NCBI RefSeq assembly: GCF_029255125.1
Contig: NZ_JAPUVR010000140.1
Coordinates: 1 to 64,000 of the forward strand
DNA length: 64,000 bases
Direction of reading: 5' to 3'
Source of the DNA: Accumulibacter sp.
Lineage (GTDB): Bacteria > Pseudomonadota > Gammaproteobacteria > Burkholderiales > Rhodocyclaceae
Under the pieces are notes generated by a model. The model made no database searches, was not told where the DNA came from, and saw only the letters and a program-made list of their open reading frames with translations. The translations under genes and the position numbers were made by a program. Of the stretch, positions 1-64,000 are shown piece after piece (positions within the stretch are counted from its first letter, which is position 1; the number at the start of each line of letters is the position of its first letter).

Positions 1-120
1 AACGCGTCAAGTTCCGCTGCCATCTACCCTTTATACAGACTTCTTCATCCGATGTCCATAGGCTGCCCCTAAGCAACAGATTCTTCAGCTATTAGCCCGA
101 AGGACAATTTCACCCTGACC
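1..120. other. A+T-richer junction DNA at left edge
   Basis: The first 120 bases are visibly richer in A and T than the adjoining gene and supply the foreign last codons of the glycosyltransferase. They could be the edge of an insertion element or of a transferred segment. No transposase or terminal repeat can be shown inside the window. Confidence 0.35.
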
Positions 121-1187
121 AATAGCCCGTTTCTGCCCGCCTCGACGACCTCGCGTACCGGCGGCGTATCGGAAGCGATCACCGGGCAGGCGCACGACAT
201 GGCTTCAAGCAGCGACCAGGAAAGGACGAAAGGGTAGGTCAGGTAGACGTGCGCGCTCGACAGGCGCAGAACATCGAGGAACCTTCCGTAAGGAACCTTG
301 CCCAGGAAATGCACCCGATTCTCGTCCAGGGTGTCGCCAAGTTCGCGCCGGTAGCGGCTGCGGTAAGTCTCTCCGTCGGGCAGACGGCGCCCGTAGCTCA
401 CGTCATCGCCACCGACGATCAGCACCTGCGCTTGCGGGCGTGCCGCCAGGACGCCCGGCAAAGCGCGCATGAAAGTGTGAAAACCACGATAGGGCTCAAG
501 GTTGCGCGCAACGTAGGTGACCACTTCGTCGCCCGAGCACAGCGTGCCGCGCGCCTCCGGAAGAACGAAGTCGGCCACCGGTGCGGGACGGACGACATCG
601 GTTCGGATGCCGTCATGGATGACTTCGATGCGCTGCTGAAACGGGCCGGGATACTGGTCGCGCTGCCAGCGCGTCGGGCTGACGCCGCAGTCGGCCGCTT
701 CCAGGCTGATCAGTTGTATCGTGTTGCGTACGCGCAGCCGGCACTGATCGTCGAAACTGGACGGAAATTCCGGGTCGAAGCCCATGTCCGAACCGCTCGC
801 TCGGTAAAAGAATTCCAGGTAGAGCAACAAGCGTGCGGTGGGGAACACATCCTTCAGAAAAAGCGCCTCGCCCCAGGCCGGGTGCGCGCAGATGACGTCG
901 GGAACGAAGCCATCGCGGCGCAGGGCGAGCGCCACACGGGCGACCGCCTGGCCTCGGCGAACCGCCGCTTCACTACTCTGCAGGTAGTGGTGCGTTTCCT
1001 GCGAAGCCCCTCGCGGCGGCGACGGGTAGGCGGCGATTCTCAGGCGAGGATGGAGGACGCTCGCCTGCCGGCGCAGGTTCACGTCTTCGCCGATGGCGAC
1101 GACCTCGTTCGTTGGCGAGTTTGCCAGCGCCGGAGCAAGGTGCTTGTATTGCCCGGGGAAGTTCTGATGCACGAAGAGGATGCGCAT
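69..1187 (-). CDS. Glycosyltransferase, GT4-like, C-terminus replaced
   Basis: Probable retaining glycosyltransferase of the GT-B fold, transferring a sugar from a nucleotide donor during polysaccharide or glycolipid synthesis. The start MRILFVHQNFPGQ is the usual N-terminal Rossmann strand of the family. The region around SWSLLEAMSCACPVIAS is the donor-binding segment, with the second Glu of the EX7E motif kept. The protein follows the family as far as GRNGLLV and then ends in about 14 unrelated residues. Family members normally continue for another 30-60 residues (NGLLVDFF and onward), so the 3' end looks cut by a rearrangement or insertion near base 120. The DNA to the left is A+T-richer than the gene. 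The acceptor is unknown, and the protein may be inactive. Confidence 0.8.
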   Translation of the reverse strand: MRILFVHQNFPGQYKHLAPALANSPTNEVVAIGEDVNLRRQASVLHPRLRIAAYPSPPRGASQETHHYLQSSEAAVRRGQAVARVALALRRDGFVPDVICAHPAWGEALFLKDVFPTARLLLYLEFFYRASGSDMGFDPEFPSSFDDQCRLRVRNTIQLISLEAADCGVSPTRWQRDQYPGPFQQRIEVIHDGIRTDVVRPAPVADFVLPEARGTLCSGDEVVTYVARNLEPYRGFHTFMRALPGVLAARPQAQVLIVGGDDVSYGRRLPDGETYRSRYRRELGDTLDENRVHFLGKVPYGRFLDVLRLSSAHVYLTYPFVLSWSLLEAMSCACPVIASDTPPVREVVEAGRNGLLVRVKLSFGLIAEESVA

Positions 1188-1251
1188 GGGCAGGCAAGGC
1201 GGGACGGAAGCACGCGCCAGCGAATGGATGAACGATGACGGACGATCTTAG

Positions 1252-2319
<1,068 letters not shown>

Positions 2320-2333
<14 letters not shown>

Positions 2334-3108
2334 GGTCTGCCGTCGAGGCCGACGCGAACGTTGCGCCGGTCTCTCCGAGCAAGCGCGCGTCGGCGCCGAA
2401 GCTGCGTTCGAGCAAGGTCGTTCGCCCGTCAATGCCGCGCATGAGCAGCGTCGAAGCGCGCGTACCGTAGCTCGCCGAGCGCACGAAGACCGCCGACAGG
2501 ATACGTTCCCAGTCGAGCGAAACGCCGGTCTCGGGCAAATGGCGGTCGGGAACGATTTCCTGATCGGCCAAGAGCGTGAAGAATGGCTCGCTGGCGGGCA
2601 GCCCGGGCAGGGACTCGGCGAACGCGCGTCGGGCGCTCGCCAGCTTCGGCCACGGGGTGTCGAGCAGATGGTTGGACAAGCCGTAGATTCCGGCGGCGAG
2701 CGACCGTGGCGGCTGACCGCCGCGGTTGGCGTAGTAGGCAAGCGTGTCGCTGTCGCCGACGAAAAGGTTGAAGCCGTTGTAGTCGGCGGCACGGTCGGCG
2801 ACGCCCGCCAGATAGTCCAGCGGCGCAGCCGATCCGCTGAGGAAAGCGGCGACCAGTTCGCCGCGTGATCGCCATCCGTCGCCGGGCTGGCGGCCCTCGC
2901 GGAAATTGGTCAGGGCGGCGAACCGTTGGTTGCGGCTGCTGCCCAGCCAGGTGCCGCCGGCTTCCAGGTCGCGCCCGGCACAGACTTGCGGTGCGTCGGA
3001 CCAGAACGCGGCAGGCGCCGATGGTCGGGCGAAGAACTCGTCGCGGTTGGCCGCGACGACCAGCGGGTATTCGGCATGCGCTTGCCAGGCGAGCAGGATC
3101 AGGCACAT
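2320..3108 (-). CDS. NRDE family protein (TANGO2-like)
   Basis: A 262-residue protein of the NRDE (TANGO2/SER2) family, named for the Asn-Arg-Asp-Glu motif seen here as VVAANRDEFFARP after MCLILLAW. The family is proposed to be Ntn-hydrolase-like: the Cys at position 2 after Met would be exposed on methionine removal, which supports this start over upstream in-frame codons. Its biological role is not settled, although the human homologue affects lipid and haem handling. It converges on the L,D-transpeptidase, with a 14-base overlap at the 3' ends, and lies 32 bases downstream of ygfZ on the same strand. Confidence 0.85.
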
Positions 3109-3140
3109 GGCAATCGGCGCCAGTCTCGCGTGGCTGGTCT

Positions 3141-4154
3141 TCAGTCGCTGGTCACGAGTTCGAGGCGCGGGCCGTCCACAGCAGCGAGCGCCAGCTTGCC
3201 CGTCAGCGCGCAACTCTCCTGCATCACGGCCAGCGCCTCATAGCCGCCGGCCGGAGCCGGCGCCGCGTTGGCGATCGTGCCGCACGGTCGGTCAGGATTG
3301 TCGCTGGCATAGATCGCCTGGCCGATGTCGATGACGCCGGCCGCACGCACGCGATAGAGATGGCGTTTCACCTTGCCCAGGTACTGCGTGCGTGCGACGA
3401 CCTCCTGGCCCGGATAGCATCCCTTGTGGAAGCTGACCCCGCCAAGACGTTCGAAGTTCGCCATCTGCGGGACAAACTCCTCGCTTGTGCGCCGGGTAAT
3501 CAGCGGGACGCCGGCCCGGATGTCCAGCCATTGCCAGACGGACGTGCCAACTGGCTGCGCCTGGGCAGTCAGTTGCGACCAGAGCGCTGGCGCAGCGGCC
3601 TGCTCGACGACGACCTGATAGCGCTCCGGCGCCAGGCAGATGACCAGACCGGTCGGGCCGACCTCCGCGGTCAGCGCCGTTTCCGGTGCCGGCAGCCCAC
3701 TCGCCGCCAGCGCCACCCGGCTCTGCGCACCGGCAAGGCCAAGCAGAACGTAGTCGTCGGTGCGGTCGGCGACGACGACCTTGCTGCGCAGGACGAACAT
3801 CTGGAGTCGGCGCGGGATGACCGGCAGCAGGTCGGCGGCGAGGTGCAGTTGGTAACTGTCAGACGCACGGAAAATCAGAAAGCTGGCGAGCATTCTGCCC
3901 TTCGCCGAGCACCAGGCGGAGTGTTGCGCGGCGTTCGGCGACAGATGCTGGACATCGCTCGTAAGTTGGTTGTGCAGAAAGGCGGCCGCATCGCTGCCGC
4001 CCACCTCGAGCAGGCCGAGATGCGCCAGCGGTGCGATGATCGTCGTCGCACTGGCGGCCGCCAGTTCGCTCGCCGGGTCGCCGAAATCGGCCACTACTCC
4101 GTTCGCCCAGCGGGCGCCGTGGGCCAGGAGAAAATCCTTCCAGGTCTGGTTCAT
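3141..4154 (-). CDS. ygfZ: YgfZ/IbaG-type folate-binding protein
   Basis: A 337-residue GcvT-fold protein. The YgfZ signature KGCYPGQEVVARTQYLGK is intact, including the Cys that is essential in E. coli YgfZ. YgfZ uses a tetrahydrofolate-type cofactor and supports assembly or repair of certain Fe-S enzymes, such as MiaB. It is distinguished from GcvT (glycine cleavage T protein) by its shorter length, this motif and the lack of other gcv genes nearby. It is divergent from mltG across about 200 bases, a pairing common in betaproteobacteria. The NRDE gene follows on the same strand. Confidence 0.93.
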   Translation of the reverse strand: MNQTWKDFLLAHGARWANGVVADFGDPASELAAASATTIIAPLAHLGLLEVGGSDAAAFLHNQLTSDVQHLSPNAAQHSAWCSAKGRMLASFLIFRASDSYQLHLAADLLPVIPRRLQMFVLRSKVVVADRTDDYVLLGLAGAQSRVALAASGLPAPETALTAEVGPTGLVICLAPERYQVVVEQAAAPALWSQLTAQAQPVGTSVWQWLDIRAGVPLITRRTSEEFVPQMANFERLGGVSFHKGCYPGQEVVARTQYLGKVKRHLYRVRAAGVIDIGQAIYASDNPDRPCGTIANAAPAPAGGYEALAVMQESCALTGKLALAAVDGPRLELVTSD

Positions 4155-4354
4155 CGTGCTGTCCGTTGAAGATTTGACCAGCGCCCGGCCGTCCGCTCAG
4201 CGGGCGCGCCGGGCGTGCCGTCGACTGCGGCGGCGCGCCGGCGGTTGCCGAAGGGTCAGCTAGACGTACCGTCCGGGCGCGTGGTTTCGGCTATTATAGG
4301 GCCACTCCACCCGCTTTCTCCCTCGCCCAGCAGCCCGCCGGCTGCGCCGGATCG

Positions 4355-5356
4355 ATGCGCCGACTCGTACGCCAGTCTCTGCTGCTTGTCCTCCTGCTTT
4401 GCTTGCTGCTCGCCGCAGGTCTGGTCTGGCGGGTCTGCTCGCCGATCAGCCTGAACGGCGCGAGGGTCGAGTTCACCATTGGCGCGGGCAGCAGCATGCG
4501 TTTGGCGGCACACGAGATCGCTGCTGCCGGGGCAAGGATCGAACCGTGGCTGCTGATCGGGCTGGCGCGCGTGCTGCGCGTCGAATCGTCGATCAAGGCC
4601 GGTAGCTACGAACTTGTGCGCGGCAGCACGATGCTCGATCTGCTGCGCAAACTGACTCGGGGCGATGTCACGCAGGCCGAATTGCTGATCGTCGAGGGGT
4701 GGACTTTCCGCCAGGTGCGCGAGCGTCTGAATGCGCATCCCGACCTGCAACACGATACCGCCAGCCTCGCGGAAAGCGAGCTGCTCGCCCGGCTGGGAGT
4801 GAGCGAGGCCGCCGCCGAGGGCCTGTTCTTCCCCGACACCTATCTCTTTGCCAAGCGCTCCAGCGACCTCGATCTGCTGGCGCGCGCTTATCGGGCGATG
4901 CAGGCGCATCTGGCGCGCGAATGGCAGACGCGCGCCGCCGGCCTGCCGTATCGCGATGCCTATCAGGCGTTGATCATGGCCTCGATTGTCGAAAAGGAGA
5001 CCGGACGCGCCGACGAGCGGCCACTGATTGCCGGTGTCTTCGTCAACCGCCTGCGCCAGGGGATGTTGCTGCAGACCGATCCGACGGTGATCTACGGTCT
5101 TGGCGAAGCTTTCGACGGCAATCTGCGCAAGCGCGATCTGCTCGCCGACACGCCATACAATACCTACACACGGCGCGGTCTGCCGCCGACGCCGATCGCC
5201 TTGCCGGGACTGGCTTCGCTGCGCGCCGCGCTGCATCCGGCGACGGGTGAGGCGCTCTATTTCGTTGCGCGCGGCGATGGCAGCAGTTACTTTTCCCGCA
5301 CGCTCGACGAACACGAAGCAGCGGTCGATCGCTACCAGAAGCGGAGCAAACCATGA
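4355..5356 (+). CDS. mltG: Endolytic murein transglycosylase MltG
   Basis: An inner-membrane lytic transglycosylase that cuts nascent glycan strands and is thought to terminate their polymerisation. One N-terminal membrane segment (residues about 6-25) precedes a periplasmic YceG domain. The catalytic glutamate lies in [16 protein letters not shown] (about residue 213), followed by [18 protein letters not shown], a family hallmark. The 333-residue length is normal. The stop overlaps tmk by 4 bases, starting the run mltG-tmk-holB-pilZ-tatD, a widespread proteobacterial order. Confidence 0.95.
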
Positions 5357-5988
5357 CAGCCGATCAGCCCGCGCAGCGCGGCAGGTTCATCACTTTCGAG
5401 GGAATCGACGGTGCCGGCAAGAGCACGCATGTTGCCGGAATTGGCGAATTCCTGCGCGCGCGCGGACATTCCGTCCTGCTCACACGCGAGCCGGGCGGCA
5501 CGCCGCTCGGTGAACGGCTGCGCGAACTGCTGCTGCACTCGGCGATGCATCATGAAACCGAAACACTGCTGATGTTCGCAGCGCGCCGTGAGCACCTTGC
5601 CTGCCTGATCGAACCGGCGCTGCAACGCGGTGTCTGGGTCGTCTGCGACCGTTTCAGCGATGCGACCTACGCCTACCAGAGTGGCGGCCGGGGTCTCGAC
5701 AAGGAGAAGTTCCGCCTCCTGGAAAACCTGGTGCATGCTCACCTGCAGCCGGATCTGACCTTTCTTTTCGACCTGCCTTCGGCCGTCGCCGGGGCGCGCA
5801 TCGTCGCCCAGGAGCGTCCGCTCGACCGCTTCGAACAGGAGCGTGCCGACTTTCACGAGCGCGTGCGCCTAGCCTATCTGGAGCGCGCCGCGGCCGCTCC
5901 GCAACGTATCCAGATCGTCGACTCGACGCAGGACAGGGCGCTTGTCCGCCAGGCACTCGAGACGAGACTCGGCGCACTCTGCCGATGA
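5353..5988 (+). CDS. tmk: Thymidylate kinase
   Basis: Phosphorylates dTMP to dTDP in the cytoplasm. The P-loop [12 protein letters not shown] (about residues 15-26) and the DRF motif in [20 protein letters not shown] (substrate-binding DR) are intact. The 211-residue length is typical. It begins within the last four bases of mltG (ATGA) and its own stop overlaps holB, so it sits in a tightly coupled operon. Confidence 0.97.
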
Positions 5989-7031
5989 TGCCGATCCGCT
6001 GTCTGCACGACCAGGTCTGGCGCGAGTTGCTCGCCCGGCGCGCCCAGTTGCCGCATGCGCTCCTCCTTGCCGGTCAGCGCGGGATAGGCAAGTTCGAGCT
6101 GGCTCGCGCCTTTGCCTATCGGCTGCTCTGTCCTCAGCCGACGACGGCGGGCGAAGCGTGCGGGAGTTGCTCCGCCTGCACTTGGCTGGCGCAAGGCAAC
6201 CATCCCGATTTCCGGCTGCTGCAGCCGGAAGCATTGGCCGAAGCCGATGCGCCGGCGGCACCGGAAGGCGACGAGGCGGCTGGCGGCAGGAAACTCGGTC
6301 AGCAGATCACGATCGATCAGGTGCGCGATCTCGACGATTTCCTGCATGTGGGCACGCACCGCCAGGGGCTGCGCGTCATCCTGCTCAATCCGGCTGAAGC
6401 GATGAATCGGGCGACGGCCAACGCTCTCCTCAAGTCGCTCGAGGAACCGCCGGTGGGAACGCTCTTCATCCTGATCGCGAGCGAAATGCATCGCCTGCTG
6501 CCGACCATCCGCAGTCGCTGCCAGCACATTCCGCTGCGCCGGCCGTCGCCTGAGCTGGCGATCGAATGGCTGCACGCGGCCGGCCTGAGCGAACCCGACG
6601 ACTGGCTGGCGCTGGCCGGCGGGTCACCGCTGCTGGCGCTCGATCTTGCCCGCAGCGGCGAGCGTCGGCTGCTTGCCGCGTGGCTGGCGGCGGTCGCGCA
6701 GGGTGAAGGTCTTGACCCGCTGCTCGCGGCGGCCAACCTCGACAAGGCGATTCGCGCCGAGAAGCGTCCGGGCGCGTTGAAGCACACGATGGACTGGGCG
6801 CAACAATGGTTGGTCGACCTGATGCTGACCAGCGTCGGTCTGGCGCCGCGCTATTTTCGCGCCCAGGTCGCTCTCTTGCGCCGCTTGGCTGCCCTGAGCA
6901 ATCTGCAGCGCCTCTTGGCATTTCAGAAAATGGCATTACAATACAAGGTCCAGTGTGAGCAACCTGTGAACAGCCGCCTGTTTCTTGAAGACTTCTTTCT
7001 GAACTACCAGGCGGTCTTTCGCGCCTCCTGA
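5985..7031 (+). CDS. holB: DNA polymerase III subunit delta'
   Basis: A clamp-loader subunit that opens the sliding clamp together with delta and gamma/tau. It has 348 residues and an AAA+ core. The P-loop-like [10 protein letters not shown] lacks the Ser/Thr after Lys, as expected because delta' does not hydrolyse ATP. A four-Cys zinc site follows (C at [16 protein letters not shown]). [22 protein letters not shown] is the conserved sensor region. It overlaps the end of tmk and is followed six bases later by pilZ. Confidence 0.96.
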
Positions 7032-7037
7032 GGGGTT

Positions 7038-7421
7038 ATGGCAGAAGTGGATACGCCCAGCAAGCCGGCGATTGCCGCGCCGCCGCGGCCCAGCGTGCTG
7101 TCGTTGAACATCAACTCGAAGTCGGCCTTGTATGCCGCGTACATGCCCGTTCTGAGGAATGGCGGCATTTTTGTGCCGACGACGCGCAACTACTCGATTG
7201 GCGACGAAGTGTTCATGCTGCTCTCGCTGATGGACGACGCAGCCAAGCTGCCGATCGCCGGTACGGTGGTCTGGATCACTCCGCTCGGTGCGCAGAACAA
7301 CAAGGTGCAGGGGATCGGCGTGCACTTCAAGAACGACGAGAGCGGCGTCGAGGCGCGTCGGCGCATCGAGAGCCTGCTCGGCGGTGTCATGCAGTCCGGC
7401 CGCCCGACGCATACGATCTAA
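7038..7421 (+). CDS. pilZ: PilZ domain protein, type IV pilus type
   Basis: A 127-residue PilZ-domain protein. The body (LRNGGIFVPTTRNYSIGDEV, then a KLPIAGTVVWITP strand and GIGVHF) matches the founding PilZ, which helps type IV pilus assembly through FimX/PilB. The c-di-GMP-binding arginines (RxxxR) and the D/NxSxxG motif of other PilZ proteins are absent, as in true PilZ. The position between holB and tatD is the classical one in Pseudomonas and many betaproteobacteria. A GAGGGG ribosome-binding site precedes the ATG. Confidence 0.92.
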   Translation: MAEVDTPSKPAIAAPPRPSVLSLNINSKSALYAAYMPVLRNGGIFVPTTRNYSIGDEVFMLLSLMDDAAKLPIAGTVVWITPLGAQNNKVQGIGVHFKNDESGVEARRRIESLLGGVMQSGRPTHTI

Positions 7422-7425
7422 GCTG

Positions 7426-8208
7426 ATGCTGGTCGACTCGCACTGCCACCTCGACTTTCCGGCGCTCTCACAACGGGTCAGCGAGATCGTCGCCGCAATG
7501 ACGCGCAATGGCGTCGGCTGTGCCGTGTGTATCGGCGTCACGCTTGAAGACCTGCCGCGGGTCATTGCCCTGGCCGAGCACTGGCCGCAGATCCTGGCGA
7601 CGGTCGGCGTCCATCCCGACGCCGAAGGTGGTCGCGAGCCGAGTTGCGAGGACATCGTCAAACTGGTGCAGCATCCGCGCGTCATCGCGATCGGCGAGAC
7701 CGGCCTCGACTACTACTGGCACAAGGACATGCCGGAGTGGCAGCGCGAGCGTTTTCGCAACCACATCCGTGCCGCGCGCGTGGCGGGCAAGCCGCTCGTC
7801 ATCCACATGCGCGAGGCGGCCGACGATACCCTGCGCCTGCTCGTCGAGGAGCGCGCGAGCGATGTCGGCGGGATCATGCACTGTTTTACCGAGGGCTGGT
7901 CGATTGCCCGGCAGGCGCTCGACCTCGGCTTTCATCTTTCGCTGTCCGGCATCGTTACCTTCAAGAACGCAAGCGCCGTGCGCGATGTCGCGCAGCGTGT
8001 GCCGCTCGATCGCCTGTTGGTCGAGACCGACTCGCCGTATCTGGCGCCGGTGCCGTTTCGTGGCAAGACCAACCAGCCGGCTTACGTACGCTATGTGGCC
8101 GAAGAAGTTGCCCGCTTGCGCGGCGTGCCGAGCGAGGAGGTCGTTGCCGCGACGAGCGAGAATTTTTTCCGCCTCTTTCCCGATGCCCGTTCGAAGGTTG
8201 CACCATGA
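7426..8208 (+). CDS. tatD: TatD family metal-dependent DNase
   Basis: A 260-residue TIM-barrel hydrolase of the TatD family (3'-5' DNase, linked to DNA repair and turnover). Metal ligands are visible in DSHCHLD, GETGLDYYW, HMREA, HCFTEG and ETDSPYLAP. The start at MLVDSHCHLD follows the pilZ stop by four bases; an upstream in-frame start would run through pilZ. The stop overlaps the ATG of the ankyrin gene. The adjacent holB suggests a paralogue of the YcfH type. Confidence 0.94.
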   Translation: MLVDSHCHLDFPALSQRVSEIVAAMTRNGVGCAVCIGVTLEDLPRVIALAEHWPQILATVGVHPDAEGGREPSCEDIVKLVQHPRVIAIGETGLDYYWHKDMPEWQRERFRNHIRAARVAGKPLVIHMREAADDTLRLLVEERASDVGGIMHCFTEGWSIARQALDLGFHLSLSGIVTFKNASAVRDVAQRVPLDRLLVETDSPYLAPVPFRGKTNQPAYVRYVAEEVARLRGVPSEEVVAATSENFFRLFPDARSKVAP

Positions 8209-8867
8209 AGAAAATCACTCTCCTCGCGCTGCTTGTCCTCCTGCTCCCTTGCCTTGCCCGGGCTGGCGCCTACGAGGACATGGAGGAGGCGCTGATCTCG
8301 GGCGACACGCCGTGGGCGATTCAACTGGTCAACCGGGGAATGGAAGTCAACTCGGTAGACCGCAACGGCAATACGCTGTTGATGCAGGCGGTTCAGCGCG
8401 AGAACAAGGAATTCTTCGATTTCCTGCTGCACCGGCGCGCGCGGCTGAACACGCGTAACCGGAACGGCGAAACGGCGCTCAGTCTGGCCGCCTACCGCGG
8501 TCACCTGCACTTCGTCCAGCGCCTGGTCGAAAGCGGTGCCGACATCAATCTCTACGGCTGGCCGCCGTTGATCTACGCCGCTTTCAACGGGCACCTGGCG
8601 GTTGTCGACTACCTGCTGAAGAAGGGCGCGGAAGTGAATGCGCGGACGGAGAACGGCTCGACAGCGCTGCTTTTTGCCGCACGCTTTGGCCATATCGAAG
8701 TGGTCAAGTTGCTCCTGCGCCACCAGGCTGACCCGAACATCGCCAATGACCGCGGTGCGACGGCGGTCGACTGGGCGCTGGCGACCGAGAACACCGACAT
8801 TGCCGACTTGCTGCGCAAAGCCGGCGGCCGGGCCGGCAGCGCGGCGGTCGCGCCGGCGCTACGTTGA
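8205..8867 (+). CDS. Exported ankyrin-repeat protein
   Basis: A 220-residue protein with a Sec signal peptide (MKK, hydrophobic core, likely cleavage after ARA) and four to five ankyrin repeats. These are visible as DRNGNTLLMQAVQ, NRNGETALSLAAYRGH, GWPPLIYAAFNGH, TENGSTALLFAARFGH and NDRGATAVDWAL. It probably acts as a periplasmic protein-binding scaffold. Its target is unknown. Translation is coupled to tatD through an ATGA overlap. The gene end overlaps the convergent DnaQ-like gene by nine bases. Confidence 0.88.
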   Translation: MKKITLLALLVLLLPCLARAGAYEDMEEALISGDTPWAIQLVNRGMEVNSVDRNGNTLLMQAVQRENKEFFDFLLHRRARLNTRNRNGETALSLAAYRGHLHFVQRLVESGADINLYGWPPLIYAAFNGHLAVVDYLLKKGAEVNARTENGSTALLFAARFGHIEVVKLLLRHQADPNIANDRGATAVDWALATENTDIADLLRKAGGRAGSAAVAPALR

Positions 8868-10343
8868 CCAGGCGGGTAGTCGGCGCAGCGCGATCTTGCC
8901 GTTCGCCAGGGTGCGGCTGACGATGCGGTAGACGTCGGAGGCGAACGGCTGCTCGCTCGGGCCGGCGAGCAAGCGGGCCTGCAGCGCTTCCTCGTTGTGC
9001 ACCGTGCACACGTGACGCCAACGATCGATCAGGTGAATGTCCTCGCGCCAGCCGAAAGCGTCGCGCTCAAGGAGGACGATAGGTCCGGCGAAAGGCCAGG
9101 GTTTCAGCTTCCAGCGTGCAATCGCCGTCAACAGGCGCGCCCCGTGCAGCGCGCCTGCTTCCCGCCCGATACAGGTTCCGCGGCAGTTCTTCTGTCGGTA
9201 AGCGGCGCACGCCTGCCCGGCGGCTGAATCGTCCAGCCCCAGGCGCTGATGGCACAGATGGTGTGCGTCGGCTATCTGGCGCAGCGCGCGGACCGCCTCG
9301 CGCCCGTCAGCATACAAGCCGAAGAGGTCGTCGCGCAGGGCAAAGTCGAGATCCTCGGCGTGTACCAGTTGCACCCGGAAGTCGCCGTCGGCGACCGGCT
9401 GGACCTGCCACGAACAGAGGTCACGGCTGACGCCGGGGGTCAGTCGGCGCCCATCGCCAACCGCGAGGCTGCTCGTTGACGCGGTGGCCAAGCGCTCGAA
9501 TTCGATCTCGTGCAAGCGCGCGCCGAGTTCGCCGGCGGCTTCGCGCCAGTCGATGCGCCGGGTGGCCTCGCTCAGTTGGGCAGCGCGTTTGCCGGCGGCA
9601 AACTGCGCCAGAACCTGCCGACGAATGTTGCTGCAGCGCTTGGCGACGAGCAGCCGGTCGTCGTCAGCGTAGAAGGCGAAGGCGCCGGCCGCCTCGGGCA
9701 GGTCGTCGATGATCTGCGGATCGAGCTGGGCCGGCCAGGCGGGCAGACCGATCAGTGCGACGACCGCATTTTCGATCGACGATTCGGACAACTCGCGCTG
9801 CCAGCACTGCCAGAGTTCCCAGAGCAGGCGGGCATCAGTCAACGCGCGGTGGCGGCTGCCGGGAACGTGCAGTTGGTGGCGCGTGACCAGTGCATCCAGA
9901 TTGTGCCGGTGATGCTCGGGAAACAGCTTGCGCGACAGGCGGACGGTGCACAGCGTCGGCATGCGGAAGTCGATTGTCAGGCGCGCGAACTCGCCTTTCA
10001 GGAAGCTGTAGTCGAAGCGCGCGTTGTGCGCGATCAGAACCTTGCCGCGCAATCGCTCGAGCAGTTCGGCAGCGATCTGAGCGAAAGTCGGCGCGCCGCT
10101 GAGCATTGCATCGTTGATGCCGGTCAGTTGGGCGATGAAGGGTGAAACCGGAATCCCAGGATTGACCAGAACGTTCCACTCGCGAACACCCTGGGGGTCG
10201 ACTTCAACCAGGCCAACTTCGATGATCCGGTCGTTCGCCAGATTGGCGCCGCTCGTCTCCAGATCGAGGAAGACCAGCGCCTCGGGCAGTTCGGCGCTGG
10301 TGGGCGGCAGGAGTTCCGCATCGTTCGCCTCGGGCGTCTGCAT
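8859..10343 (-). CDS. DnaQ-like exonuclease fused to GIY-YIG-like domain
   Basis: A 494-residue fusion. Residues about 22-190 form a DEDDh 3'-5' exonuclease: FLDLETSG (metal Asp and Glu), LIAHNARFDYSFL, and HRALTDARLLWEL with the catalytic His/Asp. Residues about 215-290 resemble the UvrC/Cho GIY-YIG nuclease module (AFAFYADDDRLLVAK then SNIRRQVLAQF). The GIY and YIG triads are altered to GAF and LVA, so nuclease activity there is doubtful. Such exonuclease/Cho-like fusions are known in proteobacteria, with a probable repair role. The gene stands alone and runs convergent to the ankyrin gene. Confidence 0.87.
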   Translation of the reverse strand: MQTPEANDAELLPPTSAELPEALVFLDLETSGANLANDRIIEVGLVEVDPQGVREWNVLVNPGIPVSPFIAQLTGINDAMLSGAPTFAQIAAELLERLRGKVLIAHNARFDYSFLKGEFARLTIDFRMPTLCTVRLSRKLFPEHHRHNLDALVTRHQLHVPGSRHRALTDARLLWELWQCWQRELSESSIENAVVALIGLPAWPAQLDPQIIDDLPEAAGAFAFYADDDRLLVAKRCSNIRRQVLAQFAAGKRAAQLSEATRRIDWREAAGELGARLHEIEFERLATASTSSLAVGDGRRLTPGVSRDLCSWQVQPVADGDFRVQLVHAEDLDFALRDDLFGLYADGREAVRALRQIADAHHLCHQRLGLDDSAAGQACAAYRQKNCRGTCIGREAGALHGARLLTAIARWKLKPWPFAGPIVLLERDAFGWREDIHLIDRWRHVCTVHNEEALQARLLAGPSEQPFASDVYRIVSRTLANGKIALRRLPAWST

Positions 10344-10354
10344 GGGCGGCTGCT

Positions 10355-11239
10355 TCAGGGCGCACTCGCGCGCGCCAAGCCTGCGATCTCGTCGGCAAAG
10401 ACATCGGTCAGGGCAAGTGGGAGGTCGTGCGCCATTCCCTCGATGACCCGGATGCGCGCCCCGGGAATATGCGCCGCCACATCGTAGCCGCAGGCGACCG
10501 GGATCAAGGGGTCGAGCGCACCGTGCAGAACCAGCGTCGGTACGCTGATCGTCTGCAGCAAGGCGCGGCGATCGCTGCTGGCGAGAAACGCGGCGAGTTG
10601 GCGGGTCACGCCGCGCGGGTGGAAGCCGCGCTCATGTTCGATTGTGAACTGCTCGCGCAGGCGCTGCGGGCAACTTGGATAGTCCGGGCTGGCGACCGCC
10701 AACTGGCGGCGGATCGCGTCCTCGATCAGGCTTTCCTTGTCGCGCGCCGGGGGCAGCGGGGCAAACAGCGCGCGGGCTGCTTCTGGCGTCGGTGCAGGCA
10801 GCTCGGGGTGGCCGCTGGTCGTCATGATGCAGGTCAGCGAGAGTATGCGCGCGGCGTAGCGGGCAGCGACAATCTGAGCAATTGCGCCGCCCATCGAGGC
10901 ACCGACGATATGGGCGCGCTCGACTTCCAGGGCGTCGAGCAGGCCGACGCTGTCGGCTGCCATGTCGTCCAGCGTATAAGCCGTCTGCGGTGCCTGGCCG
11001 GTACGCAGGGCGCGCGCGATATCGGGAACGCCAGCCTCGTCGAGTTTGCTCGATAGACCGCAGTCGCGATTGTCGAAGCGGATGACGCGGAATCCGCGTG
11101 CGACGAGCGCCTGGCAGAGCTCGACCGGCCAGCGGCCGAGTTGTGCGCCGAGCCCCATGACGAGGAGGACAGCCGGGGCCGCGGGTGAGCCGAAACTCTC
11201 GTATTCAATGTGAATCCTGTTGGCGGAAATCTGTGGCAT
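10355..11239 (-). CDS. Alpha/beta hydrolase
   Basis: A 294-residue alpha/beta-hydrolase fold protein. The nucleophile elbow is GASMGGAIAQ, the oxyanion region is VLLVMGLGAQL, the acid lies around TLVLHGALDPLIPV, and the catalytic His is in IEGMAHDLP. The substrate cannot be read from sequence, but it is close to the general esterase/epoxide-hydrolase-like group. It lies 11 bases upstream of the DnaQ-like gene on the same strand. No purine-rich ribosome-binding site precedes the ATG. Confidence 0.87.
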   Translation of the reverse strand: MPQISANRIHIEYESFGSPAAPAVLLVMGLGAQLGRWPVELCQALVARGFRVIRFDNRDCGLSSKLDEAGVPDIARALRTGQAPQTAYTLDDMAADSVGLLDALEVERAHIVGASMGGAIAQIVAARYAARILSLTCIMTTSGHPELPAPTPEAARALFAPLPPARDKESLIEDAIRRQLAVASPDYPSCPQRLREQFTIEHERGFHPRGVTRQLAAFLASSDRRALLQTISVPTLVLHGALDPLIPVACGYDVAAHIPGARIRVIEGMAHDLPLALTDVFADEIAGLARASAP

Positions 11240-11553
11240 GGAAGGAGACGTGTAATGAGCGAGGCGAGGGCGCCGACAGCCGACAATCTACCACCGAATC
11301 CGAGTCGCCGGCGCGTGTCGCGTGCGGGCGCCGGCGGTCGGGGGGGAGAAACAGCCCCTGACCGGCGCTCTGCCGGCAGATCGGGTGCACATCTTGTGTC
11401 GGAATTGCTACCAAGCCATCGCTTGCTGCGTTTTCATTGCGTCGATCAAGCCATCGAGGCGTGTGATGAGCGATAATGCCCGGGTCTTGGGGGTCGCTGC
11501 GATCACCGCGTCGGGTCGGCCGACGGTACCGGCCCGAGTTCGGAAGGAAATGG
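11240..11553 (+). other. Intergenic region, no firm gene
   Basis: A stretch of 314 bases between the hydrolase and the NMO-like gene. It carries AAGGAG at 11242-11247, seven bases before an ATG at 11255 that opens a 73-codon frame. The encoded peptide is Arg/Pro-rich with no recognisable domain, so it is not called as a gene. No terminator or convincing promoter is seen. Confidence 0.4.
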
Positions 11554-12801
11554 ATGAAGAGGGTTGATGATTTCCGTCTGCGTTTCGGTAAACATGAGCT
11601 GGTGCCGATCGTCATCGGCGGGATGGGTGTTGACATCTCGACGGCTGAACTGGCGCTCGAGGCGGCTCGCCTGGGTGGAGTGGGGCACATTTCCGACGCG
11701 ATGGTGAATACGGTTGCCGATCGCCGATTCAACGCCAAGTTCGTCAAGGACAAGCTGCAGCAGTACAAATTCAACGTCGCCAATCCGGACAAATCGGTAG
11801 TTCGCTTTGACCTCGGTCAGTTGGCCGAGGCGACCAGAATGCATGTTGGCAGGACGATGGAGGCAAAACGCGGCGATGGCCTGATCTTCGTCAACTGCAT
11901 GGAAAAGCTGACGATGAATGCGCCACGTGAGACCCTGCGCGTGCGCATGGCCGGCGCGCTGGACGCCGGAGTCGACGGAATCACTCTCGCCGCTGGCCTG
12001 CATCTTGGCTCGTTTGCCCTGATCGAGGACCATCCGCGTTTTCGCGATGCCAAGCTGGGAATCATCGTCTCGTCCTTGCGCGCCCTCCAGTTGTTCCTGC
12101 GCAAGACGGCGCGCTGCAATCGGCTGCCTGACTATGTTGTCGTCGAAGGTCCGCTGGCCGGCGGCCATCTCGGTTTCGGCATGGATTGGCAGGAATACGA
12201 TCTGGCGACGATCTTTGGCGAAATCCACCGTCATCTGCAGGCAGAGCAACTCGACATCCCGCTGATTCCGGCCGGCGGAATCTTCACTGGCAGCGATGCC
12301 GTGGCCTTCCTTGAGCAGGGTGCGGCGGCCGTGCAGGTTGCGACGCGCTTTACCGTTTCGAAGGAGTGCGGCTTGCCGGAGGATGTCAAACAGCGCTACT
12401 TTTCCGCCACCGAAGACCAGATCGAAGTGAATCTGATCTCGCCCACCGGTTATCCGATGCGCATGTTGAGCAACAGCCCGGCGATCGGCGACGGCATTCG
12501 ACCGAACTGCGAGGCCTATGGTTACCTGCTCGACAGCAATGGCAGTTGTTCGTACATCTCCGCCTACAATCGCGAGGTGGCGGCGAATCCTGGGGTCAAA
12601 CGCATCTCGGTCAAGGACAAGACTTGCCTCTGTACGCAGATGCGCAACTTTGATTGCTGGACCTGTGGGCACTACGCCTATCGCTTGAAGGACACCTCGC
12701 GTCGCTTGCCGGACGGCACGTACCAACTGCTTAGCGCGGAACATATCTTTCACGATTACCAGTTCAGCACCGACGGCAAAATACTTTCGGCGCCCGAGTA
12801 G
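11554..12801 (+). CDS. Nitronate monooxygenase-like flavoprotein with C-terminal Cys cluster
   Basis: A 415-residue TIM-barrel flavoprotein of the nitronate monooxygenase/2-nitropropane dioxygenase family. The N-terminal IVIGGMGVDIS (FMN phosphate region), VVVEGPLAGGHLGF and IPAGGIFTGSDAVAFLEQGAAAVQVATRF are family signatures. The likely start MKRVDDF has a GGAAGG six bases upstream. Unlike ordinary family members it carries a cysteine group near the C-terminus (C358, C360, C368, C371; pattern CxC-x7-CxxC) that could hold zinc or an Fe-S cluster. Substrate unknown. rlmJ follows 24 bases later. Confidence 0.85.
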   Translation: MKRVDDFRLRFGKHELVPIVIGGMGVDISTAELALEAARLGGVGHISDAMVNTVADRRFNAKFVKDKLQQYKFNVANPDKSVVRFDLGQLAEATRMHVGRTMEAKRGDGLIFVNCMEKLTMNAPRETLRVRMAGALDAGVDGITLAAGLHLGSFALIEDHPRFRDAKLGIIVSSLRALQLFLRKTARCNRLPDYVVVEGPLAGGHLGFGMDWQEYDLATIFGEIHRHLQAEQLDIPLIPAGGIFTGSDAVAFLEQGAAAVQVATRFTVSKECGLPEDVKQRYFSATEDQIEVNLISPTGYPMRMLSNSPAIGDGIRPNCEAYGYLLDSNGSCSYISAYNREVAANPGVKRISVKDKTCLCTQMRNFDCWTCGHYAYRLKDTSRRLPDGTYQLLSAEHIFHDYQFSTDGKILSAPE

Positions 12802-12825
12802 CAACTGGCCGGCAGCGATCGGGCC

Positions 12826-13686
12826 ATGCTCAGTTACCGCCATGCCTTCCACGCCGGCAACCACGCCGATGTTCTCAAACACATCGTCGTCGTCCAGTTG
12901 GCGGCTTACTTGGCGCGTAAGGAAAAGCCCTTCACGTATATCGATACGCACGCCGGAGCTGGCACCTACGCGCTTGACTCGGCCCTGGCTACGAAGCTGG
13001 CGGAACATCGAACAGGCATCGGACGACTGTGGCAGCGCGACGATTTTCCGCCGCTGGTCAGCGACTACCTGCGCCTGGTCGGGCGACTGAATAGCGACGG
13101 TCGTTTGCGCGCCTATCCGGGTTCGCCCTTGCTCGCCGCGTGGACGACACGCAGCCACGATGCCTTGCGGCTTTTCGAACTGCACAGTCGGGACGTGCTG
13201 CATCTACGCGAGAACATGCTGGCTTTCGGGCAGCGGGTGCGGGTAGCGGGCAGCGATGGGTTGGCCGCGATCAAGGCTCTGCTCCCGCCACCATCGCGGC
13301 GGGCACTGGTCTTCATCGATCCGGCTTACGAGGACAAGGCCGACTACGAGCGGGTCATCCGCGCGCTGCACGAAGCCTTACAGCGTTTTCCAGGCGGAAC
13401 CTATGCCCTGTGGTATCCACAGCTTACCCGGCGCGAGGCGCACGCACTTCCGCAGCGCTTGAAGCGTCTGCCGGCCACCGACTGGCTGCATGTCGGACTG
13501 CGCGTCAGGACGCCGTCGGCGGACGGCTTCGGCATGCACGGCAGCGGCTTGTTCGTGATCAACCCGCCATGGACGCTGGCAGCGCAACTGCAGGAAGCAA
13601 TGCCTCACCTGGTCGAGGCGCTAGCGCTCGATGCCGGGGCGGGTTTCACGCTCGAGTGCAGCACTGCAGCGCCGCCCGGCGCGTGA
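12826..13686 (+). CDS. rlmJ: 23S rRNA (adenine-2030-N6)-methyltransferase RlmJ
   Basis: Methylates N6 of A2030 in 23S rRNA using S-adenosylmethionine. The opening MLSYRHAFHAGNHADVLKH is diagnostic for RlmJ, as is YIDTHAGAGTY (SAM-binding motif I). Length 286 residues, normal. The catalytic motif IV reads DPAY (residues 165-168) where E. coli has DPPY, so one of the two prolines is replaced. The remainder, such as GTYALWYPQ, is conserved. Confidence 0.94.
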   Translation: MLSYRHAFHAGNHADVLKHIVVVQLAAYLARKEKPFTYIDTHAGAGTYALDSALATKLAEHRTGIGRLWQRDDFPPLVSDYLRLVGRLNSDGRLRAYPGSPLLAAWTTRSHDALRLFELHSRDVLHLRENMLAFGQRVRVAGSDGLAAIKALLPPPSRRALVFIDPAYEDKADYERVIRALHEALQRFPGGTYALWYPQLTRREAHALPQRLKRLPATDWLHVGLRVRTPSADGFGMHGSGLFVINPPWTLAAQLQEAMPHLVEALALDAGAGFTLECSTAAPPGA

Positions 13687-13775
13687 AGTTTCAGCCGGGC
13701 CGGAGTGGCGAGATGGCCGTCCGCCCAGGCCAGCGGCAGCGCGCTGCTGGCACAGGATCGCGTGTGCCGGCGCGC

Positions 13776-14126
13776 TTACGGCGACGGATGCTTGCGGCTT
13801 GACCCGTAGCTCGAAGCGACCGGATACCTGGCTGCGTTCTTGAGCAGCTTGGCGCGCGCCGCGTCGAGCAGATCGATTCCGGCGTGCTCGGCGATCAGCA
13901 GCAGATAGATCAGGACATCGGCGCATTCGTCTTGCAGGGCGGTGCGCGCCGCGCCGCTGGCGGCGGCCGACACCTCGGCGTCGCTCTTCCATTGCGTCAG
14001 CTCGAGCAGCTCGGCTGCTTCGAGGTTCAGCGAAACGATCAGATTGCGCAGCGAGTGAAACTGCGCCCAGTTGCGCTCGTCGCGAAAGCGCAGTATGTCC
14101 GTGGTCAGTTCGGTCAGTGGGTTCAT
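13776..14126 (-). CDS. MazG-like nucleotide pyrophosphohydrolase
   Basis: A 116-residue all-alpha NTP pyrophosphatase of the RS21-C6/dCTPase-like MazG branch. The metal-binding EExxE...ExxD pattern is seen in LEAAELLELTQW and LQDECADVLIYLLLIAEHAGID. Such enzymes hydrolyse non-canonical or excess nucleotides and often prefer dCTP derivatives. The start MNPLTELTTDILRFRDERNW matches the family; an upstream in-frame ATG would add 54 unrelated residues. It lies downstream of mdh, from which the terminator at 14235-14270 separates it. Confidence 0.87.
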   Translation of the reverse strand: MNPLTELTTDILRFRDERNWAQFHSLRNLIVSLNLEAAELLELTQWKSDAEVSAAASGAARTALQDECADVLIYLLLIAEHAGIDLLDAARAKLLKNAARYPVASSYGSSRKHPSP

Positions 14127-14234
14127 CGGCTGAAAAAAGAACGGGAAAGCCTCTGCCCAGCGGTCTTGCCCGGGGTGGCGGGTGCGAGTTCCGGGAGGGC
14201 GAGCGCCAACGGCTGCCGGGATAGAAAAGGGGGC

Positions 14235-14270
14235 GGAGAAAAGAAAAGCCGCGGCATGCCGCGGCTTTTC
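14235..14270 (-). terminator. Rho-independent terminator of mdh
   Basis: A perfect inverted repeat (AAAAGCCGCGG-CAT-CCGCGGCTTTT type, 14243-14270) just past the mdh stop. Read on the minus strand it is followed by a T-rich tail (CTTTTCTTTTCTCC). Confidence 0.8.
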
Positions 14271-14288
14271 CCGCCCGTGCAGGAGCAA

Positions 14289-15275
14289 TCAAAGCATGTG
14301 TTTGACCGCGTCGCGCTCGTCGGTGAGTTCCTTCAGCGTCTTGTTGAGTTTGTCGCGCGAGTAGTCGTCAATCGCGATGCCCTGGATGATCTTGAACGAG
14401 CCGCCCTGGCATTCGCACGGGAAACCGAAGACGATGCCGGCCGGAATGTCGTACGAGCCGTCCGAGGGGACGCCCATGGTCACCCATTCGCTCGAACCGA
14501 GGACCCAGTCACGCATGTGGTCGATGGCCGCGTTGGCCGCCGAAGCCGCTGAGGACAGGCCGCGCGCATCGATGATCGCTGCGCCGCGCTTGCCGACGGT
14601 GGGCAGAAAGACATCGTTGTTCCAGACGGCGTCGTTGATCAGCGCCTTGACGTTGTCCCCGTTCGAGGTACAGTTACGGTAGTCGGCGTACATCGTCGGC
14701 GAATGGTTGCCCCAGACGACGAGTTGCTTGAAGCTGGCGACCGGTCGGCCCGTCTTCGCGGCGAGCTGGGAAAGGGCGCGGTTGTGGTCGAGGCGGAGCA
14801 TGCCGTGGTAGTTGGCCGGGTTGGTGCGTCCGACCTTGCGTGCGGCCGAGCCAGCGATCAGGGCATTGGTGTTGCACGGGTTGCCGACGACCAGGACGCG
14901 CACGTCTTCCTTGGCGTTTTCGGCAATCGCCTTGCCCTGCACGGTGAAGATTGCCCCGTTGGCGGTCAGCAGATCGGCCCGTTCCATGCCTGGGCCGCGC
15001 GGACGTGCCCCGACGAGCAAGCAGGCATCGGCGTCCTTGAACGCCGCGTTCGGATCGTCGGTGGCGAACATGCCGGCGAGCAGGGGAAATGCGCAATCTT
15101 CAAGTTCCATGATCACGCCTTGGCACGCTTTCTGGGCTTGCGGCAGATCGAGGAGCTGAAGGATGACGGGTTGGTCCTTGCCAAGCATTTCGCCGGAAGC
15201 AATCCGGAAAAGCAGGCTGTAACCGATTTGACCGGCAGCGCCGGTGACCGCGACGCGCATGGGGGCTTTGGACAT
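14289..15275 (-). CDS. mdh: Malate dehydrogenase
   Basis: NAD-dependent oxidation of malate to oxaloacetate in the TCA cycle. The 328-residue protein is of the cytosolic-MDH-like group found in betaproteobacteria. The Rossmann motif [17 protein letters not shown], the substrate arginine loop [35 protein letters not shown] and the catalytic His in [11 protein letters not shown] are all present. Start [10 protein letters not shown] is chosen because homologues begin there. It is divergent from the gntR/sdh operon, sharing the 15276-15487 control region. Confidence 0.96.
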
Positions 15276-15408
15276 GATGCGGCTCCTGTCGTAAGTGATG
15301 AGCAAGAAATGAGCGGTAAGCGATCCGCTGCGCCCAGGAGGCCAGCGGGCCGGGCAGCAAATCGGGAGAATGATAGAGCCGCCGATTGCAGGATGTCAAA
15401 TCCATGCC

Positions 15409-15433
15409 ATATCATATGTCTTATATATGATAT
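15409..15433. promoter_or_regulatory. Candidate GntR operator, palindrome
   Basis: Two perfect inverted 9-mers, ATATCATAT and ATATGATAT, separated by 7 bases, in a strikingly A+T-rich stretch between mdh and gntR. Position and symmetry suit autoregulation by the GntR protein and control of mdh. No binding evidence exists here, so this is inference. Confidence 0.5.
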
Positions 15434-15487
15434 TTGAAACAGGGACACGATGGACGCGCAGCAAAAATTGTGCTGAAATGACGCTCC

Positions 15488-16225
15488 ATGAACAGGTCGG
15501 CGTCCTTCCATTCTCCTACGTTCAGTCCGCTGTATCGGCAGATCAAGGATCTGATCATGCATGGTCTCGAATCGGGGGAGTGGCGGCCGGGCGACTCGAT
15601 TCCCAGCGAATCCGAACTGGCCGTGCGCTTCGGAGTGAGCCAGGGCACCGTGCGCAAGGCGGTCGACGAAATGGCCGCGGAAAACCTCCTCGTTCGCCAG
15701 CAAGGCAAGGGAACCTTCGTGGCGACGCACAAGGACCCGGGTTCCTTCTTCCGCTTCCTGCGCCTCGTTCCGAATGACGGCGAACTGCAGGTTTCGCAGA
15801 GCGTGCCGCTCGAATGCTGGCGCGCGAAGGCGGGTCCGGATGTCGCCCGGCTGCTCGCGCTGGAAGCGGGCGCGGCGATCACTATCGTTCGGCGCCTGCT
15901 CAAGCTCGGCGAGGAACCCGTAGTGTTCGACGAGATCTACTTGCCGAGCGAACTCTTTCCCGATCTTTCGCTGGAGGTTCTGCGCTCCGGCGAATCCCTC
16001 TACAGTCTGTTCGAAAGCCGCTACGGCGTGCGCATGATCCGCGCCGACGAACGGCTGCGCGCCGTGTCGGCTGATCGGGTGAGCGCGGAATTGCTGCAGG
16101 TGGCCGAGGGAAGCCCGCTGTTGCTCGTCGAACGCGTCACCATGACCTATGGTGGCAAGCCGGTCGAATGGCGCCGTGGCTTCTATTCGACGCGCAATTA
16201 TCATTATCACAACCAGCTCGGCTGA
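15488..16225 (+). CDS. GntR family transcriptional regulator (HutC/UTRA type)
   Basis: A 245-residue regulator. The N-terminal winged HTH spans residues about 10-80 (PLYRQIKDLIMHGLESGEW, then VRFGVSQGTVRKAVDEM). The C-terminal half is a UTRA ligand-binding fold ending in VTMTYGGKPVEWRRGFYSTR. HutC-type members bind small metabolites. Immediately upstream of sdhC and divergent from mdh, it most plausibly senses a TCA-related metabolite and controls these genes. A regulator in this position is recurrent in betaproteobacteria. The palindrome at 15409-15433 is its likely site. Confidence 0.9.
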   Translation: MNRSASFHSPTFSPLYRQIKDLIMHGLESGEWRPGDSIPSESELAVRFGVSQGTVRKAVDEMAAENLLVRQQGKGTFVATHKDPGSFFRFLRLVPNDGELQVSQSVPLECWRAKAGPDVARLLALEAGAAITIVRRLLKLGEEPVVFDEIYLPSELFPDLSLEVLRSGESLYSLFESRYGVRMIRADERLRAVSADRVSAELLQVAEGSPLLLVERVTMTYGGKPVEWRRGFYSTRNYHYHNQLG

Positions 16226-16248
16226 GCTGCGTGAGGAGACGGGACGGG

Positions 16249-16278
16249 TCGGTATGGTGCGCTGCGATGGTTTATAAT
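16249..16278 (+). promoter_or_regulatory. Candidate sigma-70 promoter of sdh operon
   Basis: A consensus -10 TATAAT at 16273-16278. The best -35 (TCGGTA, 16249-16254, 18-base spacing) is weak, which fits a regulated promoter. The sdhC start lies 66 bases downstream. Confidence 0.5.
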
Positions 16279-16344
16279 CGAGTGCGGTTTTGAAGGGGTC
16301 AGGCGGTCCGCGTACGACTGCATAACATAACAGGGATGACGTTC

Positions 16345-16737
16345 ATGGCAGAGATGGCAATCACGAAAAAGCGTCCGAAGAACTTGGACTTGCCGACGAT
16401 CAGGCTACCGCTTCCGGGTATCCTGTCGATCATTCACCGGATCAGCGGGGCGGTGATCTTCCTGCTCCTGCCTTTCCTCCTATGGCTGCTGCAGGGCAGC
16501 CTTGCCTCGGCCGAGACCTTCGCCGTCGTCAAGGGCGTGGTCGGCCATCCGCTCGCCAAGCTGGTTCTCCTGGGACTGATCTGGCTCTACATGCATCACT
16601 TCTGCGCCGGCATCCGCTATCTGATGCTCGACCTGCACAAGGGGATAGACCTCGAGTCGGCACGCCTGTCGAGCAAGGTCGTCTTTGCCGTCAGCATCGC
16701 GCTGACGCTGATCATTGGAGCGAAAGTACTATGGTAA
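16345..16737 (+). CDS. sdhC: Succinate dehydrogenase cytochrome b556 subunit
   Basis: A membrane anchor of complex II that carries haem b and part of the quinone site. The 130-residue protein has three transmembrane helices. KKRPKNLDLPTIRLPLPG and IIHRISGAVIF at the N-terminus are typical, and the haem/quinone region MHHFCAGIRYLMLDLHKG holds the ligand His. The ATG at 16345 has AGGG nine bases upstream; the earlier in-frame ATG at 16336 lies on top of that site. The stop overlaps the ATG of sdhD. Confidence 0.95.
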   Translation: MAEMAITKKRPKNLDLPTIRLPLPGILSIIHRISGAVIFLLLPFLLWLLQGSLASAETFAVVKGVVGHPLAKLVLLGLIWLYMHHFCAGIRYLMLDLHKGIDLESARLSSKVVFAVSIALTLIIGAKVLW

Positions 16738-17078
16738 ACCGCATACTCGTCGGGGCTCACTATGGCCTCAAGGACTGGATCATCCAGCGCGCGACAGCCA
16801 TCATCATGGCGGTCTATACGATCATTTTTCTGGTCGTCGTCGGCGCTGTCGGTCCCGACTCCTTCGACGCATGGCGCGGCATCTTCGCCAACGGTTTCAT
16901 GCGTTTCGCGACCTTTCTCTTCTTTGTCAGCGTCTTCTACCATGCCTGGATCGGCGTCCGGGATATCTGGATGGACTACGTCAAGTCGGACGGATTGCGT
17001 CTTCTGCTGATGATTGCGACAGTTGCGGTGCTCGTCGGCTACGCCGGTTGGGCGGTTCAGATTCTGTGGAGAATGTAA
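16731..17078 (+). CDS. sdhD: Succinate dehydrogenase membrane anchor subunit
   Basis: The second membrane anchor of complex II: 115 residues and three helices. The motif FYHAWIGVRDIWMDYVK carries the conserved His, Arg and Asp-Tyr used in quinone and haem binding. The start ATG overlaps sdhC by seven bases and the stop abuts the GTG of sdhA, so SdhC, D and A are translationally linked. Confidence 0.95.
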   Translation: MVNRILVGAHYGLKDWIIQRATAIIMAVYTIIFLVVVGAVGPDSFDAWRGIFANGFMRFATFLFFVSVFYHAWIGVRDIWMDYVKSDGLRLLLMIATVAVLVGYAGWAVQILWRM

Positions 17079-18863
17079 GTGAACAAGCTAAGCATTCCGG
17101 TACGTAAGTTCGATGCAGTGATCGTCGGCGCCGGCGGTTCCGGCCTGCGCGCGGCGATCCAGTTGTCCGAGGGTGGCCTGAAGACAGCCGTGCTGTCCAA
17201 GGTCTTTCCGACGCGTTCGCACACCGTTGCCGCCCAGGGTGGCGTTTCCGCGTCGCTGGGCAATTCCGAGGAAGACCATTGGCACTGGCACATGTACGAC
17301 ACCGTCAAGGGCTCGGACTGGCTGGGCGACCAGGACGCGATCGAGTACATGTGCCGCAAGGCGCCCGAGGTGGTCGTCGAACTCGAACACTTCGGTATGC
17401 CGTTCGACCGTACAGACGAAGGAAAGATCTATCAGCGGCCGTTCGGCGGGCACATGTCCAACTTCGGCGAAAAGCCGGTCCGGCGTGCCTGCGCGGCGGC
17501 CGACCGCACCGGGCACGCCATGTTGCACGCCTTGTATCAGCGCAACGTGCGCGCCAACACGCAGTTCTTCGTCGAGTGGATGGCGCTCGACCTGATTCGC
17601 GATGATTCCGGGCAGGTTCTCGGCGTCATTGCGCTCGAGATGGAAACCGGTGAGGTCGTCGCCTTCCATTCCAAGGCGACGGTCTTTGCTACCGGTGGCG
17701 CCGGTCGCATCTTCTATTCGTCGACCAATGCCTTCATCAATACTGGCGATGGCCTGGGCATGGCGGCGCGCGCGGGCCTGCCGCTCGAAGACATGGAGTT
17801 TTGGCAGTTTCACCCGACCGGCGTGGCTGGCGCCGGGGTGCTGATCACCGAAGGCGTGCGTGGCGAAGGCGGCATTCTGCGCAACTCGACGAACGAGCGC
17901 TTCATGGAGCGCTATGCGCCGAATGCCAAGGACCTGGCCTCACGCGATGTCGTTTCACGGGCGATGGTCACCGAGATCAACGAGGGCCGCGGTTGCGGGC
18001 CGAACAAGGACTTCGTGCTGCTCGACATCACTCACCTCGATCCGGCGACGATCATGAAGCGGCTGCCCGGCATCCGCGAGATTTCGATCCAGTTTGCCGG
18101 GATCGACCCGATCAAGGCGCCGATTCCGGTCGTGCCGACCTGCCATTACCAGATGGGCGGCGTGCCGACCAACTACAAGGGACAGGTGGTGAATGAGGAC
18201 GGCTCGCCGGTTCCGGGCTTCTATGCTGCCGGCGAGGTCGCCTGTGCGTCGGTGCATGGGGCAAACCGGCTGGGAACGAATTCCTTGCTTGACTTGCTGG
18301 TTTTTGGCAAATCGTCAGGCGATTCTGTGATCGAAGACCTCAGGTCGGGCAATATCGGTCTCAAGGATCTGCCGGCCAACTTCGCCGAGCGGACGCTGGC
18401 GCGGCTCGACCGTCTGAATACGCAGACCGGCGGGGCGAACGTCAATGAGACACGGCTCGAACTGCAGCGGACGATGCAGAAGCATTGCGGCGTTTTCCGC
18501 TTCAAGGACATGCTGGCCGAAGGTGTCGCCCGCATCGTCGACATCGAAAAGGCTGTGGCCAGGACGGAAATCAAGGACAAGTCACAGGTCTGGAATACGG
18601 CGCGCGTCGAAGCGCTCGAACTCGACAATCTGATTGAAGTGGCCAAGGCGACGATGGTTTCGGCCAATGCGCGCAAGGAATCGCGCGGTGCGCACGTGCG
18701 CGACGACGCGCCCGACACGCCGGCCAATCCCAATGGTCGCGACGACATCAACTGGCACAAGCACACGCTTTGGTACCGGGAGGGCAGCCGCCTGAGCTAC
18801 AAGCCGGTGATCATGAAGCCGCTGACCGTCGACACGATCGCGCTCAAGACACGTTCCTACTGA
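17079..18863 (+). CDS. sdhA: Succinate dehydrogenase flavoprotein subunit
   Basis: The catalytic subunit that oxidises succinate to fumarate, with covalently bound FAD. Length is 594 residues, with a GTG start directly after the sdhD stop. The Rossmann GAGGSGLRAAIQL, the FAD-linking His in SHTVAAQGGVSASLGN, the catalytic region HPTGVAGAGVLITEGVRGEGG and the C-terminal HGANRLGTNSLLDLLVFG are intact. Order sdhC-D-A-B-E is conserved. Confidence 0.97.
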   Translation: MNKLSIPVRKFDAVIVGAGGSGLRAAIQLSEGGLKTAVLSKVFPTRSHTVAAQGGVSASLGNSEEDHWHWHMYDTVKGSDWLGDQDAIEYMCRKAPEVVVELEHFGMPFDRTDEGKIYQRPFGGHMSNFGEKPVRRACAAADRTGHAMLHALYQRNVRANTQFFVEWMALDLIRDDSGQVLGVIALEMETGEVVAFHSKATVFATGGAGRIFYSSTNAFINTGDGLGMAARAGLPLEDMEFWQFHPTGVAGAGVLITEGVRGEGGILRNSTNERFMERYAPNAKDLASRDVVSRAMVTEINEGRGCGPNKDFVLLDITHLDPATIMKRLPGIREISIQFAGIDPIKAPIPVVPTCHYQMGGVPTNYKGQVVNEDGSPVPGFYAAGEVACASVHGANRLGTNSLLDLLVFGKSSGDSVIEDLRSGNIGLKDLPANFAERTLARLDRLNTQTGGANVNETRLELQRTMQKHCGVFRFKDMLAEGVARIVDIEKAVARTEIKDKSQVWNTARVEALELDNLIEVAKATMVSANARKESRGAHVRDDAPDTPANPNGRDDINWHKHTLWYREGSRLSYKPVIMKPLTVDTIALKTRSY

Positions 18864-18887
18864 TCGCGCGCCAAGGAGTAATTGATA

Positions 18888-19601
18888 ATGGCCACCAGCA
18901 TCATGCAGTTCAAGATTTACCGCTACGACCCGGACAAGGACCAGGCACCCTATATGCAGGACGCCTCGGTCGAGGTCGATTTCTCGCTCGACCGCAAGTT
19001 GCTCGATGTCCTCACACGTCTGAAAGCCAAGGACGATTCGCTGGCGTATCGGCGCTCGTGCCGCGAGGGGATCTGCGGTTCCGATGCAATGAACATCAAC
19101 GGCAAGAACGGTCTCGCCTGTCTGACCGAAATCAAGGACCTCAAGCAGCCGGTCGTCCTTCGGCCACTGCCCGGGCTACCGGTCATCCGCGACCTGATCG
19201 TCGACATGACGCAGTTTTTCAAGCAATACCACTCGATCAGACCGTACCTGGTCAACGAGGGGCCGCGTCCGGAGCGTGAGCGCCTGCAGTCGCCCGAGGA
19301 CCGGGAAGAACTGAACGGCCTTTACGAGTGCATTCTCTGTGCGTGCTGCTCGACCTCGTGCCCGTCGTTCTGGTGGAACCCCGACAAGTTCGTCGGCCCG
19401 GCCGGACTGCTCAACGCCTATCGCTTCATCGCCGATACGCGCGACTTGGCGACGAATGAGCGGCTGGATGACCTTGAGGACCCGTATCGCCTGTTCCGCT
19501 GCCACACGATCATGAATTGCGTAGACGTTTGCCCGAAGGGTCTCAACCCGACGCGGGCCATCGGCAAGATCAAGGAAATGATGGTTCGTCGCGCCATCTG
19601 A
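18888..19601 (+). CDS. sdhB: Succinate dehydrogenase iron-sulfur subunit
   Basis: The electron-transfer subunit with three clusters: a plant-type 2Fe-2S site (SCREGICGSDAMNINGKNG), then 4Fe-4S (CILCACCSTSCPSFWW) and 3Fe-4S (CHTIMNCVDVCPKGLNPTRA). The 237-residue length is normal. The ATG at 18888 has AAGGAG nine bases upstream, so the earlier in-frame TTG is not used. The stop overlaps the sdhE start (TGATG). Confidence 0.97.
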   Translation: MATSIMQFKIYRYDPDKDQAPYMQDASVEVDFSLDRKLLDVLTRLKAKDDSLAYRRSCREGICGSDAMNINGKNGLACLTEIKDLKQPVVLRPLPGLPVIRDLIVDMTQFFKQYHSIRPYLVNEGPRPERERLQSPEDREELNGLYECILCACCSTSCPSFWWNPDKFVGPAGLLNAYRFIADTRDLATNERLDDLEDPYRLFRCHTIMNCVDVCPKGLNPTRAIGKIKEMMVRRAI

Positions 19602-19855
19602 TGGAGGACAGGGAAAAACTCAACCGTCTGCGCTGGCGCTGCACGCGCCGTGCCATGCTCGAGATGGATCTGCTGCTCGGTGAATTTCTCGAGCGCGTTT
19701 ATCCGAGTCTGACGCCGGTGCAGGCGGAGGCGTTTGTCGATCTGGCCGACATGGAGGATCTTGAACTGTGGCCGCTGGTCAATGGCGCCCGGGCAAGCTC
19801 GGACCCGGTGCAGGCGGAAGTCCTCGCGTTATTGCGCAACGTAAGAGTGAAGTAA
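19601..19855 (+). CDS. sdhE: FAD assembly factor SdhE, variant motif
   Basis: A small (84-residue) helical protein that binds SdhA and promotes covalent FAD attachment. It is recognised by position after sdhB, by size and by the helix [20 protein letters not shown]. The invariant RGxxE motif of the family is RAxxE here (R17, A18, E21): Gly is replaced by Ala. The Gly is important in E. coli SdhE, so function may be altered or compensated. gltA follows about 70 bases later. Confidence 0.9.
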
Positions 19856-19925
19856 GGAAGTTGCCCTAGATTCTCGCGGCTTCCAGTTCGTAGCTGTGAC
19901 CTCAACACCTGTACGGGGAAAAGAA

Positions 19926-21221
19926 ATGACGACCGAACGTAAAGCAACTCTGATCATCGAAGGGCGAGCTCCCGTCGAGTTTCCAATCATGACGCCAACG
20001 CATGGCAACGAATGCATAGACATTCGCACCCTGGGCGCCAAGACCGGTCTGTTCACCTACGACTCGGGCTACCTGTCGACCGCGAGTTGTCGGTCTACGG
20101 TCACCTTCATCGATGGCGACAAGGGCGAGCTGCTTTATCGTGGCTATCCGATCGAGCAACTGGCCGAGCAGTGCAACTTCCTTGAAGTCGCCTACCTGCT
20201 CTGGAACGGAGAACTGCCGACGGCGGCGCAGAAGGTCAACTTCGAGAACAACATCAAGCAGCACACCATGGTGCACGAGCAACTGGTGAAGTTCTATCAG
20301 GGTTTCCGCCGGGACGCGCACCCGATGGCCGTACTGGTCGGGGTGGTCGGCGCGCTTTCCGCTTTCTACCACGAAGCGGAAAATTTCTCCGATCTCGAGC
20401 ACCAGAACATCAGCTTCAACCGCATCGTCGCCAAATTGCCGACGATCGTCGCCATGGCGTACAAGTACCACCGCGGCGAGCCCTTCATCTATCCGCGCAA
20501 TGACCTGGACTATACGGCGAACTTCATGCACATGATGTTCGGCACGCCGTGCGAGCAATACAAGCCGAACCCGGTCCTCGTGCATGCACTCGACACCATT
20601 TTCACCTTGCATGCCGACCACGAGCAGAATGCCTCGACCTCGACCGTTCGCCTGTCGGGATCGTCCGGAGCCAACCCCTACGCCTGCATCTCGGCCGGTA
20701 TCGCCTGCCTCTGGGGGCCGGCGCATGGCGGAGCAAACGAGGCCTGCCTGGAAATGCTCGAGGAAATCCACGATGTTTCCCGCGTCGGCAAGTACATCGC
20801 ACGTGCCAAGGACAAGAACGACGATTTCAAGCTGATGGGCTTCGGACACCGGGTCTACAAGAATTTCGACCCACGCGCCAAGCTGATGCGCAAGGTCTGC
20901 GGCGACGTCCTGCACGAGCTCGGCCTGCAGAACGACCGCCTGTTCAAGTTGGCGATGGAACTCGAAAAGATCGCCCTGGAAGACGACTACTTCATCGAGA
21001 AGAAGCTGTATCCGAACGTCGACTTCTATTCCGGTATCGTGCAGAAGGCACTCGGCATTCCGACCTCGATGTTCACGTGCATTTTCGCCCTGGCACGAAC
21101 GGTTGGCTGGATGACCCAGTGGGAAGAGATGATCAACGATCCGGAATACAAGATCGGTCGTCCGCGTCAGCTCTACGTCGGTGCGGCGAGACGCGACGTC
21201 ATCGCGATCGACCAGCGCTAG
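19926..21221 (+). CDS. gltA: Citrate synthase
   Basis: Condenses oxaloacetate and acetyl-CoA. The 431-residue protein is of the Gram-negative, NADH-sensitive hexameric type. Catalytic residues are visible in [40 protein letters not shown] and [10 protein letters not shown]. The ATG follows GGGGAAAAGAA. A GTG 30 bases upstream is in frame, but homologues start at MTTERKATL. The gene ends in a clear terminator, so sucA is probably transcribed from its own promoter. Confidence 0.96.
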
Positions 21222-21233
21222 GTCGAAAGACGC

Positions 21234-21266
21234 AAAAGGGCGGCTGCTCGCGGGCCGCCCTTTTTT
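21234..21266 (+). terminator. Rho-independent terminator after gltA
   Basis: Stem AAAAGGGCGGC / GCCGCCCTTTT with a short loop, followed by six T residues, 13 bases past the gltA stop. Confidence 0.9.
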
Positions 21267-21278
21267 CATTCTGTGGTC

Positions 21279-21307
21279 TTGACACCACGGGTTTTCGCAT
21301 CCAGAAC
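21279..21307 (+). promoter_or_regulatory. Possible promoter of sucAB-lpd
   Basis: A consensus -35 TTGACA at 21279-21284 sits just after the gltA terminator. The -10 at the right spacing, CAGAAC (21302-21307), is poor, so the call is tentative. Confidence 0.35.
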
Positions 21308-21332
21308 CAGGACCGTGACGACAGGTAAAGCC

Positions 21333-24173
21333 ATGATGAATCAGTTGTTTGGTAACTCCCTCCTTTTCGGCGGCAACGCGCCCTTCGTCGAGGAGCTTTA
21401 CGAAAACTATCTCGACAATCCCGGTTCAGTTTCCGAGCAGTGGCGCGATTACTTCGACAAACTGGGCCGGCTGCCGGGTTATGTGGACCGCGACGTCCCG
21501 CATCTGCCGGTGATCAACGCGTTTGCCGAGCAGGCGCGCAAGGGTGGGTACCGCGCCGCCGCAGTGGCGCCGATCGACGATCGCAAGCAGGTCGGCATTC
21601 TCCAGATGATCACCGCCTACCGCTTCATTGGCGACCGCTGGGCGAATCTGGATCCGCTGAAGCGTACCCCACGCCCCGAGATACCGCAGCTTGATCCGGC
21701 CTACTACGGCCTTTCCGACGCCGACCTGAATACCGTCTTCAACGCCGGATCGTTCAAGGGGACGCCCGATCACGCCACCTTCGGACAGATCTACGACGCG
21801 CTCAAGGCGACCTATTGCGGCGTGATTGGCGTCGAGTACATGTATCTGAGCACCGTTGCCGAGAAACGCTGGATTCAGGATCGCCTGGAACGTATCCACT
21901 CGAAGCCCAACTACACCGCCGACGAACGCAAGCGGATGCTCGAACGGCTGACCGCGGCCGAGACGCTCGAACGCTATCTGCATACGCGTTACGTCGGTCA
22001 GAAGCGCTTCTCGCTGGAAGGTGGCGAGTCACTGATCGTCGCCATGGACGAGCTGATTCGAGTTGCCGGGGCCGGTGGCGTTGATGAGATTGTGGTTGGC
22101 ATGGCGCATCGTGGGCGGCTCAATGTGCTCGTCAATACGTTGGGCAAGGCGCCGGCGATGCTTTTTGACGAGTTCGAGGGCAGGAAGGCGCAGGACCTGT
22201 CGGCGGGCGACGTGAAGTACCATATGGGCTACTCCTCCGACGTTTCGACCCCCGGCGGGCCGTGCCATCTGACGCTCTCGTTCAATCCTTCGCATCTGGA
22301 GATCGTCAATCCGGTCGTCGTCGGCTCGGTCTATTCGCGCCAGCGTCGGCGCGGCGAAAACGGCAAGGAAAAGGTGCTGTCGGTGCTGATTCATGGCGAT
22401 GCAGCGGTTGCCGGACAAGGCGTGAACCAGGAGATGCTGAACTTCGCCCAGACGCGTGGCTACGGCGTCGGCGGAACCATTCATGTCGTGGTCAACAATC
22501 AGATTGGTTTCACCACGTCCGATCCGCGCGACTATCGCTCGTCGCTCTACTGCACCGACATTTTCAAGATGGCCGAGGCGCCGATTTTCCACGTGAACGG
22601 CGACCACCCTGAAGCGGTCGCGCTGGTTACTGGAATCGCCGCCGAGTACCGGCGCACCTTCAAGAAGGACGTCGTCGTCGACATCGTCTGCTATCGCAAG
22701 CTCGGCCACAACGAACAGGACGAGCCGATGGTGACGCAGCCGCTGATGTACAAGAAGATTCAGCAGCATCCGGGGACGCGCAAGCTGTACGGCGACAAGC
22801 TGGTTGCCGAAGGCGTTCTGCCGCCGGAAGGGCCGGACGAACTGATCGCCGACTACCGGGCGCATCTGGACCGCGGCGAGTTGCTCTACAACCCGGTGAT
22901 TGCCGGCTACAAACACCCGATGACGATCGACTGGACGCCGTTCCTGACGCCCACGTACATCGAGGTCTGCGATACCAAGGTGCCGGTCGCCGAGCTGCAG
23001 CGGCTGGCCGAACGGCTGACGACGATCCCGCCCAACTTTACCCTGCACAGCCGGGTCAAGAAGATCATCGAGGACCGGCGGCAAATGGGCGAGGGCAGAC
23101 TGCCGGTCGACTGGGGAATGGCTGAGAATCTGGCCTATGCCTCGCTGCTCGTTTCCGGCTATGGTGTGCGGGTATCCGGCGAGGACGTTGGACGCAGCAC
23201 CTTCTTCCATCGGCACGCAGCGCTGCACGATCAGAACCGCGAGCACTGGGATCGGGGCACCTACTATCCGCTGGCGCATCTGCAGGAACGGCAGGGAGGT
23301 TTCCAGTGCTTCGATTCGGTGCTCTCGGAAGAGGCCGTGCTCGCTTTCGAATACGGCTACTCGACGGCCAATCCGCACGAGCTGGTCGTCTGGGAAGCGC
23401 AGTTTGGCGACTTCGCGAACGGTGCGCAGGTGGTCATCGACCAGTTCATTGCCTCCGGGGAAGCCAAGTGGGGGCGGGCAAGCGGACTCGTCCTCCTCCT
23501 GCCGCACGGCTACGAAGGGCAGGGGCCAGAGCACTCATCGGCGCGCATTGAACGCTACATGCAACTGTGCGCCGAGATGAACATGGAAGTCTGCCAGCCG
23601 TCGACGCCGGCGCAGGTCTTCCACATGTTGCGCCGGCAGGCAATCCGCAACCAGCGCAAGCCGCTGGTCGTCTTTTCGCCGAAGTCACTGTTGCGCCACA
23701 AGGATGCGACGTCGTCGCTGGAAGAATTGAGCGACGGCGAATTTCAGCGCGTGATTGGCGAAGTCGAGCCGATCAACGCGAAGAAGGTGACGCGCGTCAT
23801 CTTCTGCTCCGGCAAGGTCTACTACGAGTTGATTGCCGCCCGGCACGAGCGCAAGATCGGCCACGTGGCAATTGCCCGGCTCGAGCAGTTTTATCCCTTC
23901 CCGCAAGACTCTTTTCAGGAAGAACTGGCCAAGTATCCGAAGGCGACGGAAGTCGTCTGGTGCCAGGAGGAGCCGCGCAACCAGGGGGCCTGGTACTGGA
24001 TTGCCTCACGCCAGCACCTGTCGCGCTCGCTGAGCGACAAGCAGCATCTCCTGCTTGTCTCGCGCCCAGCGTCGGCGTCGCCGGCGGTCGGCTACCAGAG
24101 CAAGCACAATGCCCAACAGAAGGCTCTGATCGACTCCGCGTTCGGTGAGATCGAGTACTATAAATTGCCCTAG
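21333..24173 (+). CDS. sucA: 2-oxoglutarate dehydrogenase E1 component
   Basis: The thiamine-diphosphate-dependent subunit that decarboxylates 2-oxoglutarate. It has 946 residues, normal for the family. The N-terminal E2-binding segment (NAPFVEELYENYLDNPGSV) is intact. The core has VGMAHRGRLNVLVNTLGK, GDAAVAGQGVNQEMLN, the FHVNGDHPEAV ThDP region and LGHNEQDEPMVTQP. Two adjacent ATGs (21333, 21336) could start it. It forms an operon with sucB (12-base gap) and lpd. Confidence 0.97.
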   Translation: MMNQLFGNSLLFGGNAPFVEELYENYLDNPGSVSEQWRDYFDKLGRLPGYVDRDVPHLPVINAFAEQARKGGYRAAAVAPIDDRKQVGILQMITAYRFIGDRWANLDPLKRTPRPEIPQLDPAYYGLSDADLNTVFNAGSFKGTPDHATFGQIYDALKATYCGVIGVEYMYLSTVAEKRWIQDRLERIHSKPNYTADERKRMLERLTAAETLERYLHTRYVGQKRFSLEGGESLIVAMDELIRVAGAGGVDEIVVGMAHRGRLNVLVNTLGKAPAMLFDEFEGRKAQDLSAGDVKYHMGYSSDVSTPGGPCHLTLSFNPSHLEIVNPVVVGSVYSRQRRRGENGKEKVLSVLIHGDAAVAGQGVNQEMLNFAQTRGYGVGGTIHVVVNNQIGFTTSDPRDYRSSLYCTDIFKMAEAPIFHVNGDHPEAVALVTGIAAEYRRTFKKDVVVDIVCYRKLGHNEQDEPMVTQPLMYKKIQQHPGTRKLYGDKLVAEGVLPPEGPDELIADYRAHLDRGELLYNPVIAGYKHPMTIDWTPFLTPTYIEVCDTKVPVAELQRLAERLTTIPPNFTLHSRVKKIIEDRRQMGEGRLPVDWGMAENLAYASLLVSGYGVRVSGEDVGRSTFFHRHAALHDQNREHWDRGTYYPLAHLQERQGGFQCFDSVLSEEAVLAFEYGYSTANPHELVVWEAQFGDFANGAQVVIDQFIASGEAKWGRASGLVLLLPHGYEGQGPEHSSARIERYMQLCAEMNMEVCQPSTPAQVFHMLRRQAIRNQRKPLVVFSPKSLLRHKDATSSLEELSDGEFQRVIGEVEPINAKKVTRVIFCSGKVYYELIAARHERKIGHVAIARLEQFYPFPQDSFQEELAKYPKATEVVWCQEEPRNQGAWYWIASRQHLSRSLSDKQHLLLVSRPASASPAVGYQSKHNAQQKALIDSAFGEIEYYKLP

Positions 24174-24185
24174 AACGGAGTGAAC

Positions 24186-25469
24186 ATGATCATCGACGTC
24201 AAAGTTCCACAGCTTTCCGAGTCGGTCGCCGAAGCGACGCTGGTTGCCTGGCACAAGAAGGCTGGCGAAGCCGTCGTGCGCGATGAAAACCTGATCGACA
24301 TCGAGACCGACAAAGTCGTCCTCGAGTTGCCGGCGCCCGATAACGGTGTGCTGGTCGAGATCGTCAAGGGCGATGGGGAAACCGTTGTCTCCGGCGAAGT
24401 GATCGCGCGCATCGATACGGCCGCCCAGGCAGGGACCATCGCTGCGCCGGTCGCCAAGGCGCCAGCGCCCGCCAAGGCGGCGGAAGCCAGCGCACCGCCA
24501 CCAGGCGGTTCCGCACCCGGCGTTGCCCTGCCGGCGGCACGCAAAATTCTGGAAGAGAAAGGCGTTGCCGTCGGCGACGTTGCCGGCACCGGCCGGGGCG
24601 GCCGAGTGACCAAGGCGGACGCCTTGGCAGCGGCGGTCCCCGCGGCACCGGCGCCGGCCGCCAAGTCGGTCGGCAAAGCCGCCGCGGGGTCCGCGGCGGT
24701 GCCCTCGCCTTTCGTCAACGTGACCGCCAGTTTGCCGCCCGCGCCCGAGGTGACGATTCCGTTTGGCGAGCGGCCGGAGCAGCGCGTCCCGATGTCGCGT
24801 CTGCGCGCGCGTGTCGCTGAGCGCCTGCTGCAGTCGCAGGCGACCAACGCGATATTGACCACCTTCAACGAAGTCAACATGGGTCCGATCATGGCGCTGC
24901 GCAAGCAGTACGGCGAGCGTTTCGAGAAGACGCACGGCGTCCGTCTTGGTTTCATGGCCTTTTTCGTCAAGGCTGCGGTCGCCGCCTTGCAGCGCTTCCC
25001 GGTGCTCAATGCCTCGGTCGACGGCAGCGACATCGTCTATCACGGCTACATCGACATCGGGATTGCCGTTGGCAGCCCGCGTGGACTCGTCGTACCGATC
25101 CTGCGCGACGCCGACCAGATGAGCTTTGCCGACATCGAGAAGAAGATCGGCGAGTTCGGCGTCAAGGCCAAGGATGGCAAACTGTCGATGGAGGAACTGA
25201 CCGGCGGAACCTTCTCGATTTCCAACGGTGGCGTTTTTGGTTCGATGCTCTCGACGCCAATCATCAACCCACCGCAGTCGGCGATTCTCGGCATCCATGC
25301 GACCAAGGATCGGCCGGTCGTTGAGAACGGGCAGATCGTCAGCCGGCCGATCAACTACCTGGCCATGTCCTACGATCACCGGATCATTGATGGCCGCGAA
25401 GCCGTCCTCGGGCTGGTGACGATGAAGGAGGCGCTGGAGGATCCGGCTCGTCTGCTGCTCGGCGTTTAA
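24186..25469 (+). CDS. sucB: Dihydrolipoyllysine-residue succinyltransferase (E2)
   Basis: The E2 core of the 2-oxoglutarate dehydrogenase complex, 427 residues. Domains in order are: one lipoyl domain with the lipoylated Lys in [14 protein letters not shown] (residues 1-75); an Ala/Pro linker; a peripheral subunit-binding domain ([16 protein letters not shown]...[12 protein letters not shown], about 112-150); an Ala-rich linker; and the acyltransferase with the catalytic [13 protein letters not shown] near the end. The start at ATG 24186 has GGAG five bases upstream. lpd follows after about 90 bases. Confidence 0.96.
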
Positions 25470-25482
25470 CCCCCCACCTCAG

Positions 25483-25526
25483 GGCACGGAGAAGCCCAGA
25501 GCCGCACTCTGCGCGCACTCCGTGCC
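25483..25526. repeat. Inverted repeat in sucB-lpd spacer
   Basis: GGCACGGAG (25483-25491) and its exact complement CTCCGTGCC (25518-25526) flank 26 bases. The following TTCGTGTCTCTGCGC resembles a degenerate second copy of CTCCGTGTC-type intergenic repeats. There is no T-run, so it is not a standard terminator. It may modulate lpd expression or mRNA stability. Confidence 0.45.
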
Positions 25527-25559
25527 TTCGTGTCTCTGCGCTTGGAAAGGGAATCAGTC

Positions 25560-26996
25560 ATGTCCAAACAATTCGACGTTCTCGTGGTCGGTGGCGGTCC
25601 GGCGGGCTACGTTGCCGCCATTCGGGCAGCGCAACTCGGCTTCAGCGTCGCCTGCTGCGAATCCAACGCCTACGCCGACCCGAAAGGCGAGCCGCGTCTG
25701 GGCGGCACCTGCCTGAATGTCGGTTGCATTCCGTCGAAAGCGCTGCTGCATACCTCGCATCTCTTCGAGGAAGCGGGCCACAGCTTCGCCGAACAGGGCA
25801 TTTGTGTCGGCGCACCGAACATCGACGTCAGCCGGATGATTGCGCGCAAGGATGGCATCGTCAAACAACTCACCAGCGGCATCAAGGCGCTGTTCAAAAA
25901 GAACAAGGTGACCTTGCTCAACGGCCATGCTGCCTTCGTCGAGCGCAAGGCTGCAGCGGTCGGCGAAGTCTGGCAGATGCGGGTCGGCGAGAACGTCGTC
26001 GAGGCTCGGCAGGTGATCCTGGCCACCGGCTCCAAGGCGCGTCATCTGCCCGGCATTCCGGTCGACAACGAGATTGTGTGCGACAACATCGGCGCGCTCG
26101 ACATTGACGCCGTTCCCAAGCGGCTGGCGGTGATCGGCGCCGGCGTTATCGGCCTCGAGATGGGCAGCGTCTGGCGCCGGCTCGGTTCCGACGTCACCCT
26201 GCTCGAAGCACTTCCGGACTTTCTCTCGCTGGCCGACATCGATGTCGCCAAGGAAGCCGCCAAGGTCTTTGCTCGGCAGGGTCTGAGAATCGTTACCGGG
26301 GTGACGATCGGAGAAGTCAGGGTCTCGCCGACCGGCGTCTCGATCGACTACACCGACAAGGACGGGAACCCGCAAAGGCTGGATGCTGATCGCCTGATCG
26401 TTTCGATCGGCCGCGTGCCGAACACGGATGGTCTGGGCGCCGAAAAGGTCGGTCTGCAGATCAATGCACGCGGGCAGATCGAGGTGGACGCACATTGCCG
26501 GACGAACCTGCCTGGCGTCTGGGCGATCGGCGATGTCGTTGCCGGACCGATGCTGGCGCACAAGGCGATGGAAGAGGGCGTCATGGTCGCCGAACTGATG
26601 GCGGGACAAGCCGGACACTGCAATTTCGAGACGATCCCGTGGGTGATCTACACCAGCCCGGAGATCGCCTGGGTCGGGCGCACCGAGCAGCAACTGAAGG
26701 CCGACGGCACTGCTTACAAGGTGGGCAAGATTCCCTTCGCCGCCAACGGACGCGCGCTCGGCATGGGCGATCCGACGGGCTTCGTCAAGGTGCTGGCCTG
26801 CGCCACGACGGATCGCGTGCTTGGCGTTCACATCATCGGTGCAAATGCCTCCGAGCTGATTTCGGAAGGCGTCGTAGCGATGGAGTTCGGTGCAGCGGCG
26901 GAAGACCTGGCGCGCATCTGTCATGCCCACCCGACGCTTTCGGAGGTGGTGCACGAAGCAGCCCTGGCGTGCGACAAGCGACCGCTGCATTTCTGA
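25560..26996 (+). CDS. lpdA: Dihydrolipoyl dehydrogenase (E3)
   Basis: Reoxidises the lipoyl group of E2, passing electrons to NAD. The 478-residue flavoprotein has the FAD motif [16 protein letters not shown], the redox disulfide [16 protein letters not shown], the NAD Rossmann [16 protein letters not shown] and the C-terminal His-Glu pair in [16 protein letters not shown]. The start [11 protein letters not shown] is preceded by GAAAGGG. As the third gene after sucA and sucB, it serves the 2-oxoglutarate complex and possibly other lipoyl complexes. Confidence 0.97.
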
Positions 26997-27049
26997 GCGG
27001 GCGATTCCAGCTGACTTCGCCGCACTGACGGCGGCCGCTCTTGGAGGGC

Positions 27050-29749
27050 ATGCAACCCGTACTGATCGTGCGCAGCAGACTGCATCGTCCGCCGGTTGTC
27101 ACGGACTATGTCGTACGCAGCGAACTGAGCGAACGGCTGGACGCAGGCAGCCACTTGCCGTTGACGCTGGTCCTGGCGCCTACCGGTTATGGCAAGACGC
27201 TGCTCGTCTCCCACTGGCTGAGCAGGCGGGTGCCTGCGGCGGCTTGGCTCTCGCTGACGCGCGAGGAGAGCGATCCGCTGCGCTTCGTCGCCTATCTGGT
27301 TGCTGCCGTGCGCACGGTCGTGCCCGATGCATGCCAGGAAACGCTGCGGCTTCTGGAGCAGGGGCAGCCGTCGCTGGCCGTCCTCGGTGCGCTGCTCAGC
27401 AACGACCTGGAAGCGCTGAACGAGCCCTTGCTGGTCGTTCTCGACGACTACCAGGCCATCGACTCGGCCGACACGCACGCCTTGCTGGACGGTCTGCTGG
27501 CGCATCCGCCAAGCGCGCTGCGCCTGATCATCGTCACTCGCCGCGCGCCGCCCTTGTCGCTCGCCACACTGGGCGTGCGCGGTCTGCTATGTGAACTGCG
27601 CGGGCGCCTGCTGGAGTTCAACGCGCAGCAATCGGTCGATCTGATCGAGCGCTGCGCGGGTCGCTGCCTGAGCGACGCGGAGAAGCTTCTCGCGCAGCAG
27701 TGCGCCGAGGGCTGGCCAGTCGGCGCACGCCTGGTCGGGATGGCGCTGCGCCACGGAGGTCGGCTGGACGATCGGGCTTCGGCGCTGGACGGCGGGTTGC
27801 AATGGGTCGATGCCTATCTGCGCGAAGACGTTCTGACGCAGCAACCGGACGAGATTCGCCGAGGCTTGCTCGTCTCCGCGGTGGTCAGCCGCTGCTGCGT
27901 TGAGCTCTACGCGGCGCTGGTCGGCGAGGATGTCGGAACAGAGGCTTCCGATCTGCGCGCTGAGGCTTTCGTGTGCGCCATCCTCGGTGGCGACGTGCCG
28001 TACCAGGCCATCGACGACGAAGGCAACTGGTTTCGCTATCACCGTTTGTTTCGTGGCTTCTTGTTGCGCCAATTGCCCCGCTTCTGCTCACCCGAGGAAA
28101 TCGCGCAACTGCATTGGCGAGCTGCCACCTGGTGCGAAGCGCGTGGCGAACTGGCAGAAGCCGTGCGCCATGCGCGCGCGGCTGGCGGCGATACGGCCGC
28201 GGGCTGTCTGCTGACTCGTCATGCCGATGAATTGCTCGGCCGACACCGCCGGCACGAACTGGCACGCTGCTTGCGCGCACTGTCGCTCGATACGGTCGAG
28301 CAGACCCCCGCGTTGCTGCTGCTGAAAGCCTGGCTGATGCATCATCAAGGGCGGCACATCGAAACCGCGCCGGTCCTCGACCGCATCGACGCTCTGCTCG
28401 GCACCAACGATGCTGCGAGTGTGGTTCCTGCCAACGACGCGCCTGGCCTGGCCGGCAGCTTGACGGCGCTACGCAGCGTCCAGGCGTACCTCAGCGGCCA
28501 TGCGGGAGCAGCGACTGCCGGCGCCGAACGCGCACTGGCGCTGCTCCCAGCCGACTGTCAGCATGCTCGCGTGCTGGCGCAGAGCGTGCTTGCCGCGGGT
28601 CGGCAAATGAGCGGCGATCTGCTCGGCGCGCGCGAGTTTCTGCGTTCGGCGTTGGTCAATGCGAGCGGTCCGGTGAACGCCTGCCAGGCGCCACTGGCGG
28701 CCACGCTCTGTTTCATCGAGTGGATGGCGGCGGATCTGTCGGCGCTGCAGTGGACGGCGAATCAGGCCTTCGATCTGAACGACATGGGATCCGGCTGTGC
28801 TGGCAACATGGCACTTGGTCGCTATTTCGTCGGGATTGCTCACTATCAGCGCAACGAACTCGGCAAGGCTGAGGCGGCCTTGCTGCCTGCGCTGGATCCG
28901 ACTTGCGCGCCACTTCTCGGCTACCGGAGCGAGATCTCGATTGCGCTGGCTGCGGTCTATCAGGCGCTTGGTCAGGGTGAGCGCGCGCGCGGCATCGTCG
29001 ACGAACTGTGCCGACATCTGGAACGTAACGAAGATCTGCCGGCGCTTTTTCGCGCGCGCGCCTATCAGGCCGACCTTGCCCTGCGCCAAGGCCGTACAGC
29101 CGATGCCGCGAACTGGGCGGGCAACTTCGATCCCGGTCCCGTGCAGTTTGCCTACCGTTTCTTCAATGCCCCGCATTTGACGCTGGCGCGCGTCTGGCTC
29201 GCGCAAAGGAGTGGTGAGAGCCTTGACCAGGCCGAGCAGCTTCTGCGTTTGCTGGAATCGCAACTGACGGCCGGTAACAACCACCGTTTCCTGATCGAGG
29301 TGCTGGCGCTGCAGGCGATGCTTGCCTGCTTGCGCGGGGATCAAGTAGCGACTGGCGAGCGGCTTGCCCGGGCGGTGGCGCTTGCCCGGCCAGGCGGCCT
29401 GATTCGGGTCTTCGTCGACCTCGGGCAGGACCTGGTCCGACCGTTGAAGCGCCTCGAACTGGTGAGGGATGCACCGCGCTACCTCGCGCAGATTCTCTCC
29501 GGACTCAACGACGAGTTGCTGCTGAGCAGCGGCCGACGCCAGCTTGGCGACGACCTGACGCGTCGCGAGCTGCGCATCCTCAAGCTGTTGGCGCTGCGCC
29601 TGAGCAACGTCGAAATATCCGAAGAGCTGTGCATCTCGCGGGCGACGGTCAAACGCCACACACAGAATATCTACCGCAAGCTGTGCGCATCGAACCGGCG
29701 AGACGCCGTCACCCGCGCCAGCAGCCTCAAACTTATCGGCGATCGCTGA
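27050..29749 (+). CDS. MalT-type large ATP-binding LuxR regulator
   Basis: An 899-residue STAND-ATPase regulator (LAL/MalT family). The N-terminal P-loop is APTGYGKTLL (about residues 43-52), followed by a Walker B-like LLVVLDDYQAIDS. Long helical TPR-like repeats fill residues about 340-800. A C-terminal LuxR HTH (RRELRILKLLALRLSNVEIS...SRATVKRHTQNIYRKL) binds DNA. GGAGG lies only two bases before the ATG; the upstream in-frame TTG at 27041 has no such site. It begins 53 bases after lpd and may be co-transcribed. Effector and targets unknown. Confidence 0.9.
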   Translation: MQPVLIVRSRLHRPPVVTDYVVRSELSERLDAGSHLPLTLVLAPTGYGKTLLVSHWLSRRVPAAAWLSLTREESDPLRFVAYLVAAVRTVVPDACQETLRLLEQGQPSLAVLGALLSNDLEALNEPLLVVLDDYQAIDSADTHALLDGLLAHPPSALRLIIVTRRAPPLSLATLGVRGLLCELRGRLLEFNAQQSVDLIERCAGRCLSDAEKLLAQQCAEGWPVGARLVGMALRHGGRLDDRASALDGGLQWVDAYLREDVLTQQPDEIRRGLLVSAVVSRCCVELYAALVGEDVGTEASDLRAEAFVCAILGGDVPYQAIDDEGNWFRYHRLFRGFLLRQLPRFCSPEEIAQLHWRAATWCEARGELAEAVRHARAAGGDTAAGCLLTRHADELLGRHRRHELARCLRALSLDTVEQTPALLLLKAWLMHHQGRHIETAPVLDRIDALLGTNDAASVVPANDAPGLAGSLTALRSVQAYLSGHAGAATAGAERALALLPADCQHARVLAQSVLAAGRQMSGDLLGAREFLRSALVNASGPVNACQAPLAATLCFIEWMAADLSALQWTANQAFDLNDMGSGCAGNMALGRYFVGIAHYQRNELGKAEAALLPALDPTCAPLLGYRSEISIALAAVYQALGQGERARGIVDELCRHLERNEDLPALFRARAYQADLALRQGRTADAANWAGNFDPGPVQFAYRFFNAPHLTLARVWLAQRSGESLDQAEQLLRLLESQLTAGNNHRFLIEVLALQAMLACLRGDQVATGERLARAVALARPGGLIRVFVDLGQDLVRPLKRLELVRDAPRYLAQILSGLNDELLLSSGRRQLGDDLTRRELRILKLLALRLSNVEISEELCISRATVKRHTQNIYRKLCASNRRDAVTRASSLKLIGDR

Positions 29750-29931
29750 GTCTGCTTCACCCCGATTGAAGCGTTCCGGCCGGTCGATTGGCGCCTGGCG
29801 ACACGGCGGCGCGAGGCGCGCTCAGTGGCCGCTGCGGCCGTCCAGCGGCTTTTCCTTGACCTGCGTCACAGGCCAGCTTGCCGAACAAAAAAATGGCCCA
29901 TTTCATGGCCCGTTATCACCCGTCTTTTGCC

Positions 29932-29959
29932 TTGTCGCTTTTCCCGCCGGTGGCATAAT
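29932..29959 (+). promoter_or_regulatory. Sigma-70 promoter of parA-like gene
   Basis: TTGTCG (29932-29937), 16 bases, then CATAAT (29954-29959). The 49 bases from the -10 to the ATG at 30009 fit a short leader. Confidence 0.6.
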
Positions 29960-29974
29960 TGTTCGTTATGAACA
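29960..29974. promoter_or_regulatory. Candidate operator TGTTC-N5-GAACA
   Basis: A perfect inverted repeat (TGTTC, GTTAT, GAACA) directly after the -10 element, over the expected transcription start. A site here would repress when bound. The likely binder is the partner protein encoded at 30671-31339; this is inference. A direct repeat ATGGCCC lies further upstream at 29893 and 29905. Confidence 0.5.
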
Positions 29975-30008
29975 TTCTTCTCGCCAAAGCGTTTTTCGGA
30001 AAGGTTTC

Positions 30009-30674
30009 ATGTCCATGCCATTAGGCAGGGTGATTGCCGTCGTTTCGCAAAAGGGCGGAGCTGGGAAGACGACGGTGGCGATGCAGCTCGGCGGTGGCTT
30101 CCACGCGATCGGTGCATCGGCTCTGCTGATCGATCTGGACCCGCAGGAGAGCGCCTTTCGCTGGGCCGAGTCGGCCTCCTTGATCGATGCGAAACTGCAT
30201 CTGGATGTGCGCAAGATGTCGGGCCTCGAGCTGATCAAACATGTGGTCGACCTGCAGGGAGAGGCCGATTATGTCGTGCTCGACACGCCGCCGTCGATAG
30301 CCCACCCATCAACCATGGCAGCGCTCGCGGTGGCGCATCTCGCCATCGTACCGGCAGTACCGAGCCCGACCGACCTGTGGTCAACGCTGGCCGTCGAGCG
30401 CCTGATCCTCAAGCGAATGGAGCAAAGCCACCGGCTGCACGGCTGCATCGTGCCCAACCGCGTGCAAAACACGGCGCTTGCCAGTGATGTCCTGGACCTG
30501 TTACGCGAATTCACTCTGCCAATCCTTGACGTGATGCTTGCCCAGCGCAATGCCTATGCGCAGAGTGCGGTCGTGGGCGCATCTGTCTTCCAGCTTGGCG
30601 CGGGCGCCGAAGCGGCCCAGGCGGAGGTACGCAAGCTGGTTGCCGAAGTCCTTAAACAGTTGGGAGAAACATGA
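30009..30674 (+). CDS. ParA/MinD-type ATPase
   Basis: A 221-residue ParA-superfamily ATPase. The deviant Walker A motif QKGGAGKTT (signature Lys15, Lys20) is intact, as are YVVLDTPPS (Walker B/switch II) and AIVPAVPSPTDLWST. It lacks an N-terminal HTH, so it is of the small, type Ib-like class. Such ATPases form patterns on the nucleoid to segregate DNA or position large protein complexes. The ATG at 30009 (or 30015) follows AAGGTTTC. The stop overlaps the next gene (ATGA), implying a two-gene cassette. It is not linked to gidA/gidB or oriC genes, so it is not the chromosomal parAB. Confidence 0.88.
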   Translation: MSMPLGRVIAVVSQKGGAGKTTVAMQLGGGFHAIGASALLIDLDPQESAFRWAESASLIDAKLHLDVRKMSGLELIKHVVDLQGEADYVVLDTPPSIAHPSTMAALAVAHLAIVPAVPSPTDLWSTLAVERLILKRMEQSHRLHGCIVPNRVQNTALASDVLDLLREFTLPILDVMLAQRNAYAQSAVVGASVFQLGAGAEAAQAEVRKLVAEVLKQLGET

Positions 30675-31339
30675 TGTCGACATCGGGAAGCGATACCAGC
30701 AACAAGGCAGCGTTGCGCGCCAGCCTCAAGAAGGAAGACGAATCCTTGGGCGAACGTCTGGCAGCAAGCGAACTGCCGCTGCTTGTCCCGCCGGACCCGG
30801 AGGTGGCCAGCGCTCCGGCGCCGACAGCGGAGACGCCGGTGACGCCGCTTGCGCAGGTCAGCGGCTCGCGGTCGACTGGCCAGCGTCCTGCCGCCGGCAA
30901 GGGCAAGGCAAGAGCCGCCGCAACCGACAAGACGGCGGGCAAGACGCCAGCCCCGGCGGCGGGTGATCACGCAGCGCCGGTCAAGGGCGCGAAGAAGTCG
31001 GCGCCATTGGCCAAGGCTGACAAGACTGTCCCGCCTGCCAAAGGCGGTGCGGGTGGCAAGAAGTCGGGCAAACCCGGGCGACCGGTCGAGCCGGTCGTCA
31101 CGGCGAAGGGCAAGCGCGATAAAGCCATCCGCTTGTCCGTCGAGATTTTGCAAAGTGAGGAAGCGGCAATCGAAGGCGTGCGCGCCAATCTGGCAAAGCT
31201 TGGCGGTTGCGCGGCGAGCCGGGGCGACATTCTGCGTGCCGGGATTCGCCTGTTTGCCGAGCAGTCACTCGAGCAAATGAGGGGCGCTGTCGACGGGCTG
31301 GCCAGGATAGCGAGCGGGAAGGGCAAGAAGAGGGGATAA
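30671..31339 (+). CDS. Lys/Ala/Pro-rich protein with C-terminal RHH-like domain
   Basis: A 222-residue protein not recognised as a named family. Residues 1-140 are low complexity, rich in Ala, Pro and Lys, with histone-H1-like repeats and a KPGRPV segment near the end that recalls an AT-hook. Residues about 145-205 look like a ribbon-helix-helix fold: a strand AIRLSVEIL, a helix of about 18 residues, then a turn and the helix SRGDILRAGIRLFAEQ. With the overlapping ParA upstream this suggests a ParG/Omega-like centromere-binding partner with an unusually long disordered arm. RBS GGGAG is five bases before the ATG. Confidence 0.75.
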   Translation: MMSTSGSDTSNKAALRASLKKEDESLGERLAASELPLLVPPDPEVASAPAPTAETPVTPLAQVSGSRSTGQRPAAGKGKARAAATDKTAGKTPAPAAGDHAAPVKGAKKSAPLAKADKTVPPAKGGAGGKKSGKPGRPVEPVVTAKGKRDKAIRLSVEILQSEEAAIEGVRANLAKLGGCAASRGDILRAGIRLFAEQSLEQMRGAVDGLARIASGKGKKRG

Positions 31340-31465
31340 GCGGGACAGACGCAACCCAATCCCTAGCCGGGCCCGGAACGCAAGCGCGGCGCGCCGCCGG
31401 TGCCATGTGCGGCCGCCGCCACGGGAGGGAAATCATGGCAAGAATGCAGGCAGGGTTCAGAAATC

Positions 31466-31496
31466 GCACCGGAAACCGTCGGTGCGCCGGTTTTTT
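31466..31496 (+). terminator. Rho-independent terminator after parA cassette
   Basis: GCACCG (31466-31471) pairs with CGGTGC (31480-31485), and alternatively ACCGG pairs with CCGGT (31487-31491). A run of six T residues follows. Confidence 0.7.
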
Positions 31497-31547
31497 GTTG
31501 ATTGACAGTGATAGTGCTCGTCAGAGCAGTTAACCAAGGGAGGTCGT

Positions 31548-32186
31548 ATGTTTAGCAGTCTGATGCCGCAACGCAAGGAATTTTTCGAACTTCTCGCGGC
31601 CCACGCGGAACAGGTGGTGGCCGGCGCGAATGCCACGTTGCGTCTGATCAATGGGTTGGGGGATGGCGGTGCAAACCTCGCGGCGCTCGTCGCGGAAGTC
31701 AATGAACACGAGCACAATGGCGACCAGATCAAGGCCAAGGTCATCGAGCGCCTGCACCAGTCCTTCACGACGCCGATCAACCGCGACCAGATTCATGCGC
31801 TGGTCAGCGATCTCGACATGACGCTGAACGTACTGCAGAGCGTGGCCAACGCGCTGGGCATGTACAACATCACGCAGTCGACGGTCGAAGCGCGCGAAAT
31901 GGCGGCGCTGAGTGCCGATGCCTGCATGCGCTTGAGCCGGGCAGTTGCCGCTCTGGCCGACAAGAATCGCGGCGAAGAAACACTGAACCTGTGCAAGGAA
32001 ATCGAGGAGATCGAATCGAAGGCCGACAAGGTTCAGCACAAGGCGATCACCGCGCTCTTCAAGGAGGGCGCCAACGTCTGGCAGACGATGAAGATGCGGG
32101 AATTCTATTCTCTGCAGGAAGCCGTGCTCGATGCCTGCCAGGACTCGGCGAAGATGATCGAAGAGATCCTGATCGAAAACTCCTGA
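31548..32186 (+). CDS. DUF47 (PhoU-like) phosphate transport regulator, copy 1
   Basis: A 212-residue all-helical DUF47/TIGR00153 protein, related to PhoU. FFELLAAHAEQVVAGANATLRL and VNEHEHNGDQIKAKVIERLHQSFTTPINRDQIHAL carry the Glu/Asp metal-cluster motif (ExxxD) of the family. Members are encoded beside Pit transporters and are thought to gate them. pit follows 13 bases later, so they are one operon. It is clearly paralogous to the protein at 33326-33961. Confidence 0.92.
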   Translation: MFSSLMPQRKEFFELLAAHAEQVVAGANATLRLINGLGDGGANLAALVAEVNEHEHNGDQIKAKVIERLHQSFTTPINRDQIHALVSDLDMTLNVLQSVANALGMYNITQSTVEAREMAALSADACMRLSRAVAALADKNRGEETLNLCKEIEEIESKADKVQHKAITALFKEGANVWQTMKMREFYSLQEAVLDACQDSAKMIEEILIENS

Positions 32187-32199
32187 GAGGTAGCCGAAA

Positions 32200-33213
32200 A
32201 TGGAAGGCCTAAATATGAGCATCTGGACGCTGGCGCTGCTGATCGCAGTAGCGCTCGCGTTCGACTTCATGAACGGGTTTCATGATGGCGCGAACTCCAT
32301 CTCGACGATCGTCGCGACCGGCGCGCTGACCCCCAAGCAGGCGGTGCTGTTTGCCGCATTCTTCAACTTTGCCGCGCTCTGGGTGTTTCAGCTCAAGGTA
32401 GCGGCGACCATCGGCAAGGGCACGGTCGACCCCAAGTTCGTCGATTACTACGTCATTTTTGGTGCCTTGATCGGCGCCTTGGCGTGGAATATCATCACTT
32501 GGTATTACGGCATCCCGTCGTCGTCGTCGCACGCGCTGGTTGGCGGGCTGGTCGGCGCCACCGTTGCCAAGGCGGGTTCGGGTGCACCGATCGTCTGGGA
32601 AGGTTTCGGCAAGATCCTGGCGTTCATCATCATCTCGCCGCTGGTCGGGGTGATCATCGGTGGGCTTCTGATGGTCCTGGTCGCCTGGATATTCAGGAAT
32701 CAGTCGCCGTATCAGGCAGGGAAGTGGTTCAAGGGCGGCCAGCTTTTTGCCGCTGCCGCGTACAGCCTGGGGCATGGCGGGAACGATGCGCAGAAGACGA
32801 TCGGCATCATCTGGCTGCTGCTGATTACTGCCGGCGTGGCGACCAAGGATCAGTCGACGCTGCCGACGTGGGTTATTTACTCGTGCTATTTTGCCATCGC
32901 CTGGGGAACATATCTCGGCGGTTGGCGGATCGTCAAGACGATGGGCACGAAGATCACCAAGCTCAACTCGATCAGCGGTTCGTGCGCCTCGATGGGCGGC
33001 GCGATTACGCTTGGACTGGCAACGCTGGGTGGGATCCCGGTGTCGACGACGCACACGATTACCGGCGCGATCATCGGCGTCGGCGCGGCCACCGATGTCA
33101 AGGCCGTGCGTTGGGCGATTACCGCCAATCTGCTCGTTGCCTGGGTGCTGACGATTCCGGCTTCTGGCCTGATCGCCGCGCTGTTCTGGTATATCGGGAC
33201 GAAGTTCCTGTAA
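32200..33213 (+). CDS. pit: Low-affinity inorganic phosphate transporter, Pit family
   Basis: Proton-coupled transport of metal-phosphate across the inner membrane. The 337-residue protein has about ten hydrophobic helices and the duplicated Pit signature: FDFMNGFHDGANSISTIVATG near the N-terminus and GIPVSTTHTITGAIIG near the C-terminus. Either ATG 32200 or ATG 32215 (with GGAAGG seven bases upstream) could start it. It lies between two DUF47 genes. In polyphosphate-accumulating bacteria Pit is the main anaerobic phosphate exporter and importer; its relevance here is inference. Confidence 0.95.
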   Translation: MEGLNMSIWTLALLIAVALAFDFMNGFHDGANSISTIVATGALTPKQAVLFAAFFNFAALWVFQLKVAATIGKGTVDPKFVDYYVIFGALIGALAWNIITWYYGIPSSSSHALVGGLVGATVAKAGSGAPIVWEGFGKILAFIIISPLVGVIIGGLLMVLVAWIFRNQSPYQAGKWFKGGQLFAAAAYSLGHGGNDAQKTIGIIWLLLITAGVATKDQSTLPTWVIYSCYFAIAWGTYLGGWRIVKTMGTKITKLNSISGSCASMGGAITLGLATLGGIPVSTTHTITGAIIGVGAATDVKAVRWAITANLLVAWVLTIPASGLIAALFWYIGTKFL

Positions 33214-33240
33214 GGCAGGGAGAGTCCCCGGACAGAGCAT

Positions 33241-33262
33241 GACGCCCCGGCGACGGGGCGTC
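33241..33262. terminator. Hairpin between pit and second DUF47 gene
   Basis: A perfect 9-bp stem GACGCCCCG / CGGGGCGTC with loop GCGA, 27 bases after the pit stop. It has no T-tail, so it could attenuate or protect the mRNA rather than terminate it. Confidence 0.45.
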
Positions 33263-33325
33263 GAGCGCCTGAAGTAATGCTACCCAGTCAATCGTTGTCA
33301 CCAAAGTCAATAAAGGGAGGTAATC

Positions 33326-33961
33326 ATGTTACCCAAGCGGTCCGAGTTTTTTGAGCTTCTCGCGGCACACAGCGAGCGCGTTCTGGCGGGTGCCAGCGCC
33401 ATGCTGCGCCTGGTCAGCAGTCTGGGGGTCAGTCAGGGCGATGTCGCTGCGCTGGTCGAGGAGATCAACATGAACGAGGCAAGTTCGGACCAGATCAAAG
33501 CTGACCTGATGACCATGCTGCACAAGTCGTTCGTCACGCCGCTGAATCGCGACCAAGTCTATGCCCTGACGCTGGACATCGACAGCGTAATGAACAAGGT
33601 GCAGGATGTCGCGCAGGCGGTCAGCATCTACAACATCACCGAATCAAGCCGCGAGTCGCACGAGTTGGCGTCGATGACCGTTGATGCCTGCACGCGTCTG
33701 ACGCGCGCCATCGCGTCGCTGAAGGAGCGCGAGCGCAATCAGGAAACGGTGAACCTCTGTGTCGAGATCGAGCGCATCGAGGAGAAGTCGGTCGCCGTGA
33801 TCTACAAGGCGATCAAAGCCCTGTTCGATGCCGAGGGTGACGAGCGTGCCGCCATGCGGGCGATGCGCATGCGACAGTTCTATTCGCTGCAGGAGAAGGT
33901 GCTGCGGGCAACCAAGAAGGCGGCGCAAACCCTCGAGGAAATCCTGCTGCAGAATGCCTGA
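33326..33961 (+). CDS. DUF47 (PhoU-like) phosphate transport regulator, copy 2
   Basis: A 211-residue paralogue of the 31548-32186 protein, sharing the opening KRSEFFELLAAHSERVLAGASAMLRL, the motif NEASSDQIKADLMTMLHKSFVTPLNRDQVYAL and the end RQFYSLQEKVLRATKKAAQTLEEIL. A strong AGGGAGG lies before the ATG. Two PhoU-like regulators around one Pit gene imply either a heteromeric gate or one copy serving another transporter. Confidence 0.92.
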   Translation: MLPKRSEFFELLAAHSERVLAGASAMLRLVSSLGVSQGDVAALVEEINMNEASSDQIKADLMTMLHKSFVTPLNRDQVYALTLDIDSVMNKVQDVAQAVSIYNITESSRESHELASMTVDACTRLTRAIASLKERERNQETVNLCVEIERIEEKSVAVIYKAIKALFDAEGDERAAMRAMRMRQFYSLQEKVLRATKKAAQTLEEILLQNA

Positions 33962-34100
33962 GCTTGTTTGTCTGGCGCGCCGATCGTGCGCCGGCCGGTG
34001 ACTGCCCGGCCGGCGTTGTTCGCTTGGGCGCCGACGACTGGTCTTCTCGCAGGAGCAGCGCGGCGCACCGTGCTGTCGGACGTCGTGTGAGCAGGCGGCG

Positions 34101-34718
34101 ATGTCCGTCTTGGCCAGCAGCGCAGTCGTTGCTTCGCTTCAAGAGGTCAAGGGGATCTCTTTCCCCGGTGACATACGACCCGGTCAGATTCTGGTGACCG
34201 GCCCGCCGGGCGCCGGCAAGAGCACATTGATCATGCGCCTAGGCGGCTGGTCGGAAGAGGGCTATCTCGACCTCGGTCGCAAGCATTGGTGGCGTTCGGA
34301 GATCCTGGCCGTCCGGCCGCGCGAAATACACCTCGGGATGCCTTTCATCGGGCTGCCGAGCGCAGCCGCGGTCTTTGACGGCGAATTCTTGCAAAGCACA
34401 CCTTTCCCACCGGTCGATTTTGCGCGCATCATCCTGCCGCCAGGCAAGCGCTACTTCTTTTCGGTCGACTGGTACCGGCGTTACGTTTTCGAGTTCCTTC
34501 TACCTCCGGCCGACTTGCTGCTGGCGCGACGCACCGCGCGCGCGCAGGAGAGCACGCACCCGATCGACAGCCAGATCAGTCTTGCGATCTGTGCGGCGCA
34601 ACTCGATGTCTTCCGGCGTGTCGCCGAGTTTCTGCACGCGCGAGGGTTCTACGTCTACCACCGCGAGACGACGGATTGTCCCCCCCAGCGCTTTGTGACC
34701 GCCCAGTCTCAGCCGTGA
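34101..34718 (+). CDS. P-loop NTPase of unknown function
   Basis: A 205-residue protein, unrecognised beyond its Walker A motif GPPGAGKST (residues about 34-42) in a kinase-like start (ILVTGPPGAGKSTLIMRLGGW). The segment LLARRTARAQESTHPID (about 145-162) resembles the Arg-rich lid of small kinases. There is no obvious Walker B. The stop overlaps the ATG of the metallophosphatase, so both are made together. It may be a kinase or NTPase paired with that phosphatase. Confidence 0.72.
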   Translation: MSVLASSAVVASLQEVKGISFPGDIRPGQILVTGPPGAGKSTLIMRLGGWSEEGYLDLGRKHWWRSEILAVRPREIHLGMPFIGLPSAAAVFDGEFLQSTPFPPVDFARIILPPGKRYFFSVDWYRRYVFEFLLPPADLLLARRTARAQESTHPIDSQISLAICAAQLDVFRRVAEFLHARGFYVYHRETTDCPPQRFVTAQSQP

Positions 34719-36163
34719 TGAGGCGCAGGAGCTGGCGGGCACGCAAGCTATCGAGTCTCCTGGCCCGGATCAAGGGGGTTCTGGCTCGCTTCGGTTTTGG
34801 TTGGGGCCACAACCTGAAGCACGGCGAAGCCTACCGCCTCGGAAGCACGAAAGTGCGGGTACCCCTTGACGCCGTTCCTATCGAGATCACGCTCGGACTG
34901 AATGATCGGCGGCTTCATCTGTACCGCGAGAACCGCCTGGATCGGGAGGGGAAGCCGGTCTGGCTGGAGAGCTTCATCATTGTCGACCCGCGCACGTATA
35001 TGCGCCGGATCAGTGGCTTCGTGCGCCTGAGTCCGAAGAGCTGGCTTGCCCTGGGATCAAGCGACGAACTCCAGAAGGTCATTTTCGACTATCCCGCGGC
35101 AATCGACGAGCAGCACATGGTGCTGATCTACGGTCGAGATGAACTCATTTTCCGCAATCTGAGCGACGCGGGGACGGCGATTGCGCCGGTCATCGACAGT
35201 GTCGGTTTGAGCCGAATCGGTCGGCTGCGGCGGCTGCGCGAAATCATAGGTGGACCGATCGAACTGCTGCCGCGCGACGACGCATTGCCGCTGATCGAGC
35301 AGGTCAACCGCTTGATGCGCAGCGAAGCATACCGTTCGACCGACGAACGCGGTCTGCCTGGCGGACTGATCGCTTTGCCGCGCAGCATGACCCCGGTCAT
35401 CGTCGCCGACCTGCACGCGCAGGTCGACAACCTGCTCACCGTATTGGCTCAGAACGCCTTCCTCGACGCGCTGGAGGAGGGCTGCGCGGCGCTCGTCATT
35501 CTTGGCGATGCCGTCCATTGCGAGCTCGACGGACAACTGGCCGAGATGGAAAGCTCGATGGTCCTGATGGATCTGATCCTCCGCCTGAAGCTGTGCTTTC
35601 CCAGCCAAGTCTTCTACCTCCGCGGTAACCATGACTCGTTTTCCGAGGATTTGGCCAAGGACGGGATCCCACAAGGACTGTTGTGGGCGAAGGAACTCAG
35701 TCTCAAACGCGGTCCGTCGTACCTGAAAGCGATGCAGGAGTTTTATGACCTCTTGCCTTACGTAGTTGTCTCGCCCGATTTCATCGCCTGCCACGCGGCG
35801 CCTCCAACCAGCAAGGTGACTCGGCAGATGCTGATCGAGATCCATCAGAATCCCAGCCTGATCTCTGAACTGACCAGTAATCGCCTGCGCCGGCCTAATC
35901 GCCCGCTTGGCTACAGTGGGCGCAACGTAGCGAAGTTCCGCCATTCGTTGCACCTTGATCCGGCCACGCCGTTGATCGTCGGTCACACGCCAATCGACAA
36001 CGAGGCGACGGTTTGGCTGAACGTCGACGGAATCGAAAACCATCATGTCCTGTTCAGCGCGTGCCCGAACACCGTAGGGGTCTTTGCGCGTGTTGGCGGT
36101 AGGATGATACCCCTGATCTATCCGGTGGACGCTTTGAGCTCAATGATCAACGCACTGGCCTAG
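34718..36163 (+). CDS. Calcineurin-like metallophosphoesterase
   Basis: A 481-residue protein. The C-terminal two thirds is a binuclear metallophosphoesterase with all motifs: VADLHAQ (about residue 230), LGDAVH (262), LRGNHDSF (303), IACHAAPP (358) and IVGHTPIDN (421). The N-terminal ~200 residues show no known domain; they begin Arg-rich and then have an IEITLGLNDRRLHLYREN strand. The pattern is closest to Ser/Thr protein phosphatases (PPP). The substrate is unknown. Translation is coupled to the P-loop protein. Confidence 0.85.
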   Translation: MRRRSWRARKLSSLLARIKGVLARFGFGWGHNLKHGEAYRLGSTKVRVPLDAVPIEITLGLNDRRLHLYRENRLDREGKPVWLESFIIVDPRTYMRRISGFVRLSPKSWLALGSSDELQKVIFDYPAAIDEQHMVLIYGRDELIFRNLSDAGTAIAPVIDSVGLSRIGRLRRLREIIGGPIELLPRDDALPLIEQVNRLMRSEAYRSTDERGLPGGLIALPRSMTPVIVADLHAQVDNLLTVLAQNAFLDALEEGCAALVILGDAVHCELDGQLAEMESSMVLMDLILRLKLCFPSQVFYLRGNHDSFSEDLAKDGIPQGLLWAKELSLKRGPSYLKAMQEFYDLLPYVVVSPDFIACHAAPPTSKVTRQMLIEIHQNPSLISELTSNRLRRPNRPLGYSGRNVAKFRHSLHLDPATPLIVGHTPIDNEATVWLNVDGIENHHVLFSACPNTVGVFARVGGRMIPLIYPVDALSSMINALA

Positions 36164-36234
36164 ACGAGCTTGGCTGACGCAGTCCGCGCTGCCAGCGCGC
36201 AGGTAGGACGGCGATTTGCGTCCTGCGCCTTAGC

Positions 36235-36263
36235 TTGGTGTTCGATCGTACGTGGACTATAAT
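36235..36263 (+). promoter_or_regulatory. Strong sigma-70 promoter of ssrA
   Basis: TTGGTG (36235-36240), 17 bases, then a perfect TATAAT (36258-36263). This places transcription start near 36270, just before the tmRNA acceptor piece. Confidence 0.8.
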
Positions 36264-36269
36264 CCAACT

Positions 36270-36556
36270 ATGGTCGTAATTCCGGCAAACCGGAAGCGCT
36301 TTGGACGCGGGTTCGATTCCCGCCACCTCCACCACTACGGGGGTGTACTGGTTTCGACAGGGTGAAATATGGCGAGCAGGCGACCCGAGAGGCGACGGAC
36401 GTAATCCGCGCAAAACCACAAACGCCAACGATGAGCGTTTCGCACTGGCCGCTTAAGGCTTGCTGAGGGCGTAGCCGCCCGATAAACAGAATGGCTATCG
36501 GCGGGGGCTTCGGTCCCCGTCGTCATTTGGAAGATGGCTCGCGCGTTACCGCGAGC
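36270..36556 (+). ncRNA. ssrA: Circularly permuted (two-piece) tmRNA
   Basis: Transfer-messenger RNA that rescues stalled ribosomes. The halves are in reversed order. The acceptor piece comes first: a hairpin at 36280-36295, the T-arm GCGGG-TTCGATT-CCCGC at 36307-36323, the acceptor strand CACCTCC and encoded ACCA ending at 36334. Only four bases (CTAC) separate this from the coding piece, whose 5' end GGGGGTG (36339-36345) pairs with CACCTCC over seven positions including one G-U. The tag frame runs 36424-36456 and reads ANDERFALAA-stop. A C-rich hairpin (GCTCGCG/CGCGAGC) at 36537-36556 probably marks the 3' side; exact ends are estimates. Permuted tmRNA is known in some betaproteobacteria. 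Confidence 0.93.
36424..36456 (+). other. tmRNA tag reading frame (ANDERFALAA)
   Basis: Resume codon GCC at 36424, then AAC GAT GAG CGT TTC GCA CTG GCC GCT and stop TAA. The LAA-type C-terminus (here ALAA) is the degradation signal recognised by ClpXP. Confidence 0.92.
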
Positions 36557-36629
36557 TACGAGGGTCTAGGAGCTATGAGCGTCTAGCGATGCGGCATCGC
36601 GTCGTGCCCGTCGTCGCTCGGCGGCTGTC

Positions 36630-37046
36630 CTATCGGTTCTCTGCGGTCGTCAGGAAGCTGTTGATCTGTTCATCGACTTCGTTACGCTCCGCTTCGCCTA
36701 GCGGCTCACCGTCACGATGGGAGTTGTTGTAGTCGGTCAGTTGCGATTCGAGTGCGTTGAACTTGGAAGGCGGGGATTGGCGCAGGCGAGCCAGACGGCG
36801 GATCAGGCGTTGCTGGGCAAATGTTTCGGACGGGTCGGGCTTACCCAGAAGGTATTCGGAGCCACGCTTGGTCGTGACGACCATTGAGTTCGACTCAAGG
36901 CTGTAACCGGTGACCGGGGAAGTCCTGATGTGCGAAGACGAGGGAAACCGAGGATTGCTTCCGTAGACCCTTCCTTCAATACACACAAGGGTTTCGCCTT
37001 CACGGGTGATCAGTTCAAGAATCTTCCAGTTATTGAGGATATTCAT
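36630..37046 (-). CDS. Hypothetical protein
   Basis: A 138-residue soluble protein with no recognised domain. The first 80 residues look beta-rich (MNILNNWKILELITREGETLVCIEGRVYG) and the end is polar and helical. RBS GGGGAG lies six bases before the ATG, supporting expression. The gene is less G+C-rich than its neighbours and lies just past ssrA, so it may be acquired DNA. No integrase is present. Confidence 0.6.
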   Translation of the reverse strand: MNILNNWKILELITREGETLVCIEGRVYGSNPRFPSSSHIRTSPVTGYSLESNSMVVTTKRGSEYLLGKPDPSETFAQQRLIRRLARLRQSPPSKFNALESQLTDYNNSHRDGEPLGEAERNEVDEQINSFLTTAENR

Positions 37047-37538
37047 TAGTGCTCCCCGACCCGACCAAATCGCGACGTACTACAACAGGATATGATTTTA
37101 CGCCAAAAAAAAGCGTTGTACACCGTTTCGAGCGAAACCACCCTTGCGCGCGCCCGCCTTGCGTCTCACCGATGGCCTGCCTGGGCCGGTGACTTTCGTA
37201 TGGACGTCAGACCGTAAGCTGGCGCACACCGGTGGTCGCAGAGATTCCCTTGCTGGGCTTCGCCGATCACGCAACGCACCCTTGCACCCTTGCACCGTGG
37301 CCCACTGGGCGAGCTCGATCGCGTTCTGTCTGACGCGGCCATGGCTGCTGGCGTCCTCGACAAACTTGCGAGGCCTCACCGGGAACGTTCGTAAGTCGTC
37401 AAAGCAAAATTCGTGCCGCCTCTCACAAGGCTCTGCTTGTTCCGATAAAACAGTACAGTAGGATACGAATCAAAAGCCTTCTGCGAGCCGCGTGTAAAGT
37501 TTTCCGACAGATCGCCGGGCCTTGCTGTCGCGCGCCAA
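37047..37538. other. Non-coding stretch, 492 bases
   Basis: Nothing firm is seen. It contains an A-run at 37107-37114 and a slightly A+T-rich part near 37060-37130 that could hold the promoter of the hypothetical gene. Short frames here have no domain or start signal. Confidence 0.5.
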
Positions 37539-39032
37539 CTAGAGCAGATGCCGGCGTTCCTGATCGGTCAGCCCTTCGATACGAGCCATCTGTCGCACCA
37601 GGACGGCGGCGCTCGCTTCCGACGCGTCATGTCCGCGGGCGCGGCGGCGCCGGATGCGCGCGCGCAGTTGCGCTTCGCTGGCTTGCGGGGCGACGATGTG
37701 AAATGGCACGCCAGTGCTCTTGGCCAATTCATGAAAGCGCTCGCGCCATGAACGTTCGAGGAAGGCTGCGTCCACCACTGCTGACCAACCGTGGGCCAGA
37801 GCCTCGGCGGCCATATCATGCAAACGGGAATAGGTTCGTTCGCTCGCCTCGGTCGAGTAGATTCCACGATCGACCGGCGACTTGCTGTCGGCGGTTGCTG
37901 CCAGGCCGAACAGGCGTTTTCGCTCGACATCCGAGCGCAGGCGGATGGTTGACGCGCCGGCATCCTGCAGAACGAGTCGGCGCGCGGCGCGGCTCTTGCC
38001 GCAGCCAGCGACGCCGTGTGTGATGATCAGTCGTCGGGCGCGAGCTTGCGTGAGGCGGAGGCCAAGTGCGAGGTACTGGCTGGCGGCAGACAGTTCGTCC
38101 GACCGCTGCGCGGCCCGCACCGCTTCGATCTTGGCGCGCACGAGAGCGCGATACACCGCGTAGAAGCGCAGAACGGCAAGCGCGCCATAATCGCCGCTGG
38201 CGCTCAGCCACTCGTTGATGAACCAGCCAGCCAGTGCCGACTGCTGGTGGCTAAGGAGATCGATGTAGGTGAATGCGATCTCGCTTGCAACGTCAATCCA
38301 GCGCAGGACTTCACTGAATTCGATACAGTCGAAAGGTCTGACGCGCGATCCAATCAGCACCAGGTTGCCCAAGTGCAGGTCGCCATGGCACTCGCGTATT
38401 CGGCCGCCAGCGCGGCGGGCCGCAAGCTGTGGCGTCAGGCGAGTGAAGTCACGCAACGACCAAGCAGCGAGCGAATTGAGCTGCGCCTGTATCGGGCCAT
38501 CGGGGAGCAGCGCTTCGAGCTCGGTGAAGTTGTCCAACACCTGGGCGCGCACCAGCTCTGGTCGACCAAATTCGCTCGTTGGTGGTGCGACCGCCGCTGC
38601 TTGGTGAAAGGTGGCGATCGCTGTGCCGAGCTCGGAGATGTGTTCTGGAAACAGATGGCGGTGCACGCAAAGCCGGTCGAGGCGTCCACTTTCCGCGAAG
38701 CGGCGCATTTTCACGGCATACTCGAGTGGCTTGCCCGATCCGCCGATCTGGGGACCGGCGTCTCCGTCGACGATACTGACCACCTCGAGGTAGAGGTCGG
38801 GGGCAAAACGGCGGTTGAGCTGCAGTTCGGCGGAGCAGCAAGCCAAGCGCCGGTCGAGCGTGCCATAGTCAAGAAAGGGCAAGACGACGGGCTTCTTGAT
38901 CTTGTAGGCGAAACTGCCGGCGAGGAGTACCCAGGAGGCGTGCGTTTCGACCAGGTCAACTGTCGCTGCCGGTTCGGGGTAGCAGCGGGGGTTCAGAAGG
39001 GCACGGATCAGAGGTGGTAAAGCTTCGCTCAT
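37539..39032 (-). CDS. Fusion of APH-like phosphotransferase and P-loop kinase domains
   Basis: A 497-residue cytoplasmic protein. Residues about 20-320 have an aminoglycoside-phosphotransferase-like fold with the catalytic loop RECHGDLHLGNLVL (about 215) and FDCIEFSEVLRWID. Residues about 335-497 form a small AAA/adenylate-kinase-like domain with P-loop THGVAGCGKSRAARR. This architecture is widespread and uncharacterised in proteobacteria and is usually annotated as a bifunctional kinase. The start MSEALPPLIRALL has GGAG upstream; longer in-frame starts are not supported. Confidence 0.87.
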   Translation of the reverse strand: MSEALPPLIRALLNPRCYPEPAATVDLVETHASWVLLAGSFAYKIKKPVVLPFLDYGTLDRRLACCSAELQLNRRFAPDLYLEVVSIVDGDAGPQIGGSGKPLEYAVKMRRFAESGRLDRLCVHRHLFPEHISELGTAIATFHQAAAVAPPTSEFGRPELVRAQVLDNFTELEALLPDGPIQAQLNSLAAWSLRDFTRLTPQLAARRAGGRIRECHGDLHLGNLVLIGSRVRPFDCIEFSEVLRWIDVASEIAFTYIDLLSHQQSALAGWFINEWLSASGDYGALAVLRFYAVYRALVRAKIEAVRAAQRSDELSAASQYLALGLRLTQARARRLIITHGVAGCGKSRAARRLVLQDAGASTIRLRSDVERKRLFGLAATADSKSPVDRGIYSTEASERTYSRLHDMAAEALAHGWSAVVDAAFLERSWRERFHELAKSTGVPFHIVAPQASEAQLRARIRRRRARGHDASEASAAVLVRQMARIEGLTDQERRHLL

Positions 39033-39795
39033 CAAATCTCCTGCAATTCGCACGGCTCGGCGATGGCTGCACAGCACCGCGCCCGACGGCGCCAAGGCGA
39101 GACGCGCTCGACGGCCGGCAAGCCGATACTGTGCGCAGTGCGAAGCATCCTCCTGCGGGCTCCTTCCGTGTGCGCGCGAATGAAGCCTGAAGCGGAACCA
39201 GTGCACAAAGCTGGAGCAAGAATCTCGCTAGACTCGAGTGCAGGGCCTACAGCCAGGTGCTTGCCCGGGAATTTCTCTTGACGCTGGCCGCCGACACCGG
39301 TACTTCCGCCGCCGGCTGCGAGCACGCCGCGATCGCGGAGAGAAACGCTCGGACTGGCTAGGGGCCGCCAGATCGCAAGGAAATTCAGATACATGCCAGG
39401 AACTCCAAAAGGCTTGGGCGAACGATTGGTGACCGCCGGGCCGGATTGCTCATCGATTGGCCATGCCCAGCGTTCGGCACACCACCCGTTCGCCCGGGAG
39501 GTGTTCGGCTCCCTGCCCAGAGCGCAATCTACACCCACGGCCCGGATAAATCACCTGTCCTGTCAGGCGCTCGTGCACGGCGCCCAGGATCACCGGTACC
39601 GGGCTTTCAGGAGATTGGTTTAATGATCGTAGTTTCCGACGGCTCGGCGCTGGCCGGGCGCAGCAAGCGAGAACCTGCCCAAACGGGTTCCGCGCGGGCT
39701 CCGAGGAAGTGCGCTAAGCGTTTGACGGCACACTCCTTTCTGCGGATACTTGCCGCTGCCACGGGTGGCGGCTAGCGACCCGGCGGCGTTCGGTG
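39033..39795. other. Non-coding stretch, 763 bases
   Basis: No gene, tRNA, repeat or recognisable remnant is seen. Open frames here lack ribosome-binding sites and domain-like sequence. It is long for this compact region and could conceal a decayed gene or a small RNA. Confidence 0.45.
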
Positions 39796-41460
39796 ATGCG
39801 AAAGGAGACTTGCAGCTTGCAGCGATCGAGGTGGCGTCTGGTCCTGGTTCTGCTCACCGTACCGGTGGCCGTCGTCGTTTTCGGCAGCCTCTTCGTGCTT
39901 GCGGCGGAGCACCTCGAGGGTAGAGAGACCGATTTCTGGTCTGCCCTGGAATGGGCCCTGGCCATGTTGTCGGGTGCCGGTTCGGGCATACTCGCGCGCG
40001 GAACTCATCCGCTGACGGTTACCCTGACCATTCTCGCCCAGCTGTTCGGGATGCTGTTCCTGGTCCTGGCCATTCCATTTTGTCTGCGGCCTTATCTGGA
40101 GGAGCGTTTCGAGGCACGCTTGCCGCATTGTCTGCCGCCAATGCGCGACGTCATCCTGTTCTATCACTACAGTTCGACGATCGAATCGGTCCTCGACGAG
40201 TGCCAGCAAAGCGGTACTGCCTTCGTTATCGTCGAGGAGGACATGGCGCTGGCCCGGCGTTTGCGGAATCGCGGCTACGATGTCGTGTTCGGCAAGATGG
40301 ATGACGATTCGCGTTTGCTGAGCGGCGTTGAAGGTGCGCGTGCGCTGGTCGCCAACGGGCCCGATCAGGGAAATGCAATGTGCATTCTGAGCGCCCGCGA
40401 GAACGGTTTCGAAGGGCCGATCTACGCCCTCGCTGAAGATCTGCCGTACCGTCCGCCACTTCTCCAAGTGGGCGCTTCCGAGGTGCTTACCCCCTTGCCG
40501 GTGTTGGTCGCAGGCCTCGCTGCCCGGGCCAGCACGCATATCAGCCCGCCGATCGAGGGCCTGCGCCTGTTAAACAGTCAGGTGGGCGTTGCCGAATTTC
40601 GCGTGCGGGCGAGTAGCCCGCTGGCTGGTGTGCGCCTGAGCGATCTGCACCTGCGCGTACGGCACGGAGTGACCGTCATCGGGCAGTGGGTCAACGGTAG
40701 CTTCGCGGCTGCCGTGCGTTCGGAGACGCGGATCGAGCCGGGCGCGATTCTGGTCGTTGTCGGTGCGCATGCCAATCTGGCGAAGGTGGAACGGTTGGCA
40801 ATACCTGTTCGTCGCCGCGGGCCGATCGTTGTTGCGGGTTACGGTGTTGTCGGTCGGCGGCTGGTCGAACTGCTGATCGAGGCTGGCGAAACGACCACGG
40901 TGGTCGATCGGCAGCCAATTCCGGGTGTCGATGTCGTCGGCAACGTCCTTGAGCATGCCACCCTGGAGCGCGCTAGAGTGTGTTGGGCGAGTGCCGTCGT
41001 TCTCGCCTTGAGCAACGATAGCGAGGCGATTTTTGCTACGGCGGTGGTGCGCGATCACGCGCCGGAGGTTCCATTGATCGTTCGCGCCGAGCGAACCGCG
41101 AATGTTGCCCGTCTCTACCAGGCTGGTGCCGATTGCGCTCTCTCGCTCGGTCAGATTGCCGGGCGTACGCTGAGCTATTACTTGCGTGGGGAACAGGCGG
41201 TGGCGATCGATAGTCGCCTCAGGTTCATCCGCGTTTCACCCGGGGCGCTGGTCGGCGGGCACCCGGTACGCGGCCGGGTGCGCGAGCGGGCGGGCGCGCT
41301 GGTGGTGGCGGTCGAGCGCGGGCCGGGTGTGATCGTCGACTTCGAAGACGATTTTTCGCTCCGCGCCGACGACAGCGTGCTCGTTTGTGGGACCAGCGCG
41401 GAGCTGACGTCTTTCGTCCGCGAGTTCAGGACCACTCCGGTTCATGGCCCGCGGCTGTGA
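39796..41460 (+). CDS. Two-TM channel-like protein with tandem TrkA (RCK) domains
   Basis: A 554-residue protein. Two membrane helices (about 15-37 and 70-95) flank a pore-loop-like segment, followed by RCK1 (about 112-330) and RCK2, which opens with VVAGYGVVGRRLVELL (about 342) and includes TrkA-C-like parts. It resembles the potassium-channel/TrkA family whose filter reads TTGYG, but the equivalent segment is LSGAGSGILARG, so the filter Tyr and both Thr are lost. K+ selectivity is therefore doubtful. The start is uncertain: GTG 39793, ATG 39796, or TTG 39817, which has AAGGAG about ten bases upstream. Confidence 0.82.
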   Translation: MRKETCSLQRSRWRLVLVLLTVPVAVVVFGSLFVLAAEHLEGRETDFWSALEWALAMLSGAGSGILARGTHPLTVTLTILAQLFGMLFLVLAIPFCLRPYLEERFEARLPHCLPPMRDVILFYHYSSTIESVLDECQQSGTAFVIVEEDMALARRLRNRGYDVVFGKMDDDSRLLSGVEGARALVANGPDQGNAMCILSARENGFEGPIYALAEDLPYRPPLLQVGASEVLTPLPVLVAGLAARASTHISPPIEGLRLLNSQVGVAEFRVRASSPLAGVRLSDLHLRVRHGVTVIGQWVNGSFAAAVRSETRIEPGAILVVVGAHANLAKVERLAIPVRRRGPIVVAGYGVVGRRLVELLIEAGETTTVVDRQPIPGVDVVGNVLEHATLERARVCWASAVVLALSNDSEAIFATAVVRDHAPEVPLIVRAERTANVARLYQAGADCALSLGQIAGRTLSYYLRGEQAVAIDSRLRFIRVSPGALVGGHPVRGRVRERAGALVVAVERGPGVIVDFEDDFSLRADDSVLVCGTSAELTSFVREFRTTPVHGPRL

Positions 41461-41652
41461 CCGATCATGGACCGACCATGGGCGAGCCGGTTTACTCCGG
41501 TCCGCGAATATGGTGTGATGTAAGGGATTCGCCATGGCGCGCGAGCAATCGGCGCGGCTGGGAAAGCCGTTTGCCGCCGGGAGTTCTCGCCGCTCCGGGG
41601 CGAAGCGTCCTGACGAGTTCCCGATCCCCATATATTTTCGGAGGTACAAATC

Positions 41653-42036
41653 ATGAAGATTCGCCTGCTTGTCCTATCCGCCCTGCTCGCGCTGGCCGCG
41701 TCGGCGTGTGGACAAAAGGAAGATGCCGCCAAAGCCGCGGCCAAGGAGTCGGCACAAAAGGCTGAAGACGCGGCCAAGAAAGCTGGCGAAGCCGTAGGGG
41801 CAGCCGCCGTGGCAACCAAGGAGGCGGCCAAGGACGCCGCGGTTGCAACCAAGGAGGCGGCAAAGGATGTCGCGGTTGCCGCCAAGGAAAGCGCGGCTGG
41901 GGCAGCCGCTACGGCGACTGAAAAGACCAAGGAAGTGGTCGAGGCAACCAAGGAAGCGGGCAAGGAGGCGGTGGCCAAGGCCGCCGACGCAACCAAGGAG
42001 GCTGCTGACAAGGCTAAGGCTGCAGTCGGCAAGTAG
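41653..42036 (+). CDS. Ala/Lys-rich LEA-like small lipoprotein
   Basis: A 127-residue protein with a signal peptide ending in a lipobox-like SAC (Cys19), so it is probably a lipoprotein. The mature part is almost entirely amphipathic helix built of 11-residue units such as ATKEAAKDAAV, like LEA or apolipoprotein repeats. Its composition (Ala, Lys, Glu, Asp) suggests a stress-protective or envelope-spacer role; this is inference. GGAGGTACAAATC provides the ribosome-binding site. The repeat is visible in DNA as two 33-base units. Confidence 0.75.
   Translation: MKIRLLVLSALLALAASACGQKEDAAKAAAKESAQKAEDAAKKAGEAVGAAAVATKEAAKDAAVATKEAAKDVAVAAKESAAGAAATATEKTKEVVEATKEAGKEAVAKAADATKEAADKAKAAVGK
41812..41877 (+). 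repeat. Two 33-base tandem units
   Basis: Units starting at 41812 and 41845, each beginning GCAACCAAGGAGGCGGC, nearly identical. They encode the 11-residue helical repeat of the LEA-like protein. Confidence 0.7.
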
Positions 42037-42130
42037 GGCGCAGCATAGGGCGGGGGAGACCGGTTGGCTCCGGGTTTACCCCGCGCTGCGGCCGGGCGTT
42101 GCCAAGCTCGCCTCTTGCCCGGTCGCGGCG

Positions 42131-43189
42131 TCAGTCGGTGGTCGGCACGGGTGTTGGGCGTGTTGCTAGCTGGACGCGATTTCGTCCCTGAGTTTTCGCG
42201 GTGTATAGGGCGCGGTCGGCGCGCGCAACGAGGTCGGCTGCCGACTCTCCCGGCACGAGGTCGGCGACGCCGATCGATACGGTGAAATTCCCCACCCAGG
42301 TCTCGTTCTTGCCATTTTGTCGGACGCGACTCGAGGCGACCATGGCGCGCAGCGCCTCGGCCAGGCCGACAGCGCCACCGCGTGGGGTTTGCGGCAGAAG
42401 TACGGCGAATTCCTCGCCGCCGTAGCGTGCAGCCGTGTCCTTGCCTTTGACGTTTGCCCGCAAGATCTCAGCTACCTTGATCAATACCCGGTCGCCAAAT
42501 GGATGGCCGTAGGTGTCGTTCAGACGCTTGAACGAATCCAGATCGATCATCAACAGACATGGTCCCGGCGTGGCGCCGGCTTCCACTTCCTTGGCGGCGG
42601 CGGCAATTGCCAGGTCGAAGCCACGTCGGTTGGTCAGCCCGGTCAGTGGGTCGAGCAAGGCCTCTTCACGCGCACGCGCAACGTCATTTCGTAACTGTTG
42701 CGCCTCGCGCGTGCTTTGCTCGAGCCGTTCCTGCAGGGTAGTGATTGCCGACTGCATTTCGCGCGTTCCGCGCAATATATCCTCGACGCCTAGGCTGAAT
42801 TGACTCCGCGGCCCCGGCGGTTCCAGCAGTTCGCCACTCCAGCGTTCAAGCGAGTCGCCGAAGCGCGAAGCCTGATTGCCCGCCTCGACCGCCGATGCCG
42901 AAACCTGATCGACCAGTTGCGTGACGTTATCGCCTATCCGCTGGGCAGTCTGCGCATCCAGTGCCGAGACGTACTTCGCATAGAGGGCGTACGTCGTCCG
43001 ATCGTCGAGGCGCTCACCACGTTGGAGATACGCGTCGATCGCCGACCGCAGATCCGGATTGATTCCGGCAACGTACTCGTACCAGATCGCATAACTTGCC
43101 GGATGCAGGCCGGCCGCCTGTTGGGCCATACGCTTGACGGCCAGACGCAAGTACTCGGCGCTTTGCACCGTGTCATGGCGATACTTCAT
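42131..43189 (-). CDS. Diguanylate cyclase (GGDEF)
   Basis: A 352-residue probable c-di-GMP synthase. The N-terminal ~150 residues are helical (a predicted sensory or coiled-coil region), leading through a coiled coil to a GGDEF domain with DPLTGLTNRRGF, DLDSFKRLNDTYGH and the active site YGGEEF (about 255). The inhibitory I-site RxxD is replaced by KGKD, so product inhibition is probably weak. No membrane helix, so it is cytosolic. It lies about 90 bases downstream of the REC-GGDEF-EAL gene on the same strand. Confidence 0.9.
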   Translation of the reverse strand: MKYRHDTVQSAEYLRLAVKRMAQQAAGLHPASYAIWYEYVAGINPDLRSAIDAYLQRGERLDDRTTYALYAKYVSALDAQTAQRIGDNVTQLVDQVSASAVEAGNQASRFGDSLERWSGELLEPPGPRSQFSLGVEDILRGTREMQSAITTLQERLEQSTREAQQLRNDVARAREEALLDPLTGLTNRRGFDLAIAAAAKEVEAGATPGPCLLMIDLDSFKRLNDTYGHPFGDRVLIKVAEILRANVKGKDTAARYGGEEFAVLLPQTPRGGAVGLAEALRAMVASSRVRQNGKNETWVGNFTVSIGVADLVPGESAADLVARADRALYTAKTQGRNRVQLATRPTPVPTTD

Positions 43190-43280
43190 TTCCCCTTCCC
43201 CTTTTTTCCGTCCCGTTTCTCCGTCGCTTGTTTTGCGTACCTGGCGAGCATCGAAGCGAGCGCCTCAGGGCATCGCCAGC

Positions 43281-45437
43281 TCATGCCAGGACCATCCGGC
43301 CGGCCTGCAGCACGCGCTCGATCTCGCCCTCGGGAAGCGGGCGACTGAACAGATAGCCTTGCATCTTGTGGCAACCCGCATGGCGCAGAAACTCGACCTG
43401 GGCCTGGGTCTCCACCCCCTCGGCAATCACTTCCAGGCCAAGGCTGCGGGCCATCGCGACGATCGCCGTCGTGATGCCTGCATCGTTCGCATTATGCGGT
43501 AAACCACGGATAAAACTCTGATCGATCTTCAGCATGCCAATGGGAAACCGCTTGACGTAGGACAGCGACGAGTAGCCGGTGCCGAAGTCGTCGATTGCGA
43601 AATGAACACCAAGCGCCTTCAGCCGGAGCAATCCTTCGACCCGGCGCACCTCGGCATGCATCAGGATGCTTTCGGTCAGTTCGAGCTCAAGGCATTCCGG
43701 GCTGATCCCGGTTTGGGCGACGATCGCTGCGACGCGGCCAATGAAATCGCTTCCGCGCAGTTGACGGGCGGAGACGTTGACCGCGATGCGTGGTGCCGGT
43801 ACGCCGCGCTGCTGCCATTGCATCGCCTGCAGGCAGGCTTTCCGAATCACCCACTCACCCATGGGAACGATCAGGCCACTCTCTTCGGCGACGGGGATGA
43901 AGTCGATTGGCGAGACCAGACCGTGCTCTGGATGGCGCCAACGAATGAGCGCCTCTACCCCGACGACCGAACCATCGGTGGCGCCAATTTGCGGCTGGTA
44001 GAACAGGCAGAACTCGTCGCGTTCGAGGCCCTTTCGCATATCGTTTTCCAGCGCCAGGCGGGTCATTGCCTGGTTGGTCAGCGCCTTGCTGTACTTTTGC
44101 CAATTGTTGCGGCCCTGTGCCTTGGCGTGATTCATTGCCGTGTCGGCGTGCTTGAGCAGCGAGGCGGCGTCGTCGCCGTCTTCGGGAAAGGTTGCGATGC
44201 CAATGCTGGAAGTCACCGTGATTTCCTGGTCGCTGATCACGAATGGGCGACTGAGCAGGGCCAGCATGCGCTCGGCAATCGGTGTAATGACCTGCGTGTC
44301 GTCGACCCCGGGCAGGACGACGGTGAACTCGTCGCCCCCGAGGCGTGCGAACTGCGCGCCAACCTGATCGAGCGCCGGGCGCGAAACGAAGTCACCCGGG
44401 CGAAGCTTCTGCTTCAGCCGATCGGCTACTGCCTGCAGCAGGTAGTCGCCGGCGTTGTGGCCCAGCGTGTCGTTGATCCGTTTGAAGTCGTCGAGGTCGA
44501 GAAAGAGAAGCGCGAGTGGTCGGCTGCTGCGGCGCGCGCGGAGTAATTCGCCCTCCAGACGTTCGAGGAAGCCCAGCCGGTTGGGCATGCCGGTCAGCGC
44601 GTCAAAGTAGGCCAGGCGACGCACCTTTTCTTCGTTCAGTTTTTGCAGGGTGATGTCCCGTACGACGATCACCACCTGATTCTCGCCGCTCGGTGCGATG
44701 CGCGCTTCGTAGTGGTGCAGCCCGTCAGGCATCGGCAGCTTGTAGTTCACCGCTTGCAGTCCCTGCCGGCCCAGCGCGCGCTCGATGCCATGCTGAATGA
44801 CTTCGGCGGCATCGGTTGGGAGAACGCTCGTCAGGTGCTTGCCGAGAAAGTCTTCCGGAGGAACGAAAGGCTGTTGCCCGAAGGCGGGCTTGAAGTCGAG
44901 GTAGCGCCCTTGTGCGTCGTGGACGAAGATCATGTCCGGGATGGCTCGTGTGATCGCTGCCTGCTTTTCCTCGAGTGCGCGCAAGCGGCGAGCCGCCTGC
45001 GCTGAGCGCACCACATAGCGCGCTCGGTGGCCGAGCATTGGCCAGTTGATTGGTTTGGCGATGAAATCGTTGGCGCCCGCCATGTACGCCTGGTTGATCG
45101 ACCTCAGGTCATCCATGCCGGTGACCATCACGATCGGCAGATCGGTTGCGTCCCAGTTTTCGCGGATGCGCCGGCAGACCTGGAATCCGTCGAGGCCCGC
45201 CATTTCAACGTCGAGCAGGACGAGGCTGGGTATGGCGCTCGCCAGCATGTCAAGCGCGGACTGACCGTCGATCGCTTCGCTGACCTCGAAGTCAAAACGA
45301 GTCAAGGTCTCGCGTTCGAGCAGGCGCATGACCTGGTCGTCATCGACAATCAGCACGGAAGGCCGTGCGTGTTCTGCCGGCTGCTCCCGTGATACCTCTT
45401 CCGGCGCATCTGAAATTGCTTTCCGCTGGTTGCCCAT
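43281..45437 (-). CDS. REC-PAS-GGDEF-EAL c-di-GMP enzyme
   Basis: A 718-residue response-regulator-type c-di-GMP protein. A REC domain (residues about 27-145; VDDD, phosphoacceptor D76 in LLDVEMAGLDG) leads through a helix into PAS (about 160-275), GGDEF (about 285-455, intact GGDEF) and EAL (about 475-718; EALIRW, DDFGTGYSSLSYVK, KIDQSFIRG). The EAL metal motifs are intact, so it probably hydrolyses c-di-GMP, with either activity possible. ATG 45437 is used; GTG 45494 would add 19 residues. No dedicated kinase is adjacent. Confidence 0.92.
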   Translation of the reverse strand: MGNQRKAISDAPEEVSREQPAEHARPSVLIVDDDQVMRLLERETLTRFDFEVSEAIDGQSALDMLASAIPSLVLLDVEMAGLDGFQVCRRIRENWDATDLPIVMVTGMDDLRSINQAYMAGANDFIAKPINWPMLGHRARYVVRSAQAARRLRALEEKQAAITRAIPDMIFVHDAQGRYLDFKPAFGQQPFVPPEDFLGKHLTSVLPTDAAEVIQHGIERALGRQGLQAVNYKLPMPDGLHHYEARIAPSGENQVVIVVRDITLQKLNEEKVRRLAYFDALTGMPNRLGFLERLEGELLRARRSSRPLALLFLDLDDFKRINDTLGHNAGDYLLQAVADRLKQKLRPGDFVSRPALDQVGAQFARLGGDEFTVVLPGVDDTQVITPIAERMLALLSRPFVISDQEITVTSSIGIATFPEDGDDAASLLKHADTAMNHAKAQGRNNWQKYSKALTNQAMTRLALENDMRKGLERDEFCLFYQPQIGATDGSVVGVEALIRWRHPEHGLVSPIDFIPVAEESGLIVPMGEWVIRKACLQAMQWQQRGVPAPRIAVNVSARQLRGSDFIGRVAAIVAQTGISPECLELELTESILMHAEVRRVEGLLRLKALGVHFAIDDFGTGYSSLSYVKRFPIGMLKIDQSFIRGLPHNANDAGITTAIVAMARSLGLEVIAEGVETQAQVEFLRHAGCHKMQGYLFSRPLPEGEIERVLQAGRMVLA

Positions 45438-45580
45438 CTGACTTTCGCATGGAACGGTGCGCGCGAACTCGCCCCCAACCGTTGGGTTGCGCACGCGCTT
45501 TACGGTTAACGGTCCTTAACTCGGGAACTTGAGAGATGGGGGCGGGGCAAGCCGGGTGCTGCCCTCAACCGTTCAGGGCT

Positions 45581-48500
45581 TCAGCCGGGCAACGGTGCAA
45601 AGAGCGCCGCGATGTCCTCATTGCCAAACTTCGCATCGATCTCACGATCGGCGGAGAGAATTCGTGCGGCAAGCTCGGCCTTGCGTTCCTGGAGCGCGAG
45701 GATCTTTTCCTCGATGCTGCCGGCGACGATCAGCTTGTAAACAAAAACCGGCTTGTCTTGGCCTATCCGATGCGCCCGGTCGGTTGCCTGATTTTCTGCC
45801 GCTGGATTCCACCAAGGATCGTAATGAATGACCGTATCGGCAGCGGTCAGGTTGAGCCCGACTCCGCCGGTCTTCAGGCTGATCAGGAATATCGGCACCT
45901 CACCCGACTGGAAGCGCTCCACCTGCTCTTCCCGGTTCCTGGTTTCACCGGTGAGCATCAGATAGTCGAGGCCGGCGTGGCGCAGTTCCTTCTCGATCAG
46001 GGCGAGCATGCTGGTGAATTGGGAGAAAAGCAGAATCCTGCGTCCCTCTTCGACCTGTTCGGGCAGCATCGTCATCAAGAGTTCGAGTTTGGCACGCTCC
46101 TTGACCTTCTGGGCCGACTTCGCACTGACCAGGCGAGGATCGCAGCAGACTTGGCGCAGCTTGAGGAGTGCGTCGAGAATGACGATCTGGCTACGGTTGA
46201 AACCTTTGCTGGCAATTTCCTCGCGCACGCGCTCGTCCATTGCAATGCGTACCGTTTCGTACAGGTCGCGCTGGCCACCGACCAGTTCGACGCTACGTAC
46301 GATGATCGTTTTTGCCGGCAACTCGCGCGCGACATCCTCCTTCTTCCGGCGCAGGATGAACGGTCGCACGCGGCGCGCCAGCAGGTCGCGCCGCTGGCTG
46401 TCCTGCTGCTTTTCGATCGGCGTCCGCCAGAACTTGTTGAAGTTCGGATAAGTACCGAGGAAGCCAGGCAACAGGAAGTCGAACTGACTCCACAGCTCGC
46501 CGAGATGGTTTTCCAGTGGCGTTCCCGTCAGACAAAGGCGATGCCGCGCGGTGAGTCGGCGCACGACTTCGGCCCCCTGGCTGCGCGCGTTCTTGACCGT
46601 TTGCGCCTCGTCGAGAATCAGCAGGTGATAGCTGTAGCGGGTCAGTTCGGTAGCGTCACGCCAGAGCAGGGGGTAGGTGGTGAGCACGACATCGTGGTCG
46701 CCGATTTCGGTAAAGCGCGCCTTGCGTCCTGGGCCGTGCAGCGACAGAATCGACAGACCGGGCGCGAAGCGCGCAGCTTCGTTCTTCCAGTTGAAGATCA
46801 GCGATGTGGGCAGGATGATCAGGGCCGGCCGATCAAGTCGCCCGGCTTCCTTTTCCAGCAGCAGGTGAGCCAGCGTCTGGGCTGTCTTGCCGAGCCCCAT
46901 GTCGTCGGCGAGTATTCCGGCAAGCTTTTGTTCGCGCAGGAATTGCAGCCAGGCGAGTCCTTCCATCTGGTAGTGGCGCAAATCGAGGCCAAGTCCGGCT
47001 GGCGGCGTGATGTGGCGAATCCCCTGCGCTGCCGTCAGTTGTTCGGCCAGCTTCAGGAGGTCGCCCTGGCCGTGGAACTGCCAGCGGCTGCTGTCGTTCA
47101 GTTCGCTCAGGCGGGGGGCGTCGAAACGCGAAAGCTGCAGTCTGGTGCCACCGGAAAAACCCTCGAAGAGGTCAATCAGCGTCGCCGCCAGCGGCTTTAG
47201 CCGCCATGCTGGCGCGCGCAGGCGCTGACTGGCCGGGGTGGTCAGTTCGATCAGTTCGTTGTCGGGGATCTGGGCCAACAAGCTGCTGTCGAGCCAGCGC
47301 CCGTCGCGCCGGAAGAGCGCGGCCAGCAACGGCGCCAGCGGCAGGCGCTGGCCTTCGACGATGACGCCCATGTCGAGCTCGAACCAGCCATCGTCACCGG
47401 CGACGAGTTCAGCCGTCCACGCTTCGATGACGAGCAGACGATGCCGGAAGCTGTCGGCGAAGTCGACCTGCCAGCCGGCAGCCTGCAAGTGGTGCTTGTC
47501 CTCGTGCATGAAGAGCGGCCAGGCGCCCTCGCTGGCCAGACCATAGGCATTGTCGGGTGGTTTGCCAAAGGTATTCAGGACATAACCCGGAATCTTTTCC
47601 AGCCCCGCGTCGGCCAGCGCCTGCATCAGACGCTGCTCGACCTCGACACGGCGCTCGATGCGTACCGTTTCGCCGCTCTCCAGAGTGATGAAATCGCGCG
47701 CGTCGTAAGGCTTGACTTCGGCGTCGCCATAACGAAGGACCGGCAGTGCAACGTCGAACGGACCGCCGGCGAAACTGGCGCAGTAATCCCGCCAGTTGCG
47801 GTTGCCGTGCGTGCTCACCGTTTCCAGGCGCAGCAGCGCGAGCGGTTGGTCGACAATGACGCGCATCCGCGTGCTGCCCACCGGCCGCGCCCCGGGGAGC
47901 GGCGAGGCCGGCTCGGTCAGCACTTCACCGACCAGCGCCGCGGCGCTTGGCGAGAGCGGCGGCAAGCAAAAGATCCGGGCGACCAGATCCGGGTTGCCGT
48001 CCACCGCGAGTGGCCCGAGCTGCCTTGTCTGCAGGTCAAGGTACCAGGGCGCCGTCCACGGAATGATCAGGCTGGCTGGCGGTCGCGGTTCGAGTACCGG
48101 AACCTGTTGCCCGTGTTCGTTGCTCCGCCAGCGCAGGCGGGCGGGCCGCGCGTCGGCGAGCGTCAGGCAGGAGAAATCGTCCCAACGGCAGAGACGTTCG
48201 CTCTTTGCCATCCGCTGCAGCGCTTCCGGGCCGTGCTGTGGGCCAAGGCTGAAGGCGCGCAATCCGGTATCGACCGAGCGCTCGGCCCAGAGCAAGGCGA
48301 GAATCAGCCGGTCGTCTTCGCTGACGAAGCGCGGTGGTTTGCTCAGCGCGCGGTCGATGTTCCACAGTTCGTCGGCGCTTTCCGGTTCGCGCCCCTTGTG
48401 CACAGTAACCCCGAAGCCACTGCCATCGCTCGTCCAGTGCAGCAGGTAGAACAACTGCTGCCGTGCGGCCGGCGCGCCGCGGTCCTTCTTGCTGACCGCC

Positions 48501-48592
48501 ATCGCCACGCGGCGCAACTCCTCGGTCCACGAGAGCGCGCCGGGGCTGGACTGTTCAATCTTGGCGACCCCTTTGTCCGGTTTATCGAACAT
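45581..48592 (-). CDS. SNF2-family DNA-dependent ATPase
   Basis: A 1003-residue SWI2/SNF2 protein. After a ~500-residue N-terminal region without a clear domain come the helicase motifs: ADDMGLGKTAQ (about 560), LILDEAQTVKN (about 657), LTGTPLENHLGELWSQF, LLFSQFTSM, and TGGVGLNLTAADTVIHYDPWWNP with HRIGQDKPVFVYKL. Such proteins translocate on double-stranded DNA, displacing proteins or aiding transcription and repair. No SWIM zinc finger was recognised. The start at 48592 is 38 bases after yajQ on the same strand; a second SNF2 gene is at the right edge. Confidence 0.88.
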   Translation of the reverse strand: MFDKPDKGVAKIEQSSPGALSWTEELRRVAMAVSKKDRGAPAARQQLFYLLHWTSDGSGFGVTVHKGREPESADELWNIDRALSKPPRFVSEDDRLILALLWAERSVDTGLRAFSLGPQHGPEALQRMAKSERLCRWDDFSCLTLADARPARLRWRSNEHGQQVPVLEPRPPASLIIPWTAPWYLDLQTRQLGPLAVDGNPDLVARIFCLPPLSPSAAALVGEVLTEPASPLPGARPVGSTRMRVIVDQPLALLRLETVSTHGNRNWRDYCASFAGGPFDVALPVLRYGDAEVKPYDARDFITLESGETVRIERRVEVEQRLMQALADAGLEKIPGYVLNTFGKPPDNAYGLASEGAWPLFMHEDKHHLQAAGWQVDFADSFRHRLLVIEAWTAELVAGDDGWFELDMGVIVEGQRLPLAPLLAALFRRDGRWLDSSLLAQIPDNELIELTTPASQRLRAPAWRLKPLAATLIDLFEGFSGGTRLQLSRFDAPRLSELNDSSRWQFHGQGDLLKLAEQLTAAQGIRHITPPAGLGLDLRHYQMEGLAWLQFLREQKLAGILADDMGLGKTAQTLAHLLLEKEAGRLDRPALIILPTSLIFNWKNEAARFAPGLSILSLHGPGRKARFTEIGDHDVVLTTYPLLWRDATELTRYSYHLLILDEAQTVKNARSQGAEVVRRLTARHRLCLTGTPLENHLGELWSQFDFLLPGFLGTYPNFNKFWRTPIEKQQDSQRRDLLARRVRPFILRRKKEDVARELPAKTIIVRSVELVGGQRDLYETVRIAMDERVREEIASKGFNRSQIVILDALLKLRQVCCDPRLVSAKSAQKVKERAKLELLMTMLPEQVEEGRRILLFSQFTSMLALIEKELRHAGLDYLMLTGETRNREEQVERFQSGEVPIFLISLKTGGVGLNLTAADTVIHYDPWWNPAAENQATDRAHRIGQDKPVFVYKLIVAGSIEEKILALQERKAELAARILSADREIDAKFGNEDIAALFAPLPG

Positions 48593-48630
48593 GCCCGTCC
48601 CCTGCTGTGGTCGCGCGATGAGCTCGGCCG

Positions 48631-49125
48631 TCAGTCGCGAAAGTTGCCGTATTTGATCGGGAAGTCGGCAATCGCCTTGGTCACCAGGGCGATGCACGCC
48701 TGCAGTTCATCACGCTTGGCGCCGCTCACACGCACGGCCTCGCCCTGAATCGAAGCCTGTACCTTCAGTTTGGAGTCCTTGACCAGGCGGACGATCTTTT
48801 TCGCCAGTTCGGAGTCGATGCCGACCTTGATTTTCAGTTCCTGCTTGACCTTGTTGCCGGAGATTCGCTGCACCGGCAGATCATCCAGCCGCTTGGTGCT
48901 CTCCTTCTCCTTCTTTTCCATCGCCGGGAAGAGAAGGTCTTTGATCTGGCCAAGCTGGAACTCGGAATCGCCGAACAGCGTGATCAGCCGGTCTTTCTCG
49001 TTCAGCTCGACCTTGGCGCTCGTGCCCTTGAAGTCGTAGCGGTTGTCGATCGCGCGTCGGGCAACGTCGATTGCATTGTGCAGCGCCGCCATGTCGGCTT
49101 CCGACGAAAAATCGAATGAAGGCAT
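48631..49125 (-). CDS. yajQ: YajQ-family nucleotide-binding protein
   Basis: A 164-residue protein with two ferredoxin-like folds, typical of YajQ, opening MPSFDFSSEADMAALHNAID. Some family members (in Xanthomonas and Pseudomonas) bind c-di-GMP and influence virulence and transcription. Here it lies close to two c-di-GMP enzymes, so an effector role is plausible but not shown. Followed by the SNF2 gene. Confidence 0.93.
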   Translation of the reverse strand: MPSFDFSSEADMAALHNAIDVARRAIDNRYDFKGTSAKVELNEKDRLITLFGDSEFQLGQIKDLLFPAMEKKEKESTKRLDDLPVQRISGNKVKQELKIKVGIDSELAKKIVRLVKDSKLKVQASIQGEAVRVSGAKRDELQACIALVTKAIADFPIKYGNFRD

Positions 49126-49143
49126 GTCAAGTTTCCTCGTCGT

Positions 49144-49353
49144 TCACATTTTCCACATCTTTTCCAGGATCGTCTTGGTAATGAAGCCGATCATGCCGAA
49201 GGCGAGAACGAAGAAGAGGATGATCGTTCCCAGCTTGCCCGCCTTTGCCTTCCAGGCGATTTCGCCGATGATGAAGAGCATGAAGAGCATGAAGGCACCG
49301 ACCCCGAAGGTCATGCCAAAATCGGCAATTTGCTCTTCCGTCAGTCCGAACAT
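49144..49353 (-). CDS. DUF2788-like small membrane protein
   Basis: A 69-residue protein starting MFGLTEEQIADFGMTFGVGAF with two transmembrane helices separated by KAKAGKLG. It matches the DUF2788 type of proteobacterial inner-membrane proteins, which have no known function. It follows argG by 19 bases and precedes yajQ by 18, so it may be cotranscribed with both. Confidence 0.82.
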   Translation of the reverse strand: MFGLTEEQIADFGMTFGVGAFMLFMLFIIGEIAWKAKAGKLGTIILFFVLAFGMIGFITKTILEKMWKM

Positions 49354-49372
49354 CGACTGAGCCTGCCTCCGT

Positions 49373-50602
49373 TCAGCGCTTGCGCTGCGCCAGTTTGGCC
49401 GCAATCCGCATGCGCAGGGCGTTCAGCTTGATGAAACCGGCAGCGTCCTTCTGATCGTAGGCGCCGGCGTCGTCCTCGAAGGTGGCAATCGTCGAATCGA
49501 ACAAAGAATCGGTCTTCGAATCGCGGCTGACGACGATGACGTTTCCCTTGTAGAGCTTGACGCGTACCCAGCCGTTCACTGTCTGCTGCGTGTGGTCGAT
49601 CAGCGCCTGCAGCGCACGCCGCTCAGGGCTCCACCAATAGCCATTGTAAATCAGGCTGGCGTAGCGCGGCATCAGATCGTCCTTCAGATGAGCGACTTCG
49701 CGGTCGAGCGTGATCGACTCGATCGCCCGGTGCGCCGGCAGCAGGATCGTTCCGCCGGGGGTCTCGTAGCAGCCGCGCGACTTCATGCCGACGTAGCGGT
49801 TCTCGACCAGATCGATCCGTCCGACCCCGTGTTTGCCGCCCAGTCGATTGAGCCTGGCGAGCAACTCGTGTGCCGGTAGCCGCTCGCCGTTGATCGCGGT
49901 CAGATCGCCTTGTTCGAATTCGAGGTCAACGTACTCGGCGGCGTCGGGTGCTGCTTCCGGCGATACCGTCCAGCGCCACATCGATTCCTCGGCCTCCGCT
50001 GCCGGGTCCTCGAGGTGCCGGCCCTCGTAGCTGATATGGAGCAGGTTCGCGTCCATCGAATACGGCGAACCACCCGATCGGTGCTTCATTTCGACCGGGA
50101 TGCCGTGCTTTTCGGCGTAGGCGAGCAGCTTCTCGCGCGAGAGGAGATCCCATTCGCGCCAGGGCGCGATGATCCGGATGTCGGGCCGCAGGGCGTAGGC
50201 GCCGAGTTCGAAGCGGACCTGGTCGTTGCCCTTGCCCGTGGCGCCGTGTGCAATCGCCTCGGCCGCGGTCAGATTGGCGATCTCGATCATCCGCTTGGCA
50301 ATCAGCGGACGGGCGATCGAGGTGCCCAGCAGGTATTCCCCTTCGTAGAGCGTGTTGGCGCGAAACATCGGAAAGACGAAGTCGCGCACGAACTCTTCGC
50401 GCAGGTCATCGATATAGATGTTCTCCGGTGCGATGCCGAATTGCAGCGCTTTTGGTCGCGCTGCTTCGAGTTCGTCGCCCTGTCCGAGGTCGGCCGTGAA
50501 GGTGACGACCTCACATTGGTAGGTGTCCTGCAGCCATTTGAGGATGACCGAGGTGTCGAGGCCGCCCGAGTAGGCGAGTACCGCTTTATTGATCTGGCTC
50601 AT
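49373..50602 (-). CDS. argG: Argininosuccinate synthase
   Basis: ATP-dependent ligation of citrulline and aspartate. The 409-residue protein has the ATP motif [14 protein letters not shown] and KGNDQVRFE as in the family. It is the third of three Arg genes in the order argD-argF-argG, with a 51-base gap after argF. The start at [14 protein letters not shown] is supported by homologues. Confidence 0.97.
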
Positions 50603-50653
50603 GGTCGTTCCGACGATTCGATTCAATAAGTTGTCAAACGATGGGCAAAAGGG

Positions 50654-51577
50654 TCAAAGCGCGACGCGGCCGAGCAGAAGATACTCGAGCAGCGCCTTCT
50701 GCGCATGCAGACGATTCTCCGCTTCATCCCAGACGACGCTTTGCGGTCCGTCGATGACTTCCGCGGTGACCTCTTCGCCACGGTGCACCGGCAGGCAATG
50801 CATGAACAGCGCGTCGCGCTGTGCGGCGCGCATCATCTCGCCGTTGACCTGCCAATCGGCGAAGTCGCGTCGACGCTGTTCGTTTTCCGCCTCGAAACCC
50901 ATCGAGGTCCACACGTCGGTGGTCACCAGGTCGGCTTGGCGTGCGGCTTCCAGCGGATCGGCGAACTGTTCGAAATGCTTGGTGTCCGCGACGCCGGCGG
51001 TGGTCGCTTCGACTTCGTAGCCGGGCGGGGTCGACACGCGCACGTGAAAATCGAGCACCTCGGCAGCCTGCAGCCAGGTATTGCACATGTTGTTCGAATC
51101 GCCGATCCAGGCAACGGTCTTGCCCTGGATGGGCCCGCGGTGTTCGATGTAGGTGAAGATGTCGGCCAGGATCTGGCAGGGGTGATACTCGTTGGTCAGT
51201 CCGTTGATCACCGGTACGCGCGAGTGGGCGGCAAAACGCTCGATGATCGCCTGCTGAAACGTCCGGATCATTACCACATCGCTCATGCGCGAGATCACCT
51301 GCGCCGCGTCCTCGACCGACTCGCCGCGTTGCAGTTGCGAATCCCGGCTGTTGAGGTAGATCGCCGAGCCGCCGAGCTGCTGCATGCCGGCCTCGAACGA
51401 CAGGCGCGTGCGTGTGCTCGCTTTTTCGAAAATCATCACCAGCGTTCTGTCGCAAAGCGGCCAGTACTTGCGGTAGGCCTTGAATTGCGCCTTGATCCAG
51501 GCGGCACGCTCGAACAAGTAGGAAAACTCGTCGCGTGCGAAATCGTTGAACCGAAGAAAGTGTTTGACGCTGGTCAT
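50654..51577 (-). CDS. argF: Ornithine carbamoyltransferase
   Basis: Makes citrulline from ornithine and carbamoyl phosphate. The 307-residue protein has the carbamoyl-phosphate motif STRTRLSFEAG, HPCQILAD and the ornithine loop HCLPVHRGEE. It lies nine bases after argD, so they form one operon. Confidence 0.97.
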   Translation of the reverse strand: MTSVKHFLRFNDFARDEFSYLFERAAWIKAQFKAYRKYWPLCDRTLVMIFEKASTRTRLSFEAGMQQLGGSAIYLNSRDSQLQRGESVEDAAQVISRMSDVVMIRTFQQAIIERFAAHSRVPVINGLTNEYHPCQILADIFTYIEHRGPIQGKTVAWIGDSNNMCNTWLQAAEVLDFHVRVSTPPGYEVEATTAGVADTKHFEQFADPLEAARQADLVTTDVWTSMGFEAENEQRRRDFADWQVNGEMMRAAQRDALFMHCLPVHRGEEVTAEVIDGPQSVVWDEAENRLHAQKALLEYLLLGRVAL

Positions 51578-51586
51578 GACGGGTCT

Positions 51587-52762
51587 CTAGGGAACGCTAA
51601 GGAATTCGCCGATCAAAGCGGCCAGGCGGGTAACGAGTTCCTGCGCCTCCTCGTTGCTGAAGGTGAGCGGCGGCAGCAGGCGAACGACTTTGTCGGCGGT
51701 GACGTTGATCAGCAGGCCAGCCGCCAGCGCGCGCGTGACCAGTTCGCCGCACGGGCGGTCGAGTTCGATGCCAATCATCAGTCCCTGGCCGCGGATATCG
51801 ACGACGCTGCGCTGGCCGGCCAGCGCGCGCGCCAGACCCTGGCGAATCTGTTCGCCGACGCTCACCGCGTGCGCGATCAGGCCCTCCTGCTCGATGACCT
51901 CGATCGTCGTCAAGGCGGCAGTTGCCGCCAACGGGTTGCCGCCGAAGGTCGAGCCGTGGTTACCCGGCTGGAAGAGCCCGGCGGCCTTGCCCGTGGCCAG
52001 ACAGGCGCCGATCGGGACGCCGCCACCGAGGCCCTTGGCGAGGGTCACGATGTCCGGCACGATGCCCGCGTGTTGAAAGGCAAACCAGGTTCCGGTGCGG
52101 CCCATGCCGCATTGCACTTCATCGCAGATCAGCAGCCAGCCGCGATCATCGCAGAGCGCGCGCAAGCCACGCTGAAAAGCGTGGTCGGCAAGGTTGATGC
52201 CGCCTTCGCCCTGGATGATTTCGAGCATCACGGCGACGACCTTCTTGTTGTGCCGGGCAATGGCGCGAATCGCTTCGAGGTCGTTGTACGGCACGCGCAC
52301 GAAACCCGAGACGAGCGGCTCGAATCCGGCTTGTGCCTTGCGGTTGCCGGTGGCCGACAGCGTGGCCATCGTCCGGCCGTGGAAGGCACGCTCCATGACG
52401 ACGATCGCCGGACTGTCGATCCCCTGCTCGTGGCCAAGAAAACGTGCCAGCTTGATCGCTGCCTCGTTCGCCTCGCAGCCCGAGTTGCAGAAGAACGCCT
52501 CCTTCATTCCGGACAGCTCGCACAGGCGGTCGGCCAACCGTTCCTGCTCGGGAATGCGGAACAGGTTCGAGGCGTGAAGTAAGCGCCCAGCCTGCTCGGC
52601 AACTGCAGCGACGAGTCGCGGATGATTGTGGCCCAGCGTGTTGACGGCGATTCCCGATAGCGCATCAAGGTAGCGTTTGCCTTCGCTGTCGGTCACCCAG
52701 CTACCATTGCCATGACTGAAGGCAATCGGCAAACGTGCATAAGTGTTCATCAGGTGAGACAT
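51587..52762 (-). CDS. argD: Acetylornithine aminotransferase
   Basis: A PLP-dependent transaminase in arginine (and possibly lysine) synthesis. The 391-residue protein has SGCEANEAAIKLAR, the PLP Asp in CDEVQCGMGRTG and the PLP Lys in VTLAKGLGGGVPIGA. The ATG at 52762 or at 52750 could start it. First gene of the argDFG run; divergent from the patatin-like gene. Confidence 0.96.
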   Translation of the reverse strand: MSHLMNTYARLPIAFSHGNGSWVTDSEGKRYLDALSGIAVNTLGHNHPRLVAAVAEQAGRLLHASNLFRIPEQERLADRLCELSGMKEAFFCNSGCEANEAAIKLARFLGHEQGIDSPAIVVMERAFHGRTMATLSATGNRKAQAGFEPLVSGFVRVPYNDLEAIRAIARHNKKVVAVMLEIIQGEGGINLADHAFQRGLRALCDDRGWLLICDEVQCGMGRTGTWFAFQHAGIVPDIVTLAKGLGGGVPIGACLATGKAAGLFQPGNHGSTFGGNPLAATAALTTIEVIEQEGLIAHAVSVGEQIRQGLARALAGQRSVVDIRGQGLMIGIELDRPCGELVTRALAAGLLINVTADKVVRLLPPLTFSNEEAQELVTRLAALIGEFLSVP

Positions 52763-52971
52763 GGCTTACCCATTGCACAGGCTTGGAAACGGAACCGGCG
52801 GCTTGCGCCGCCGGATAACAAGAAGATGGATTCTACGGGAAAACTCCTGGCATGTCATGCGCTGGCGCGCCCCTGGGAGGCCAGCACGAAGGCGTCCGCC
52901 TGTGGCAAACTGGGCGTGTCTCGGCGCCGCCCGACGGCCGCCGCAACCACAACGACAGGGAGAAAAGGATC

Positions 52972-53937
52972 ATGACCCGATACGGTTTCGTCGCCTCGGG
53001 CGGCGGCTATCGCAGCTTCTACACGGAAGGCGTGCTGGTCTGGCTGAAGCGGCACGGCCAGTCGGTCGTCCATATCGCGTCGACCAGTTCGGGCAACAAC
53101 ATCGTCATCGACTACCTGCTCTGGGACTGGCAGCAGGAAGAACTTCCGCCGGTGCTGACGCGCACCGTGCGGCTGAACGTGACCGACATCTTCCACATCT
53201 TCTCGAACTTCCTCGGACTGCGCCCGCAGTTGCTGCCCACTGGCACGCACCTGTTCAGCGTCGACAAGGACAGTTGCCGCAAGTCGCTGCTGCTCGACGA
53301 CAGCCACCGCCGCCAACTACTGGCCGAGCATCTGGCCGAAGTGCGCTGGGACATCCGGGCGACCAATCTCACCCGGCGCGCGGCGCGCTCGTTCAACGTC
53401 AACGAAATCCTGCGCAGCGTGGACGAAGCGAGTCTGGACCGGTTCATGGACGCTTTTCTTGCCGGCATCACGACGATTCCCTACTTCAAGGCGATCACCA
53501 TCGACGGCGACTACTACATCGAAGGCGGCTACCTCGACAACACGCCGCTGCGCACACTGTTCGAGGACGACCAGGTCGACGAGATCATCGCGGTCGACTT
53601 TACCGACTACGACTATCACCGCGACCTCGACCAGCTCTATCGATCGAAGTCGTTCATCCTGCCCTTCAACAGCATCGACACGCATCTGCTGGTCAGCGAC
53701 CTGCAACTCACGCTGCCGAACGCGCACATCTTCACGCAGGCAGCGCTGGTCAATGAGATGCTCGCCGTGCTCGGCCAGGCGAGCGCCGAGATTGGCGGCA
53801 AGCGCTACTATCGCAAGCCGCTGCACATTCTGCGCCCGAAGGATCTCGCCAGCATGACGATCTCGCTCAAGGACAGCAGCGCGCAGAAGCGCTATTTCGA
53901 GCTTGGTTTGCAGGAGGCAGAGGCCCGGTTCGGCTAG
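52972..53937 (+). CDS. Patatin-like phospholipase family protein, diverged
   Basis: A 321-residue protein of the patatin fold. The oxyanion loop is SGGGYRSFYTEG. The nucleophile elbow reads S-T-S39-S-G, lacking the first Gly of GxSxG but keeping the Ser. The catalytic acid motif is EGG (E184) where DGG is normal, in IEGGYLDNTPL. It is thus a variant dyad (Ser-Glu). It is possibly an acyl hydrolase, but activity needs testing. The ATG has an A/G-rich leader (AGGGAGAAAAGGATC). No partner genes. Confidence 0.8.
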   Translation: MTRYGFVASGGGYRSFYTEGVLVWLKRHGQSVVHIASTSSGNNIVIDYLLWDWQQEELPPVLTRTVRLNVTDIFHIFSNFLGLRPQLLPTGTHLFSVDKDSCRKSLLLDDSHRRQLLAEHLAEVRWDIRATNLTRRAARSFNVNEILRSVDEASLDRFMDAFLAGITTIPYFKAITIDGDYYIEGGYLDNTPLRTLFEDDQVDEIIAVDFTDYDYHRDLDQLYRSKSFILPFNSIDTHLLVSDLQLTLPNAHIFTQAALVNEMLAVLGQASAEIGGKRYYRKPLHILRPKDLASMTISLKDSSAQKRYFELGLQEAEARFG

Positions 53938-53958
53938 GCCGCAGGGGCGGCTGCTGGC

Positions 53959-55659
53959 TCAGGCGGGTCGCGCGCGGCAGCCGGCGAAAACATCCCAGTC
54001 TGCCTCGTACAAGGCCGTGCGCACATCGAGCAGGCCGAGCAGCGAGTGGAACAGATGATCATGGCTGGCCGGCTGTTGCGCGCGCTGCTGCAGGCACGCG
54101 AGGTCGATGCCGGCGGAATTGCGCAGGCCGGCGGACAACCAGACGAACATCGGCACGCTCGTCTGTTCGCTCGGTGCGATGGCGTAGGGGATGCCGTGCA
54201 GATAAAGATTGTTCTCGCCGAGCGACTCGCCGTGGTCGGAAACATAAACGACCGCCGCGTCGATGCGCTCGGCGTGCGCCTGCAGCTTGCCGATCAGGCT
54301 GGCGAGGACGTGATCGGTGTAGAGCAGCGCATTGTCGAAAGCATTGACGATTTCCTCGCGCGTGCAGCGTCCAAGGTCGTCGTTCTCGCACGCTGGCGTA
54401 AAGCGAGCGTATTCGGCCGGGTAGCGCCGGAAGTACGATGGGCCGTGATTGCCGATCTGATGGAGGACGAGCAGTTGCGTTCCCGCCGCTTGCGCCAGTC
54501 GTTCGTCGAGACCGTGCAGCAATCCGGCATCGAGGCAGCGGCCGGCTGCGCACAGGCCGGGCGGGTCGAGGGCGATGACCGAGTCGGTCGGCAGACCCTG
54601 GCAAACGGCTTTGCAGCCCGACTGGTTGTCGCGCCAGTGCACGCCGACACCGGCGCGCGCCAGGACGTGCAGCAGCGACTCGCTGGCGTTGATGCGCGCC
54701 GCATCGTAGTTGCGCCGGCCGACCGGGGCAAACATGCAGGGGACCGATACCTCGGTGTTCGTCCCGCAGCTTGTCACCTGCTGGAAACTGATCAACGGCA
54801 AAGCGGCGAGTTCCGGCGTCGTCGGCCGCTGGTAGCCGTTCAACCCCCAGTTGGCCGCGCGCGCCGTCTCGCCGACGACGACGACGACGAACAGCGGCCG
54901 GCTGCGCGTTGCCCAACTCGCGCCGGGGACCGCGTCGAGGCCGATCGGCTGGCGTGCCAGCGCGGCGCCGCGCGCATCGCTGCCGGCCACGCTGGCCAGT
55001 GACCACAAGTAGTTTGCCGGCGTGATCAGGTAGCGTACTTCCTTGTGCTTGCGCATCATCGACGACAGCGGCTGGAAGACGAGCAGCAGAGCGACCGCCG
55101 CCGTTGCCGCAGCGAGCAGCACTGCGGCTGCACGTATACCGAACGCGCGTGGCCAGGGCCGCCGGACGATGTCCACACGCCAGAGCAGGATCAGCGGCAG
55201 CGCGGCATAGACCGCGAGCGGCGGCAGCAATCCCCAGGAGACGAGCTCGCGTGCTTCAGCGACATCCGTGCGCACGACGTTGCGTAGCATCGACGGATCG
55301 AGATAGACGCCGTAACTCTGCATGAAGTGGGCGGCGATTGCTGTCGCGACGATCAGCACGGCGAGCAGCGGCTTCACCGTCCAGCGATTGGTCACCAGCG
55401 CGAGGAGCAGAAAGTGGATGGCCACGAGCAGCACGCCGAGGGCAAGCGCGAAGCCCCAGGTGTGGACGTCGGAGAGTGGGCGGTCCTGCACGGCTGCGGA
55501 AAAGAACGAACGGTTGGCGGTAAGCGCCCAGAACACGCTCGCCACGAGCAGGACGCCCTCGACGCTGGCCGGAATCGTGAAACGCGAGCGGCGCTGTCGG
55601 TCGTTGGCAGCGCCGCGTGTGACGCGCGCGAGGCGAAAGTTGAGAAGCATGCCGCTCAT
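53959..55659 (-). CDS. Lipid A phosphoethanolamine transferase (EptA-like)
   Basis: An inner-membrane enzyme moving phosphoethanolamine from phosphatidylethanolamine to lipid A, which lowers polymyxin sensitivity. The 566-residue protein has five hydrophobic helices in the first ~250 residues, then a periplasmic sulfatase-like domain. VVGETARAANWGLNGYQR, the nucleophile Thr in SCGTNTEVSVPCMF (about 297), the HGESLGEN metal motif and several cysteines for disulfides are present. ATG 55659 or 55650 could start it. Divergent from a two-component system, which suggests PmrAB-style control. The gene symbol is left blank because the exact paralogue is uncertain. Confidence 0.9.
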   Translation of the reverse strand: MSGMLLNFRLARVTRGAANDRQRRSRFTIPASVEGVLLVASVFWALTANRSFFSAAVQDRPLSDVHTWGFALALGVLLVAIHFLLLALVTNRWTVKPLLAVLIVATAIAAHFMQSYGVYLDPSMLRNVVRTDVAEARELVSWGLLPPLAVYAALPLILLWRVDIVRRPWPRAFGIRAAAVLLAAATAAVALLLVFQPLSSMMRKHKEVRYLITPANYLWSLASVAGSDARGAALARQPIGLDAVPGASWATRSRPLFVVVVVGETARAANWGLNGYQRPTTPELAALPLISFQQVTSCGTNTEVSVPCMFAPVGRRNYDAARINASESLLHVLARAGVGVHWRDNQSGCKAVCQGLPTDSVIALDPPGLCAAGRCLDAGLLHGLDERLAQAAGTQLLVLHQIGNHGPSYFRRYPAEYARFTPACENDDLGRCTREEIVNAFDNALLYTDHVLASLIGKLQAHAERIDAAVVYVSDHGESLGENNLYLHGIPYAIAPSEQTSVPMFVWLSAGLRNSAGIDLACLQQRAQQPASHDHLFHSLLGLLDVRTALYEADWDVFAGCRARPA

Positions 55660-55673
55660 CTTGCGCTGAGCGC

Positions 55674-55690
55674 CTGAAGGTTCGCTTAAG
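55674..55690. promoter_or_regulatory. PmrA/QseB-box-like direct repeat
   Basis: CTGAAG-N5-CTTAAG, one mismatch to the hexamer pair with 11-base period used by PmrA-type regulators. It lies 15 bases before the transferase start, unusually near for an activator site, so it is tentative. Confidence 0.35.
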
Positions 55691-55841
55691 TCGCCGACCG
55701 AAGTTGCGTTTGGTCGGCATTTCGCGTGCGCCGGGTGCAGCGAGGGGTGCCGCGCTGGTACGCCGGTGATGGCGGTGAAGACGGACTTTTGGCACAATCG
55801 ACTTCTTTCGCTGCCGCCTGAAGGACGACCGAAGCGGAACC

Positions 55842-56501
55842 ATGCGCCTGTTGCTGATTGAAGACGACGACATTCTGGGCGAGGGGCTGCGCGATTTCCT
55901 GTCTGCCGACGGGCACAGCGTCGACTGGTGCCGTACTCTGCGCGAGGTTTCCGGCTACCACGGCGAGCCCTACGACGCACTGCTGGTCGACTGGCAATTG
56001 CCTGACGGATCGGGTCTCGACTGGTTGCGCGGCCGGCGGCTCAACCGCGACGCGACGCCGGCGCTGATGCTCACCGCGCGTGACCTGCTGAGCGACCGGA
56101 TTCGGGGGCTCGACAGCGGCGCCGACGACTACCTGGTCAAGCCCTTCGCACCGGAAGAACTGCTCGCCCGCCTGCGCGCCGTCTGCCGGCGCAGCGCCGG
56201 CTCGGCGGCCGGTCGCCTGTCCTTTGGTGAGGTCGACATCGACCTCGCCGGACGCAGCGCCTGGCGCGCCGGGCAGCGTGTCGCCTTGACCGCTCGCGAG
56301 TGGGCGGTGCTCGAAGCGCTCGTCCTGCGCGCCGGGCGGATTGTCCCGAAGGACGATGTCGAACGCCTGGTCGTCGGCTTCGACAGCGAACTCGCCAGCA
56401 ACGCGATCGAAGTTCACATTTTCGGGCTGCGCCGCAAGCTCGGTCGGGAAATCATCGAAACCGTCCGCGGGCTGGGCTACCGCGTCGGCAAACCCAGGTG
56501 A
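55842..56501 (+). CDS. OmpR-type response regulator (PmrA/QseB-like)
   Basis: A 219-residue DNA-binding regulator. A receiver domain has IEDDD, phosphoacceptor D50 in LLVDWQLPDGSGL and the DDYLVKPF Lys; a winged-helix output domain follows (LTAREWAVLEALV...NAIEVHIFGLRRKLG). The stop overlaps the GTG of the sensor kinase. It resembles PmrA/QseB and is divergent from a phosphoethanolamine transferase, its likely target. Confidence 0.92.
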   Translation: MRLLLIEDDDILGEGLRDFLSADGHSVDWCRTLREVSGYHGEPYDALLVDWQLPDGSGLDWLRGRRLNRDATPALMLTARDLLSDRIRGLDSGADDYLVKPFAPEELLARLRAVCRRSAGSAAGRLSFGEVDIDLAGRSAWRAGQRVALTAREWAVLEALVLRAGRIVPKDDVERLVVGFDSELASNAIEVHIFGLRRKLGREIIETVRGLGYRVGKPR

Positions 56502-57787
56502 ATCCACTGCCGTCGATCCAGGCGCGCCTGGCGCGTGCCTTGCTCGTCTGGTCGCTCGTCTGGAGTCTCGCGGTAGCGCTGGCGGTCTGGCTGGCGGTGC
56601 AGCAGCAGGTCGAGGATCTGCTGGACGAAAGCCTGCAGTCGGCTGCCGAGTTGCTCAAGGCACCGCTGATGGCTGAGGACGCCACCCTGCCGGCCGAATC
56701 TGGCGGCCCCGACGCGGCCGGCAGCAGTGATCTGGCGGATGACGCCGACTCAGGCTTCGCCTGGCAGGTCGTGCAATACTCGCCGGCGGACGCTGCGGAT
56801 GTCCTCTTCAATTCGGCGACGGCGCCGACTGTGGCGTGGCGCCTGGCGCCGACGACTGGTTTCAGCGACGGAGCGGGCTGGCGGGTTTTCGGGACGCGGC
56901 TGGCCGACGACGGCCGCTTCCTCTACGTCGGGCAGACGCGCGACGAGCGCAGCGAAGTGCAGATCGAAGTCGCGCTCAGCGTCGCCGCGGCAACGCTGAG
57001 TATCGGCCTGCTGGCGCATTTCTGGCTGCGCGCGCGGGTACGCTACGAACTGCTGCCGGTGCAGCGTCTGGCCGAAAGGCTCGCCGCGCACGATCCGATA
57101 GCTGACGGTGGGAGCCTCGGCGTCGCCGAATGCGAAGAACTGCAGCCGATGCACGCGGCGATCGATACGCTGGCCGCCCGTCTGGCCCACCGTCTGGCGC
57201 AGGAGCGTGCGTTTACCGCACATGCCGCACATGCCTTGCGGACGCCTCTGGCTGGCATCGACGCGCAACTGGCGGTCGCGCTGCGCGAGTCGCCGCCTGC
57301 GCTGCAGCCGCGCCTGCAGCGCGTGCGCAGCGCGGCGGGCCGCCTGCAGCGCGTCGTCAGCGCGCTCTTGACGTTGTTTCGCAGTGGCGTCGAGTTGCGG
57401 CGGCAGACGATCGATCCGGCCGCTCTTGTCACGCGCCTGGCAATCGACGGGCTGACCGTCGAACTGGCGGAAACGCAAGCGATTTCGGCCGACCCCGACC
57501 TGCTCGCTGCGGCCCTGCTCAATCTCCTCGACAACGCCCTGCGCAACGGCGCCCAGCGCCTGGTGCTATCGACGCCCGGGCGCGGCTGCCTGCGGCTGCA
57601 TGACGACGGGACGGGGGTTGCGCCCGAGCGTCTGCAGCAGTTGCAGGCGGCGATTTCTGCACAAACGTATGAGGGGAATACCGGCCTGGGTCTGATGCTG
57701 GCCGATCTGATTGCCCGGGCGCACGGCGGACAGCTCGTGCTGCCCTTAGTCGAGGGGGGTTTCGCCGTCGAACTGCAACTCGGGTAA
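56498..57787 (+). CDS. Sensor histidine kinase (PmrB/QseC-like)
   Basis: A 429-residue sensor. Membrane helices (about 13-35 and 157-178) flank a periplasmic domain with acidic residues. Then come a HAMP-like linker and the kinase with the phospho-His H245 in HALRTPLAGIDAQL, the N-box LLDNALRNGAQ, DDGTGVAPERL and GLGLMLADLIA. GTG start within the regulator stop codon (overlap), so the pair is co-translated. The ligand is unknown. Confidence 0.9.
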   Translation: MNPLPSIQARLARALLVWSLVWSLAVALAVWLAVQQQVEDLLDESLQSAAELLKAPLMAEDATLPAESGGPDAAGSSDLADDADSGFAWQVVQYSPADAADVLFNSATAPTVAWRLAPTTGFSDGAGWRVFGTRLADDGRFLYVGQTRDERSEVQIEVALSVAAATLSIGLLAHFWLRARVRYELLPVQRLAERLAAHDPIADGGSLGVAECEELQPMHAAIDTLAARLAHRLAQERAFTAHAAHALRTPLAGIDAQLAVALRESPPALQPRLQRVRSAAGRLQRVVSALLTLFRSGVELRRQTIDPAALVTRLAIDGLTVELAETQAISADPDLLAAALLNLLDNALRNGAQRLVLSTPGRGCLRLHDDGTGVAPERLQQLQAAISAQTYEGNTGLGLMLADLIARAHGGQLVLPLVEGGFAVELQLG

Positions 57788-57829
57788 AGCGCTTTTTGCC
57801 AGATTAACCAAAGCGGCGCGCTGGCCGAG

Positions 57830-57857
57830 GCCCGGAACCCGCTGCCGGGTTCCGGGC
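57830..57857. terminator. Hairpin between sensor kinase and tpiA
   Basis: A perfect 11-bp stem GCCCGGAACCC / GGGTTCCGGGC with a six-base loop. It lies between converging genes and has no T-run, so termination is possible in both directions but unproven. Confidence 0.5.
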
Positions 57858-57875
57858 TGAACCTCGTGGCAGGGA

Positions 57876-58643
57876 CTACTTGCTGAGCGTGTCGCCGGGG
57901 GTGACGATGCCGAGGAAGCTGTCGGCCTTGAGTGCTGCACCGCCGATCAGACCGCCGTCGATATCTTTCTGGGCGAGCAGTCCGGCGGCGTTTTCGGGCT
58001 TCATCGAGCCGCCGTACTGAATGCTGATCGACTGCGCCAGCTCGTCGCCGTAGAGTTTGGCGAGCAGGCTGCGGACGAACGCGTGCGCCTGCTGTGCTTC
58101 GTCGTCGGTCGCCGTGACGCCGGTGCCGATCGCCCAGACGGGTTCGTAGGCAATCACGGTGCGCCGCGCGTCGTCGATCGACAGGCCTTCGTAGGCGCCG
58201 TTGACTTGCGTCGTCAGGACGCTTTCCAGGCGGCCGCCTTGTCTTTCGGCGAGCGTTTCGCCGATGCAGATGATCGGCGACATGCCGAGCGTGAGGACCT
58301 TCTTGACTTTCTTGTTGACCGTGTCATCGGTCTCGCCGAAGTAGGTCCGCTGTTCGGAGTGGCCGATGATGACGTATTCGACGCCGATTTCCTTCAGCAT
58401 GTCGGCGCTGACCTTGCCGGTGTACGCGCCCTGGTTTTCCCAGTGCACGTCCTGAGCGGCCAGCTTGACCTTGGTTCCCTGCAGCACGTCGGCGACCTTG
58501 GCGAGCGCGAGGTAGGTGGGAGCGACGACGACGACGACGTTCTGCACGTCGCGTGCTGCCGCGGCGACTTCGGAAGCGAGCCGCACGGATTCGGCGACGG
58601 TCTTGTTCATTTTCCAGTTGCCGGCGATGACGATCTTGCGCAT
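57876..58643 (-). CDS. tpiA: Triose-phosphate isomerase
   Basis: Interconverts glyceraldehyde-3-phosphate and dihydroxyacetone phosphate. The 255-residue protein has GNWKMNK, the electrophilic His in YVIIGHSEQR and the catalytic Glu in VIAYEPVWAIGTG. The start MRKIVIAGNWK is the family start. Downstream of pgk on the same strand with an 82-base gap. Confidence 0.96.
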   Translation of the reverse strand: MRKIVIAGNWKMNKTVAESVRLASEVAAAARDVQNVVVVVAPTYLALAKVADVLQGTKVKLAAQDVHWENQGAYTGKVSADMLKEIGVEYVIIGHSEQRTYFGETDDTVNKKVKKVLTLGMSPIICIGETLAERQGGRLESVLTTQVNGAYEGLSIDDARRTVIAYEPVWAIGTGVTATDDEAQQAHAFVRSLLAKLYGDELAQSISIQYGGSMKPENAAGLLAQKDIDGGLIGGAALKADSFLGIVTPGDTLSK

Positions 58644-58725
58644 GGTATTCCTCGTGTGATGTTTTTTGGCTAGCGAGTGCGGACGAGTGGCCCCGGACCT
58701 GCCGGGGCCGTACGGCTGACTTCTC

Positions 58726-59982
58726 TTACTTTTCGGAGAGCGCGGCGACGCCCGGCAGGATCTTGCCTTCAAGGTACTCGAGCGACGCACCGCCGCCGGT
58801 CGAGGTGTGCGTGACTTTCTTGTCGGCGCCGTACTTCTTCGCTGCGGTGGCCGTGTCGCCGCCGCCGATGACGGTGATCGCGCCGGCCGCGGTGGCCTGA
58901 ACGACCGCGTCGGCCATCGCCTTGGTGCCGCCTTCGAACTTCTCGAACTCGAAAACGCCGGCCGGGCCGTTCCAGATGATCGTCTTCGCGTTCACGATCG
59001 CTTCGCTGAAAATGCGCGTCGATTCGGGTCCGCAGTCGAGCCCGAGCCAGCCGTCGGGGATTCCGTCGACGTCGTTGGCGGTTCCGGTATTCGCGTCAGC
59101 GGCGAATTTGTCGGCGATGATGAAGTCGACCGGGAGCAGGATCTGGCGGCCTTTTTCCTTGGCCTTGGCCATCAGCTCGGGGACGATCTTGGCGCCTTCC
59201 TCGTCGAACAGCGAGTTGCCGATCGGCATTCCCGAGATGACTTTCTTGAAGGTGAAGGCCATGCCGCCGCCGATGATGATCTGGTCGGCCTTGTCGAGCA
59301 GGTTGTTGATCAACTGGATCTTGTCGGCGACTTTGGCGCCGCCGAGAATCGCCAGCAGCGGCCGCTTCGGCGATTCGAGAACGGCCGAGAAAGCAGCCAG
59401 TTCCTTGTTCATCAGGTAGCCGGAAGCGCGTTCGGGCAACTGCACGCCGGTCATCGACGAGTGGTCGCGGTGCGCCGTGCCGAAGGCGTCGTTGATGTAG
59501 ACGTCGGCCAGCTTGGTCAGCGACGCGCGGAAGGCCTTGACGTCGTCGGCTGCGGCTTTCAGCTTGGTGACGCTGCCGTCGGCGTTGGTGACCGTGGCCT
59601 TGCCTTCTTCTTCGATGTGGAAGCGAAGGTTCTCGAGCAGGATGACTTCGCCCGGCTTGATCTGGGCGCAGGCGGCTTCCACTTCCGGTCCGACGCAATC
59701 GGGCAGGAACTTGACCGTGCGCCCGAGCAAGCCTTCCAGAGCGACGGCGACCGGCTGCAGGCTGAACTGCGGAATCGCCTTGCCGTCCGGGCGGCCAAGG
59801 TGCGACATTAGAATGACGGCAGCGCCTTTGTCGAGCGCATACTTGATCGTCGGCAGCGCGGCTTCGATGCGCTTGGTGTTGGTAATGGCACCGGTGACCT
59901 TGTCCTGAGGGACGTTGAAGTCAACGCGGATCAGTGCGCGCTTGCCTTCGAGGGCGAGATCTTCGATGAACAGTTTGGACAT
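58726..59982 (-). CDS. pgk: Phosphoglycerate kinase
   Basis: Glycolytic ATP-forming kinase, 418 residues. [19 protein letters not shown], the hinge region and [13 protein letters not shown] are intact. About 20 residues longer than the common size, from an insertion around [20 protein letters not shown]. Upstream of tpiA, which is a frequent pairing. Start [14 protein letters not shown]. Confidence 0.96.
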
Positions 59983-60363
59983 GATTTCCTCGACAGTGAG
60001 TGGGTGACGTAAGAAACGGCAATAGGGATGGAATGGGAATCTGGGTGGCAATCAGGATGAAGCGGGTGACGATCCGGATGGCGATGAGCATGGTGTCCGC
60101 GCGTCGGCGGCAGAACTCCTTGGTGCGGCAGTGTCGTCAGATCGTTGAGTCAGGCCGGGGTAAGCTCGGGCGAGGCGTTTCAACCACGCAGACGAAGTAT
60201 CCTTGGCCCCGCGCGCGTAGTCAATGCTCTCGTGTGGCGGGCGCTTGGCAAGGCGCTGCGCGCCGCGCCGCTGCTCTGGCCGAGTGCGGCCAAGGACGTG
60301 CAGGATCGATTGTTCGGGTGGCTGGCGGGTCGAGCTGAGCGCGCTTGGCCGGTCGGTCAGCGC
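59983..60363. other. Non-coding stretch upstream of pgk
   Basis: 381 bases. The part near 60015-60090 has loosely repeated GGATG/GGAATG units and is purine-rich. No gene or clear promoter is seen. Confidence 0.45.
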
Positions 60364-62142
60364 CTATTCTTCCCGTTTGAGGAAAGGGTACATGTCGTCC
60401 AGCGCGGCGGAAACGATGCTGCCGTCGGCCAGTCGGCGCGAGGCGACGCGCGGCTCGAATTCCTGCGTCTCGTCGAGGACGACCTGCGTCAGCGATGGTC
60501 CGGGCGCGTCGAGGATCGCCGCCAGATGTTGCGCAAAGTCGGCCGCGTCCAGCCGTCGTGCCGGCAGGCCGAAAGCTGTGGCGACGGCGACGAAGTCGGG
60601 TAGTTGCACGCCGGATTCGGGTCCGGCACCGGCCAGACGGCCGAAGAAGCCGCTCTGCGAGGTCCGGATCGACAGATAACCGCGGTTGTCGAGGACGAAG
60701 ATCTTGATCGGCAGTCGGTGCTGGGCGACCGTCTGCAATTCCTGCAGGTTCATCATCAGGCTGCCGTCACCGGCCAGGCAGACGACCCGGCGCTGCCCGC
60801 CGCGTACCGCGCGTGCGCCGTACCAGGCGCCGATCGCCGCCGGCAGGTCGTAGCCCATCGAGGCGCTGCCCGAATTCGAGAAGACGCGCTGACCGGCTTT
60901 CAGGCGCGCCGCCTGAAAGGTGACGATGGTTGCGCTGGCGTTGCCGCAGGCGACGATGTCGTCGTTCTGCAGGCAGGCGAAGAGTTCTTCGACAAAGTGA
61001 TAGGGGTTGATCCTGCCGCGGAATTCGCGCTGCCGCGGCAGCACCGAAGGGTAGTCGGCCAGCCGTTGGCGGCAGCGGGCAAGCCATTGCTCGTGCGCCG
61101 GGGCACGCGCTGGTGGGTCGATCGCCAGGCGGCTATTGAGCGTGGCGAGGAAGTCGCGCAGGTCGGCGCAGATGGCGAGGTCGGGAACGACCAGCGGTTT
61201 GGCCAGTTCGGCCGGGTCGATGTCGACCTGGATCTTGAACGCCTGCGGGGCGAAAGCCGCCCAGTTGTAGCTCACCTGGCGGATGTTCAGGCGGCTGCCG
61301 AGGATGAGCAGCAGGTCGGCTTCCTGTACGGTGAAGTTGCCGGCGCGCGTGCCTATCGTTCCCGGTCGACCGCAGTAGAGCGGGTCGTCGTCGGCGATCA
61401 GGTCGTGCGTCCACGCGGTGACAACCGGAATCGCCAGGCGGCGGATCAGCGTCTCGAACTCGCGCTCGGCAGCCGCACAGCGTACGCCGGTGCCGGCCAG
61501 GATGACCGGACGCCGGGCGGCAGCCAGACGGGCGAGAAGCGCATCACAGTCGCTCGCGCGCCAGGTCGCGCTGGCCGGCGGCGCAGTGAAATGACGCAGC
61601 GCCCCCGGGTCGATCGGTGCCGCCTGCAGGTCGATCGGGATGTCGAGCCAGCACGGGCCAGGCCGCCCGCTGCGTGCCAGGTGGAGCGCCCGTTCGAGCT
61701 CCCAGGCGATGTCTTCTGCGGCGCGCAGGACGACCGCGCTCTTGCAGATCGGCCGTGCCAGGTCGACGATCCTTGCCTCCTGGTCGCCAAGCTGGCGCAG
61801 TTCGGGCAGGTCGTGGAAAGCCAGCGAGGTTTGTCGCTTCACCTGTCCGGAGATGACGAGCAGCGGGATCGAATCGGTCCACGCGCCGAAGACGCCGTTC
61901 AGCGCGTTGATCCCGCCCGGGCCGGTGGTGACGTTGACAATCGCCGGTTTGCCGGCGATGCGCGCGTAGGCTTCGCCGGCCATCGCCGCCGCCTGTTCGT
62001 GCTGGAACCAGAGCGGGCGAAGCGCCGGATGATGCGCCAGCGCGTCGTTGAGAAACATCGCGCCGCCGCCGGTGACGATGAAGGCGTCGCACAGCCCGGC
62101 CGCGGCCAGGGTGTCGGCGACATGCTCGGCGACGCTGATCAT
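60364..62142 (-). CDS. Thiamine-diphosphate-dependent enzyme (acetolactate-synthase-like)
   Basis: A 592-residue protein of the TPP-enzyme superfamily. The N-terminal PYR domain has the conserved Glu49 in FQHEQAAAMAGEAYARI; the TPP motif AGDGSLMMNLQELQT (about 457) and the DNRGYLSI loop follow. It is similar in layout to acetolactate synthase but is not beside ilvH, so branched-chain synthesis is unlikely. It is downstream of rfbF (26-base gap), which recalls YerE-like enzymes that attach a two-carbon unit to CDP-sugars; this is inference. Confidence 0.85.
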   Translation of the reverse strand: MISVAEHVADTLAAAGLCDAFIVTGGGAMFLNDALAHHPALRPLWFQHEQAAAMAGEAYARIAGKPAIVNVTTGPGGINALNGVFGAWTDSIPLLVISGQVKRQTSLAFHDLPELRQLGDQEARIVDLARPICKSAVVLRAAEDIAWELERALHLARSGRPGPCWLDIPIDLQAAPIDPGALRHFTAPPASATWRASDCDALLARLAAARRPVILAGTGVRCAAAEREFETLIRRLAIPVVTAWTHDLIADDDPLYCGRPGTIGTRAGNFTVQEADLLLILGSRLNIRQVSYNWAAFAPQAFKIQVDIDPAELAKPLVVPDLAICADLRDFLATLNSRLAIDPPARAPAHEQWLARCRQRLADYPSVLPRQREFRGRINPYHFVEELFACLQNDDIVACGNASATIVTFQAARLKAGQRVFSNSGSASMGYDLPAAIGAWYGARAVRGGQRRVVCLAGDGSLMMNLQELQTVAQHRLPIKIFVLDNRGYLSIRTSQSGFFGRLAGAGPESGVQLPDFVAVATAFGLPARRLDAADFAQHLAAILDAPGPSLTQVVLDETQEFEPRVASRRLADGSIVSAALDDMYPFLKREE

Positions 62143-62167
62143 GCCGTAGCCGCCCGGGCAGCGGGCT

Positions 62168-62935
62168 TCACCACGTCTTCCAAGGCGCGGCGCCCGACGC
62201 CCAGAGCGCTTCCAGGGCGTTGCGCTCGCGCAGCGTGTCCATTCCCTGCCAGAAACCGCGATGGCGCCAGACGGCAAGCTGGCCATTGGCCGCCAGGCGT
62301 TCGAGCGGTGCGCCTTCCCACATGCACGCATCGCCGTCGATCAGGTCGATGACGCTGGGGGCGAGAACGAAGAAGCCGCCGTTGATCCAGCCGTCGCCGT
62401 CGGCCTTTTCGCGAAAGGCGGTGACCCGTTCACCGCTCACGGCGAGCGCGCCGAAACGGCCGGGCGGGGCGACCGCGGTGACGGTTGCCGCAACGCCTTG
62501 TCGGCGATGGAAGTCGATCGCGCCGGTGAGGTCGACGTTGCCGACGCCGTCGCCGTAGGTGAAGCAGAAGGCTTCCTCGTGCTCGACGTGCGCCCGCACG
62601 CGGCGCAGGCGGCCGCCGGTCTGCGTCGCTTCGCCGGTGTCGACCAGCGTTACCCGCCAGGGCTCGGCGTACTGCTGGTGCACCTGCATGCGGTTGTTCG
62701 CCAGGTCGAAGGTGACATCGGACAGGTGCAGAAAGTAGTTGGCGAAGTATTCCTTGATCAGGTAGCCGCGGTAACCGAGGCAGACGACGAAGTCGTTGAT
62801 CCCGTGGCTGGAGTAGATCTTCATGATGTGCCAGAGGATGGGCTTGCCGCCGATCTCGATCATCGGTTTCGGGCGCACGCCAGTCTCCTCGGCGAGCCGC
62901 GTGCCGGCACCGCCGGCGAGGATCACCGCCTTCAT
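62168..62935 (-). CDS. rfbF: Glucose-1-phosphate cytidylyltransferase
   Basis: Makes CDP-glucose from CTP and glucose-1-phosphate, the entry to 3,6-dideoxyhexoses. The 255-residue protein has the nucleotidyltransferase signature [20 protein letters not shown], the RfbF-specific [22 protein letters not shown], and [11 protein letters not shown]. It is upstream of the TPP enzyme. The later steps (CDP-glucose 4,6-dehydratase and others) are not in the window. Confidence 0.93.
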
Positions 62936-62975
62936 TGCCGATTGGCTTCCATCGCTCTGTATCTTGCCCAGCGGG

Positions 62976-64000
62976 CTAGCGCCGTCCGCCGCCGAGCAGG
63001 CCGAGCAGGCCTTCGGCCAGGCGCTGGACGGTCTGCGCATCGGGCACCGGCAGCCTCAGGTAGCGCTCACCGGTTTGCGGGTCGCGGCGCACCCATGCCG
63101 ATTCGCGCTCGCTCTGTGCCGCCGCAGCCAGTTCACCGAGCAACTGGATGCCGGCGCCGAGCAGCGGCGCCCAGGGATCGGCAGTGGTGTGCGACCCGCC
63201 GGGCTGAGCGCGGTCGATCGCCGCGCCGCCGTCGTCGGGCTGATGTACGGCAACGGGGGCGTTCGTGGCGGCTTCGGTTGCTGGCTCGGCCGCCGTCTCC
63301 GGGTGGCTGTCTGGCGTTGCGGGCATTTCCGTCGGCAGCTCGGCGGGCGCTGCTGCGCTATCCGTCGCCGCGACGCGCTCGCTGGCGGCCTCGGCCTCGC
63401 CGTCGGTCGCAGACAGCGCATCAAGCGCTTCCGCATCATCGCCCTCGGCGTCGATCGTTTGCTGCGACATCGCCCCGGAGACCTGCTCGACGGTCTCCAT
63501 GAACTTCGACAGGCGCGAGCCGTGTAGCGTGATTTCGCTTGCGCCGTCGTCGAAGACGCCCGAAAACAGCGATTTCTTGAAAGCGAGAACGGAAAGCATG
63601 CTTTCCTCGATGGTGCCGCGCGCGACCAGGTTGATCACTTGCACGCCGCGCGTCTGGCCGAGACGGTGCACGCGCCCGATGCGCTGTTCGAGCACCGCGG
63701 GATTCCACGGCAGGTCCATGTTGACGACGACCGCGGCGGCATGTTGCAGGTTGAGCCCGACTCCGCCGGCGTCGGTACTCAGAAAGACCCGGCAATCGGC
63801 ATCGTTGTTGAAACGGTCTACCAGTTCGCCGCGTTTTTCGCTGGGCACCCCGCCGTGAAAAAAGACGTGCTGCCAGTCGCGTTCGAGCAGTCGACGGACA
63901 ATCAGCTCGTGCGTCCGCTGCCATTGGCTGAAAACGACGACTTTGGCCGACGGCTCGCTCAGAATGTCGTCCAGCAAAGTCATCAGCTCGTCCGCCTTGA
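62976..64000 (-). CDS. SNF2-type helicase, partial (right edge)
   Basis: C-terminal part of a DEAD/SNF2 helicase continuing beyond base 64000; the frame is open to the edge ([13 protein letters not shown]). It has helicase motifs [31 protein letters not shown] and [22 protein letters not shown] long acidic Ala/Glu/Pro-rich linker follows (about 120 residues), then a short C-terminal segment ending in [14 protein letters not shown]. The gene is separate from the other SNF2 gene at 45581-48592 and has a different C-terminal tail. It ends 40 bases before rfbF on the same strand. Confidence 0.9.

Follow-up and report, generated by a model that had tools for sequence, protein, structure and literature searches.

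The window, a stretch of 64,000 nucleotides from an Accumulibacter sp. contig, carries on its forward strand a complete permuted two-piece tmRNA gene of the beta type at positions 36270–36556. The preliminary description had read the locus in this way, and direct reading, ARAGORN and two Rfam covariance models concur. RF01850 (Beta_tmRNA) scored 221.6 bits at the locus (cmscan; E 3e-70, cut-off 84), RF04321 scored 163 bits (cmscan; Rfam gathering cut-off 47), and ARAGORN called a permuted tmRNA at 36242–36547. As in other permuted genes, the half with the acceptor and T-arm lies 5′ of the coding half. The acceptor piece occupies 36270–36334, with an approximate 5′ end (ARAGORN, cmscan). It contains the T-arm GCGGG-TTCGATT-CCCGC (36307–36323) and the acceptor stem 3′ strand CACCTCC (36324–36330), both read directly and by cmscan, followed by the discriminator A36331 and, as previously described, an encoded CCA (36332–36334). 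Direct reading also bore out that only the four bases CTAC (36335–36338) separate ACCA from the acceptor stem 5′ strand GGGGGTG (36339–36345; direct reading and cmscan), a length that presumes the encoded CCA as the mature end and would otherwise be seven. The two acceptor strands form seven of seven pairs, one of them G–U, and ACCA together with CTAC makes an 8-base loop that caps this stem in the predicted fold. The coding piece extends from 36339 to 36525, its 3′ end being approximate (ARAGORN, cmscan). Its tag frame with the stop codon TAA (36424–36456) encodes ANDERFALAA, the tag of the preliminary description, according to both direct reading and ARAGORN; the frame thus ends in a degron of the ALAA type that marks the beta form. 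A 3′ terminal hairpin of ten pairs with a TTCG loop (36499–36522; direct reading and fold) closes the gene, and RF01850 likewise ends in a hairpin here. The fold of the whole precursor was only slightly lower than that of shuffled sequences (z −1.08; 28 of 200 shuffles as low). We conclude that the locus is most likely a functional permuted two-piece tmRNA gene of a Candidatus Accumulibacter-like bacterium.

Upstream of the gene and on the same strand, the −10 hexamer TATAAT (36258–36263) follows the −35-like hexamer TTGGTG (36235–36240) at a distance of 17 nucleotides. This promoter had been called strong. The positions and the perfect −10 hexamer stand, but the −35 hexamer is weak, with three of six positions matching the consensus, and a consensus promoter scan of 36000–36800 reported no promoter. 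As judged by eye, many relatives have a TTG-type hexamer and a CATAAT-type hexamer at the same places. Transcription presumably starts at about 36270, where the acceptor piece begins.

Apart from the permuted gene, no tmRNA exceeds the cut-off in this genome, which is 99.96% complete. As suggested in the preliminary description, the one-piece model was compared with RF01850: no match exceeded the RF00023 cut-off in the genome, and the best RF00023 hit, with 33.1 bits, fell on the same locus. A one-piece tmRNA elsewhere in the genome was ruled out by this genome-wide search, and chance resemblance to a tmRNA by the concurrence of the two covariance models and ARAGORN. The partner protein SmpB is encoded on a different contig from the tmRNA gene (194.1 bits).

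We then compared the intervening segment with that of related genomes. RF01850 was found above cut-off in 29 of 61 genomes, namely in all 28 of the same genus (this one counted), in one of nine from other genera of the family (G035), and in none of the 24 from other families of the order. Past the genus the permuted form occurs only here and there: across 399 genomes of the order, a match at E 1e-15 was obtained in 16. Among the 29 loci, 27 junctions were read by script and one (CTAC) by eye, while locus L035 had no junction. Twenty-six of the 28 readable junctions have spacers of 3–4 bases (25 of four, one of three), and the two long ones belong to G035 and to the same-genus genome G002. Without the window, the same genus gives 26 readable genomes, 25 with 3–4 bases and one with a long spacer. 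Hence, the earlier remark that the spacer is extremely short holds for its four bases, but such a length is not unusual in this lineage. The short spacer is a lineage trait and not a one-off. A private assembly error was ruled out by the same 26 of 28 junctions, which cover the genus and G035 with the window counted. Genome G002 (L009/L152) has a long hairpin spacer and another T-arm type, unlike the other readable members of the genus, which may reflect gene replacement or a binning error.

The comparison of spacer lengths among permuted beta-type genes, also suggested earlier, was extended by a junction scan of a genome-contig collection and revealed two classes. Of 72 named loci, 29 have spacers of 3–4 bases and 43 have spacers of 23–29 bases. 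The scan, which requires exact conserved letters and covers 0–30 bases after the CCA position so that longer or diverged spacers escape it, found no named locus with a spacer between 4 and 23 bases and none shorter than three. Spacers beyond its reach occur in G035 (38 bases) and in G428 and G551 (42 bases each). Because genome and named loci overlap in shared contigs, their counts are not additive. Spacer length went along with the CCA end: CCA is encoded in 29 of 29 short-spacer loci and in 0 of 43 long-spacer loci, which carry CCC (34) or CCT (9) at this position. It is surprising that the long class lacks CCA, since the tRNA genes examined in five genomes of this class all encode it (16 of 16). 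All 28 four-base spacers of the named set start with C, for which shared ancestry accounts in part. Permuted tmRNAs with spacers of 30–33 bases and an encoded CCA were also seen in two other families of the order (L077–L081); by eye, the spacer of L078 prolongs the acceptor helix.

In the long class, spacer and acceptor stem form one continuous hairpin, with 10–16 pairs (median 12) beyond the seven of the acceptor stem in 42 unique sequences. When 20 pairs were written out for these sequences, 93.4% of the cells were paired as opposed to 43.9–62.8% in slid registers, a comparison that favours the written structure in that it was taken from one member of the set. Seven of the 20 pairs changed on both sides and nine were invariant; cells changed on both sides numbered 32 versus 10.6 in shuffles, a control that is inflated by the kinship of the sequences. 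Only two of 4200 letter-shuffled spacers folded as low, and each of the 42 real spacers beat at least 95 of its own 100 shuffles. In 23 of the 42, C74 and leader base −2 are unable to pair. Rfam draws RF01850 positions 110–141 (32 positions) as unpaired; they correspond to the spacer region and form a covarying hairpin in the 42 sequences examined, so the hairpin could improve the model. The window gene has none of this design: its spacer has four bases within an 8-base loop, and its CCA is encoded. This contrast with the hairpin spacer and missing CCA of its relatives, which was absent from the preliminary description, is more informative than the shortness as such.

To follow the history of the two classes, we mapped the short/long label onto trees of RpoB and of the tmRNA itself. 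The RpoB tree contains 28 Rhodocyclales genomes that were chosen rather than drawn. Thirty-five of 36 selected entries were searched (all but L148), 30 gave a match, and frames were picked by BLAST; two rows were dropped, L241 since G1087 has two full copies and L254 since it shares its sequence source with L255. Rows with an insertion were trimmed to the best aligned segment (938 residues). On this tree the label needs seven changes, at least six of which are forced by well-supported branches. The tmRNA tree, with 75 rows after ten incomplete loci had been skipped and repeated sequences entered once, needs three. Here, 26 of the 29 short rows fall into one clade (100/100), whereas their hosts do not form a clade. 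The discrepancy between three and seven changes could stem from gene transfer, from bins placed wrongly or from the poor resolution that so short a gene provides. A spread of the short-spacer gene among Rhodocyclales by transfer from few origins, which would concern the history and not the mechanism and is compatible with our preferred account of the latter, thus draws on both the discrepancy and the scattered hosts. A single short clade was, however, rejected on the tmRNA tree (p-AU 0.0135), and the short genes of Dechloromonas H13 with Azonexaceae s22, and of AWTP1-18, fall among long ones. Moreover, the tree may be misleading, given its 259 alignment columns and a long branch (1.18), and many hosts are metagenome bins. 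The neighbouring genes decided neither for transfer nor for convergence; Accumulibacter-type loci share their main gene families with one another, as do those of the long group, but the two sets do not share them. We therefore regard spread by transfer as a serious possibility that falls slightly short of an even chance. The short spacer class is not one clade, and the two trees together with the p-AU rejection support the short form as a simplification that evolved repeatedly. Judging from its spread, the long form is probably ancestral.

Very short spacers were also found farther afield. An RF04321 search of the phylum matched 87 of 299 genomes; with this genome and G428 set aside, loci from 84 of the remaining 85 were read, leaving out G901 and the second copies in G978 and G1053. 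Both of the latter genomes have two RF04321 matches and perhaps two permuted tmRNA genes each. Seventy-nine of the 84 loci were resolved (all except L188, L200, L209, L236, and L237). We take this other-class set to be alphaproteobacterial, as its distribution and T-loop sequence suggest. Its spacers, counted from behind the CCA position, have a median length of 30 bases (range 5–115), which is below the 75–125 bases between the two sections given for alphaproteobacterial and cyanobacterial genes in the accessible part of an earlier paper (PMC2704228). CCA is encoded in 67 of the 79 loci. The long spacers of this set show a weaker tendency to fold, with 44 of 70 folding lower than about 95% of shuffles. 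Only four of the 79 loci have spacers of 11 bases or less (5, 6, 10, and 11), all with CCA and in genomes of 0.9–2.5 Mb. Within our own class, G085 from another order has the 4-base spacer CTAT, and G650 from another family of the same order has the 5-base spacer TCGAC. Spacers of 4–6 bases combined with CCA are hence known from two further groups of this class and from a second class of the phylum, and G085, G650 and the other-class cases bring the groups with spacers of less than seven bases, apart from the present one, to at least three. The G085 gene (L039:1501–1691), on a 703 kb contig, resembles the other-class set in its T-loop type (GGCGGTA) and has the tag ANDDNFEVALAA; it may represent a transfer or a separate permuted lineage. 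The G650 gene (L082:1501–1825), in a single-contig genome, contains a long insert, and its predicted tag, which ends in LNVA, is atypical; this tmRNA-like gene may be mobile or decaying.

How is such a short spacer removed? In the precursor the acceptor strands would pair, with the 8-base loop ACCA plus CUAC on top. RNase P, reading the stacked acceptor and T stems, would cut once, between C36338 and G36339. This predicted cut would open the loop, give the coding piece its 5′ end and leave a 4-base tail behind the encoded CCA, which a 3′ exonuclease would then trim back to CCA. After the addition of alanine, the two pieces would remain paired and act with SmpB in trans-translation. For the trimming, RNase PH is the best candidate that we found, proposed from its presence in the genome (378.1 bits); no RNase T was found above cut-off in the genome. 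The preliminary description had seen little room for two separate cuts. This objection largely loses its force, because one RNase P cut would open the loop and an exonuclease can trim a 4-base tail, so that a pair of endonuclease cuts is in principle unneeded.

A second cut could nevertheless occur if RNase P acted just 5′ of G36339 and an RNase Z-like enzyme severed the chain behind CCA, releasing CUAC as a tetranucleotide. In its accessible part, a review names RNase P and tRNase Z as the probable enzymes for permuted tmRNA in general (PMC3985003). In this genome, the best match to the RNase Z model TIGR02651 is a weak, RNase Z-like open frame that covers model positions 1–148 only (49.6 bits). 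Weak matches occurred in this genome and in all 11 genomes compared with it, yet none of the 12 exceeded the curated cut-off. The cut-off is strict, with the nearly full-length match of G650 (260.4 bits) falling below it, and together with the weak partial match this leaves the lack of RNase Z in the present genome unproven. All eight tRNA genes examined here encode CCA, and where CCA is encoded, RNase Z can often be dispensed with. Across the twelve genomes, the sample comprised 50 distinct tRNA genes on fetched loci, out of 572 RF00005 matches; CCA was found in 49 by script, and the remaining tail holds CCA upstream of the script's search position. RNase PH could deal with a short tail unaided. 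We consider two endonuclease cuts unlikely and proceed with the single RNase P cut.

The sequence offers the features by which RNase P recognizes its substrates according to the accessible part of one study (PMC9433436), that is, a stacked acceptor/T stem, a 3′ RCCA and a leader that is unpaired to RCCA. In that part of the study, RNase P is inhibited once at least two pairs form between leader and RCCA, a leader of only two bases reduces kcat/Km 5.2-fold, and A(−2) and C(−4) of the leader help the enzyme (PMC9433436). The window leader reads C(−4)U(−3)A(−2)C(−1). When leaders were set against A73-C74-C75 in register, two or three pairs were possible in 43 of 43 long members, versus two pairs in 0 of 29 short ones. 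In the long form, the commoner one among relatives, RNase P would have to open a helix, the trailer would be structured, and CCA would have to be added; the short form would free both RCCA and leader for RNase P. In CTGG and CAGG, the spacers of eight of the 29 short named loci, a shift of register would allow GG to pair with the two C residues of CCA, so RCCA may not be wholly free in all short members. The floor of 3–4 bases would fit a need of RNase P for the leader to about position −4.

One point speaks against this account. A 4-base spacer joins A76 straight to N(−4), and within such a closed loop it may be hard for RNase P to engage RCCA at L15 and the leader at RnpA simultaneously. Such a short loop could hinder the enzyme, in which case the precursor might stay uncut and work, if at all, as one continuous RNA, or the locus might be a decaying tmRNA. 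Charged tmRNA, however, requires a free CCA end. The gene is also the genome's sole tmRNA above cut-off, is kept in all 28 genomes of the genus and has an intact tag, T-arm and acceptor stem, which makes an uncut or decaying tmRNA very improbable. The account as a whole, with a functional permuted gene, a single cut by RNase P and exonuclease trimming, is in our judgment likely to be correct.

More broadly, the two classes might represent two processing designs. In a hairpin-capped design, the spacer would pair with RCC, CCA would be missing from the gene, and a helix of about 20 pairs would be unwound; in a minimal-loop design, one RNase P cut would open a closed loop of 7–8 bases and exonucleases would finish. 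The second would have evolved repeatedly, its 3–4 base floor being set by the leader positions that RNase P recognizes; to this proposal as a whole we give an even chance. Natural substrates with spacers of 3, 4, 5, and 6 bases stand beside close relatives with paired spacers of 23–42 bases, and their existence makes it possible to test directly how far RNase P can act on a closed acceptor loop and what leader/RCCA pairing does. In the accessible parts of two reviews, the opening of permuted precursors with very short spacers is left open or merely proposed (PMC3978253 for tRNA, PMC3985003 for tmRNA). No description of these two classes of spacer appeared in the titles and abstract beginnings of the literature searched. 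That scope does not extend to the paper with which work on the beta lineage began (Sharkady and Williams 2004), and we do not claim priority. The accessible part of the paper on the public tmRNA database, which holds 11,946 permuted sequences and presumably already includes Accumulibacter tmRNAs, mentions intervening sequences and names long extremes and no short ones (PMC11915505).

The gene itself is of a known kind, and its precursor form is what is new; we regard it as a clean, testable variation and not as a new kind of system. With the Beta_tmRNA family RF01850, known from Thauera, Azonexus, and Dechloromonas, it shares gene order, T-arm, acceptor stem, a tag ending in ALAA and the 3′ hairpin. 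In the long members of this family, by contrast, CC-N is followed by 23–29 bases (43 named loci), or by 38 or 42 in three more genomes; the triplet is CCC or CCT instead of CCA, and the spacer hairpin runs on from the acceptor stem. Permuted tmRNAs of the other class have the same permuted order, and four of 79 loci are likewise short (5–11 bases) with CCA, but this set differs in its median spacer of 30, in encoding CCA in 67 of 79 loci and in its T-loop sequence. The permuted tRNA genes of Thermofilum pendens likewise encode CCA, and one has a spacer of a single base, the removal of which is called an open question in the accessible part of the review (PMC3978253). They specify, however, archaeal tRNAs whose halves are re-joined, whereas the halves of two-piece tmRNA stay separate.
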